A stretch of 64,000 nucleotides of DNA from Owenia fusiformis (Eukaryota > Annelida > Polychaeta > Sabellida > Oweniidae). Positions 1 to 64,000 of this stretch are shown here, one piece after another. The notes beneath the pieces are model-generated. The model had not been told where the DNA came from. It searched no databases and saw only the letters and a list, made by a program, of their open reading frames with translations. Position numbers and translations under genes: made by a program. The DNA lies in the NCBI GenBank assembly GCA_903813345.2, contig CAIIXF020000012.1, forward strand, positions 23,200,184 to 23,264,183. Reading direction: 5' to 3'. Position 1 is the stretch's first letter; each line of letters begins with the position of its first letter.

Positions 1-291
1 TTCCCTCAAAACCTCACATAGAATATCTACCAGTGGTGCACCAGGTGATTGCCTTTTCTTCCACGCTGTTAGCAGGTCATATCCCCATAGTCTGGCTGAT
101 TTCCGCGTTTCCTGAATATTTTTCAGCTCATCATCCGTGAAATCAAGATGAATTCCAATGTCAGTAAAGTGGTCTCCAATTTGTGTGCCAATCTCTAAAA
201 ATAGCTTTCTATAAAATGTGTCGTCTATCTTGTTTTCAGTCCTTTCATGGCTTTCCATAGTTGTAGATACAAGATTAAAATCTTTTAGCAT
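1..291 (-). CDS. Death-domain protein, N-terminal part (runs off the window)
   Basis: The minus strand is open from an ATG at 291 (a second in-frame ATG is at 258) to the window edge, giving 97 or 86 codons without a stop. From about residue 30 the translation follows the death-domain pattern: FTDIGIHLDFTDDELKNI for the early helices, then RLWGYDLLTAWKKR with the conserved Trp, then a SPGAPLVDIL segment matching the last helices. Death domains mediate homotypic assembly in apoptosis and innate immune signalling in the cytoplasm. The frame is open upstream to a TGA near 325, and a CACAG just before the 291 ATG could be an acceptor, so more N-terminal exons are possible. Domain family is seen; the protein's identity and its other domains lie outside the window. 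Confidence 0.75.
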   Translation of the reverse strand, partial: MLKDFNLVSTTMESHERTENKIDDTFYRKLFLEIGTQIGDHFTDIGIHLDFTDDELKNIQETRKSARLWGYDLLTAWKKRQSPGAPLVDILCEVLRE

Positions 292-871
292 ATATGCTGT
301 GGATGTTTTTTGACAGAAGAGCTTCGGTCATCTCATTATGTCTTTTTCGTAACATTCATATTAATGAATCATTTGATTGGCCTTGGCCTTAGGGTCATCA
401 GTATCTGTGTCGCCATCATTTAGAACATCCATATTACTTTTCTGAGATATTGTTCAGCTTTTCTTCCATTCATTTTATATTAATATGTCCCAAGATGATG
501 ATATGTACATGTACAATTGCATTTAAGTCATGTGCCATGCATCTTGTTTTTGTCTTTATTTCAAATGTTCTGTCATACTAGTTGTATCATGATAACGAAA
601 CTGATGCCATGTCAATTGCCATTTGTTTCTGCTTGCTTATATAGTAAGTCATACAAATCCATAGAAATTAAAGATTCTTTGTACATCTATGCTACAAAAA
701 GAAGAATTGGCAATCAAAATACTGTAAAGAGCTGGCATAATTTAATTGTTGCAAAGTTGGATAAAATTCGGAGTAAAATATTTTCATATGTAACTTATCA
801 AATGTAATTTGTTCCTTTTACTAAAACTGATATATCTATTCAATTGATATGCATTATGTTGGTTAGAGACA
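292..871. other. Intergenic, nothing recognised
   Basis: AT-rich sequence upstream of the death-domain fragment. The 96-codon open frame at 517-807 has no domain or coding character and is probably chance. Confidence 0.5.
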
Positions 872-1246
872 TACAGGGTGGTCCAAAAATGGGACACTCA
901 TATTTTGAAAATAAGTATTGATTTTATTGCTGAAAACATGTTATATTATATCAGTGGATAGGGAAATTTGTTCCCTGTTTCTTTTTATCTAACAGCACAC
1001 CCTATTTTTGTGCCCTATCACATATTTTTTAATCCCCAGTCTTTATTAAACATTTTGTGCGAGGTTTTCCTTCATTTTTTAGGTCAGATCAAATAAAGTT
1101 GACAAAAAAACTTGTGATATACCAAATTAAAGATAATTAAATTCCCCATCCACTGGTATATAATATGACATGTTTTTATCATTATCATAACAATCAATAT
1201 TTACTTTTGAAATACAAGTGTCCCATTTTTTTGACCACACCCTGTA
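872..1246. mobile_element. Mariner-like MITE with long terminal inverted repeats
   Basis: Non-coding element of 371 bp (874-1,244) flanked by TA on both sides (872-873 and 1,245-1,246). It starts CAGGGTGGTCCAAAAATGGG and ends in the imperfect complement, ...CCCATTTTTTTGACCACACCCTG. The inverted similarity continues inward for about 110 bp: ACATGTTATATTATATCAGTGGAT on the left arm pairs with its counterpart near 1,145-1,175. TA duplication and CAGGG termini are typical of Tc1/mariner derivatives. No transposase frame is present, so it would be non-autonomous. Confidence 0.8.
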
Positions 1247-4200
1247 TATAATTTGCTTTGCTTAGTAACAAAATTCTCAGAAAATATAAAACACAGGAAA
1301 TATGTGACAAGAATACAAGGGGATCATAGATCAGAAAGTGTTTTTCAAGATTTTCAGGAAGTGTGACCAATTTTACAGAGATAAATCAATGGTATATGTC
1401 ATAAAGTTATATTGTTGCAATGACAAAAGATTTTGTGATGAAAAATAAAAAAGCACACCCAGTCTTAGAATCCTCATTTTTGTAATGTTCAATAACTTAA
1501 GACTTGAGATCTAATATGTACAAATCGTTTTAATGCAGTTTAAAAAGTAAAAGTCCATTTTCAACTGTTATTCATGATTTACTAAACCAATGCAACATGA
1601 CGTGTCACTGTGTAAGATAAGAAATGAGATATTTTGAAGTCACCTGAGCAGTCAAGAGTCTGTCAAAAAGGTTGTAACACATATTTCTCAAAATTGCATA
1701 TATTTTAAATGAACCTAAATCCCAAAGATATGATTGCAAATGAAACTCCTTCTCAAAAATATGCGTGTACATCCCTTATCATTGCTACCATACATTGTAT
1801 AAGGGGATTATAGATAGAGGATCAACCAAATGAAGTATTTTTAAGATCACTAATTATATCTGGATTTTGTTCAAATTATGTAGAAGATAAGAAATACAAT
1901 ATGTTATTGCTTTGGGAAATTTACTTTGCTTCTTCTAGCTTCTGATCAGGAAGCCATGTACAGTATACTTCGAAATAAAGGTATCCTATCGAAACAAGTT
2001 TGGGGGATATAAAGAACAGATTCATCCATACATACATCTTTATGTCTGTCCCTATGTCACTCTGTCAGGTCAATAACTCAAGAAACTAAAGCATGATTCA
2101 CATAGTCATTGCATGTCTTGATTTATTTGTCTGTGAATAACCAGCTTTTGAGTTAAAAAATAAAGTTTTTGAAAATCATGAAATTTTTGTAAAAATGACC
2201 TGCCCCACTTCATTGACCAAATTATGCGATGACATTCCATGAAAATATATAGTATAAAACATGAACATACTATTTCGGCCATCTTGAAAAATTCACCTTT
2301 ACTTTTAAGAAATATGTCAAAATGTAAATACTTAGACCAATGAAATTATACGTTGTGGCAGTTGATAATATATTTGCGAAAACCTAAAGAACTTAACACA
2401 TACCTTTGATGTTTTAAAATCCTGATTATTTGATTTTGTTTGGTTTATGATATTTGAAATACCACAGGTCCCTAATTGGTTCAAAATCTAAGCTTGGTTT
2501 ATGTGCAGGTTTATTTCCTGTTGTTCAACAAAGACTTGAGTTCTTAAAAAAGCCGTTTAAAATTTTGTTTGCATTTGAACTTAAAGTACTTTGAATAGTG
2601 TCTTACAAAAAACATGCTGAACGTGAATTGTGCATGGTAACTTTACTTTCTGTTTCGTTTTAGCTCATTTACTGATAGATGGTACTACTAGGATATAGCT
2701 ACTTTCCATTTTAATGAATATGCTCGTTGATATACACACTGAGACTCAGAGGCTAGTGTCTTGTACATAGTAATTTCTGCTGTAGAGAAAGCATTTTAAT
2801 CTCTTGAAAAGGACATGGGCTTTCAGTCAGGGGGGTGAGATTGCCCAAATTTTCTTTTAATGTAATTAGTTTTTAATTTGGGGGGGGGGTGATCATTGCA
2901 TAAAGAGCCAACACTTTTTTTTTTAAAGATTTGTTTTGAATTTTAGAAAAATTGATGTAGCTTCCTTCAAAATTGAGCTAGAAGCTTCAAATAAAAAGCA
3001 TTTTAAAGCTCTTTTCTTCTATCTAATGGTTCTATTTTTATTGGTTATGGTTATTACATAATAGAGCACACATTAATGGCAATTTTATGATTCACCAGAA
3101 ATGCGAAGGAAATGCTCTGAAAGCCCTTCGACCTGCACCTTCAACCTTCGACCTATTGGGTGTCCAAAAAGAACAGTTAATAGGAGCTATTTTTGCCGAT
3201 TTCGAAGAGCACAAGTGACTGATCTTGCAATGTTATAGACACCTTTAAGTTAACCCCCTCTAAGGGCTGAAGCTTGAGGTCATGGAATACCATGTAACAA
3301 GGAAATAAATTTTCTGTTTTAAGCATCTTTAGTATGGTACTTCATACTTTATCATTAAAGAGGGCAGGAACAATTTTTGAGAAGCCTTACATTTTCATGA
3401 TGTTATCATAATATGAAATCACACATGGCAATATATTACTAACACAAGCGACTATAAAACTGAAAAAGAAGTAAGCATAAAATTTCAATCTTATTTTCTT
3501 AATGGCTACTCATGAAACAGTTTAACTGTGTTCAATAAAGCTAGTGTACAGGTAAGTAAAATGCAACTGATTTGTAAATCAGCGCAGAACCAGAGTCTGA
3601 AAGATAACCCTCTTCTTGAGTTACCTAGAGTGTAGCATTTAACCTTGAATAAGGGCTGTACCGCAGGGAAGTCAATATGAATCTTTACAGTCTTAGCGAC
3701 ATTAGGTTCCTATCTTGGCATGAAGGTTACATCTGTTGGGAGAGCATCTTCCTGAGAGCAGGATGCACCAAAATAAACGCGTCTGCTTTCTGTGTTTTCT
3801 CCCCTCCTTTGGTAGAAATTATTGAAGAGTTCCAATGTGTAGGTTTGAGGTTGGTGTTGAGATATAAATACACTGATTCAGGGGAAAGTTACGACAAATA
3901 GTTCACATTGGAATATTACAAACACTTTTTGTAGAATATTTTGCCTGGATTTTTGCACCTGGATTATTCATAAATTACACAATACTTAGGTAAGTTCCTT
4001 ACTAAATATTTGCTGCTGATGCAAGTGTTTGATTATCTTCATTATTCTAGAATGTTAATCCATTCATCATTTACCTTTGCAAAAATATATTCCGAAATTA
4101 AGTTTTGCTTCTATTTTATCAGCATGTATTCTTTTTTCAGCATATATCTATCCTATCACTTTATCAGTTCACTTGAAGGAAATTGATCCTATAAAAATCT

Positions 4201-6053
4201 AGATCTTCTTAACAATTGAATTCAGAATAAATGTTTGTTTAATGCATTATGATAAAATCATTAATTCTAGATTTTGTTGTAGCATCCTCTCTTACATTTA
4301 TATAAATGTTCAAGTTGTAAACATACATTTATTTTGAATATATTATGAATAAGGCGTATGTGAAGATGATTAGGAGACAAAAACACAAAGGGCAACAGAA
4401 GACAGAATAGTAAAGAAATGCACCTAAAAAGCATGTATTAGGCAGTATATTAGTAACTACATGTGATAACATACATATAAATAAATGAGAGAGCAATTAA
4501 AACTATACAAACTCAGTATTGTCCCTTTATTATAATATAATTTATACATAAATCATTACAAGTTATAGCTGGTATATGATTCAATTGCACAGTCTCTTAT
4601 ACTTTCTCTCTTAAAGTTTCTTTTTAATATTCAAGCCCCATGATACTGGGAAAAAATACAGTAGGTGAAGTCCCAAGATGCATTGCTGTCATGTGACCTG
4701 GTAAAATATATTTTCTTGATCTAATTACAGATAAGCGACATTAAAGTCAGAACATGTATAACTGTATATAAAATATAAGAAGGAAACATTAGTTTTACCA
4801 AAAATAAGAATTCCCCAAATGTGTTTTTTGGACAATTGTACATGATTTTATAGTTTATAGAAATATTTGATTATATTTCAATGGTGTATAGAGATCTGAT
4901 TTGTGTTGTTTTAGTCTTGCCCTTTGTGCTGGTATTGGTAGGCATATAAAGTTTGTAATTTCAAGGAATTTCCATGATGAATTGTCATTTTTACTTTTAG
5001 GACAAAAATTAGAACCAAACATTTCATGAGACCACCTTCAGGGAGGGGGGTAGTGCTTGTCTGTATTGAGAAAATGAATATACATGTAAAGCATCCAGAT
5101 TGTGTGAAAAGATTATATAGTCAAGTAGAATATATTTCAAAGCATCCAAGCAATTTCACAGCTCATGGCATTATCAGCTTAGCTTCTACCTAAATCATGT
5201 TCAAAGACCTTGAAAAATTGATCATGGCATCTCAGAATGTACTATGTAAATAGTTCCATCCAGATGTAGATGGTAGTTTTACAGCACATTTTCAGAATGT
5301 AAACCAGACCACCAGTTTAATTTTCTGAAGAAAGGAATCAACTAATTTGTATCCCTCCTAAGAATAGCAGAATGCTAAAAATTCGTAAAATTCCAGAATG
5401 TGAATTCAAATACTGCAAATTTTTGAAAGTTTCAGTGCATTTGGACCAAAATTTGAATTTTCCTAATTTTCACTTCATGGTTGAAATCATTTACAAAACC
5501 AGTTATACTGACTTGGATTCTTCAACCAGTTTACCTATGGTGTACTTTAATATTTTGTTCATTACAAAATGTCAACAAACTCTGGAGTTTATGAGTAATA
5601 TTGCAAGCCAAGTTAGGCCAGTTAGCTAGTAGAGAGATTCATTGATTCAGCTGGTAAATATCTTACACAGCATTTTCAATACAAGAAAAATATCAATGTT
5701 TTTATTTTTATTTTGGAGAATGTTATTTTGGGCTCAACTCCTGTCAAAAGTATTACATGATTTTTTCCTGCTTAAATTATTATTAAACTTTTGTCACTTA
5801 TTTGTTTTGTTTTATGTAGCAGGGAAGTCTGTTTTGTAAATACCTGAATGGAGATGTATTTGAAATGATAATTTTGGACTTGTTATATTTTGAAAATAAC
5901 TGATAGATATTGGATAATTGTTAGGCACTAAGATCTATAATAAGACAACATATATATTGTAATGTTTTCATCTGTAAATTCCAGTGCCTTGATAGTTTCA
6001 GTGTTTTCATTCTTGTTTTATTTTTGCATGGTTATGATGTCAGTTTGGAGCTG
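1247..6053. other. Long intergenic stretch without recognisable genes
   Basis: About 4.8 kb of AT-rich sequence. Open frames at 3,677-3,901, 5,372-5,629 and 5,642-5,839 lack domain similarity, convincing splice sites or coding composition. There is a G10 run near 2,880, and CATGGGCTTTCAG at 2,813-2,825 shares a core with repeats at 25.7 and 48.0 kb. Confidence 0.5.
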
Positions 6054-6089
6054 CTAACCTTCAATCATGGCCAGTAGGTACCCAAAAAC

Positions 6090-6620
6090 AATGTGCAATC
6101 TGGATTGTTGCAATCTAACAATGTGAAAGTTAACATTGTTGCAATCTGCAATCTGGATTGTTGCAATCTGACAATGTGAAATATAACATTGCAAATTGTT
6201 GCAATCTGCAATCTGGATTGTACAATCTGTTTATACATCTCCGCTCAGAATGGCAACAATCTTAGCAATGTTGCAATGTGCAGATTGTTGCAATGTGTGC
6301 AATCTGCAATCTGGATTGTTGCAATCTAACAATGTGAAATATAACATTGCTGCAATCTGCAATCTGGATTGTACAATCTGTTTATACATCTCCTCTCAGA
6401 ATGGCAACAATCTTAGCAATGTTGCAATGTGCAGATTGTTGCAATGTGTGCAATCTGCAATCTGGATTGTTGCAATCTGTTTTATACTTCTCTCAGAATG
6501 GCAAACAATCTTAACAATGTTGCAATGTGCAGATTGTTGCAATATGGTTTATACTTTCAGAATCTAATATAACCTTAACATTGTTGCAATATGAATATTG
6601 TTGCAATGTGGATTGTGCAA
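6090..6620 (+). repeat. Left tandem array of ~109-bp unit (foldback arm)
   Basis: Four to five copies, some truncated, of a unit containing GCAATCTGCAATCTGGATTG, a TCAGAATGGC core and TTGCAATGTGCAGATTGTTG. The unit itself is rich in short inverted words (CAATCTG / CAGATTG), so it can fold locally. The same unit occurs inverted at 8.6-10.2 kb. Confidence 0.85.
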
Positions 6621-8619
6621 TGTTAATAATTAACATTATTATACAATATACACAATCTTTGTAATAGTAAACTATTTAGATGGTTACTTAATACCAAATA
6701 TAATGTGCAATATAATTTATTATGAACGTGCTGAAATATAGTTTTAATTAATTTCATTACTTTGTTTATTTTTTATTAAGAACTCTCTCTTTTGAAGTGG
6801 GAGAGTTGTATGTAGCCCCCATGCTTTGCTTCATCGTATCATATGTTGTTAATGAGATGCTGTTTCATGTGCAGTGTCTCCCCAACGTGTTATCTGCTCA
6901 TTAAGAAGAAATTAAATACTGTTCAAGATAATGAACATTAATTAACATGGCCAATGCAGAGCCAGTTGGAGTTACAGTGAAATGTAAACTTATTCAAACT
7001 TTGATTCATCCATATATCATAGGTGTTAGTTGAAATGAAGTCAATGTGAACATGTTCATATTTCTAAGTTGAAGGTTATAACATATCCAGGAAAAACAGT
7101 ATATCTTTCACGATTCCTATCATCATACAGCAGACAATTTAAGAGGCATGATGCCATTGCTGCAATAAAGACCATGAAATAAAGCAACATTTCAAAAAAT
7201 TCATGTTAACAGTTTTTGTCATGAATTACAGCTGATTCCTAAATGCTTTGAAAGCTCTGATTCAGACATTGAAATCAGTGTTTTACTTCACAGTGTCAGA
7301 TGTGGTATTCAGTGCTCAACCGGGAACACCACTTGCAACTAAGATTGTATTGTATCGCATTGTATTGTTATTATAGATGAATCATAAAAATCTCAGTCTG
7401 ATTTATTTTATTTCTTATATTGAAAATATAATAACATGGGATGCAATGTAATGATAACTTTTCCCAAACTTTTCCCAAACTGTTTGGATTTATCATGTAA
7501 TAAAATTTTGGCAAAAACATGTTATTCTGTTAATAATTTAAGATGTGAAGATTATGAAAATCTAAATATTATAAAGATATTATTCAACTTTTACTCAATT
7601 AACCTTTCTATGAAACCATGCCCCAAACTTCATAAATAGTCCAGGAGTAAACAAATGAAACAGAACAGATTATCCTAATGTTTCGGCTTGAAATTCTATA
7701 TCTCTGCTCATATGAGTATACTGGAAGATAGAATATCTATCAGCTATTTCAATGTTAGAGCTTTTTACACTTGCTCAATGCAGAGTTTTCACATTTCAAT
7801 AAGACATTTCCATTTTAAACTTTCTATTCTGCAAAGTCCTATATTTATCATTGTTATGTGATAACTAATAAATGTATCATAATTCAATCATTATGGAAAT
7901 TATGTGAACGTTTAAAATGCAAAAATTGTTCACTAAATATCAAGTGCGTCAATGAACAATATATGTACATAAAATTATATTCATTAATTTTGCGCTAACA
8001 AGATTTGCGAATGGTCTTTAAAAAAGTATCTTGTATCATTAGGAAATAAAGCATATTATTTTAGAAAATAGAAATCCTATCCGAAAAAGTTTTCAAAAGT
8101 TAATTACTTTAAACTCATCTCTAGTCTTTGATATCCTTTGAGAGGGGAATCCATTTAGGCCTATTCTATTTTCAAGATGACATCTGAATCCAAATTATTC
8201 ACTGGAAATCAAATTAGTTTCAACTTTTGAAATGTGTGTTCTAACAATGGTCATTGTCTATCAAAAAATAAAAGTGTTACCAACAATTGCCTGGTCAATT
8301 TTGATTTAACCCTTTACTGAAAGCAGGTGAGTGCACTCTGATCTGGTCAAAACTACAAATCCATCTAAAATCGATGACATCTTGTATCTCCGTCTTCAGC
8401 CTTTTGTTGTTTACAATTGTGAAAAGCTATAAGACAAAAGAGGATTATAGATTTAATAAATAAGGTCTCTCTTGGATTGAGCCTTTGGACCATCATAGAA
8501 CTCGAAACCCACAGCCATCCATTACGATACAATAACTTCCCTAGAAATACAATAGTTAAAAATACTATTAAAATAAGATAATTCTTTTGGAATATTAATA
8601 AAAGCAGTACTGTGAGTAA

Positions 8620-10170
8620 GATTGTTGGCCATTCTGAGAGAAGTATAAAACAGATTGCACAATCCAGATTGCAGATTGCACACATTGCAACAATCTGCAC
8701 ATTGCAACATTGCTAAGATTGTTGAGATTGTTGACCATTTTGAGACGAGAAGTAAAAACAGATTGCAGTTTGCACACATTGCAACAATCTGCACATTGCA
8801 ACATTGCTAACATTGTTAAGATTGTTTGCACACATTACAACAATCTGCACATTGCAACATTGCTTAGATTGTTAAGATTGTTTATTGAGATTGTTGGCCA
8901 TTCTGAGGGGAGAAGTATAAAATAGATTGTACAATCCAGATTGCAGTTTGCACACATTGCAACAATGTGCACATTGCAACATTGCTAACATTGTTAAGAT
9001 TGTTGGCCATTCTGAAAGGAGAAGTATAAAACAGATTGCACAATCCAGATTGCAGTTTGCACACATTGCAACAATCTGCACAGAAATTGCACAATCTAGA
9101 TTGCAAATTGCACACTTTGCAACAATCTGCACATTGCAACATTGCTAAGATTGTGAAGATTGTTGGCCATTCTGAGAGAAGTATAAAACAGATTGTACAA
9201 TCCAGATTGCAGTTTGCACACATTGCAACAATGTGCACATTGCAACATTGCTAACATTGTTAAGATTGTTGGTCATTCTGAAAGGAGAAGTATAAAACAG
9301 ATTGCACAATCCAGATTGCAGTTTGTGCACATTGCAACAATCTGCACATTGCAACATTGCTAACATTGTTAAGATTGTTGACCATTCTGAGGGGAGAAGT
9401 ACAAAACAGATTGTACAATCCAGATTGCAGTTTGCACACATTGCAACAATCTGCACATTGCAACATTGCTAACATTGTTAAGATTGTTGGTCATTCTGAG
9501 GGGAGAAGTACAAAACAGATTGTACAATCCAGATTGCAGTTTGCACACATTGCAACAATCTGCACATTGCAACATTGCTAACATTGTTAAGATTGTTGGT
9601 CATTCTGAGGGGAGAAGTATAAAACAGATTGCACAATCTAGATTGCAAATTGCACACTTTGCAACAATCTGCACATTGCAACATTGCTAAGATTGTGAAG
9701 ATTGTTGGCCATTCTGAGAGAAGTATAAAACAGATTGTACAATCCAGATTGCAGTTTGCACACATTGCAACAATCTGTACATTGCAACATTGCTAACATT
9801 GTTAAGATTGTTGACCATCCTGAGGGGAGAAGTATATAACAGATTGTACAATCCAGATTGCAGTTTGCACACATTGCAACAATGTGCACATTGCAACATT
9901 GCTAACATTGTTAAGATTGTTGGTCATTCTGAGAGAAGTATAAAACAGATTGTACAATCCAGATTGCAGATTGCGCACATTGCAACAATCTGCACATTGC
10001 AACATTGCTAACATTGTTAAGATTGTTGGCCATTCTGAGAGAAGTATAAAACAGATTGTACAATCCAGATTGCACACATTGCAACAATCTGCACATTGTA
10101 ACATTGAGAGAGAAGTATAGAACAGATTGCAATTCAGATTGCAGATTGTCAACAATCTTACAGAAAAAAT
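8620..10170 (-). repeat. Right tandem array of ~109-bp unit (foldback arm, inverted)
   Basis: Roughly 14 copies of the unit in opposite orientation to the 6.1-kb array. Several neighbours are spaced exactly 109 bp and others are shortened or lengthened by internal deletions. Each copy carries ATTGTTGGCCATTCTGAG, a GAGAAGTATAAAACAGATTG segment and ATCCAGATTGCAGTTTGCAC. The overlapping open frames on both strands here are translations of the repeat, not genes. Confidence 0.9.
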
Positions 10171-10263
10171 GCAATGTGTAAGTGATTTAACATAGGAGTC
10201 AATGGAGAAGCAAATTGTTTTCAGTTTGCTAGAGGTACCCTATTGGCCATAGCTACTAACCTT

Positions 10264-11162
10264 GGCCTTGCTTTCTCCCAACCCCAGCTAACCCTCTCTT
10301 TCATAAGTATAATTACTTCAGGGAAAGGAGAGTCATGGGCCTCACACTTGGCTATATCAATCAAACTTTAATTGTTATGTATCATATTGTGATAAAAAAA
10401 AGAAGAAAAAAAAATTGTGATACATAATTTTTGTTAAATGAACACAAACTGTTCAAGCCATTCTAGTTAAAAATTGTGTGATGAATATATTTGTCTCTCT
10501 AAGATTAAGACAATGCACTGTCATTGATAGACTATAAGGAAATGAGCTAATATAAAAGTCTCATTAAAATATTGTTGCTTAGCATTGGTTCTAAAAATAA
10601 TTGCTTTTGGGAAATATTCTCAAACTTTGCCACAAATTGGAAAAGTTGCTTCATTATAGACTAGTTATAAAAATGGCCCAGGTTAAAGCTCAAACTGCTC
10701 AAGTAACCAAGTGTCAGTGTTCACAGTGAGATATAGGTGACTTTATATTTGGGTGTTCTTACCTCACATCCCTTCCAAGGTTTGAAACTTTAATATTGTA
10801 TGTACCTTATTAGGTGAAATAAAGATTGTCTGTACCTTATTAGGTGAAATAAACTTTTTAGAGCAAAACATATTTCCGTTTAACTTAGCATGTATCATAA
10901 TTATCACTTTTTGATGCATGTAACAGATCTCTTTCAAATGTGTTCCACGAACATGATGTATATGAACTTTGGCCTGAACCTTATTTCTTCTTTCACCAAG
11001 ATGCACTTTAGAGTGTAAGACAAATGCTGAATGTTGAATATAATAATGTTTAAACAAAGGAACCTTAAAAACTAAAAAAAACAAAAACATTATGTATTTA
11101 GATAAATTGACAATTTTGACAACATTGCATATGCTTGGATATAGGAAATCATGAAAGATTGA
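10264..11162. other. Intergenic spacer with a short two-copy repeat
   Basis: Mostly structureless AT-rich DNA. TGTACCTTATTAGGTGAAAT is repeated at about 10,801 and 10,830 (29-bp spacing). The minus-strand frame at 10,764-11,090 runs through this repeat and shows no domain. Confidence 0.5.
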
Positions 11163-13797
11163 GGTACCTTGACAACTTTTGTACTTTTTAGCTCACATGG
11201 TGAGCTTTTGCAATCACTCACTTGTCAATCTGTCTGTCCGTCCGTCTGTCTGTCCATCCGTCCGTCCGTCTGTCCGTCAACAATAGTGGCACGTTTTAAA
11301 ACCTCTGTCGATAGGATTCCTGTTTTAAGTTATTTCTGTTCAACATCAATACAGAAAACCCCCCTATGACTCCTGGTTCAAAAGCTCGCCTATTTTCAAA
11401 ATGGCCGTCACTTTTGTCTCGCGAAATTCACTTTTAGCCCATTTCCTAGCTAACCTCTGTCGATAGGATTCCTGTTTTAAGTTATTTCTGTTCAACATCA
11501 ATACAGAAAACCCCCTATGACTCCTGGTTCAAAAGCTCGCCTATTTTCAAAATGGCCGTCACTTTTGTCTCGCGAAATTCACTTTTGGCCCATTTCCTAG
11601 CTTTACAAATAATTTCAGGTGTCCTACATTGTAAAAATCCATGTCAATGTAAAGATTAGATATATGTAATAATTTTGTTACAAAAAATCAGCGAAAAATT
11701 GTATCCGTTTTTTTATTTTCAGCCATTTTAGTTAACATTGATTTGTCTATCTGACTCGCGAAATCCACTTCCTGTCAATAACAGTGGCACGTTTTAAAAC
11801 CTCTGTGGATAGGATTCCTGTTTTAAGTTATTTCTGTTCAACATCAATTCAGAAAACTCCCCTATGACTCCTGGTTCAAAAGCTCGCCTATTTTCAAAAT
11901 GGCCGCTATTTTTGTCTCGCGAAATTCACTTTTGACCCATTTCCTAGCTTTACATATAATTTCAAGTGTCCTACATTGTAGAAATCCATTGCAAAGTAAA
12001 GAGTAGATGTATGAAATAATTTTGTTACGAAAAATCAGCGAAAAATTATATCCATTTATTTATTTTCAGCCATTTTAGTTAACATTGATTTGTCCATCTG
12101 TCTCGCAAAATTCACTTTTGGACCATTTACCTTAAACCCTCTGTCGATAGGATTCCCATTTTAAGTTATTTTTGTTCAACATCAATACAAAAAACTCTCC
12201 TATGACTCTTGGTTCAAAAGCTCGGCTATTTTCAAAATGGCCGTCACTTTTGTCTCGCGAAATTCACTTTTGACCCATTTCCTAGCTTTACAAATAATTT
12301 CAGGTGTCCTTCATTGTAAAATTCCATGTCAATGTAAAGGGTAGATATATGAAATAATTTTGTTACAAAAAATCAGCGAAAAATTGTATCCATTTTTTTA
12401 TTTTCAGCCATTTTAGTTAACATTGATTTGTCTATCTGACTCGCGAAATCCACTTTCTGTGGCACGTTTTAAAACCTCTGTCGATAGGATTCCTGTTTGA
12501 AGTTATTTCTGTTCAACATCAATTCAGAAAACTCCCCTATGACTCCTGGTTCAAAAGCTCGCCTATTTTCAAAATGGCCGCCATTTTTGTCTCGCGAAAT
12601 TCACTTTTGACCCATTTCCTAGCTTTACAAATAATTTCAAGTGTCCTACATTGTAAAAATCCATGTCAATGTAAAGAGTAGATGTATGAAATAATTTTGT
12701 TACGAAAAATCAGCGAAAAATTATATCCATTTATTTATTTTCAGCCATTTTAGTTAACATTGATTTGTCCATCTGTCTCGCAAAATCCACTTTTGGACCA
12801 TTTACCTTAAACCCTCTGTCGATAGGATTCCCATTTTAAGTTAATTTTGTTCAACATCAATACAAAAAACTCTCCTATGACTCTTGGTTCAAAAGCTCGC
12901 CTATTTTCAAAATGGTTGCCATTCTTGTTTCGCGAAATTCACTTCCATGTCAATGTAAAGAGTAGATGTATGAAATAATTTTGTTACGAAAAATCAGCGA
13001 AAAATTATATCCATTTATTTATTTTCAGCCATTTTAGTTAACATTGATTTGTCCATCTGTCTCGCAAAATCCACTTTTGGACCATTTACCTTAAACCCTC
13101 TGTCGATAGGATTCCCATTTTAAGTTAATTTTGTTCAACATCAATACAAAAAACTCTCCTATGACTCTTGGTTCAAAAGCTCGCCTATTTTCAAAATGGT
13201 TGCCATTCTTGTTTCGCGAAATTCACTTTTTGCCCATTTCCTAGCTTTACAAATAATTTCAGCTGTCCTGCATTGTAAAAAGCCATGTCACTGTAAAAGG
13301 TAGTTGTATGAAATAATTTTGTTACAAAAAATCGGCAAAATATTATATCCGTTTTTTTATTTTCAGCCATTTTAGTTAACATTGATTTGTCCATCTGTCT
13401 CGCGAAATCCTCTTTTGGACCATTTGCTTAAAACCTCTGTCAATAGGATTCCAGTTTCAAGTTATTTTTGTTCAACATCAATACAAAAAACTCCCCTATG
13501 ACTCCTGGTTCAAAAGCTTGCCTGATTTCAAAATGGTCGCCATTTTTGTCTCGCGAAATTCAATTTTGGCCCATTTCCTAGCTTTACAAATAATTTCAGG
13601 TGTCTTGCATTGCAAAAAGCCATGTCACTGTAAAGAGTAGTTGTATGAAATAATTTTGTTACAAATTATTGGCAAAAAATGATATCTGTTTTTTTTCCAG
13701 CCATTTTAATTGACTGAGAGACAGATGGCTTGAAATAATTTTGTAACAAAAAATCAGCAAAAAATGTGACCATGTGAGCCCAGTACCCACGGTACTA
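11163..13797. repeat. Tandem array of ~340-bp unit with inverted-repeat ends
   Basis: About eight full or truncated copies of a unit marked by CCTCTGTCGATAGGATTCC (near 11,303, 11,454, 11,801, 12,138, 12,475, 12,816, 13,098 and 13,434), TCAAAATGGCCG and CTCGCGAAATTCAC. Full spacings are about 336-346 bp; the first (about 152) and the 12.8-13.1 kb interval (about 282) reflect deletions. The left boundary carries AGCTCACATGGTGAGC and a TCTGTCCGTCCGTC microsatellite; the right boundary carries ACCATGTGAGCCCAGTACC, the inverse of the left. Inverted ends around an internal array suggest a non-autonomous element; the superfamily is unclear. No coding capacity. Confidence 0.8.
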
Positions 13798-13899
13798 ATT
13801 TTTTATATACAGAATTGGTCAATTTCTTTGCAAATGAATTAGATTGTACAACTTAACAAACAATGAGTCTATTGAATATATTCCAACAAATGGCTTTCA

Positions 13900-14030
13900 C
13901 TAGATAGAGAGAGAGGTGTTCATTATGGATATGTCTACTCAAGAGAGGTGTTCACAAGAGAGAAGTGTTTACTGGGACAGGTGTTCTAATGAGAGAGGTG
14001 TTCAATAAAACAAGTTTAACTGTTTTTGCT
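13900..14030. repeat. Degenerate GAGAGGTGTTC interspersed repeat
   Basis: Contains GAGAGGTGTTC several times (13,911 onward) and ends in CAAGTTTAACTGTT. Related words occur at 22,105-22,155, 32,711-32,748 and 45,506-45,658, suggesting one dispersed family. Confidence 0.5.
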
Positions 14031-14810
14031 CATACGAATTTGTTACACAAAAATATAGATCATATTCGCCTATATAATACCAAAACATAATTTCAAGAGG
14101 GTCTTATTTAAAATATACTCCTTCAAGTTTATGAGTGTGAGATGATAGTAAATTCTGGAGGGTCAGAGTTAGCTGAGAAAAACAGATTAACTTTGTTTAA
14201 GCCAAGATAACATGTATTACGTATTACAACCCCTAGTTTGAAGATTCTTGATTTTGGCATGGGTGCAAGATACTTTTCTTGTTATGTTAGATCATAGTTT
14301 GGGATATCGGGGGGGGGGTTGTTTTATTTTATTTATGATTGATTGGTTGATTGTATTTTTCTGCGTTTAGTAATACTTTTTGCTTTTCACCTTTTGGCAC
14401 CTGTGCTTATAATATATATTTATGAAGTACAATTAAAGCTCAGAATTCATCTGCAGCCATATAAAGCTACTTTAGATTGAAATATAATATAACTATCAAA
14501 ATTCTTTAAGCAGTTTATAAGTTTTCTTGTTCGACTTGCATTATACTGATGTTGCCTTTTGTGCATTTTCTTTCATATTCATAACTATGCCAAGAAATTC
14601 TTCATTTCCCAGAGTGCCTTACCACACTGTACTTACCTGTACTAATCTGCATTCGCCCCTGTACTTTAGGCATACAATCTTACCTTTATTACATTTCAAA
14701 ACATTTCTTAGGTACACCTACCTTGAAAAGATTTTACATTTTTCTGATACAAAAAAACTGTTTTTAGTTCATTTCTAGAAATGAAAAATCTGAACTCTAT
14801 GTCTTTGATA
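14031..14810. other. Intergenic, nothing recognised
   Basis: AT-rich sequence with a G9 run near 14,310. The open frame at 14,527-14,778 has no recognisable domain. Confidence 0.45.
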
Positions 14811-14812
14811 GT

Positions 14813-16204
14813 ATCCCAGCCTATTGCCAGGTATAGTCAGTCTATACCAAAAGTATACTAAAAGTATACCTTGTTGATGGGTCTATACTGATACCAGACT
14901 GATACCATACCAATTAATAGGTATATATACTGAATATAGATCTGTAAATAGGTATGAAGATACTGAATATACTGAAAGTATACCTGTTTTACTTATGATT
15001 TTCAATAGTATACTGAAAGCATACCAAACAAACTCTGATAAATACTGAATATACTGAAAGCATACCAGTTTTACTTATGATTTTCAATAGTATACTGAAA
15101 GCATACCAAATAAATAATGATTAGACTGAACATATACCAGTTTTACTTTATCATTTTATAATATAAACGGCAAATGCAAAATTCATGATAAAACTATAAG
15201 TCAACAATTATTCATATGTAAGTTCTATTTTATGACCATTTGTTTCCACAACCTGTCCTACCAGACTAGGTGGCAGGGGAGCATTCCTGCTCATAATTAC
15301 ATTGAATGTTTTATACATTGACAATATAAAAAATGAGAGAAGATATGAAAGATACAGTCATAGTAAAATTTAAAAAAGAAATACAGTTAAAATTTGAAAT
15401 TAAAACTTTGCATCAAAAATACATCATGAATAAAACTTGAATATAGTTAATATAAGAATATTAATTTATTTGTGGTATGTCTTTTAGAAGTCTTCATAAT
15501 CCTGCATCTAATTAATTAGATAATGTAATGCTAGAAAATAAGACTGCTATCCAAATTACATGTACTAATTTTTCTCATCGGCAGAATGATTTAAAATTTA
15601 AGGTATCTCATTGGTAGAGTGATATTCATCTATACCAGTCTACAGACTGACATATTAAGACTGTCAGTATAGACTAAATGTTGACCTATAGGTATATACT
15701 GATACCATACTGAAAGTGATTATTGATTTGGTGTAAAATTGAACTTAATTTTGACCAAACACTAAATTTTAAAGAGCCTGTAATTTTTTCACATTTGAGA
15801 GTTGAACCATGATACTTGGCAAATCAATGTAACTTTGGATAAGCTTTAAAATGATATATGACACATACTATGACGATACTGGTATATGTCTGCCTAGGGG
15901 GGGGGGCCCATACTTTCGGGACACCCTGTATACCCATTGGTATATACTGAAATTATACTGAAACCATACTGGTATGTATATACTGAAAGTATACTGAATG
16001 TATACCCATTGGTTTATACTGAAAGTATACTGAAACCATACTGGTAGGTCTAATTACCATAATTGAAACATACCTGTCAATGGAATCATAACATTGGACA
16101 TATACTGAAAGTATACTGAAAGTAGACTAAAAGTTGACCTGTCAGTATGGACTGAAAGTATACCTGTCAGTATATACTGACCATACCTGGCAATGGGCTG
16201 GGAT
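14813..16204. mobile_element. Non-autonomous element with TIRs and TATACTGAAAGTATAC subrepeats
   Basis: The left end reads ATCCCAGCCTATTGCCAGG then TATAGTCAGTCTATAC. The right end, on the opposite strand, reads ATCCCAGCCCATTGCCAGG then TATGGTCAGTATATAC: terminal inverted repeats of about 28 bp with few mismatches. Inside, both flanks (14,840-15,145 and 15,640-16,190) are packed with near-palindromic TATACTGAAAGTATACC motifs, while 15,150-15,620 is ordinary AT-rich sequence. No convincing target duplication and no transposase frame are visible. A second, unrelated inverted-repeat word, GGGACACCCTGTATA, lies near 15,919. Confidence 0.7.
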
Positions 16205-18211
16205 TCTTGTAAATAGTATCACTTTTATTGCTATGGTGTTATCTTATAAGTACGATCAAACTGGAACTTTTTGTCTGGGTTATCATAAGGCTGAGGTATC
16301 AAGGTAGAGCTGGGTAGAGAGTATTACAGGCATTAGCAGGCTATATTTGGTAGTCACTGCCCTTGGTACAAAGTTTCATCCCCTTCTCAGTATAATTCTT
16401 GAAAAACAATAAAATATCCACTAAAATATGTATTTTGTTATCATTTATATTGAAAAAGAAGTGTTTTACAACCAATCTTTTACAAATTATTCCTCTGGAT
16501 TGTTTTTTATGCGAAGGATGCAATGTTATCAATTATACAGGAACGTTTATTTTCAAGATGAATCTTGTTTATCTCTGCCATAACCAAAAGCAAACCCACA
16601 CTTCACGTCACTGTGCTTAATTATTTTGCACTGTTGCTCGCTTATATTTCACTGAAGTACCTGCTTTTCTTAGATTTCTAGATAATTAAGAGTATTTGCT
16701 TCATGTGTGTTTATTTCATTCTTATCCTATTCTTTCATTTTCCTCGCTGTGTTGTGTTTTAAAACTAGACCACCATAGTTTATTTTCTGGCTGAGTACCC
16801 TTTCAAGTTTATTATGCCAGTCAAATGTATCATTGTAAAATAGAGTGGAAAGAGAGGATTTCCATGACTTATTATGTTCTATTACCTTATCAGGATTGCC
16901 AGTAATTGTGTTGCATTTTTACAAACTACTGTATATTTTACAATCTAACGTGATATCTTAATGACGATTTCCATTTAGTATTTGAATTGGAAAGTTTTTA
17001 TTGAATACATGTGATGATCAGATAATTTCCTATCGTGGAATCCCAGCAGAGGGTCATGTTATTTCCTAGGATTTCTCTCAAGCAGGAATGAATTGTCTGA
17101 TAATCTCGAGATATCCCATGATGCATCTATAATAGCAAACCTTAGATATGTAATTTATTTCTTGCTGATTTCTGTTTTTCTCTGTATCATGAGAAAAACA
17201 AAAATCCAAAGATATCTTGGAACCAGAATTAGGATTAGTAAGGAATTATCTTTTGTAGGATATCCCATAATGCATCAAAAATAGCAGACGTTAAATATGT
17301 GTATCTTTTATTTTTGCCCGTTTTTTTTCTTTTTACATCCATGAACTTGAAATCCCCATGAAATAAATTATCACAAAAACATGGGCATTTAATCTATTGA
17401 AACTCCATGCAAAAAAACAAGAACATCCTGAAATAACTTAGAGCAAGGATTAGGATTAGAAAGGGATTATCTCTTACCAGATGTTCTGCAACTCTTACTA
17501 AACCATATGATATTTTTTGCCCTTGTGATGTTCTCTTCAATACTAAAACTTTGTGAAGGTCATTGGGTTGATTTCTATATGAAAATCTTCAAATCGTACT
17601 GTGCATAATTATGCCAGAATTCTTGCATTTTGCTCATTCCCTAAATGAGAAGTGGGGATGGAGAGAGGCACACCTTTCAAATCCTAAAGGGTAAGACCCC
17701 TGGATATTGAATTAAGAAATAAGCAATGTAAAATAACAAGTGTAAAAAATACAGAAAATCCAAGACAACCCAGATCATGTATACAAAACAAATGACTTTA
17801 CAGTATCTTTAAAACAGTATCTTACATGAAATGCAGGAATTATATTAAACTGACGTAAATTTTTCTTTTTCTTCAAAACCTCTACTGGCATAGACTTTCA
17901 TTAACAAAGCCAAGAGAATGTCTAAAAGATCAGAATGCTCTCTTCAACATTGATGAACTATTGGCATTCATCAAGAGAATTCTCTCTTGGAACCACGGCA
18001 ACCAAAACAATTTATTGTTTACATAACTGCTACCATTATATCTAGGGTTAACTGGAGGAGAATACTTGCAATGTATGTAAATCAAATATTATGGCCTTCA
18101 TTATGTAAATGGTAGATAAGAAATCAAAGATCGAAATTAACATACTGATTGAGGCTCAGTTTGGTTAGGCAGGGAATTGTACAGATAAAAAAAATATTTT
18201 GAAAGAGCTTC
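16205..18211. other. Intergenic, little structure
   Basis: AT-rich. A GATATCCCATRATGCATC segment occurs twice (about 17,111 and 17,260), each followed by AATAGCA, a short diverged duplication. Open frames here are shadows of each other on both strands and are not supported. Confidence 0.45.
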
Positions 18212-18383
18212 CAGGCCTATGCCTGGGAGGTGTTCAGCCTCCCCCATGACCTAAAATTCTTTCAAAATAATGGAGTTTTCACCATTTTCTGCACTTTTCT
18301 TTAATTTTGGGCCAAAATTGTCAACGTTGAACCCCCCTGGAAATTTTCAAAAGTGTAACCCAGCAAACCTGGTTACAGGCCTG
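18212..18383. mobile_element. Degenerate MITE of the CAGGCCCGTAGCCAGG family
   Basis: About 172 bp running from CAGGCCTATGCCTGG to CCTGGTTACAGGCCTG, with the internal words TTCTTTCAAAATAATGG, GGGCCAAAATTGTCAACG and AACCCCCCTGGAAA shared with the copies at 38,983-39,180 and 55,912-56,092. More diverged than those two; no clear target duplication. Confidence 0.65.
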
Positions 18384-18989
18384 CCTTACATTAAGTTAAT
18401 GAGACAGAACCAAAGGATTTAGATTATTCATTGATAAACCAATTAATGCAATCATCATCACATATACAAAAAAATCCCCAAAATATCTCTTGTATAGAAC
18501 TTGAGCATACCAAATTGATTTCCATATATCTTGTATCCAGCCCCTCTTCCCATATTTCCCAACCTAATATAGATGTGTTTGAGGAAGAGGAATGAGGACT
18601 TTACAAGGCCCTGATGCAAAACTATTGACTTGTTTTCTCAGATGTTTCCCCTTGTGCTGTTTTGATCATTATAAACAAATATATAAAATGCATGAAGTGC
18701 ATTAGCTAATTCTAATGCATTGATTGATTATTTTGTAATTTGGACCCAAATGCTTCAGTTTTTCTATAAGAACCACCATGACCTGCTCTGATGTTGACTT
18801 AGAATGCCACAAATAGAAATATTTAAATTATTAAAAATTGTATACATATTTGCATTCATTCAATGTGTCTATCACTTCAAAATGGAGAAAATTAGGAAAT
18901 TATTTGCTGTATTTCGCTGGAAAAAAGCAAACTTGGATAATGTAAGTATTTCCTCCTAAGTAATTATAAATTAATTTTTTTTTATTTGG

Positions 18990-19110
18990 TGTTGACATAC
19001 TTTTATAGTCGCCAATTTTTGTGGATGGTGTTCAGCAGTCAGCATTTTGTGGTTGGCGTCTGTAACAGATGGAAGGTGCTAACATTTTACATGTTAATGC
19101 CTTGTTAAAC
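18990..19110 (+). repeat. Interspersed GTGACATA-family repeat, truncated copy
   Basis: Shares GTCTGTAACAGATGGAAGGT and ACATGTTAATGCCTTGTTA with copies at 19,495-19,640 and 42,655-42,835, in the same order and spacing. The 5' part is missing. Confidence 0.6.
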
Positions 19111-19494
19111 ATTGACATCTATTTTACAATTGGAGTGATGAACCAACCCTGTCATTCATCTTTTTCCTCAGTTTGAAAATATGGAAAAACTTTGAGAAAT
19201 ACTGTAAAATCATTGGTCATCTATCATCTATTTATCAATTTAAATGTGGATCTTTAAGAACATGAATTTTTCCAATATTTTCACATTTATTTGTGCATAT
19301 TAATTAATCCATATTGTTTCTCTTCATTTCCGTCTTTGAAATGTCACTTTTATAGAAAAATTGCATTCATGTGGACGTATTAGAAAATGTTGGTCATGTT
19401 ATTAACATACTGATTATATAATTGAGTGAACATCTTGACCATCAAAAAATATTTGTTTAATGTCATCATTTCATTCATTTACTCCATTATGGTC

Positions 19495-19640
19495 ATTATG
19501 TCACTACCACAAGTGGTGACATATTTATATGGTCTCCAGTGTTTTGTGGATGGCATTTGGCAGTTGGTATCCAGCGTTTGGTGTCTGTAACAAATGGCAG
19601 GTAGTGACATTTTGCATGTTAATGCATTGTTATTTGAGAA
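19495..19640 (+). repeat. Interspersed GTGACATA-family repeat
   Basis: Begins ATTATGTCACTACCACAAGT, a near palindrome with GTGGTGACATA, and continues through TTTGGCAGTTGG, GTCTGTAACAAATGGCAGGT and GCATGTTAATGCATTGTTA. Same family as 18,990-19,110, 42,655-42,835 and probably 32,630-32,700. No TIR or poly-A tail identified, so the class is unknown. Confidence 0.65.
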
Positions 19641-22600
19641 CTACCAACCTGATTTGTTTTGATATTCCATGCAGATTCCACTCTTATTCATTCTCTTTAA
19701 GGAGGAAACCTAAGATTATTTCATTCCAAGAATATAATTATTGATTATTAAACACAATTACACTGGGATGTGATTACTTTTGGGATTTATGTAATAATTT
19801 GTAATGATGACAAAAAACATGATATCATCTTTCATTAACATACCTCATGTAATTACAATTCTAGTTATTATACAAAGGTAACTGACTTTTTGATTATTTT
19901 ATTCAGGATTCATATATTTATTACACTAAATAACAAGGAGAAAAATATTTATAGATCTATGAGGATCTCGTAGGTGTAATGAGTATCAGAATGGTTACTA
20001 TTATTAATGTTATTGCAATAGTTTTAGCTCGGGTCATTTTGTATTTTCATTCCAGTATAAAAATATTAAGAACAGAATGAATGATGAAATTACCTTGTCC
20101 TAACATATCATTGCAATCTGTTTATTCATTGGTAACAATTCTGAAATAATTAACTAATAATTATTAACTCAAAATTCCATGTATTTTAGTATGGATTATA
20201 AATAGAGTAAGTTATTTATATTGGTGACCTCTTCTCAGGGTGTCTTTGATGTTTTGAACAGTAAATATTGTCACACACATATTCATGCACATTATACAGT
20301 CATAAAAACACCTGACAGTTTCACATTTGTTATCTACAAGAATAATGAGCTTACGCATAGACTTATGGAGATCTCTATGATGAAATGGCAAAATGGAACA
20401 TTTTATGAAAAAATGTGGAAAAATGAGCTTTGAGCGGAGTATATGAATTTGAGGGTCATCCCATCTAAAGGACAATTGATAACTCAAAAATGATTATTAT
20501 TTGTGAAGGACCGAATTGAATATGCATAACTGAAACTAAGTGCTCAAAAGTCAAGAGCCTACAAGCAATATTCACCCTAGCTTGAGCTATTCAAATTTTT
20601 ATTTTTCTGAGTTGAGAGAGAAAAAGACACATACTAACAAAGAGAATGATAATTCAGACAATCTAATAAAAAAGTCTACATTAAGTCAGTATATAACAAC
20701 AAAATTGTGTATTTTATAGAGAAAAGTTTGATATAGCAAAACTCCAAGGTGAAATATTTTGTACTGGCATTTTTATAAATTAAAAATTAACTTTAGAGCA
20801 ATCACTCAATAACTCAATCACAAATTACTTTCATTAAATTACAATTAACTTTCGTTTATCAAATAAATCAATTAACATGTAATACACCTGTACTGACATA
20901 ACATGCACTTTGTTATTTGCAATATATACACCATGGAATAAATTATATAATATTGTCTCATATCAAAAATGAATATAACTGAGAGAAAAAGAGAAAAAGT
21001 AAAATTTGATCAATGATTGATGATGTATTATACAATGAATTTTTGAAACGGCATACAATATGGTACTTCAGTGAATTTTGAAGCATAGTGTAAAAAAGAA
21101 TAAAAACCATATGTCATTAAATGCAGGGGTAGATACATATATGTAGTTGACTTTTACTTTTACTAAAAGACACAAGTATACATGACAGGAAAATGAAAAT
21201 TGACATTACTCAAAATATAAAAACTGCAACAAGGCAAAATAAGAAATACAATATGACAGAAGGAAACAATATGTTTGACAAAGATATTTATATGGATAAT
21301 AAAAAAGCACAAGATCATTATAACGAAATAAGGATATGACTGAGAATGATGGATAAAACAGTTGGCTTAAACCTTACTGAATATTATCTGGTGAAATTAG
21401 GATACTTTGTTTAGAAATGAGGATATGAGGAAGTAAAATGAGGATCAGGTTTGGTAAAGTGAGGATGTTGAATGGTATAGGATATCAAATTAGTCAAGAC
21501 TTCTCTATGATGTTTATTTTTCTAAAAACATTTTGATGTAGTAGTGTTTAGAGACAATAATCATATCCAGTCTGTTGGTAGGTTCCAAGGTATTCCCTAT
21601 CTACAAGACTTTGAAGGCCACTTTGAGCAAACATTCAGTTTGTTTTTGACACATTTATATCATATTGCATTGATCCCCCGAAATTTTTAAGAATATGATG
21701 CTTAATTCAAAACTTCCCTTATCACCATATTTCACCATTATGGTAGGGTGCAAACATGTTTTGAATGGCCTGTAATTTTTTGATTTGACAGGGTATAGTG
21801 TTCAATTGATCAAATGCTGGGAAGACCATATTCCACCATAATGATTGTACATGTTTCAAGAAAGGATCTCTAGATGTCAAAGGTCAATGATCCCAAACAG
21901 ATCACATTTTGTAAGATCAGATGTTTTGTTTTTAAAAAAGATCCATGATCCCATTTGAAGGTCCATGATTTACCATATATTAAAAAACCTGTCTGATCCA
22001 AAAACCATTGGGACCAAATAAAAGTGTTCAAATTGGTGTTTTGACCTTTGTAGAGCTTACATGATTTAACATATAAGTCAATGGTGCATTGAAATAACGT
22101 ATTGAGAGGTGTTCAGATTAGAGAGGCATACAAATTTAGAGGTTCTACTGTACTCCTAATACATCATGTACAAGTATGTGTGATAAGCCTTAATTGGTCT
22201 TTTAATCCTGATGGATGATCATAGGTGTGTAATACCTCCAGAGATGAATGTTCCCAGAGACCAGATCCTTGGTATCTGTTTGTTTGTAGTTGGGAGATAT
22301 CATTACTTCTATCTGCCTGTGTAAACAAATACACAAGACCTGGCAATACAGAATACCTCAAATAGGCATAGAACGAAATGTAGCACCATCCACTGACCAA
22401 AATTGGCATTCGGCATCATATACTTCATCCATTTACATCTGGGCTGTATTAGTTGATTGACGGATGATTCTTAGCCTTCTTACCAGCCTAGAATAATATT
22501 GAGTTGATAATATTTGGGTTGTAGAGTATGCTTAGGATTTGATGTTTGAAATGTAAACATGTAATATTAGGTACTGAGTTTATTTATTTCGAATTAATGA

Positions 22601-24869
22601 GTAGAATAAGGAGTGAAGGAGTGGAGGTATATATAGTTTAGTCAAGTTAGGAAGAATAATTTTTTAAGATCAAATGTGTTTTGCATCCAGAGGGTCCAGA
22701 GCATAGGTACCATTTAGCTATAACCAATGCATTCTGTAGATGTATTGCGTGTGCAGTTTATTCAACCCTTTGATTCCTCTTTGTGCCATTTACCAGCTAG
22801 TGCCACAATTTCTCGTATGCCCACCTATAGGGAATCCATCCCACTCAATAATAGTGCCTCCTCAAGTGCCTCAGATAAAACTTGAAATGTGTTTGATTTG
22901 AGTGATATTGTCCCAATTATGGTTTGTCCCATATCGCTTTATAGTTAAACATCCCATTAATGGAATATTACTGTGGTCAAGTGTTTAGATTAAATTAAAA
23001 TGGAAAAGAGAGGATAAGTGAGGAAAATATTAGACAGCTTGAAAGTGATAAGTTTAAGTTCTGTATAAATGAAAAATAGGAATCTTCAATGTTCATATAT
23101 GTGTTCCAGAGAGGCGTATGAGGAGAGGGAGACCTTATTGTAAGATAGAAATGACCACATCACTTTGTTGTCCCGACACTCGATTGAGTGGTTTGTAGGA
23201 GTTATGATTGGTTGTCAAGGTTTATGTCCTACCTGCCCAAATATGTCAGTCTGCTCATGTTTTTAATTCTTCTCTTTTCTCTCTAAAATTTGAATGAAGT
23301 GCCTGATTTTCCTTGATTTCTATAGAGGTGGATGTCTGCAGTTGATGCCTGTGTGTTTTGTTTTTATCTTTATCATATATTATCAGTTGTTTTTCATGTT
23401 TTTCATTGTATCAGTGTTATGGGTAATAGTCAACATTTCAGCATATCATATCTGGTCATTTTTGGTTGTCAAATATTTGAAGGAGTAGATGATAAAGTTG
23501 TTAAACCACAAAAATCTGTAAACCTGTCAGTTATGGAGAATAACAAAGCACTCAGGCTTGAATAATAGAATTCCAATTAGTGATTACCTAACAGAGGTTT
23601 AACATAGTGGAATACTGTACATTCATTAAAACAAAGTAAAATAGCAGCATTTACATAGAAGTATTGGATTAAGAATCGGAGAAAGTGTAGAAGTCTTTGA
23701 GTGTTAATAAGAGTAAGGATATATGTGAAAGAATAACATTGTTTTTATAAGGATTTTCTGTGGAGAGACAGCAAGAATGAATGATAGAGAGATTTCTAAA
23801 TGATTACAATTTGTAAATAAGGGTAGGAATAGTATTTAAGATGGTAATCTCAGAGAACTGTATCACTGAGAGGTGAATTAACAGATATTAGATGTATTGA
23901 TACATGTACATCACTGATAAAGAGTTATTGACATTGACATGATAGCTTTTGACATTGACTTGATATTTACCTTATCTTCAGATTCTTGACAAAGCTGATT
24001 CCTTACCATTCTTACACTTTATCTGCCTTGGGCCTTAAGTATGACAATATGATATTCATGTTTTATAGTGTAAAATACAGAGGAAAAGTGATGTATGAGA
24101 ACTTAATTATTCTGGTATGAACCCTAAACACTTTAGATTATATAGAAATACAAAATATGAATCACTCCTTCATATTTGGGGAAAAGAACTCACGAATCAA
24201 GCGAAATATTAGAATTGACTAATTAGCAACAAACTCTGAAAAATACCAAAGACATCCTGGTTTTACTTAATACATGTGATAACTGGATAATCAATCTTCA
24301 TATTTATAATTTTATATGAACTGCCTTATTATTGTATTCCTCTATTCATCTCTCATTCCTCTGTATTTTACATTAAAACATGATTTATCATGATGACATT
24401 TTAACAGAGCTGATATAAAAGAATAATCAATGATGTTACAGTGTAATGTAAAGTTCAGATAACAAACTATAACAATTAGAGTCAATAATTAGAGACAAAA
24501 ATCAACTTGAATCAGATGTCATCTTAAAGAATTCAGACTGTACTAACTTCATAATTTAGGATTATTTGGAATAATATAATGAATCAAACAGGAAAACTGC
24601 AATGAGTTAATTGAATTAAGTTGACTAAAAACAAATCTGCAATTCTCATGACCGTCACATTGACATTACTAATGGATTATTAATTATTGACATTATAAAA
24701 AGGAAGTGTTAGTAACAAACAGCTGAGATAACTATGGAGACTTTTACAAGATGTATATGATAGAACAGAGTCTAATATTGGAATAAAAACTGAGCACAGG
24801 ACATACTATTCTGGATTAAAGCATTGAAATATAGGTCCCCATTTAAAGGACTGAAAGACATTTTAGAAA
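19641..24869. other. Long intergenic region without supported genes
   Basis: AT-rich. A GAGAGGTGTTC repeat relic lies at 22,105-22,155. Slightly GC-richer sequence at 22,680-22,870 could hold promoter or untranslated sequence of the smoothelin-like gene, but no start, splice signal or coding frame supports this. Open frames here show no domain. Confidence 0.4.
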
Positions 24870-25049
24870 ATGATCAAAAGCGCAGTGCATCACCCGCAGA
24901 GGGTTAGAAAGGTGTCTCTGACTGATAAACAAAAGGAGGCAATGAGAAAATATAAAACTAAGTCTATCATGGGAGATATTACTGTTATACAAAAGACTGC
25001 AGATCCACAAAGTAATTCTATTCAGTTCTCAGTGGTGAAAAACTTTTGG
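24870..25049 (+). CDS. Candidate first coding exon of the smoothelin-like gene
   Basis: An ATG opens a basic, hydrophilic 60-codon segment (MIKSAVHHPQRVRKVSLTDK at the start), unlike the hydrophobic AT-rich translation that follows it. It ends at TTTTGG|GTAATT, a plausible donor in phase 0, which matches the phase needed by the exon at 27,804. An alternative donor at 25,012 would be out of phase. There is no domain match, so the link to the downstream gene rests only on codon character, phase and position. It could also be a chance frame, or the true start may lie elsewhere. Confidence 0.3.
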
Positions 25050-25700
25050 GTAATTTATTCTTTTACTATTTATTTCTATTTTGAACATACAATATTGTTT
25101 ATTTGTAAGTATTGCTTAAAGCCCAAATAAACTGCATTATGCCCATCTCAGGCTGGGTTCATTTTGGTCCATGCTACCAATCAGGGCAATGACAAGGGAA
25201 GGCACATTTCTCAGGGATGTTTCTTGGTATGAAAATCTAGAACTGATTTAATTTTTTGAATATTAGTACACACAGAATTGTGATAATATCTTATATCATG
25301 TGACATTTTCTTAAATTCAACAATCTATTAACTGATCTGAAGATTGTATTGAACTCCCACTCATCATGTGGGATGAGCAAATAGACTGATTGTGTCAAAA
25401 TGTCAATATATTTTTCCTCAGCTGCATTCCAACTTTCTGGGATATCAGCGCCATCTATCAGCTCATTTCTCAAATGTTAAGATTGCCTGAGTATTCTGTG
25501 TAAGGTAGCGATGGTCTGAATTTCATATTTTATTGCTTAATGCTTAAAAGGTCTGGTAGCTGGCATTGTAAATATCACAGCTTTCTAACATTTCCGTTTT
25601 ACATTATACTAAGCATTTTTTTCAAGGTAGAGATGATCTACATCTGAGAATACATTTTCAATTCTAAAGTAAATGTTTAAAAGGTCTGGTAGCTTGCATT

Positions 25701-26040
25701 GTGAGAGATCACAGGTTCCTACCTGTTCCATTCTAGTAGGCATTCTTTCAAAGGTAGAGACATGGGCTTTCAAATAGAGAATTGTGAGAGATCACAGTTT
25801 CCTACCTGTTCCATTCTAGTAGGCATTCTTTCAAAGGTAGAGACATGGGCTTTCAAATAGAGAATTGTGAGAGATCACAGTTTCCTACCTGTTCCATTCT
25901 AGTAGGCATTCTTTCAAAGGTAGAGACATGGGCTTTCAAATAGAGAATTGTGAGAGATCACAGGTTCCTACCTGTTCCATTCTAGTAGGCATTCTTTCCA
26001 AGATAGAGACATGGGCTTTCAAATAGAGAAAGCCCATGGT
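25701..26040. repeat. 83-bp tandem repeat, four copies, ending in a hairpin
   Basis: The unit starts GTGAGAGATCACAG at 25,701, 25,784, 25,867 and 25,950, exactly 83 bp apart, with nearly identical copies and a more diverged one near 26,112. Each unit ends CATGGGCTTTCAAATAGAGA. In the last copy this runs into AAAGCCCATG, forming a 10-bp-arm hairpin (26,010-26,019 with 26,029-26,038). Confidence 0.9.
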
Positions 26041-27803
26041 AGAGATGAACTGAATTTCAGAATGCATTTTCAATTCTTAAGTAAATGTTTAAAAGGTCTG
26101 GAAGCTGGCATTGTGAGATATCACAGGTTTCTACCTGTTCCATTCTATAGTACAGTGTAGGCATTCTTTCAAAGGCAGTGAAGGTATGAGTATCAGAACT
26201 GGTAGGTGGAGTAGTCCTGATAAACATGTTGCATAAGACTAACAGTTGGGAAACTCCAGGAATAAATGGATAACCAGATGATAACATAGAAAGGTGGAAA
26301 CTTAATCAGTTTCACAAGATAACAAGGTGATCATGGTTTTCTCTAAAGCCCTATGAAAAGTATAGGTTTTCTCGATTTTCTTGACAATTTAGCAAATTAT
26401 TTTAATGCCCATTTTGGTGGTATCATATACTAGGTACTGTATACAAACTCTTGGTGAAATGGCAGATAAAACTGATATTTCTCAGATAACTGGGTATTTA
26501 TAACCAGGTTTGATAAATCAGAGCCCAAACATTAAATATCTGTCCATTCATGTTTATTCCATGCTATTTCTCTCTAAAATTTGAATAAAGTATCTGATTT
26601 TCTTGCATTTCTATACAATTTAGAGTGTTAACTACATGCTTATTTACTTTATTCCTTGCTGATTCATCTCCTTTGCACTCTATTTTGCATTTGAAAACAT
26701 GGCCCACATGAAAGTTTACCCATATGGAACAGTATGATATTTAGAAATGCCAGCTTTCTGGAGAGGGATGTAGGTTAAATAGAAAGAGATAGGTTTCACA
26801 TTGAGTAATACAGGTAACTGTAGAAAAGAAAAAACTAGGGAATATTATTCATTGGCTTCGTTTTTTATGGGACTATATAAAATAGAGTAGGAGAATGTTA
26901 GGGTACATCAATTATTTTGAAGTGGGAGGATGCAGAATGTTATTTTTTAATAAGCACTTCATGTCCAAACATTAAAGACTTTTTTGTTTGTTTGAGAATG
27001 CAATAAAAAAACACTTCTATTTAGTTTTGGTCAAAAAAGTGGTTGGTCAGTGGTGGTTACTCATTTTGTTCACTTGACTTTACACAGTCTATAATCTAAA
27101 TTAAACCAAACCACTTTTATCAACGAAGAAAGTTAGATTCTGTGTTCAAATGTTTCGGAAGGAAATAAGTAAAAGTATTCTCAGCTTAGAGAATTATACA
27201 ATACATTAATAATTCGATTAAAACAATTAAGGAGGCTGGATTTTTCAAATACTTTAAAAATATCAGTTATGTTAAAATGGAGCAAAAATACTAATTTTCT
27301 AAGAAATTGACGAATGTTTTACCATAAAGAATCAGGGCTGACCCATTAATTGTAGGAGCTTGGGATGTCATGGTCAATTTATTGACACTAGAGTGCTACT
27401 TTGAATTTATTGACCTCTCATATCCTGCTACTCATAAACTTAGCAATCAAATAAATTTTTATGTGATTGGCACTGACGGAGTTTGTAGTGGGCAAGTCAT
27501 GGAATCATAAAATGTGTTCCCTTTATTTGATTCTTAGAGGAAAGGAAATGAGACGCTTGTGTCTTTATGTGCAGCCTACAAATTTACATATCTGCCATAT
27601 CCACATTGTCTTGAACAACTGACAAACTTGTAGAATTGGCATCTGTTTTCTAATTTGTCAGTTTCCTAAGCTATGTGTGCAATTGCACTGAATTCTTGAG
27701 TTTTTTTATTGCTCATTAAATAAAATACAAGAGTTTAGATCACTCATAATTATTTCAAATCCAATGAAATAATATCATGAATATGTTATATTGTATGTTC
27801 CAG

Positions 27804-27938
27804 GGGGGCAAGGTCAACGACACCACCAAGGTCAAGGACACCTCAGAGGTCAAGGACACTGTCAAGGTCACAAATACCATCATGTCTTCAACAGATGACT
27901 TTAGTGCCATCACAGATGAGGAAGAACTCATGAAAATA
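27804..27938 (+). CDS. Smoothelin-like exon a: KVKD repeats and start of smoothelin motif
   Basis: Acceptor TGTTCCAG, donor ATA|GTAAGT, phase 0 at both ends, 45 codons. Encodes KVNDTTKVKDTSEVKD-type short repeats followed by FSAITDEEELMKI, the first half of the smoothelin N-terminal motif. The frame is open back to ATGs at 27,777 and 27,783, so this could also act as a first exon starting inside the window. A later donor at 27,994 (CCAG|GTAAGAGG) would break the motif and is less likely. Confidence 0.88.
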
Positions 27939-30900
27939 GTAAGTAAGAGTTACACAAGAAGGAATCATTCTGATAAACCAGGGTTTACCAGGTAAGAGGA
28001 AAGAGATGACATGGTTGATCATGCGAATGCTTCAGCTTACTCTATTGATCAGGCAAATTATTAAGCATATCACCTCTTCGATTACCTCTAGATTCACTCA
28101 GAGAGTCAACATGAAGAATAAGAGTTGATTATTCTGATTATTCTGAAAATTAGACATAGTATCGTAAAGGTCAGGTCACATGCTCTTCTTAAATGTTTCT
28201 TCTGTTCAGTTTGATTCTGCAGCCTCTTACACAATGTAGTCTTCTACTCTTTTGATGGTACCCTTGGCTTCCATATTATTGGGGGTTTGTGAAGTGCAGG
28301 CTCAGTTGGCATTGAGCTGTTCTATTCATACTCCTGCTTTATTATATGGAGGAACCAGGTTTGAAATCTGTCTTTATTCATTGAAGAAGATTTCTTTGTA
28401 TCCCCATAGAACCAGAACTCAAATTATTATTGTATAAGCAAGGTCTGTATTATTACTCAGAAAGTAGTAATTGCTTCTAGCCTCTGTCCGTCAGGGTAGG
28501 CAAAGTACGTAAGGATGCTTATTTTGATTGCTTGACTCTCAGTCAGAGTGTAATTATTACTACCAGTATTCTAATGATTTCAGGGTAAACATAATGCAAT
28601 GAGATAATGTTGATATATTAGTGTCTGTCCTAATCAGAGAGAATTATGAAAATCCTCTTTAACTCAGGGTATCTAAAGATGGGATGCCTGTCTTTATTAC
28701 AGTACTTTATTGAAGTAAGATAGTATTTTGGTTGGTTATGTCATTATAATTTGCACCAGGGTAACCCTAGCTGGTTTACCACCTACAGCCTCTAGGTAAT
28801 CAAGCCAATCCAATCATAAATCCTGGTATTGGTCATGTTTTCTTTTGTACTTTGAGAGAAAATTAGAGGAATTTGAGAGAATTGAAGTAGATAGGGATGA
28901 AGAGCATACACTAAATTGTATAGAAATTCAAGAAGCAGCAATTCAATCCGGTTTTGGAGAGAAAAGAGTGAAATTAGGATGACCTGAGGGGGATATTTTG
29001 GAGGGGATTTTTGCTTTGAAGAAATGTTAAAAATAAATCTTTATGGGTTTCCAGTAATGTTGAGTTAAAGCAGGTTTCTCTTTTTATGATTTATGCAGGC
29101 TTTGGTTAAAAAAAGTTTCAGAGACGTTTCCGCATATCATATACATCTTGTCAAAATATCAGTTCTTCCTTAAAAATGGAAATATTTGTAAACAAGTTGA
29201 GTATTTCTGAATATTGTTTATATTGGGTTTTTATTTGATTCATTTCGAAAAAAAAGTTTGCAATATTAGGAAATGATAGCTTTGCCCAAATTAGGAGTGT
29301 TTTGATTGTGTCCTGAATATCCTTTGGCATCATACCAATGTTTTGATTATTTGCAATATTTAAAGTCAAAATTATTATTGCTTTTAGAGGCTATGCCCTA
29401 GATCCAAAAGTTCTGCAACATTTGCTTCGGTTATTTAACATTTGATGAATATTGGCCTGTACCCCCCCCCCCCTTACAGTATAGTGGTTTGATAAATTCA
29501 ACCATTGATTCAATTAATTCAACCATTGACATAGGCATATGGTTACCATGGTTAGTATATAGAAAGGTAAGTGGTACATACAGATTCATTCATACTGCAA
29601 GCCTAGCCTGGAAGACTGTATTGAGCCAAGTGAAAGATTGAAAAGAATTTCAGCATAATCAATCAGCAGTCTGTGATTCAATCCATCTATGCAAGATGCA
29701 GAAAGGTTAAATAAGTTAGCATGTTCCGCTATGCCCCGGGTTAAGATAAACACGAAGAACTCAAAGCACGGCTGTTAATTTCCCTTGCATACACATGTAG
29801 TTTTCCTCTACATTTTATTTGTTTTTGCCTAAACAGAGTACAAGGGAAAAAATAATATTGCTATCTTTAGATGTTTAAAATTGTACGGAGAGAGTAAAAA
29901 AATCTTAAAATCTTCAGGGGGAGTCTGATGGTAGGCAATCTACATCAGTTTTAATTTTAACAAATTGTTCCACACTTGCGAAGCCTTCACTTCTTATTAT
30001 CAAATACATAGCTGCATTTTTTCTTGAAATTACCTTTTTATATATAACACAATGAGAATATCTTGAAATGAAGGGCAAACCAAAATCTCCTAAAATGCAT
30101 GTTAAAAGAAACCTGCCAGAAGGAAGCAAACGAAGTTCCATACAGATAGCTAGAATAAGGCACAGGAGTTCAAGTATATTCAATTTTGAAAACATGAACC
30201 TTTAACCTTTAGTATATCATGCGTAAAATGATGCCACTGTAGAATGTATTTGTGAAATTGTAGATAATTGTTTATCAAAGTACATTCTGAATGACGAGGC
30301 TTACAAGACATTAGGTACACAAGAATAGATAACATTCTTGTTTGTTAGGAAAATAAGAAAAATAGCTACTTATGATATTCTTAAAATACACACTGACCTG
30401 AAGTCCAACTGACTTCAAATTCAAAGTCATTAATCACAAAACGTCAGTCATTCTTTTCACACCAAATACATGTAGCACCCATTCGGTAACAAATATCTGT
30501 TCCAACCAAATATCTATTCCACACCAAATATCACCCATTTTACACTAAATAACACCATTCCACAACAAATACCTCTAGTTTCATACCAAATGACATCCAT
30601 TTTTTGAAATGGGACTGTATAGCAAATATGACTTATTTCATACCAATTTAAACGAAATAGCTCCATAAATCAAACCAAATAGCACCTGAAAATAGCAAAT
30701 ATGATTTTACATGACAACAACGCTAAAAATTATGCAGAAAGTGACCACTGTGCAGTCTTATAGGGACAAGGGACAGAAAAGAGATGGCAATGTTGAGATA
30801 TTTTGTGTGGGTATCTCATTGCTGACATTTACCTGTGTAAGGTGGCTAAGGTCAATGGGCCATAAATAATTATTTCACTGTTTTAAATATAGAACTTGTT

Positions 30901-33900
30901 TTCTCAGAAAAATATTTGAATGTTGTTCTGGCCATTTTTCTTTGCGTCTCTGAAAGAAGGCTTCATTGACATTGTATAACAAACTTCTGCTGATGAATGC
31001 AACTTTGACTCACCAAAAACATTTTTTTCTTGATAAACATTGTAGATATAGACACTGCATAGTAATACAGAGATAACTAATTTTGATCAATTTGCTGATC
31101 TTATATAACTTGGAAGTCACAAAAATGTAAAAAGTCACATTGAGGCTTTAGGTATACTCTGTGTTCTAAAAATATCTTGAAATTTTTACAGTACATGCAT
31201 TATAAGACTCAAAATATGTGTAGAAAGTTTTGTCAAGATTAGTAGCCATTTACTAAAGTTATTTGAGCTTTTTCTCAATAAGAAAATACTTTTGATACAG
31301 AGGGTTGAAATGTACCAAATAATTCCTGTTATTTTCATTTTATGTGACCACCTGTGATCTACATAAAAACATGGGGTTATATAACATGTCCATGTTCATA
31401 TAGAAATACAGATTCTCTCCATTTCGATGGAATGTAAAATATATCCCCTACATTGGTAAACATTTTACAATGATTGGTATTTTGACAGCTGCCTATGTTG
31501 CTGGAATATATCAAAGTGTATCTTCAGGTAAAAAAGCCAGAACATACGAGCCTTGCTAAATATCTACCAGCTTCATTTATAAGATGCCGAATCATTATTA
31601 TGTTATTAAAGTTTTTGTGGAGCAGTATAACCAATTACTTGAAAAATTGGGTTAGTCAATTACATCCAAGTGAGGTACCTACAGTTACATAAGATTAGGA
31701 TACAGTTCTCGTTTGTTGGCTTGTGACTGGCGAAATAAAGAGCTTCTTGTTTTTTGTGGAGCAGTGTTTGGCAAACATTTTTTTTATCGGATATCTTGTA
31801 CCAAATTCACTTGTCTTATCTTCAGTAATGTTTCAGGTGTCAATGTTAATTTGAGGTTTCCTACGTTATGTAACACCTCTTGGTGAGTTAATGAAAGTTA
31901 GTTTCACTGAAACTAGACATAATTGTCAAAGCATCTTTTCTTAATTATATTCTTTGAATCAATACCATTTTTTTCTTGTATCAGTACAATACCCAATGGA
32001 AGCAAATTACTACCTGAAAATTCAGGTAACTAGTTTGGCACCAGGAAAAATTAGTTTCAGGGCCTGTTCAAATGTACAGTATGTTGTATGCATAATATGT
32101 TCTGTATTTCTTCTGAATGTGAAAAAAATGATTGCTTTTGCATTATATTTACAGCCTTCCAGAAAATATCCCCCAATTTTCCAAAACCAACTCATTTACC
32201 TAATATTTTTGTATTGAGTTGAAGTTCAGTGTGAACCAAAATATGTATGAGATACTCAGTTAGATAGAGTTAAGTAATATGTATTGGCATAGCATGGGAG
32301 CATATGCTTATTTCTTGAATGTTAAACATTCCTGAGAGATACATCATACATACTCTTCTAATACATGAAGATGAGCATTCCTCATAAAGGTCTATCCTAC
32401 CACCTGTATGTGGGAAGATTCTTTTATCCCTTTTGGACTACCTTCAGGCAGATTTATTGGCCATGGGATAATCCAATATCCTGAACCTTATAGAGGATAA
32501 TCTCAATATATTTCTTTGTCATTAAAGTCTTTAACTTTGATCAGTTATAGGCCTTCTAGACTCTTATAGTGCATTAACCATCAATGAAATATGCTACTAT
32601 TACACGACTATTCTTATATTACCACCAAAATGGTGACATATTATTATATGAGACCATTTTTTGTGACTGGCATTCCATATTGGTGATTGTTGGTCAGTGT
32701 TTGTTCCTTGAAGAGAGGTGTTCCATCTAATAAGTTTTACTGTATGTATTACCATAGACCATGGTTCAAATAGGTTACTTATATTTTCAGTTAAACAAAA
32801 CAGAAAACTTTGATGACAGAAAGAAGATCAGGGCCCGGTTACGAGTGATACGAGAACAAGCTAGAGGTAAGAAAGGTCACCCTGTTTTAAAGGATCTTGT
32901 TATGCAGTACACATGGTTCGCAGTACACATAGTTACTCTGAGTCACACATAATTTAGGATGAATATTTATATTGATGGGGTCAGTGCAAGAAATACAAGG
33001 ATAGCAAAGTTTTCCCGTCTAGTTTCCATGGCACATCTAAATATTTCTATGATGTTTTGTTATTAATTGTCCAAAGTGCCATGGTACTAAGATTATGGGA
33101 GTCGATGCCCTGTAATTTTTAGAAACTGGAAAACTTGCATTTGATTCCATTTAACCTTCAAAATATGAAGATTTCATGTTGAGCTTTAAAATACCATACA
33201 TATGCAATTCAGGGGGTGAGGGGATGTTGCACCTGAGCAAGAAATGAGTGCAATACCACACTTCATAATTACCACCAGTGACCTTTTGCAAATCCATTTC
33301 TCAGTGGTTTTATCAATACAAGACCCTTCATAAATACAAATTCGTGAAGAAAAGAGATGAAATAGGAAGAACATTTAGTCACTAGTCAAATATCTCGCAG
33401 AAAACAGAAACATCTTTTTAATGTCTCATATTTGATTTTTTTATTCTCTGTTGATCATTATTAGTGTAATACCATTCTTTAGAAATCTCATCACAAAAAT
33501 AAAAGATATATTACCCATAATTCCAGCTGAGGCAGAGAAACGACGTCAAGAACGTGAAGCTGCATCAAAAGATGTTGTCAAAGAGCGGCAAAGACGTGCT
33601 GAGGAAGAAAAACAGCGAAAATTACGAGAATTCCAGGTAAACCAACAGAGCCATCTATCTTTAATTTTCAATCATTCAATTATACACAATTTATATTATT
33701 CTTATTAAGATTTAAAAAATCGTAGTTGTTATGTTTGTAACGGTTCAAGTTTCAGCATGTATATTTCTGTATAGCTCTTTCTGTCTCTATCTCTACTCGT
33801 TTCCTTCTATATCGTCTTTGTATTCTTGTTGTTAGATTTATTGAGTGGAAATCTTTCCTTAATATTTCAATATCTTAATGGTTTATAATGTGAAAATGTT

Positions 33901-36900
33901 AAGGAATCTTTCTACAATTTTCTTTGACACTTTGTATCTGAGGCTTAACGTTAAAAAAATGGTTTGCAAAATTAGATAAACTTAAGTGACACTGTGAGTG
34001 ATGTCATTCCTGTATACTCTAAACACTTCCAAAAATGGAAAATAGTACATTTTGTTTGAAGTCACGGAGAATCTAATAATGAGACTTTGAGCCTCTGCTG
34101 TTTATGCATGTAACATTTAAATGTTTGGAAGTTTCTGAGTATTTCCTTCATTTATTTATGTACATTTAATTTAGTCTTGCATCGGGTCTGGTTAATTCCA
34201 GTTTCCAACTCTTATGTTAGACTGAGAAGGAGAGAACAACACTAGGGCTTTAGTAGGGCTTAATGCAAGACTACCTGGAATTCTCTTGAAAATATAGAAA
34301 TTGTAAAGGCCATTTCAAGAAAATGATTTCACATGTTATGTGTAGTTAGCTTGTAATGTTTTTATTTTTTTATTTCTTGAAATGGTTTGGATAGTTTCTC
34401 TATTTTGTCTGTTATATATGTTGGAATTTGCAATTTAAAAGAACATATTTGTATAATATATGCAAAATGGGAAAATATGTACATGTAGTTTTGAATTCCT
34501 CTCTGGAAATTTAATTTTGTCAATTTTGATCCTTTTTTGTGAGAAAAAAATCATTAATTTTCTTTTTTGGGGTATCTCAGGATGTTCTCTTGTATGGAGA
34601 CGACCCCACATGTTCTAAACCATTTCATTTAAATTGCAGAATTCTATGTATTTTCTGGCCTTCTAATCTAAAGTAATGTAATCTATGTCTTTTCCTTAAG
34701 TCTTCCATCAAGTCCCCATTTCTTGTCTCTATTCCCTCCTCAACATGTGTTTGACAGATAATATGGAAAGGGCAACACATGAGCTTGATTCAAGACTTTT
34801 TACACTTATGCAAAATGTGGTAAATTCTTAAAATTAATTGAGAATTTTGCAAAGTGTACAATGTTTCATATTTCATAGGGTAATAAAAAGGACCAGGTAT
34901 TATTGGATTTACTTTCTTGCTACGAGGCACTTTTTGTGTGTAATCATCATAAACTAAGTATCACAATATCTAAGATTTTTAATACATGTATTCATATCAC
35001 ATTAATTATACTCAATATCACATTTTATATTTTAATATTTTGTATGCATCATCACATCAGTGATTCTTACTATCACATCTATGAAACTAGATACCACATA
35101 TTTAATTTGAGTGAATGCTTCACTATCACCTAACATCCAGTAGATGTTTATTGAGAGACATTATTCATTTCACTCAGCCTTCCTTCCTTAAGGTAGACAG
35201 ATGGTGTAAGGTGTCTCTATGCACAATTGTAATATACATCTACTACCTTAATTGTAACCATATATACACCTGAAATCATGCATACAATAATTAATATATT
35301 ATATTATATTATAAGGATGATTTCATTTTTTTTACATAAAATTATTTTCCTTCAGCATAATACAAATGATATTTTTCCTAACTTCAAAAATGACAAACTT
35401 CAAAAATAAATGTAGATGTTTACATATACTAATAAATACAAGCCATCCACAAGAGACTCATCTACACCATATTACTTGCTTTGATCTGTAGCAATTCATA
35501 TATAACATAATACCATCTGCTTTACAAGATTCTTCTATTGTTTCAACATACACTTCAGACTTCACACAGAGCTTTAGTAATATAGCTTTGTGTGTTAATA
35601 ACTTCACTTTGATGCGAGGAAATATAAATACTTTGTTTTATGTTGGTTGAGCAGATTTTTAGACCCGAGTCTTGTTAAATATAGTCATGGATGTGAATTC
35701 AATATAAATTATATAAAACAAGTTTCAAATATGATTTGTCTCTCAAAAATAATGGATAAAATGTAGAGTTAAGCTTGTCTAAGTTGAACACTAGACTGTG
35801 GAACTGACTAAGACTCTTTTCAATATTAGAAACTATAAGGTCTTGAAAGGCCCTTTCATGTGTATGCTAATTTTGTAAAGTAAAATGAAGAAACCATAAA
35901 AACTAAATTATGAATAAGTTTCTATGGGATATGAAAAATGGGATAAAGAGATTTTTAGGTGTTTGTCAAAGAAATGTGTTTACAAACACAGGTTTATCTG
36001 TTTATGTTTATAGATCTTTGTAAATTCATCAATCTGTTGAGTTGTTCAGCAATACTAGTGTTTTCCTTCAAAACTGAAAAATTGTTCAAAAGATGAAAAC
36101 ACAAATATTGTTAAACATGTTACAATTAAGCATTTATTTTCAAGTCTGTTTCTTAACTTTCTGTTATCTCTTGATCAACCTTTATTATATGATGGATTTA
36201 ACATATTGCTCAGTGAATATATGTAGCTGAACCTAAAATTATATTCTTTGTGTAATAATAAGAGGAAAGTGTGATATTAGAGAGATTTCGCTGTATGTAA
36301 ACTGAAACTAAACATCTCATATATAAGTCACAGATGTCTGTAATCTGATTGGTGCATAATAATAAGTTGTTATCTATAAGCCAATCAGATTAGAGATAGC
36401 TATAAGTTATATGATCCATAAGTGATATCATAAGTTATCAGTTTATGCATTTTATATTTAACTCTCTAGTGTAGATTTCACTTTTCTAAAATAGCAGTCT
36501 ACAAAACATTAACAATATATCTACATATATTCAGTGTCAGTTGTTATAACCATCATATCCTTACCATATTCTTATAAGACTTACTGTCAAAAGCTGGGAA
36601 AATATAAACATGAATTGGCTGTAATACTTGTATATTTAATGACCTCATTTAGACAATACCTTCCAATGAAGCTTTGACTGATATTACAGATATCTAAATA
36701 AATGATTGCTGAAATACTTTTTTTGAAAAGGCACTTGAAGTGTTTCTTTCTCATATGTGTTTAGTTCTGTATTCATCCCAGGTTTTGACACAGGTCTTCC
36801 TATTCTTCTTTGGTACTTTCTGGACCCCATCCTACCATGAGTTTCTTCACAGTATCATCACCTCAACAAGGGGCCTCATTCAAAATAGGTGGAACTACTA

Positions 36901-39900
36901 CCATTGATGCTCCACGCAAGCAAGCTCACATGAGATTATTTGCAGTATCTTTAGCTCAACAAGGGACCTCATTTGGGCCTCATGTACTAATCTGGGTATA
37001 TGTAGCCCCTTACATTAACCATGATCCTGCAAGTAAGATCACCTAAGTTTGATTGGGTTATTGAGAGCTCAACAAGGGGCCCCACCTCATACATGTGACC
37101 CCTTACATTGGACTGTACAGTACCTATGATACTGCAAGCAAACTCATTGTACTATAGGGGCTGGATGGTACAGTTGTTCTTACTCTACAACATATTTCAT
37201 TTTTCTATGTAGGAAGTAGCCAAACCCAAGGTATTGTTCGTGAAAACCTTTGTGTGTGTTTTATTGCGTTTTTCTTCACCTCCTGTTTGCGGTGAACTCT
37301 TTATTCACCTTGTGTTTGCAGTGAATAACATGTTATTCTATTTCAGGAAATTTGGCACTTATGTACATGAATTATTGCAGTGAGGCTTTTTAAAATAATA
37401 TTTAATTTGAGAATGCATTAAATTGATGCATAAAAAGCAATATTTTATTTATTTATTTATTTATTTACTGGCAGTAATTTGAATAATCCATATCTGATTA
37501 ATTTATCTGTAATTTTTTAATATGATTTTAGCATCATACCTATTTACTTTTTTACATTTAAATGCTAAATCAACGATTAAGTTTAGAAACATTTTTATTA
37601 TAGTTTCTATGAAATATTGAGCTTCATTATTTAAAAATTACTTTGGGCGGTATAAGGAGTTTTCATTTTTATTTGCTCTAGTAGCATTTAACAAGTCATG
37701 TTTCTTGATTTAAAACTGGACTTCTTGTGTATCAGTAAACTATAAAATTGAATATAATGTTCTTTTGACAAGTGTTGATTGAATTATTGAATAAAAGCAT
37801 GACATGAACCATTTTTACTAAATATGATTTATATTTTATTTCTGTGTGTGTACAGTATATGGGATGATGGGTGGGAATATGATGCACTGTGTATAAGCAT
37901 AACATTACTTCAAAGACACCATGTTTTTGTACATCTGCTACTTTAATATGTCCTGTCAGTCTGATGCTTTCATTCATATTAATCTGTAACTTGCACCAAT
38001 TATTGACTTTGGCACAAATCTTCTTCTGAAGATTGATATATGCAAGTTAGAAGGGACTTTTTTGGAGCTGTATAACAGGTTCTGCTCCTCATGTATTAAT
38101 AAGATGAGTGAGCTCAAAGGGCAACAATAGAAAAGCTCTGAACAAGTGATCTCATTTGATACATGAAGATTATGTTGTACATATATGTATGTTGTGTATA
38201 TATATATTAATACTATCACTTGCAAAAATAACATACATCTCTTGTTTCCTATTGACACCTTTTACCTGATGCATTCTTGAATACAGATCATTTTTGGGTC
38301 ATTTGAATAACTCATTTTCAAAGCTACCAATGTAAGCTATAATTGCACAACAAAATATACTACATAATATCACACTCTAATCGCTAAAAAACATTAGTTA
38401 AAACCAAATAAAATTAATTTTAACTTTAGTTGTCATGGACTATCTGCCTTGAATTTAAAAGTAGCTATATGCTTTTCCTCATTTTATGCTATTCATTAAC
38501 ACAAATATCAATTACTCTTCAATTGATATGAAAAGATAAAGGAATCTAAAATGTGTTTGATGTTTCCAGGAGATGGCGGCCGAACCAAAGAAAGATACTG
38601 GTATTGACCCAGTTGCTCGTCGTAAGATGGAAGCCGACAAAGCCAAGAATGAAAAACTTGAATCATTTGCTGAACAAGCCAAATATGAATCTTCCATGTA
38701 TGCACCCCAGTTAGATAAAAAGGTATGCACTATGCTTTTTGAATGATTTCGACCAATTCTCTCCATACAATTGATATGATTACATAAAGTGATCTGTCAA
38801 ACATTAGAATTAAAATCAGTTCAGGATAGATAGGAGTAGATGGTTAGATCACAAGAATCTAATGTATTTGTCATCAGTATTTCTTCTATTGCTCAGTTTA
38901 CATGGGAAGCCCCCTCCCCTGTATCCACCTCCAACTTGTACTTGTGCCTGGAGTAGGTTCTTCATGTTTCGTTATGATAATACAGGCCCATAGCCAGGGG
39001 GAGTTCGCAGGGTTCGGGCGAACTTGGCCAAAAATTCTTTCAAATTCGTGCAGTTTTTCACCATTTTGAGCACTTCTCAAGTGATTTTAGTCATATTTGG
39101 GCCAAAATTGTCAAATGTGAACCCTCCCTGGAAATATTTGAAAACTGAACCCCCCTTGGCAAATCTTGGCTACGGGCCTAATAATATGTTATCAAGGTCA
39201 CTTGGTTCTATCCCATTATAACTAATATATCCCATAATGACAATATGTCATGCATTTAGGTTGAAAAGAAACTAGCAGAGGCGAAGCAAAGTGGTGAAAC
39301 AACTACTACAGAAGAGACAACAGAAGATGGCGGCACTAGGACAACAAAAACATCCATGACAACAACTGATAAAGGTACCAATCCTATACATATACTTACC
39401 CTTCATCCATATTTTTCTGATTTTTAATTAATTTTCTTTAATTTAAGATTAAATTGAGGTAAATGGGATGTCACATTCTCATAAAAAAACAAAATATTAT
39501 ATTAAGATGGAATCTTCTTGGAATACCCAAATAGTCAGTTCCATTTTTATTTACTTATGTTGTTGTATATTTAAAGGTATATAGTTGGGATAGTTTTTGG
39601 GGAATATGTCAAATACCAGGCTTGGGTTTAGATGATATAGTGGTGGACCATTAGATCCTGGGAAAAATTCACCTGTTTATCACATTAAGAAATCCATCAG
39701 AAACGTTGTCATCAAGCTAGCAAGAAATCTGTTCATCTGTTCAAGCTATCATTTTTACAAATAAAGAGGCATAGATCCCTTATCAAAGTCAGTGATTTGG
39801 GAAATTATAACTATGGATGTCAGAAATTCTTTTTCTAAACCAAAACCAACATAATTTTCTTCAGTTCTTCAATTATTTTTATTCAAACAAAGATGTTTGA

Positions 39901-42900
39901 CTATTAACATTTGATTGCAGATTTTATTTCCCTTTACCCCAAAGCCTGATAAAGTTCCCTGGTTTCTAATGGTCTACTCCTATATGGTGTATTGTAGCTG
40001 TTTGTGCATATGCATTTATGAATTAGCAAATCAAAGGATTAGGAAGTTGATATGGCATGATGGAGAATGTAAATAATTTGTACATGTACATAATTCTGGC
40101 TATGTTTTTTCCTCATTTATGATTAGTTTTGATGGAGAAAAGAATCAAGAGAATACATACGCAATAAACAACCTATCTTGAAACTCTAGATTCTAAATTT
40201 ATTCCACATACAATTCCTGATTTTCCCCAAAAAGCGCCGATCTCAGTCTGATATTTGCAGCCAAGAGTTCCCAGATTTCAAATTTCAGAAATCACAGATC
40301 CATATTTGATATTTTAAGTTCATACTCCTGTGTTAATTGATTGCTAAAAGACATTGATACTAAATTGTGCTGGGTTTGAATGAAAATTCAGTCATTTTCA
40401 TTCAAATATGAGAGATGAACATGGCCAGAATTAAATCTTCTTGGATGGATTATGGGTGAAATGGTATAACTGTACATAGTCTTGCTTTTTGGTGTAGATG
40501 GTACCACAACTATAACAAAGAAAACCACAACAGTTAGCCAAACCTCGGGAGTGGGAGGAACCGCCTATGCCATTAAAAAATCAGCAGGTGAGATTTGTTA
40601 ATGTTGTAAGCTTGTGATGCATTTGATGAGATGCATGGTAGAAGTTTTTTCAGGCAACATTGGACAACTAAACAGTGATGTCCATACAACATATGTATCA
40701 TTACATTTTTTATATTCTCATCAAACTTTTAAAATGTGCACACAACATTCAGATTTTCACACAACTTCCAAAATTGTCATTCCAACTTTTAAATTGTCTA
40801 GTTGTCTATTCAAAATTCTATATTGCCCATAAAACTTTAAAATTCTCCACAAAAATCCAAACTAGATAATTCTATGTTGTCTACTCATCGTTTGCCCTGA
40901 TCTCTGATCTGTCCACGCAATCTTTTACTTTTTTTTCTTTGTATCCTTCCATTGACTTATATTCCTGCATTGTCTACACATCTACACATCTTTATTGCCC
41001 ATAAACCAATCCTCTGGCCATCCACCAATGTTCACACATTTGCCAGTTTTATTATCATTATAACAATGTTGTCTGAAGAAATAATTCTAGCTTGTTAAGT
41101 GCATCATCATAAAGGGTATCAGTAATTAGTTTATATAAGATTGTTTTTTAATAATAGTATAAGTTATGTTATTTAGTTATTTAGTGCAGAAGCGATTGTA
41201 ATCTTAGTTTATGTGTTGATTTAGTCCACTACTCATCATGCATTGTATTCAGTTCATAGTTTTTGTCATTTTTGTAACTGACAAATTTTAAGATTAATAT
41301 TGTTGTACAGCATGTCTCTGGACTCACTCATAAAACTGATTTTCAATTAAAATAACTTGTAAATGGTTCAAGTATGTTGGACTTTTTGTTTCATGATACT
41401 TTGTGTGTGTATTTATACAATGCATTTTGTTTTGTCAATAGGTGGTGCCACTTAAGAATGTGTCAGCCGTAAGCAATGTATCTGCTTGCAAAGTTCAATT
41501 GAACTATTAATACATATACAATTGTACAATCTTTCACTTTATTTGGTTTCAAATTAAATACCATTAGTTTTTACCTTGTTCATCCCCTATTATCACCCAT
41601 TTTTAAATATGCCCGGTATGTAGTTTAGAATGCATCATATTAAATTGATACCTCTGTTGTCATTTCCAAATTACTTTGAGAAATAGGAGTTTTCTCAAGA
41701 ATTATCAACACTCCTTCACATTGAATGTTATATTTGCCGCCATATGTTAATGTAGCCACCTGTAGTTTAAAGTTATTTGAATGTTCTTTGTTGTTGTTGT
41801 TATTAATGTTGATGTTATTGTTGTTGTTATTGTAAGTTAATGTTGTTTTTGCATGTGCCTTTCATTGCAGAACATTTTTAATATTGATTGCTACTCAATT
41901 TGTAAGGTTAAGAAAATGTGTTCAGGGCTCTAATTCATTTATAAATCATGTTTGAAATCAATTGTTCAATGGTTAGACTTGTCCAGAATGTTGACTAGAG
42001 AATGTTATTATCACAAGGTTTTATGGGGCACCTAATGTAGGTCATTCCAAATTGAATTTGAGATGGACTTAGTGAGATTTGAAATTTGGGTTGAAAGCAG
42101 AAGTGTTGATTTGACCTGGTTTTGGATGATCTGTGTTGGGAATAACTTGGTATACTTTCTCCTGGTTATTTTGATTTGGCATGGGATTGTGTGACCTGGG
42201 GTTCATTGAGAGATAAGGTAGTCAGATAAAGAGCTTTGGATGACCTTGGTTGGATCTTTGCTGGGTTGAATTGACCTTGAGTTGAGCTGACCTTGACCTT
42301 GGGTGGAGGTAGCATTGTTTGAAATGACCCGTTAGTTCTGCAATGTTAAGCATGTTTTACATATGATTTTCATGCTTGTCGCGTCTATAGAAGAAACCGC
42401 CAAAAACCTCGCCAACGATTTTGGAAAAAGCAGCTCACCTGGTACCACTGGCCAAGTTTCTGTGAAAACTCAATCGTGGAGCTCACGCGATGGTGTGATG
42501 AAGACGGAGGAGAAGTCCAAATCATGGGGAGGGGGAGGTAACAATCAGCTGACCCCTAGATCTCCAGGCAGAGGCATGGGCGCCATAGCGGCTCTCGCTG
42601 GAGGTGACTAACAGCTTGCTATTCCTACTACTAACATACTGTTTCTTTTTACAGTTTATTATGTCACCACACCAAGTGGTGACATATTGTTATGCTGCAA
42701 CTTTTTTGTCGACAGTGGTTGATGTCCAGCATTTGGCAGTTGGATGTTCGATGGTCAGTGTCTGCAACACAGCATCTGTAACAAATGGCAGGTGGTGACA
42801 TTTGCATGTTAATGCCTTATTGCTATACACGAAATGATCAAGAATTCAGCATTTTGAGTATGTTATTGTCCCATGTTTAATTATTCAATCAGAATTATTG

Positions 42901-45900
42901 TAATCAATGTAGTTTTGTGCAGAGTCACAAATTGTAGCTGCAAAAAATCCGAGCTCCATAGGAAAGTTGTACATGCATACATACATGCTGTGTATATTAG
43001 GAAAAAATTATTACATTTCACATCAGATTAGAGTTGGTTAAAATGTATTACTTGTTTTCCTCAATTTGGAAATGAAAAGAATATGAATAATTTAATTGAT
43101 AATTTAATCTTGATTAAATACTCTATAAGCAGACATATGGACAAAACATGGGTAAGTTAATGGTTAGAAGAACTAGTTAACGTTGTTTGTAACATGTGAT
43201 ATTATACAAAGTCTATAATTTTTCTCCAAAATGTTACATTGTTGTTGTTGCTTATGTTTTCAGTTGTTATGATTTTGTTTCTTTGCTTGTTTTGACACAA
43301 ATCTGAGTCATTTTATACTTAAAGGAGCACTGTGTGTAATTCTGATCATTGATGAACCTAAAAATTTTTGAATGCATAATAACTTGATCACCATCGATAG
43401 AATTTTCTAACTTTCTATTCTGAAAAGATTAAGCTTGAAAAATTTCTTGTTTCATAAGCAGCAGAAGTTTCTAAACTGAAAAACAGTACCTCAACCTCTC
43501 TCAATTTAAAAAGCAATTAATTCACTCTTTACATATTTTTCAAGCTCCAATATAATAGGAAAGAAAGTTTGTTTATTAAAAATATTTTAGGGTTGTTTAG
43601 GATGAGAATTACAGCTGTTAATCCTTTAAATTCATTTTTTTACAAAACTATTTAATGTTTAGTTGGTCATATTTGTCCCAGAACTAGATAAAATATTAAT
43701 TATAAATGAAGATTCTGTATACATGTATGCCAATACCTGAAGTTTAAAAATAATTTAAAAAGATATTCACATTAGCATAGATCTTGACCATATAAAGACT
43801 GTGGCATCAAAGGGGAATTTTCTGATTCTAGAAAATTTTGTGAATTGCGAGAAAAGAAATTCAAATGTCTTGTATGATGTTACCATGGATTCATCATAAA
43901 AGACAAATGAAATGCAGGAATCGTAATCCTGATATACGAATTCTGTCTGTGTCAGCTGGGTACTGAATTCAATATATTTTGAATGCTAGATGTGACATAA
44001 GAAGGGGGAGACGTTACGATTCATTGACTATAATTTCCATGTAACTTGAACTATTGGGAGTTCCTTTGGGATATTAGACAATATATCATGTATGATAAAT
44101 CAAAAGTATGATTATTTAAAATTTCAAAAAAGAATATTTTTGGAAATTATTGTCACTGAAGTGTTAATGCTACCACCTTGAGTTTCAACATTTTCACCAA
44201 ATCTTTGCATATTTTTAGAGAAACAGGCTTATTTCCCTGCTTTGTATGATCCTTCCTCTTATACCCTTTATAGTTAGATTGTGAAGAAAATATAAATGGT
44301 TCACTTCTAATGATCCATTTGAGACAAATATGAGCAAGATATACCATACAAAGGGAATGATATAATAATGCAAAATCCTGATATTTAGAATGAATTATAG
44401 AACTTAACCTCACTTGAACTTAAAATGGACCAATTTTAGGCTATACGTCCAGAATTTTCTTTTTATTACATTGTACATAATATGCTTTAAATTTGAATAC
44501 CACAGTTTCTCATTTACTTTGGAAATTTTTATTAGTCCTCTAGTATTCATCATTAGTCAACTTTTTTAGCCAATTAAGCAGACAGCTATTTCATTTCTGC
44601 TTTTTATTAGCTTCAATATTTTCTAGATTTACAAGTTACTAAATTATGTACTAAAAGAATGTGTACAAACATAGTAATGATATAATACATGTTGAATATT
44701 TTTTTTATTATTTTACTGGCAGATTTTATTTAAGGTTGATATTTTATGAAATCCACTTTTCAGCCAAACATGTCCTCGATAATAATGTATTTATTAGTGT
44801 AGAAAAAAATCAAAATATCATAATGAAAGTATATCATACTATATTGTTTTTTTTGTTGTTTTTTAACACTGAATAGTTCATCTACTGTGTGAACAATTAA
44901 TAAAGGCAATTCTGAGATAAATATTTTGTGTAGATGAAATTACATTTATTTACCAACATCAAAAGATACGATTAAGAATCTTGTATAATCAACTTAATAA
45001 TCACGCAAGATGGCCAAATCATTAAGAAACATGTGTATTATTTCAGGCCCTAAGAAACCTATGGGGGCACGTGGTGCAATGGCAGCATTCAAGAAGATGG
45101 ATCAGGCTACGGGAGGCGGTAACGCACCTGCAAGACCCAAGTAAGAATTTTATTATTGTTCTTAATATAAATCTTGAATTAAGTGCTGGGCTGTAGAGTA
45201 TTGGGTGGGGGAGAGAGAATTGGTGCACGATTATCATTTTTTATTATTTTTGAATTTATTATTTTCACTGTTGTTTATCTATGGCTTTTTTGTTCACCAA
45301 TTATAAGTTCGAAAATGTTATTAGTACTCATTAATATTTGACTAATCTCTGTTGTTATTGATTACATACTCTCAGATATTTTTGTAAATATATGTTTGAA
45401 GTTTATATCTGTTTTATTTAAAATGATATCTTATTGGTAAATATCCTACATGTATGTTTATGCTGTATATATGAAAATTAATAAATGAACCTTGTTGATT
45501 TACAGATACAGTGAACCTGTGCAAGTTGAACACCTTTGGTATTTCAAAAAGTGTTCCACTTACTGATGTCCACTTTATATGAAGTAAATCGCTCTTGGGA
45601 GTCTGGAAATTGTTCCACTTATGGTGGTGTTCCACTTTTCAGATTTTACTGTATGTAGGTTGTTGCAGTCCAGGAATTGCTCTTTGAATTTAGACATTTT
45701 ATCCTGAACAATAGATGGCAGAGGTGTAGATATCAAAAATAAAGACAATCTAGACAATTGAAGAGCCTACTACAAGCTGTAATTAATTGTAACACTGTTT
45801 TTTGTTGTAGTTTTAAGTGAAAAAAATGTTTTTAGCTCTTTTTAGACACGTTTTCTTCATTCTCTTAGATAGCAAGATGGCCACTGCTCAATTTGTTTCT

Positions 45901-48900
45901 ATTTTATTATAAAAAGTAACAAGGTACTTCATAGAGAGGAACTTATTGAACACCCCTATGTAATCACATAACACAATATCATATTAATGCATTGACTGGG
46001 TATCCAATCACTCAAAGTTTGATAATATGGGATAAAATATTTGATATGCTTTAAATGTTTATTTTGTCGCTTCAATGTTTCATGGAATCCTGATGTAGGA
46101 ATTGCTGTTCATGCTAATGTCATGATTTTAAGAACTGCCTAATTATTTTATTGCTTTTATCGTTGCACCTGCTTGCATACTGAGGATTCTGAGGGAACAC
46201 AATAATATCTGACCTAAATATTATCCACAACACGTGTACTAGCAAGGCCTCGTGTTACTATTTTCAAAGCTTTTTTCACAGCTTTTGGCCCTCAAATCAC
46301 CACAAAACAGCATTTTTCTTTCAATTTTTGCATCAAAAGATTTTCATTTTTTTCACCTCTAGTATATTAAGTCATGATCAGCTCAATACATGAAACCTAA
46401 TGTAATGCTCATTAGGTTAATGTGGTCTGGTTAGTATCTGGGCACAGGGTTGTGGATACCACAAATTCTGTACTGCTATAACATTCAAAGTACGGTATCA
46501 TATCAAAGGGTCAAAATTTGTATGATTTCATATTTGAAAACTTTCAAAACTAAGTTAAAATGACTGAATTTTGTATTGTGGAGTATTTACTCACTTTGAA
46601 CATATTTGGTGATAATATTGACACATTTCATTCGATAAACTGAACCCAGTGGGTGGATCCATTGGGCCCATTATCACTACAGCATATGTTTCACCTTCAC
46701 AATCAGATCTGTTGTTATTTGTACTATATAACCCACAAGGTCCAATGTCTCAGATGTTTTATAAAACCCTGATAGGAGGGTGGGGTTGCTGTTTGATTGG
46801 ATAAACTGCTGATAATGAATTCCATAAAATATGAATTTGGCTGTTTTTATTGAGGAATACATGTGAATTGTTGTTAAGCCTGCACTTAGGATATTCCTTG
46901 TGGATTGGACAGTACAAGAACCTCACCATATCATGCATACATTACGTAATTTGAACATGTCATCATTTAACCGCATGCCTAACGCATGGTTTCAGCTTTT
47001 TTAACGTCGTCAAGCAAGCTTCAAATAAACCGTTGAATTTGAATAATGTGCGGCGGAGTGCAGTAGAAATAAAGGCTGAGATTTTGAAGTTTGTCCAAGC
47101 CAACACTAAAGACTATGGGGTTAGAATCCATTTTGTTTAACCTCTAATCATTGTCATAGGTGGCAGCACTACTATTTCTTAACAGGCTTCTAGGAGTCGA
47201 AATCTTCATGCGTCTTTTCTATGGTTCAAAGTTAGCAAATATTATTCATTATTCATCAGAAATGTTCAGATTCTAAATGCTACGTTCATAATTTGATATT
47301 TGCTAATTTTGGGACACCTCGTTCCCACAATTCACTTTTCTACTTAATTTATGCACGTTGTAGTCCAGCATGCAATTTCAGACCCCAGCATGCATCCTGG
47401 GATAGCCAGACATAAGATTTCACTGTGTCATTCATTTTCTCGCCTGATTTAGTCAAGAGTTTTTGATAACAAGTAATTTTTGGCATATTTTTAATTGAAC
47501 AACATAAAAAGATTTAAGATTAAAAAAGAAAAGAAACAAAACCATAAGACCATTGTGAAATCTAGTATGTATAGAAACACATGTATTAATACTTAATACA
47601 ATAACAAATCTACATGTATTTCAATTATTTAAATAAATTCTGTATGTTGATATCTTTGATTGTAATAATGTGTGTGATAATCTTAATGATAAATTTCTTT
47701 ATTTCTAGTAGCTGTTTATAATTAATGGATATTACATTAATGGCATGTTGTTGTATATAAGTAATTATAATACTGAATGTTTTAAATAACAAATTTAAGA
47801 TCTCTTTACTATCATTTTTTACCCATAATACAAGAATAGTAAAACATGTCCATGTGAGTGTGTGATGTGTTTCTTTGAAATATTGTTTTATTTTCTATTT
47901 TGAAATGCTCAACACAAAACACAATACATTACAATGCTTTGATATTCCAGTACTTCAAAGCATTTTAACTCAACTGTTTTACTATTCATTTATCTATTTT
48001 TGCTTGTTTTACTAATTTTTTTTATATATTATCATGGGCTTTCAACTCTAGTTGAAAGCCCATGATATTATCAATTTTGAACACTGTTATATCCAAAGTG
48101 ATGTTTTCGCATGTACATGTAGGAACACTCAGTAGTGTTTGATTTTAGTTAAGTCAGTGTAGTTTTGCATCCATGCATGTAATTCCATATATTTTGTTTA
48201 TAAAGGGACATTTATTTGACTGGATCATGGCTCAAGAATTTTTCCATTCAAGTTTTTGTCTTGAGAATTCATGAGAAACGCAAAAAAATCTGGATCCATG
48301 ATTCAATTGATACATGTACTGTATAGCCCTAAGTTTAACATGTGTGAGCTTCCCTGTATATCCCATAATATGTTTAACCATGTGACCTGTCATGTGACCT
48401 ATATTGTGTTTGTCCAGTTTCCATGGCACAAGTTTGAACCGGAGTCCAAGCACAGTAAAGACTGTTATATTGGAGTGGATTCAACGCATGACATCCAGCT
48501 ATCCTGTAAGCCAAGCAACTCAAAATATAACCCTTGGGTCTCAAATATCAGAACCCATTTCTTTGCCCTTGCACCTCAAATAATTACAAACCCCTGTCTT
48601 TTACTTTGAATCTCAAATATGAAAACCCCTTTCTTTCCCCTTGCATTTGAGAAGCCATTTTATGCCCTCAAATTTTGCATCTCAATTATTAGAACCCCTT
48701 TCATTGACCATGCATTTCAAATATACGAACCCCTTTACTTGCCCTTATATCTCAAATATGAAATTCCTTTTGCCCTTGTATTTCAAATAGGAGAACCCGG
48801 AGAACCCCCTTCTTTGCCCTTGCAACTCAAATGAACTTTCAAACATCTTGAACTTTAAATATGGACACCAAGTATATAGTCAGTGCACTTTAGCTTTAGA

Positions 48901-51900
48901 AAAAACCTTTGACTGGGGCTTTGTTCAAGACAGTGTAGCTTTGAAGCTTTGCTTCATCTTTTTCTGCTTATAGCTGGAGGTATCCATGTCATTAATTCAT
49001 TTCTATCCTCCTCAATTTTAAGATGATTTACTTAATAATATTTTCCATTGTTGTCTAATATTTTATACTTAATGGTGTACTTATGTATATGTAATGGGCG
49101 CTTATTTCATTTCAATCATTCAGATGACAAAATCACCCATATGACAACTCGCTGAAATCTTAGTATGTGACAAAATCTGAGCTGTCTGTATCTGTTTGCT
49201 TGCTTGTTTGATTGCTTGTTTATTTATTTGTTTGTTTGTTTGTTTGTTTGAGGCTTGAAGTGAATAATGTAGGAATGAAAGTATTGTATTTGAAAGGGGG
49301 TGAGAGGGGTGGGGTCAAGACACCAGGATCAAAGACAATTGCTAGTATGAGATGAATATCCACATGTTCTGTCTATACTAACACAACACTACTACTTTCT
49401 TTTTCAGTTCTCTCATTCTAAAACTAAACCTCTTTTTTTACAGGCTTCCAACTGTATCTCAATCTTTCTTTCAGCTAAATCTTCTTTTCAGTTTTCTAAA
49501 TCAGATCTGATCTCTATTCTCTACTTGAGTGCATGAGTTTCGAAGCACTCTAGTGTGTTTAAGCACTATAGTGTGTTGAAGCCATCTTGTGCACAACTCC
49601 ATGACTCCAAAAATTTGCCTCTTCAAACAAATTGAAATATTGAGCAAGTAATCATCTGTGATAAACCTTTGCAATTCGCTGTATATGTATTTGAAATCAA
49701 AATCAAATGGCAAGAGAGTCATTTCAATGGGATGTGCACTAACTGGACCCTCACACACTCGCAAACTTCTCAATCTCCAATATACACTATATTTCACCTG
49801 TAAGTGTAATCCACTCTGTGTCTGTGTAGTTTCCTTGGAGCTCCTGGACCTGGAGCTGGAGGTGGTGCTGGCAGGGGGGTGAATATACAACGTAGCCCCA
49901 GTACCATAAAACAGATGTTATTGCAATGGTGCCAGAGACAGTGCAAGGACTACCCTGTATGCTACTTTCTTTATATAGCTTGCTGCCTTGCTGTGTGGTG
50001 TCTCAGTGTAGTTTCTCTACATAATTTGTTGCCTCATTTGTGTGGTGTCTCATAGTTGCCTTATAATCGCATGTACTCACAGAGCTTCTGTTTAACTCAT
50101 GTATGAAACATTGCAGCTCATCGCTTTAACACCATTATAGAACATCATTATTTTAGGCCTTTATACCATATATGGAAGGCCTTATTGATGGTTTTCTGGG
50201 TAACACCATATATGGAAAGTTATAAGGAAGATTATATGGAAGGTCATAGATCTTGTTTTTGTATAACACCCTGGAAGGTCATGGCTTTCTGTGCAAGACC
50301 AAATATAGAAAATGCAGAAATAGGCTGACTCTCAAGAAAGAAATCCTAATGAAGAATCAAGTCTTAATAGATGTCCTAATTGACATTGTCAACATATTTT
50401 CTGAACAAAAGTCACAGTCTTCTATTGGTCTCCTCGTTCATCATTGTGTCTATACAGAGGATCATGTCATACATGACATGTAGGTGCATAACATAAGGGT
50501 GGGGACATGTAGGTGCATATTATAGGAGAGGGGAATGCTGCCATTACATCGTTTTGGCTTACTGTCATTAGCTTTACATATCATAGATACATTGAACATT
50601 TGATAAGTCAAGTTGATCAGCCAGAATACTAATTCTACTTGGCCTACTTTAAGGTAGTTTCGTTTGTTCAGAACTTTAAATGAAAATGTAGTTCACTGAA
50701 TTACATCTAGAATGTTTATGAATACTTAATTAATAAACTAGGTATATTTGCACACTCTGTGCAAAACTGAAAGTTGTAAGTCATAATCATATGAAGTGAG
50801 CTATATGTACTTGAAAATAATGTGGGACTCCAATAAGGAAGTCATTCAATTTTCTGAACATACGAAACTACCTTAAGATCTGTTCAGGGAATTACCCTCC
50901 ACACAGGGTTGGGTTCATGTAAGAAGCGTGTGTATGTACATGTAGTATGCTTGGGGTTTTGTAACAGTGATGCTAAATGTAACAAGTTAATAGCTAGTGC
51001 CCTATAGGACACATCATTCCCAAAAATACAGCTCTCAGAAATAATATATTGTTCAGTGACATGAGACTAACATTAATGTATCTATTCATGTAGCTTATTG
51101 TGAAGACAGATTTTCATTAATTATATTGGTTTCCTGCTTAATTGTCTTCACTTTCTATTAGATAATTAAACCATCCCGATTCCAGTTCCAAGATTCCAAG
51201 AAAGTTGCTTTCAATCAATTTAGAGGAACTTTCACCACATAAATCATGCTTCTGGGCACCATATGATGATCATTGTGTGTATGCATATATGTATGCAAGG
51301 GTGTGTTACTTTTTGCTGTATACAACATTAAAACATATACTAGTAGCTATTTAGATGTTAAACGCTATGCATATTTTATAAATGTAGAAATTATTGCAAA
51401 TGTTGAATTTTCACTTTTGATTAACAATGAGATTGAAGTCTTAAGATAAATTACAATAAAAATAAATTTAATATTTTAAGGATTTATTTGAATAAAATAA
51501 CAGCCGAAATAAACATTGTTTTTTAGAAAATAAAAAATTTCTGTGTAAATGAAAATTCACCTCTGAGATTAATAAAAATGAATATATGCATGGAAGAGAA
51601 TGGTCGACTTGAAAAGTAGTATTACATGAGCATTAACATTGCTTTGAACTTCACATTTCAGATCGAGATTACCAACTTCAGTGGTGCCTGGTCGGATGGC
51701 AGGGCATTCTGTGCTCTCATTCATCACTTCTACCCTGATGCTTTCAACTGGGAGGAACTTGATCCCAAGAAACGTCGCTATAACTTCACACTTGCCTTTG
51801 ATACAGCAGAGTAAGTTAAATCTTGGATAACATTTTGAATCTTGGGAAATACTTCTGCTGAAAAATCTAAGGAAGGGATCATAAATAACTTTAAATGATA

Positions 51901-52618
51901 GATTTTTCATAGTTTTCTACTCATTCTAAGGGTACTTGTTACAAAATATAATTAAGCTTATGTTTATAAGCATATTTGCATGGGCGTAGCCACCCCCGAT
52001 CGAACCCCCCCCCCTCCCACCCCACCAAAAAAGAAAAAAGCAATATTGTAAAACTTGCTGAAAAAAAACATTGACAAATTATGGTTTGAAATGCTTAGAA
52101 AGCACCATATACTGTACAATGTTAATTTAAAAAAATTAACCCTTAACCCCCCTTTTTAGGGCTCACTTCACTTGCATTGATTCAAACCTTAAAATTCGCT
52201 GCACCCCTGATTCGTCTTCATGTTTCATGTGAAGTTCAATGATAATCATATGGAAGCTCATTAATGAATGAATCAGACATATTTATGGAGCTGCTGGACA
52301 AATTTTACTCACACATAAAACAATAATTAACAATGTAATTAACATTTCACTCCTAGGGGCTGGGTCAATTTAGTTAGGTCTTAACCCCCCTCCCCCTGTT
52401 GAAAGTCAAAATGTTGATTCCCTCTTGAAGTGTTCATATAAAGCTGGCATAATGTTTTCACTTGCAGGAAGCTAGCTGACATTGCTCCCCTCCTTGACGT
52501 GGAAGACATGGTGATGATGAAGAAGCCTGATTGGAAGTGTGTCTTCACCTACGTTCAGAGTTTCTACCGGAGATTCCGCAACCACGAGGAAAACGCTGAC
52601 AAACCTGCCGAGCAGTAG
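27804..52618 (+). CDS. Smoothelin-like protein with C-terminal CH domain (split gene)
   Basis: Coding exons: 27,804-27,938; 32,791-32,866; 33,527-33,636; 38,570-38,722; 39,260-39,374; 40,498-40,587; 42,391-42,603; 45,047-45,140; 49,830-49,956 (or 46,996-47,119); 51,662-51,810; 52,468-52,618. All introns are GT-AG and phases agree at every junction; total 1,413 bases, 470 residues plus stop. Order: KVKD repeats; smoothelin motif TDEEELMKI-LNKTENFDDRKKIRARLR; charged helix with EKRRQER and RRAEEEKQRK; Thr/Ser/Gly-rich linker; CH domain with NFSGAWSDGRAFCALIHHF and VFTYVQSFYRRFR. Smoothelins are actin-associated cytoskeletal proteins of contractile cells; this role is inferred from the family. 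The 5' end is uncertain: either an upstream exon (see 24,870) or an ATG at 27,777/27,783 in frame with this exon. Confidence 0.92.
27939..32790. other. Intron with degenerate CACCAAAT repeats
   Basis: 4.85 kb, AT-rich, with a C12 run near 29,462. At 30,460-30,700 a degenerate ~25-bp repeat built on CCACACCAAATATC appears about eight times. A GTGACATA-family relic lies at 32,630-32,700 and a GAGAGGTGTTC relic ending GTTTTACTGTATGTA at 32,711-32,748. No supported exon. Confidence 0.6.
32791..32866 (+). CDS. Smoothelin-like exon b: second half of smoothelin motif
   Basis: Acceptor TATTTTCAG, donor AGAG|GTAAGA, 76 bases entering at phase 0 and leaving one base. Encodes LNKTENFDDRKKIRARLR followed by VIREQAR, completing the motif begun at 27,938. 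The split falls in the middle of the conserved helix pair. Confidence 0.9.
33527..33636 (+). CDS. Smoothelin-like exon c: charged helical segment
   Basis: Acceptor AATTCCAG, donor CCAG|GTAAAC, 110 bases. The leftover G plus CT restores an Ala codon. Encodes EAEKRRQEREAASKDVV, KERQRRAEEEKQRKLREFQ: Lys/Arg/Glu-rich and probably a single long helix or coiled coil, as follows the motif in other smoothelins. Confidence 0.88.
33637..38569. other. Intron with local repeats and a hairpin
   Basis: 4.9 kb. TAATCTGATTGG (36,341-36,352) is exactly complementary to CCAATCAGATTA (36,381-36,392). At 36,850-37,085 a CTCAACAAGGGGCCTCATT word occurs three times; the 36,810-37,046 open frame translates this repeat and is not accepted as an exon. 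(TTTA)n at 37,441-37,470. Confidence 0.55.
38570..38722 (+). CDS. Smoothelin-like exon d: charged linker
   Basis: Acceptor GTTTCCAG, donor AAAAAG|GTATGC, 51 codons, phase 0 both ends. Encodes EMAAEPKKDTGIDPVARRK followed by a Lys/Glu/Ala-rich stretch ending MYAPQLDKK. Continues the helical character of the preceding exon. Confidence 0.88.
38977..39186. mobile_element. MITE of the CAGGCCCGTAGCCAGG family
   Basis: 198 bp at 38,983-39,180, from CAGGCCCATAGCCAGG to TGGCTACGGGCCTA, flanked by ATAATA on both sides (38,977-38,982 and 39,181-39,186). Internal words TTGGCCAAAAATTCTTTCAA and GGGCCAAAATTGTCAAA match the copy at 18.2 kb. It lies in the intron between 38,722 and 39,260. The open frames through it are repeat translations. 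Confidence 0.8.
39260..39374 (+). CDS. Smoothelin-like exon e: Thr-rich linker
   Basis: Acceptor GCATTTAG, donor AAAG|GTACCA, 115 bases leaving one base. Encodes VEKKLAEAKQSGETTTTEE, then TTEDGG and TKTSMTTTDK: low-complexity and Thr-rich, probably disordered and a likely phosphorylation region. Confidence 0.85.
40498..40587 (+). CDS. Smoothelin-like exon f: Thr/Ser-rich linker
   Basis: Acceptor TGGTGTAG, donor GCAG|GTGAGA, 90 bases. The leftover G plus AT gives Asp. Encodes GTTTITKKTTTVSQTSG, VGGTAYAIKKSA. Leaves one base, compatible with both the exon at 42,391 and the short candidate terminal exon at 41,442. Confidence 0.85.
40588..42390. other. Intron with TTG/TTA microsatellite and possible alternative end
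   Basis: Contains degenerate CACAACATTC-type repeats at 40,735-41,050 and a (GTT)n/(ATT)n microsatellite at 41,788-41,850. The candidate alternative terminal exon at 41,442 is described separately. Confidence 0.55.
41442..41455 (+). CDS. Possible alternative terminal exon of the smoothelin-like gene
   Basis: After a pyrimidine-rich tract and acceptor TTTTGTCAATAG, the sequence GTGGTGCCACTTAA would join the preceding exon's leftover G to read Gly-Gly-Ala-Thr-stop. An ATTAAA about 100 bases downstream could serve polyadenylation. The product would lack the CH domain. Supported only by splice signal and phase, and could be chance. Confidence 0.2.
42391..42603 (+). CDS. Smoothelin-like exon g: Ser/Gly-rich linker
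   Basis: Acceptor GTCTATAG, donor GGAG|GTGACT, 213 bases, one base in and one base out. Encodes EETAKNLANDFGKSSSPG, repeated basic/Ser motifs (TQSWSSRDG, KSKSWGGGG) and PGRGMGAIAALAG. GC content and codon use are clearly higher than the flanking introns. If the donor is skipped the frame ends after two codons (GGT GAC TAA), which would give a CH-less protein. Confidence 0.88.
42604..45046. other. Intron containing an interspersed repeat
   Basis: Apart from the GTGACATA-family copy at 42,655-42,835, the 2.4-kb intron is AT-rich with no recognisable exon. The open frames at 44,153-44,413 and 44,661-44,876 lack coding character. Confidence 0.55.
42655..42835 (+). repeat. Interspersed GTGACATA-family repeat, most complete copy
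   Basis: Starts TTATTATGTCACCACACCAAG / TGGTGACATATTGTTATG and runs through GATGTCCAGCATTTGGCAG, TGTAACAAATGGCAGGTGG and GCATGTTAATGCCTTATTG. Longer than the copies at 18,990 and 19,495 and in the same orientation. Confidence 0.7.
45047..45140 (+). CDS. Smoothelin-like exon h: Gly/Ala/Lys linker before the CH domain
   Basis: Acceptor TTATTTCAG, donor CCCAA|GTAAGA, 94 bases leaving two bases (AA). Encodes GPKKPMGARGAMAAFKKMD then QATGGGNAPARP. The leftover AA makes an Asn codon with either of the two possible next exons (AA+C at 46,996 or AA+T at 49,830). Confidence 0.87.
45506..45658. repeat. MITE-like repeat with ATACAGTRAA inverted ends
   Basis: Begins ATACAGTGAACCTGTGCAAG and ends CAGATTTTACTGTATGTAG; the ends are inverted versions of ATACAGTRAAMCT. 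Inside, GTTCCACTT appears in several copies on a ~30-60 bp scale. Resembles the relics at 13.9, 22.1 and 32.7 kb. Confidence 0.6.
46996..47119 (+). CDS. Alternative smoothelin-like exon encoding a second version of CH helix 1
   Basis: Acceptor TGGTTTCAG, donor TATGGG|GTTAGA, 124 bases (1 + 41 codons), exactly the phase of exon 49,830-49,956. Encodes FFNVVKQASNKPLNLNN then VRRSAVEIKAEILKFVQ and ANTKDYG. The ending aligns with RSPSTIKQMLLQWCQRQCKDYP of the other exon: RS at the same distance, I-K, a hydrophobic helix, and K-D-Y immediately before the shared IEITNF. The segment is richer in GC and CpG than the surrounding intron. Using both exons together would duplicate the helix and break the phase (the first leaves 0 bases and the second needs two), so they should be mutually exclusive. 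No transcript evidence is available here. Confidence 0.75.
48030..48067. repeat. 38-bp near-perfect palindrome
   Basis: TATCATGGGCTTTCAACT (48,030-48,047) and AGTTGAAAGCCCATGATA (48,050-48,067) are exact complements with a 2-base spacer. It lies in the intron between the two alternative CH exons. Its CATGGGCTTTCA core is shared with the 83-bp array at 25.7 kb and with 2,813-2,825. Confidence 0.9.
48530..48835. repeat. Degenerate tandem repeat (TCTCAAATATGARAACCCCTTTC)
   Basis: Six or seven diverged copies of a ~45-60 bp unit built around TCTCAAATATGAAAACCCC followed by TTTCTTTGCCCTTGCA. The open frames at 48,271-48,609 and 48,619-48,834 run through it and are not supported as exons. Confidence 0.7.
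49830..49956 (+). CDS. Smoothelin-like exon i: Gly-rich lead and CH helix 1
   Basis: Acceptor GTCTGTGTAG, donor TACCCT|GTATGC, 127 bases (1 + 42 codons). Encodes FLGAPGPGAGGGAGRGVN then IQRSPSTIKQMLLQWCQRQ and CKDYP. The IKQMLLxWCxxx-Y pattern is the usual first helix of smoothelin-type CH domains. The donor leads in phase 0 to IEITNF at 51,662. Alternative partner: 46,996-47,119. Confidence 0.92.
49957..51661. other. Intron within the CH domain
   Basis: 1.7 kb. Three related AC(A)CCATATATGGAAGG-type words at 50,165-50,290 form a small degenerate repeat. No further CH-like exon was found by eye. Confidence 0.5.
51662..51810 (+). CDS. Smoothelin-like exon j: CH domain core
   Basis: Acceptor CACATTTCAG, donor GCAGA|GTAAGT, 149 bases leaving two. 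Encodes IEITNFSGAWSDGRAFCALI, HHFYPDAFNWEELDPKKRRY and NFTLAFDTA. The NFSxxWSDGxAFCALIHxFxPDAF string is the signature of the CH domain and includes its most conserved Trp and Asp-Gly. Confidence 0.96.
51975..52215. repeat. C-rich repeat fragment with GGGCGTAGCCA start
   Basis: Begins CATGGGCGTAGCCACCCCCG with a C11 run and ends near CTGCACCCCTGATTCG. It resembles one end of the widespread invertebrate GTAGCCA elements but does not align well with the three MITE copies described here. Lies in the last intron. Confidence 0.35.
52468..52618 (+). CDS. Smoothelin-like last coding exon: CH C-terminal helices
   Basis: Acceptor TTCACTTGCAG; GA plus G restores Glu. Encodes KLADIAPLLDVEDMVMMKKP, DWKCVFTYVQSFYRRFRNHE and ENADKPAEQ, then TAG at 52,616-52,618. 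LLDVEDMV and the FTYVQSFY helix are typical of smoothelin and MICAL-type CH domains. The tail after the domain is only about a dozen residues. Confidence 0.95.
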
Positions 52619-53169
52619 ACTCCATATAAGGGATATCGTCCAGTAGATTTAATGTGCTCTTAATTTCATGCTTAGAATGCAGTCAGTAACCAGTAACTGT
52701 TATGTGTAAGTTGTCGCGGAGGGTTGGCGAAAGTTCGCTTTTGATTCAGATTTGTGTGTCACATTTTGTCAGCCAATCAGTGAAGTTCACCATCAAGGAG
52801 TCAACTGGAGGGGGTAATGAGGTAATGACTACAATTACCTTGGTTACCAGAGTAACCGACTCGTCCCAACTCCCTAGAAGTGTCATATAGGTGGATGTTC
52901 AGTTATGTTACATGAGTGGAGGTCAGATGTTGATGATATTATAATGACATTATCTCAGTCGTACTTATAGGATCGACATACACTGATTATGTTCATCAGA
53001 ATCCATGGTACAAGTGTCAAAGATCATACAAAAAGTGTCAAATATATCCCCATCTTTAGGGAAGTACAAATATGATCATGATCACATTGACAAAGTAACA
53101 ATAATCACATTGCCATTTGGATCTATTTAAAACCCATAGGAGTATGAAATGCTGCTGATGTGAAAAGCA

Positions 53170-53400
53170 AGTATGTAGGAAACTATAGATAAACCATAAT
53201 CTTTATCAAGAAACTATTGATAACGCAATTAATTGTGGAGAAACTGGATAGCCAATAAAACTTTAAAGAAACTATGGATAACCCTTAAAACTTTAGAGAA
53301 ACTATGGATGACCCATGAAGTTTTAGAGAAATGATGGAAAGCCCATTTAATTATGGAGAAACTGGATAACCCATAAGAGAAACCATGGATAACCCATGAA
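53170..53400 (+). repeat. Degenerate tandem repeat (GAGAAACTATGGATAACCCAT)
   Basis: Seven or so diverged copies of a 30-45 bp unit built on GAAACTATGGATAACCCAT and AAAACTTTAGA. It includes the AATAAA at 53,254, which lowers confidence in that word as a poly(A) signal. Confidence 0.7.
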
Positions 53401-54389
53401 CTTGAAAACTACGAAAACGGATATACATTGGCATTGTGTTAACATTTAACCCACATTCAGACTTTTAGCTTTATCTTTGACAGATAATATCTGTTTTCTC
53501 TATAAGGTAGTTTGTGACTTATATTTCATTCATAGTAGCAGATTTTTTAAACACAAATGAGCATATAGATTATTTTGGTTTTCATGAACTGTGTCCATAT
53601 GAAGCTTTACCCGGATTGTACAGTAGAAAGACTAAATGTTGTGTATATATTTGTAGAAGTAAAGTTCAATCACATCATAAATAAGCCACAAATTCTGGTA
53701 TTTATTTGGCTTAAATGTGTGTGTAGGGACTGTAGCAGGATAGAACTTACTTTAGATTTAGAGATTCACAGCTCATCTTTGTATTGTATTGATAGTGATG
53801 AATTAGCACAATTGGCAGCAATTGCTTTTCATATAAAAACTCAAGGTTAACAGTTTGGTTTATCAAAATACATCAATACACTTTTTGTGGCATTTGTGTT
53901 CACAGTTTGTAGAGAGGAGGTTGATTTCTACCATAATGCAGTATGTTCAATTTCTCAGTTTTCATTGCCATTGGTCTATTTGGTCAATAATCATGGATAG
54001 GTGCCATACAAAATAATTTATAAACTCTGAATTTTTAGACATTTTAAAACTGCATTTCTATTTCATTACATTATATTTGTGTATTGAAACATATTTTATG
54101 TGTAAACACCTGCACATGAAAAATGCAACCCCTGTATACACAATATTTGAGTGGCCATAAACACCCTTTGCAATGCATTGTGGTACCCCACCTCCCCTGA
54201 TGATTAGATAATGAACAATGTAGATTACATGAATATTCATAAGGAATCTGCATGTGTTATCTTAGCATGTAATGTATATTTTATTTTAGTATGAATGATG
54301 TAAAATTTGTAAGCATTTATAAATATAAGTGATGTGTGTTCAACCTAGGCAATAATTTTGATTGATATCAAACACTGTTGGTGCCATAA

Positions 54390-54560
54390 ACTAGTGTCCC
54401 AATGTCCCCTTGGCGACTTACACTAGTGTCCCAATGTCCCCTTGGCGACTTACACTAGTGTCCCAATGTCCCCTTGGCGACTTACACTAGTGTCCCAATG
54501 TCCCCTTGGTGTCTTGCACTAGTGTCCCAGTGTTGTCATACAATAGTGTCCCAAACGGTG
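54390..54560 (+). repeat. 32-bp minisatellite
   Basis: The unit starts ACTAGTGTCCCAATGTCCCC at 54,390, 54,422, 54,454 and 54,486, exactly 32 bp apart. After 54,500 it decays into shortened copies keeping only AGTGTCCCA. Confidence 0.92.
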
Positions 54561-54950
54561 TCATAATAGTAAAATAGTAAATGTAAATTTCTTCACACAC
54601 AAACAAGCACTATGGGCCAGTATGTTTTTCATTTACATAGAAATGTACAGTATCAGAGAAAAGTACAATATCAGAAAATGAGTTTTTTCAGGTATCAAAA
54701 AATGCACATTGCATAGGGATTATGAAAGTACAGGTTGTCCCAGAAGTCATATATGAAACAACAAAACATGTATCAAGAATTGATTCATCCTTTCTAAAGA
54801 TGTTGAAACATTTTAGAAAGATACTCCAACTTGATGTTTAGAAACCTCACAAATGTTATGATTCTTGGGTCAACCTATATTATCATAAATGAAAGAACAT
54901 GCACTTTATTAGAAGAAACATTATCTCTAAATAGATTGATTTTACAGAAC

Positions 54951-55392
54951 ATGGTAGTACTAATATAGGTACTCCTGTGGTAGTACTAATATAGGTACTC
55001 CTGTGGTAGTACTAATATAGGTACTCCTGTGGTAGTACTAATATAGGTACTCCTGTGGTAGTACTTATATAGGTACTCCTGTGGTAGTACTAATATAGGT
55101 ACTCCTGTGGTAGTACTAATATAGGTACTCCTGTGGTAGTACTAATATAGGTACTCCTGTGGTAGTACTAATATAGGTACTCCTGTGGTAGTACTAATAT
55201 AGGTACTCCTGTGGTAGTACTAATATAGGTACTCCTGTGGTAGTACTAATATAGGTACTCCTGTGGTAGTACTAATATAGGTACTCCTGTGGTAGTACTA
55301 ATATAGGTACTCCTGTGGTAGTACTAATATAGGTACTCCTGTGGTAGTACTAATATAGGTACTCCTGTGGTAGTACTGATATAGGTACTCCT
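54951..55392 (+). repeat. 26-bp minisatellite, 17 copies
   Basis: Unit GTGGTAGTACTAATATAGG + TACTCCT repeated over 442 bp, exactly 17 x 26, with only single-base differences (the first base, an A-to-T near 55,070 and an A-to-G near 55,378). The unit contains GTAC twice and AGTACT, a palindrome. The homogeneity points to recent expansion or gene conversion. Confidence 0.95.
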
Positions 55393-55906
55393 GATTAACA
55401 ATAATAATGTGTGCAATAATGTCTCCTTAATGTACATCCATTTTAATCTCTTAACCATTTAGTGTAACATTTTAGTATACTGTTTTTATTTTTAGATTGT
55501 AATTGCATTGCTGATTCTATACAAAGACATTGTTTTGATAGGCTTGGACATATCTTGTTGGAAGTTATGGTTTGAAAATGCACTAAATGACGGCTTTCAT
55601 GTGTAATTCGTCGATATGTCAAAAGTTTCACACTCTATCTAGTCAATAACTGTAAAATTAGTAGACTGTATGAATTTAGTTAAAAAGCTTTAAATTGTTT
55701 TAGATTTCTATACTCCACAGCACCTCTATTGTTGTCACAGGAATTATGAATTGAAAATTTTGATGAAAAGTGATTTAATATTTTACAAATTTCCTGATAA
55801 CCGACACTTTTTGAATCCCCTGTAATATTATTTATTGTGAAAGTTATAATGAAAAGAGTGCAAAAAGAGAAATCCTGACATCAATTGATGACAGTTTGAT
55901 GTCAAC

Positions 55907-56097
55907 ACATACAGGCCCGTAGCCAGGATTTGCCAAGGGGTTCACTTTTTGAAAATTTCCAGGGGGGTTCAATTTTGGTCCAAAAATAGCCAAACTCACT
56001 TAAAATGTACTTAGAATGATGAAAAACTTCATGATTTTGAAAGAATTTTTGGCCGGGGGGGTTTTGCTTGAACCCCCCTGGCTACAGGCCTGACATA
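55907..56097. mobile_element. MITE of the CAGGCCCGTAGCCAGG family, best-preserved copy
   Basis: 181 bp at 55,912-56,092, from CAGGCCCGTAGCCAGG to CCTGGCTACAGGCCTG, flanked by ACATA on both sides (55,907-55,911 and 56,093-56,097). Opposite orientation to the copies at 18.2 and 39.0 kb, judged by the internal AAGAATTTTTGGCC and CCAGGGGGGTTC words. Non-coding. Confidence 0.85.
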
Positions 56098-56221
56098 CGA
56101 CTTCAAATATGTAAAAATGTAAAAAGCGCAGTACTGTATGCATGTGTTAACTAAGACTTCTTTTAACTTAATGTTTTAGTGAATATATTGTTTTGCATAT
56201 ATTTTATGTATTATGTTATTA

Positions 56222-56227
56222 AATAAA
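56222..56227 (+). terminator. Candidate poly(A) signal AATAAA
   Basis: AATAAA followed within 30 bases by TGTGTTATATTTG. Best-placed distal signal for the smoothelin-like transcript; inferred from motif context only. Confidence 0.3.
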
Positions 56228-56249
56228 ATATGAAATGTTTATATAAAAA

Positions 56250-57094
56250 ATGTGTTATATTTGAAAGGAATTGTAAAAATGGATATAAGATGAAGTTAGA
56301 ATTGCTGGTAATTTAGCCTTACCCCATTTAACGTGCTACCCCTTTCAGAAGTAACTGACATCGGGAAGAAGAAACTTTTGATATAAAAATGGGAAAAGGA
56401 AATATCTCATTTAGACAATAAGTCAGACAACTTATAAAATGTGGCGAGATTGGGTCATCAAAGTTATCAGGATAATGAAATCAAAGAAAACATTTTTTCA
56501 TCAAAAAGGTGCCTTTCTAGGTGTCTCGATGTTGCATTCTGGCTGCCAATCCTCCTTGTTCTCGGCCCATATTAGTTTAAACAATTTTAGGGTGTATTAC
56601 GACATAATAACCACCACAGACCCACAGAATACAGCGAACATGTACACTGTACATGTATCATTTGAACAAGTTGTCAAAGGGTCCAATTTATTGATTCATG
56701 GGGTACTGGACAATTGGAGTGTTTTATATGTCTCTGTTTTGTTCACTACAAATATTTGACTTTTTGTGACGGTGGTCTTGAGTTTGAAATCTGTTGAAAA
56801 GTGTTGAAAATTCGAATAGATGGCGGAAAAAGTGGTCAGATCTTTTGATTTTGGTGACTCTTTTTTCTAGAGACATTTCGAGTTCCAAGGGGGACATATG
56901 GAGCTATAATGTGGTATATGTGGTTTGGTAACTGAAATCTTTGTTTTTTCATAATTGATCCGAAGATTTTCATGATTTTCAATTGAATTGTATGGGGCCA
57001 TATAATAGTGGAGTTATCCCTATTCTAGAGAAAAAGATAATACTGGATTCTGTTGGTGCTGCCATCTTTATATCGGCCCAGAACCTATGGTTTT
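56250..57094. other. Intergenic, no supported gene
   Basis: The 106-codon frame at 56,439-56,759 includes an ordinary-looking translation but no domain, splice context or codon signal. Possibly part of the larger inverted-repeat element centred at 57.3 kb. Confidence 0.4.
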
Positions 57095-57455
57095 TTGTTC
57101 CTTTCTAACAATTCTTGAGAATGAAATAAAAGGTCTTTCCGAACCTTGTTGGAACAAAATAGCATATACAACATGTTTTAGACCTCTCAATATTATAAAG
57201 TTATGCAAAGGAAATTTTGGTTGATTGAACAAAAAGTATTGAAAAATTGAAACAAACCCCCCAATAGATACAAATTAAGATGAAACTTTTATTTCATTAA
57301 CAAGATACGTTTTTAAAATCAACCCAAATTTCCTTTGTACAATTACAATATTAAGAGACCTAAACACGTTGTGTCTATGTTGTTTTGTTCCAATGAGGTT
57401 TGGAAAGATGTTTCATTTCATTCCGAACATATGATACCAAGAACAAAAGAAGTGT
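57095..57455. mobile_element. Inverted-repeat (hairpin) element with ~140-bp arms
   Basis: The left arm (about 57,100-57,235) contains AATGAAATAAAAGGTCTTTCC, AACCTTGTTGGAACAAAA and CAAAGGAAATTTTGGTTGATT. The right arm (57,305-57,445), read on the opposite strand, contains AATGAAATGAAACATCTTTCC, AACCTCATTGGAACAAAA and CAAAGGAAATTTGGGTTGATT in the same order. Arms are roughly 80% alike around a ~70-base loop. Outer boundaries and target duplication were not resolved. Confidence 0.75.
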
Positions 57456-57719
57456 CTGACGTGTTTTCTAAAACAATATAGAGAAAAGTATATATATTTT
57501 TCAAATTATATTGTTACCATTCCAATGATTCCATTGACGATACCTAAAATTTTTAGAATTTTTTGATAACTGGTTAAAGAGAAATGTGTGTTCAAAAGTT
57601 CACCAATCCTTTTTTAGTTTCAAAAAGGAGGCCATATTGGATCTGCCAGACATCAAGGCTACATACTAGTATCAGACAAGTATTAAATGGGTCAAATTAT
57701 TTTTGATTTATCAGTCATG

Positions 57720-58370
57720 GACGCCTCTGAAGATGATATAATGCAGAGGGACTGAATTAATATCCATCTAATTATTAAAGGGACACTGTTTGTTAGGTAG
57801 TTCTTATGTTAATGAACACTGAGATATTTAAAAAAAGAATCAAATGGGTCAATCTACTTTTGATTCATCAGTTATGCCTACCTCTGGAGATGATTTGTTG
57901 AAGAGACACTGAATTACATGTAATATCCATTTAGCCATTGAAGGGACACTCCTTGTAAGGTAGTTCACACCCAAAGAACAAATAGGTCAATCTATCTTTG
58001 ATCGATCATTCATGGATGCCCTTGAAGATGATATATTACCAAGAGACTGAATCAATATCCATTTAGCCATTGAAGGGACACTCCTTGTAAGGTAGTTCTC
58101 ACCCAAAGAACAAATAGGTCAATCTATCTTTGATCGATCATTCATGGATGCCCTTGAAGATGATATATTACCAAGAGACTGAATCAATATCCATTTAGCC
58201 ATTAAAGGGACACTGCTTGTAAGGTAGTTCTCACCCAAAGAAACTAATGGGTCAATCTATTTTTGATTCTTCATTCATGCCTCCCTGAAGATGATATATT
58301 GCCAAAGGAATAAATCAAAATCCATGTAGCCGTTTAAAGGGACACTGGTTGTAAGATAGTTCTCATCCCA
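57720..58370 (+). repeat. ~132-bp tandem repeat, about five copies
   Basis: Copies are marked by AAGGGACACTCCTTGTAAGG (GGACACT at 57,781, 57,944, 58,076, 58,208 and 58,339). Spacing is 131-132 bp except the first, 163. The third and fourth units are nearly identical and the outer ones are diverged. Each contains TGAAGATGATATATTACC and GGTCAATCTATCTTTGAT. Confidence 0.88.
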
Positions 58371-60000
58371 AGTCACACTAAAGCTATCTTTGGTTTTGTG
58401 TTTTTAATATGTTGCCCTTTGTGTCGAGATTTTCATCAAAGTTTTATCGTGCAAGGCAACACATGAAAAAGGAACTGGACAAAAATCCCGGGAATTTCAT
58501 TTTAAAAGAAATGGCGGAGACATAATTGTGGTTTCTATCCATCCGTCAAATTAAAGCAAGTTACAGCAAGTCTTTTTTGCTGTGATTGCTATTTTGATTG
58601 TTCAATCTTGAGGATAAATATTCGTATAGGCTACTGTGGATTTGATTTGCCCCTCATTAAATCGTCGGATTTGCTCAATTTCAAATTTTGGGGGGTATTT
58701 AATTTGGCAGATTCAGGACCAAAGTCAAGTTTTATCATTGATCTGAAGTACAGCACTGGCATACCATCTCAAGTTTAGTATCAGTATTTTCCAAAACAGA
58801 TTTGAAATCAACAGATATTTAATCTGTCCTTTTTTCTATCCAGCAATCTGCCAAATCAAAATGGGAGCCAAATTAAGTAAAGTACTTTGTTATTGAAGCA
58901 ATTACCAAACTACAAATGCATTAGACATGCAGGGTAGGCGATTATTTGATTATATTCTTTTATAATATTACTTCAAGAGTGTTCAAGACTAAATACACAG
59001 AATTAGGTCATCAATCTAGTCTCTACTTTATTTTTCGCAATATATTTTTTTTAAAGAACATAGAACATCATTCATGCCATCTTTTATTTATTCAAAATAA
59101 ACTCACTAGATTAAAAATTGCCAATTTTATTCAATCATGTTATAGTGCATATATATTTTCTAGTGTCCTCTCAAGAACATAAAGAATTGATTCAACTGTC
59201 ACTGCAGACAATGCACATATTTGTGCAATGTTTGCTTTTGTACATTCACAGCGAGTAAGATGTCCAACACAGTACATATTTCACAAGTAGGCTATAACAT
59301 TAAATCAAGTTTACGGACGCATGTTCTATATTGATGTCCATTGGTAACATATTTCACATCAACATCTGTTCATCCTCAAAAAATAGGCACAGAGTACATG
59401 TCCAGTATATAATATGTTGCTTGGTTTTTTTGTTGCTTGGTAAAAGTCACAGTAAACACTACGTTAAGACGGGAAAGTCTGCAAATTAAGTAATAGAATG
59501 CACTCAGCCATCAATTTGTCAACTGAAGCAGCACCAAGATTGTTTGTAGATGTAGATGATGCAGAAAGGTTGTACATTCTCTCTCATTTTCTCCAAACTG
59601 TACAAAATTGTAATTGTAGGAGGAATGCACCTGAAAATACAAGAAGGCAAAATCATCAGCAATGATAAATCATTCCCGAGTAAGTTCATTTTACTCCTTA
59701 TATTACGAAATGTGAAATCATTGCTTACTTTTGGCAAACTCTAAGTAAGCAGGATTACATTTACATAATTGATTAATCCTTGCCATTAAAAACCTCAAAT
59801 TAATGAGGAAAAGGTACGCGATCAATCAAAGACATGTAAATGATCTACAATACATGGACCAGTGGCAAAACCATGAGCTTATAAAACTAACCATTTAATG
59901 CATTATTATGGTCAGAACGCACAAAAATCTAGAAAATTTTGAAAACCATGTTGCTGTATAGGTGTATACCATCATAAATTATTGACAATCTCATAAAAAA
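58371..60000. other. Intergenic with one exon-like minus-strand segment
   Basis: Mostly structureless. At 59,631 down to about 59,520 on the minus strand, a TGTATTTTCAG acceptor precedes GTGCATTCCTCC, resembling the start of the exon-like segment at 61,010 (GTGCAGTCTTCTTGCC). This may be a diverged relative of that sequence. Confidence 0.35.
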
Positions 60001-60510
60001 GCTTTTCCGTAAACCTGCGAAAGCAATCGTGGGGTGTTCCGAGGAACCTATTGATATTTTAAGCTATATTGAGAAAATATACCATCATAAACAAGAGGTA
60101 TGTATCAAGATGTATATTATTGAAAATCTCATGAAAAAGCTTATCTTAAACCTGTGAAAGCAATCGTGGGGTGTTCCGAAGAACCTATTGATATTTTAAG
60201 CTATGTTGAGAAAATATACCATCATAAACAAGAGGTATGTATCAAGATGTATATTATTGACAATCTCATGAAAAAAGCTTATCTTAAACCTGCGAAAGCA
60301 ATCGTGGGGTGTTCTGAGGAATCTATTGATATTTTAAGCTATGTTGAGAAAATATACCATCATAAACAAGAGGTATGTATCAAGATGTATATTATTGAAA
60401 ATCTCATGAAAAAGCTTATCTTAAACCTGCGAAAGCAATCGTGGGGTGTTCCGAGGAATCTATTGATATTTTAAGCTATATTGAGAAAATATACCATCAT
60501 AAACAAGTGG
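60000..60510 (+). repeat. 137-bp tandem repeat, four copies
   Basis: AAACCTG starts copies at 60,011, 60,148, 60,286 and 60,423 (137, 138, 137 bp). Units are nearly identical. Each contains GCAATCGTGGGGTGTTC, ATTGATATTTTAAGCTAT and AAATATACCATCATAAACAA. One frame stays open across more than two units (60,154-60,474) only because one unit is 138 bp long. Confidence 0.92.
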
Positions 60511-60582
60511 TATGTATCATACTAAGCACTTGATCCATGATCTTGGTCATCTGGTTCGTTGGTTGTTTGGTTCGTTGGATGG

Positions 60583-61539
60583 AAATAATGAAACATGGCT
60601 TCATGGTACATTTATACATTAAGGGAAATAAAGGAAGTCATCATTTAGTGTATTTCTTAGAAAAAATGTTTGCCAAACATACATGTGCCAACAATGGGAT
60701 TAGAATCCCAACAATTGAAAAATGTGTCATTGTGGAATAACCGTACTGAACCAGAGAGCAAAATCATCAAATGATAGAACTGATTATGTGTTACAGTACC
60801 TTTAACAAGATGGTATGTAGATATAAATGCTGCAGATAGGTAGCACAAATTGTAGATTCTCTGTGGTTTTCCTTTTGTGTTTCTTTTTGTTCTCTCCAAG
60901 CCAAGAGGTATGTAGATACAAATGCTGCAGATAGGTAGCACAAATTGTAGATTCTCAGTGGTTTTCCCTTTGTGGTTCTTTTTGTTCTCTCCAAGGCAAG
61001 AAGACTGCACCTGAAAGTACATTTAAGGAAAAGATCAGCGATGGTTCAATTAAAAAGAAAGAAAAACCCTAAACTAAGCCCACAATTTTAACATGAAATT
61101 GAAAACCCAAAAGAAAAGACCCTTCAATCTACAACTGTAGCTAAAATAAACGAAAAGGACTTCAGACCTTCAAAATTTAGATCTGGAGTAGTACTTGAAG
61201 TGAACTTTAAAATTGAATCATTACTGAGTAAGTATTGGTCAACCAAATACAATACAATACAAAACAAAACAATACAATACATAGCAATACAAAACTTTAC
61301 AATACAATACAATACTAAGCACTAGATCCATGATCTTGGTCATCTGGTTCGTTGGTTGTCTGGTTCATTGGTTGTTTGGTTCGTTGGGTGGAGTGTTGGT
61401 TAGATGGTTGATTAATTAGTTAATTGGTTGGTTAGTTTTAACCTATTGGGTGGTCTGGTGGTTGTCTGGTTGGTTAGTTGGTTGGTTAGTAAGTAAGTTG
61501 GTTGGTTGGTTAGAGTAATCCTATTGGGTCATTGGTTGG
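60583..61539. repeat. First copy of a ~2.46-kb tandem duplication unit (left part)
   Basis: Matches 63,041-64,000 almost base for base, with an offset of 2,458 at the left end and 2,462 at the right. Includes an inner 2 x ~94-bp tandem (60,812-61,001), an AATACAATAC microsatellite near 61,245-61,315 and a TTGG-rich tract at 61,340-61,560. The words around AAGCACTTGATCCATGATC at 60,525 recur at 61,316 and 63,783, so there is also a smaller ~790-bp periodicity. Confidence 0.9.
60800..61010 (-). CDS. Exon-like segment inside the duplicated unit (function unknown)
   Basis: On the minus strand, acceptor ATGTACTTTCAG and donor GTTAAAG|GTACTG bound 211 bases open in one frame (VQSSCLGENKKNHKGK at its start). 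The body is two ~94-bp tandem units translated in different frames, and the second genomic copy (63,260-63,468) has lost one T, shifting the frame. It could be a decayed multi-copy exon or simply a repeat with splice-like edges. No domain recognised. Confidence 0.2.
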
Positions 61540-61565
61540 TAGGTTGGATGTCCGGTTGGTTGGTT
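61340..61565. repeat. TTGG-rich simple repeat
   Basis: Degenerate GGTTGGTTGGTTAG / CTGGTTCGTTGG sequence. Same tract at 63,800-64,000 in the second duplication copy. Confidence 0.85.
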
Positions 61566-61589
61566 GTCTGGTTGTTTGCGACCCAAAGA

Positions 61590-61910
61590 AAAAAACTGGA
61601 GTGATGACTTTCCAAAAACTTGAATTAAACAACCACATCCACAATCAAAAGTTCCCCATTGCTCCATCAAATCCAACTCAATAAAAAGGTGACTTGAAAC
61701 CCCCAATGAAATTAAACTGGAACTGTACTGGAAGTAGCCCCCCCCCCAACACACACACTATGGAGTGAATACCTTCCCAAAAACTTACATTAAGCAACCC
61801 AAGCTAAAATCTAAAAGACCACCGCTCAAACAAACTAAAAAGTGAAGTGACTTGAGGCCTCCCCCATTAAAAGTAGAACTGGAATAGTACTGGGAGTAGC
61901 CCCCTGCTAA
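61590..61910. repeat. Diverged ~160-bp tandem pair
   Basis: TGGAGTGATGACTTTCCAAA (61,598) and TGGAGTGAATACCTTCCCAA (61,759) open two related segments. Each is followed by a GTGACTTGA word, a C-rich tract, and AACTGGAA..GTACTGG..GTAGCCCCC. Confidence 0.6.
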
Positions 61911-62402
61911 TGGGATGCAACTGATTGCAAGAGATAAAACTGGGCAAAAATGTGACATCTATGGTAAGTCCTAGAAACTCGACCTAGTCCCCTCGTGAAG
62001 AAAAATGTGATGTCAACAGGATCGGCGTTTCGCAGGGACTTCACCATCTGTGCTACAAATAGATAAAAACATGTTGTAGTAGTTGTTATTTTACATAAAA
62101 CTTTACATAAAACTTTACATTATACTTCACACTACTTAAATTTACTCTACTAAAAATTTACAGAAAATTAAAAAAGTTAAAATTTATTTCTCCCAATTTG
62201 ATATTAACCAGTAGACTTCCATATTTTTGATTTTGAAACATGAACTATATCCCCCCAGAAACCCAACCAACCCCCTCCCACTTTACCTTAGAGTCCAAGT
62301 TTCTCCACCAAAGAATATGGGTCGGCCAACAAAAGTCCACCAGTAAATATCAAACTGGGAGGCGCCCCTATCCCTAAGCAAAACCAGGAAGGAATACTTA
62401 AC

Positions 62403-62504
62403 TTAGGTAGCAGGAACGTCGGTTGTAGTCCTAGTTGGCACGCAGCTGTTGTCTCCGCTGTGTCGTTGGTCATCGGGCTCCTCATCTCCAAGCTGAAAGT
62501 GAAC
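62403..62504 (-). CDS. Possible terminal exon of an unknown minus-strand gene
   Basis: Acceptor TCTGTTTTCAG at 62,505-62,507, then 33 codons in phase 0 (VHFQLGDEEPDDQRHSGDNS, CVPTRTTTDVPAT) and TAA at 62,403-62,405. The composition is hydrophilic and GC-rich compared with surroundings. It joins in phase with the segment ending at 62,559. Product not recognised; another frame across the same bases is open to 62,288, so the reading frame is not certain. Confidence 0.35.
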   Translation of the reverse strand, partial: VHFQLGDEEPDDQRHSGDNSCVPTRTTTDVPAT

Positions 62505-62558
62505 CTGAAAACAGAGGAACTAAACTGATGTAATAATTGAATAAAAAAATGTACTTAC

Positions 62559-62705
62559 TTTGGTGCTTTGGTGACAGGAACACGAACACCTCTCGCCCAT
62601 GATACTGTTTACGTGGACTGGACCTGATGGCTCAAAGTTGTCGAAATACTGATCCAGCTGTCGCCCTAACTTAGTGTGTTCGCTGCATCTCTCTCATAGT
62701 TGTTC
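62559..62705 (-). pseudogene. Possible upstream exon of the same minus-strand gene, interrupted
   Basis: Acceptor TTGTATCTTTCAG (62,706-62,708) and donor ACCAAA|GTAAGT (62,553-62,558) enclose 147 bases. The frame that joins the next exon reads TKLGRQLDQYFDNFEPSG, PVHVNSIMGERCSCSCHQST but meets a TGA near the 5' edge; all three frames contain a stop. Use of a later acceptor (GATGCAG) would avoid it, or the exon is decayed or partly untranslated. Not recognised. Confidence 0.3.
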
Positions 62706-63040
62706 CTGAAAGATACAAGATAAGAAAATGAAAAATACAAGGATGCAACTTGGTCGAGTCACTTCCAATACAAGCGGAGGAGGGAATGCCAAGACATTCC
62801 TTTCATTGACTCTCGAAAATTTGTCATAGCCTTGTACCCCTCCCGGCTCAAGATTTATATCATCAAGTCAACTAACTGCTTGGGCAGATGTAACTCTGTA
62901 GGAAGAAGGGAATAGTGGAGTATATGTATCTTTAAGACTAAATTGAAATGTGGTGTTTCCTATTTCAAAGCAGTTGCCATCTTGACTTGGCCCAATGTGA
63001 AGTAGGAATGATTCAGGCAACTATCACAGACCATATGTGA

Positions 63041-64000
63041 AAATAATGAAACATGGCTTCGTGGTACATTTGTACATTAAGGGAAATCAAGGCAGTCATC
63101 ATTTAGTGTATTTCTTAGAAAAAATGTTTGCCAAACATACATGTGCCAACAATGGGATTGGAATCACAACAATTGAAAAATGTGTCATTGTGGAATAACC
63201 ATACTGAACCAGAGAGCAATCATCAAATGATAGAACTGATTATGTGTTACAGTACCTTTAACAAGATGGTATGTAGATATAAATGCTGCAGATAGGTAGC
63301 ACAAATTGTAGATTCTCTGTGGTTTTCCTTTTGTGTTTCTTTTTGTTCTATCCAAGCCAAGAGGTATGTAGATACAAATGCTGCAGATAGGTAGCACAAA
63401 TTGTAGATTCTCAGTGGTTTCCCTTTGTGGTTCTTTTTGTTCTCTCCAAGGCAAGAAGACTGCACCTGAAAGTACATTTAAGGAAAGGATCAGCGATGGT
63501 TCAATTAAAAAGAAAGAAAACCCCTAAACTAAGCCCACAATTTTAACATGAAATTTAAAACCCAAAAGAAAAGACCCTTCAATCTACAACTGTAGCTAAA
63601 ATGAACGAAAAAGACTTCAGACCTTCAAAATTTAGATCTGGAGTAGTACTTGAAGTGAACTTTAAAATTGAATCATTACTGAGTAAGTATTGGTCAACGA
63701 AATACAATACAATACAAAACAAAACAATACAATACAAAGCAATACAAAACTATACAATACAATACAATACAATACAATACTAAGCACTAGATCCATGATC
63801 TTGGTCATCTGGTTCGTTGGTTGTCTGGTTCATTGGTTGTTTGGTTCGTTGGGTGGAGTGTTGGTTAGATGGTTGATTAATTAGTTAATTGGTTGGTTAG
63901 TTTTAACCTATTGGGTGGTCTGGTGGTTGTCTGGTTGGTTAGTTAGTTGGTTAGTAAGTAAGTTGGTTGGTTAGATTAAGCCTATTGGGTCATTGGTTGG
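63041..64000. repeat. Second copy of the ~2.46-kb duplication unit (runs off the window)
   Basis: Near-identical to 60,583-61,539, including the 2 x ~94-bp tandem (63,268-63,460), the AATACAATAC microsatellite (63,703-63,780, longer than in copy 1) and the TTGG tract. It reaches the window edge, so more copies may follow. Confidence 0.9.

Follow-up and report, generated by a model that had tools for sequence, protein, structure and literature searches.

The plus strand of the window, by which we mean the whole 64-kb stretch of DNA analysed here, contains the 3′ end of a smoothelin-family gene, in which an upstream exon, U, is followed by an interval of 6.5 kb and then by exons D and E, with the stop codon in E lying after the CH domain. 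Within the interval lie three candidate exons for helix I of this domain, A, B and C (Table 1), each of which enters with one base that completes the codon opened by the terminal AA of U, and exits in phase 0. The introns between the copies measure 1298 and 1324 nt, and those flanking A, B and C range from 1.3 to 1.9 kb. Exon A keeps 41 codons open between splice sites in the correct phase, and its donor (gttaga) deviates from the consensus. A sequence-only reading of this DNA had described A and C as a pair of mutually exclusive exons of nearly equal length, both entered with 1 base, left in phase 0 and ending in alignable residues that lead into IEITNF; the borders of both, flanked by GT-AG, were reproduced to the base, as were the phases and the aligned ends, but the number was not, since the third copy, B, had been overlooked, and the likeness in length extends to A and C and fails for B. 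With three copies rather than two, the choice would be three-way. A fourth helix-I copy was found in the window neither by profile scan of both strands nor by tblastn, and tblastn found no vertebrate-like second copy of the last coding exon E in the window. Shorter in-phase acceptors occur in every copy, at 47059 in A, at 48433, 48445 and 48451 in B, and at 49875, 49896 and 49902 in C, with 6 to 11 pyrimidines per 18 nt compared with 11 to 13 at the main sites; that at 48433 (11) ties with the main site of A.

Table 1 Exons at the 3′ end of the smoothelin-family gene, with the three copies of the helix-I exon
Exon	Position	Strand	Length	Sequence	Splice sites	Remarks
U	45047..45140	+	94 nt	PKKPMGARGAMAAFKKMDQATGGGNAPARP	donor gtaagaat	upstream of the cluster; ends in split-codon bases AA
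A (helix I)	46996..47119	+	124 nt (3n+1)	FFNVVKQASNKPLNLNNVRRSAVEIKAEILKFVQANTKDYG	donor gttagaat	
B (helix I)	48418..48505	+	88 nt (3n+1)	FHGTSLNRSPSTVKTVILEWIQRMTSSYP	acceptor ...gtttgtccag; donor gtaagcca	
C (helix I)	49830..49956	+	127 nt (3n+1)	FLGAPGPGAGGGAGRGVNIQRSPSTIKQMLLQWCQRQCKDYP	donor gtatgcta	nearest to the vertebrate SMTN helix
D	51662..51810	+	149 nt	IEITNFSGAWSDGRAFCALIHHFYPDAFNWEELDPKKRRYNFTLAFDTA		next part of the CH domain; counterpart of the 152-nt vertebrate exon, helices II-IV
E	52468..52618	+	151 nt up to the stop			last coding exon; final part of the CH domain

When D and E were joined to any one of the helix exons, the best matches among solved structures were SMTNL1 (2jv9) and SMTN (2d87), at 9e-41 and 5e-40 for the C form (next match 2e-28), 4e-40 and 2e-37 for the B form (next 2e-24), and 3e-37 and 1e-35 for the A form (next 7e-22), with Entamoeba alpha-actinin many orders of magnitude behind whichever helix exon was used. 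These matches assign the gene to the smoothelin family, with a predicted single C-terminal type-2 CH domain closest to that of SMTN/SMTNL1, and agree with the earlier suggestion that the duplicated, phase-matched exons encode helix I of a smoothelin CH domain. A tblastn search with the exons found no second CH copy in the window, Rfam gave 0 matches, and among viral contigs exon D had 13 pattern matches, none of them a relative. Pfam searches of five upstream and flanking open reading frames, with the gene not joined exon by exon, gave no smoothelin family match. The helix positions occupied by L, L, W, C and Y in SMTN and SMTNL1 are I/I/L, L/L/L, F/W/W, V/I/C and Y/Y/Y in A/B/C. In the predicted helix, hydrophobic character is retained in all three copies while other positions vary, consistent with the earlier expectation that a swap would leave the core intact. 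The same reading had remarked that A is without the WC pair, and A indeed has FV where C has WC; ahead of the helix, B and C carry RSPST and A carries RSAVE.

A helix-I profile of 16 residues, built from eight type-2 CH domains from outside the window (three taken from search alignments and five further ones), was scanned across both strands of the 64 kb, and C, B and A emerged as the top three places at 33.4, 20.9 and 10.8 bits. In each of the three, a donor follows the helix after one codon and one or more acceptors are in phase; the next-ranked match, at 9.5 bits, comes without a donor. With a profile from the three search-alignment sequences alone, C (35.8), B (21.0) and A (13.3) again lead, and the fourth place, also without a donor, scores 12.7, near A. 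A score at the level of A does occur by chance: 60 windows resampled by an order-2 Markov model gave 52 matches of at least 10.8 bits on both strands, and 44 of 1500 introns resampled in the same way held a place of at least 10.7, so that A is convincing through its position, phase and splice sites and not through its score alone. When the splice layout was also demanded, by a donor rule set after the exons had been seen (the scan accepted a gap of 0 to 3 codons, and the gap was 1 in every copy), it appeared in 0/60 resampled windows and 0/1500 resampled introns, and the real intron holds three. Inside the window, tblastn related C to B at E = 1.7e-7, C to A at 0.004 and A to B at about 0.3, and the Pfam CH score of D and E alone, 68.8 bits, rose to 78.4 with A, 82.7 with B and 85.6 with C, corresponding to gains of 9.6, 13.9 and 16.8 bits.

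Between any two copies, 29 to 38 of the 66 aligned bases are different, and comparison of their introns out to 600 nt from the exons gave no match longer than 11-12 nt, suggesting that the copies are old or that their flanks have fully diverged. Both observations also bear on whether the copies could be chance open frames or a product of assembly duplication. The frequency with which resampled introns reach the helix score of A would allow the former for a score taken by itself, but the full splice layout, found three times in the real intron, was never reached in the resamples, and copies so different in sequence and sharing no flanks are not an assembly copy; we regard this explanation as hardly credible.

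The reading frame bears directly on how the copies could be used. Joining U to one copy and then to D and E leads to the normal stop in all three single forms, while none of the five other combinations leaves the frame intact: A+B, A+C, B+C and A+B+C shift it, with stops lying 72, 210, 210 and 223 nt upstream of where D meets E, and if all three copies are skipped the shifted frame stops within E and the protein has no CH domain. A stop more than 50-55 nt upstream of the last junction usually sends a message to nonsense-mediated decay, and the four multi-copy messages are predicted decay targets. The CH domain is complete only when a single copy is included, which supports, as far as the frame goes, one-at-a-time use of the copies in protein-making messages, exclusivity of splicing itself being a separate matter. 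We propose, with a probability of about 0.72, that A, B and C are tandem exons of an animal smoothelin gene, alternatives for helix I of its only CH domain, at the C terminus, of which one would be used per transcript. In this proposal, the splicing machinery would join U (ending at 45140) to one of the three copies, that copy to D (from 51662) and D to E, and the choice among the copies may be regulated by tissue or stage.

The same stops could serve a different arrangement, in which the copies are not strictly exclusive and double inclusion and skipping are deliberate non-productive or CH-less outputs that set the level of smoothelin. In each of the four messages with more than one copy the stop precedes the last junction by over 55 nt, and the triple skip has its stop in the last exon, so the locus could toggle between productive, decayed and CH-less forms; such arithmetic, however, arises from any set of 3n+1 exons, and we consider deliberate use of this kind improbable. 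We give very little credence to the copies being separate start or end forms, for example with A or B expressed from an internal promoter, rather than one splice choice. The introns around A, B and C leave room for promoters, and the vertebrate SMTN gene has alternative promoters elsewhere (PMC10643981), but every copy here has an in-phase acceptor that continues the frame of U, and an alternative first exon would need none.

Use of A, B and C one per transcript would require no separate lock, since the multi-copy messages are predicted to decay: transcripts with two or three copies would be cleared by nonsense-mediated decay, and frame shift plus decay would be sufficient in principle to enforce exclusivity. 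Steric exclusion as the lock was ruled out by the spacing of the copies, which lie too far apart. Competing RNA pairing between docking and selector sequences was evaluated in four layouts, in which shuffled selectors matched the observed energy in 26, 4, 25 and 32 of 60 trials, and was not significant across the four; the one suggestive layout (4/60) placed selectors upstream of each exon and a dock near 50505. Weak acceptors as a mark of regulation were not borne out, with 11, 13 and 13 pyrimidines per 20 nt at A, B and C versus 9, 14 and 12 at U, D and E.

Short motifs near the copies were also counted. Upstream of C, a 500-nt stretch contains six PTB-like pyrimidine-rich words, against a window mean of 1.97 per kb, and GCATG occurs four times at distances of up to 500 nt from A, against 0.67 per kb; both counts come from six motifs in seven regions without correction and are leads only.

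The history of the copies was compared over their last ~22 alignable codons, the 66 bases mentioned above. B and C are identical at 12 of 22 residues, 9 of these via changed codons, including all five of RSPST, and A and C at 9 of 22, 6 of them via changed codons; in either pair the silent sites have reached saturation, and when substitutions were placed at random, as many residues survived in 0/5000 sets for each. A and B have 8 residues in common with just 2 codon changes (NG86 dS 0.56 versus dN 0.69), and random sets kept as many in 665/5000 and 829/5000, so that this pair does not show selection on A since it split from B. Judged from these alignments, A is the most diverged copy and B is intermediate. 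C may be old and constrained, A and B a younger pair, and A either changed fast or weakly constrained, an order of events that is not firm, 22 codons being too few.

The divergence of A could also mean that the working exon is C alone, or C with B, and that A was recently dropped from use and is decaying. Its profile score is the lowest of the three, its donor departs from the consensus and it lacks a silent-over-replacement excess relative to B; yet its codons remain open, its splice sites are in phase and its helix core is fully hydrophobic. Neutral drift simulated from C produced an A-like exon with splice sites in 4/40000 runs (and a B-like one in 0/40000), and drift from B produced an A-like one in 15/40000, which makes A unlikely as a relic drifting since the duplication, although a recent loss of A lies outside the reach of these simulations. 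We consider this explanation unlikely, while leaving it some weight.

If A, B and C are used one at a time as proposed, exchanging them would leave the hydrophobic core in place (W/W/F and C/I/V, from C to A) and alter the exposed face of helix I together with the residues immediately preceding it. Where CH domains come in tandem, actin-binding site 3 comprises the linker and helix A′ of CH2 (PMC8329775), and by analogy with this location a tuned thin-filament contact would be the likeliest consequence of a helix-I swap. For SMTNL1, another report (PMC5359911) describes a tropomyosin surface that takes in the CH domain as well as the disordered stretch ahead of it, an effect of upstream phosphorylation on tropomyosin and calmodulin binding, and an apo-calmodulin site in the C-terminal IQ motif. 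Swapping helix I plus the preceding stretch may tune the thin-filament contact and possibly its phosphorylation control too, and a direct effect on calmodulin is less likely than one on the actin- or tropomyosin-facing surface because the apo-calmodulin site of SMTNL1 lies outside helix I. More tentatively, and at clearly less than even odds, we speculate that the locus is a three-position splice switch for the thin-filament contact of an invertebrate smoothelin, in which helix I would have its ancestral form in C and an intermediate one in B, and A, changed rapidly, would have lost both WC and RSPST, offering a motif-bearing (B, C) or a motif-free (A) CH domain, with multi-copy messages decayed and skipping giving a CH-less protein.

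Tandem mutually exclusive exons are known from Dscam-type and muscle-gene clusters. The locus resembles Dscam-type clusters in having adjacent, homologous exons of the same phase that encode the same structural element and maintain the frame only by single inclusion; unlike in those clusters, exclusivity here would follow from the frame, without steric spacing or proven RNA pairing. ACTN4, in which an alternative exon 8 lies in the actin-binding domain, also has a splice choice that alters part of CH2, but it is a different gene in which a different part of the domain is affected and two exons are involved, compared with three here. None of the literature matches listed names alternative helix-I exons of a CH domain, and no smoothelin with an exon duplication was matched, in searches that covered mostly literature outside subscription journals.

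Vertebrate SMTN belongs to the same family, has a single C-terminal type-2 CH domain and also produces versions of it by splicing. According to a 2023 survey of vertebrate smoothelins (PMC10643981), helix I of mouse SMTN comes from an exon of 118 nt, helices II-IV from one of 152 nt and helices IV-VI from alternative last exons; vertebrates vary this last part with a cassette exon that has its own stop (exon 20/21). The sizes of the 3′ exons in that account, 118/152/151 nt, compared with 88-127/149/151 nt in the window gene, point to a conserved structure, but helices IV-VI vary in vertebrates, whereas helix I would vary here, through three internal exons. The survey calls loops I-III fixed and reports no further example of alternative exons producing variable CH domains (PMC10643981). 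Alternative CH-domain exons in smoothelin are already known from vertebrate helices IV-VI, and what appears to be new here is the threefold helix I. If the three-position switch speculated on above is real, the variable end of the smoothelin CH domain would have shifted between lineages, lying in helices IV-VI in vertebrates and in helix I here. The same survey notes that one CH domain alone is not considered enough to bind actin (PMC10643981), which makes the role of helix I in a single CH domain a live question, and if nature does exchange this helix in three versions while the rest of the domain stays the same, the gene would offer a direct way to address it. A smoothelin-like protein is reported to be enriched in scallop catch muscle (PMC5963113), indicating that smoothelin-like proteins occur in invertebrate muscle.

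A message lacking all three putative alternative helix-I exons of the smoothelin calponin homology (CH) domain, with 45141–51661 skipped, is predicted to shift frame and to encode smoothelin without the CH domain. Because its stop codon falls in the last exon, this CH-less message should avoid decay.

A scan of six motifs across seven regions, uncorrected for motif number, placed two pairs of GCATG (Rbfox-like) words on either side of the first helix-I exon, A, at 46973–46984 and 47368–47388. Ahead of the third, exon C, a pyrimidine-rich stretch (49390–49525, + strand, 300–440 nt 5′ of the exon) contains several acceptor-like sites (...ttttacag or tttcag) together with PTB-like words, making it a possible regulatory element or group of decoy acceptors.

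Repeats and the open reading frame (ORF) at the edge of the window
Feature	Position	Strand	Description
ORF continuing past window edge	1–327	−	weak Death-domain match (Pfam)
Large tandem array	8617–10106		period ~109 bp
Large tandem array	11286–13708		period ~337 bp
Minisatellite	54952–55393		26-bp unit, 17 copies, 99% alike
Direct repeat, ~960 bp	60580–61539 and 63038–64000		96% identity

Both large tandem arrays lie 5′ of the smoothelin exons, and 6255–6531 is an inverted relative of the ~109-bp-period array. The minisatellite is located 3′ of the smoothelin stop codon, perhaps within the 3′ UTR. The direct repeat copies lie 2.46 kb apart, the second extending to the window end. The Death-domain match (E 0.0016, 19 bits) scored below the 22.6-bit Pfam cut-off.
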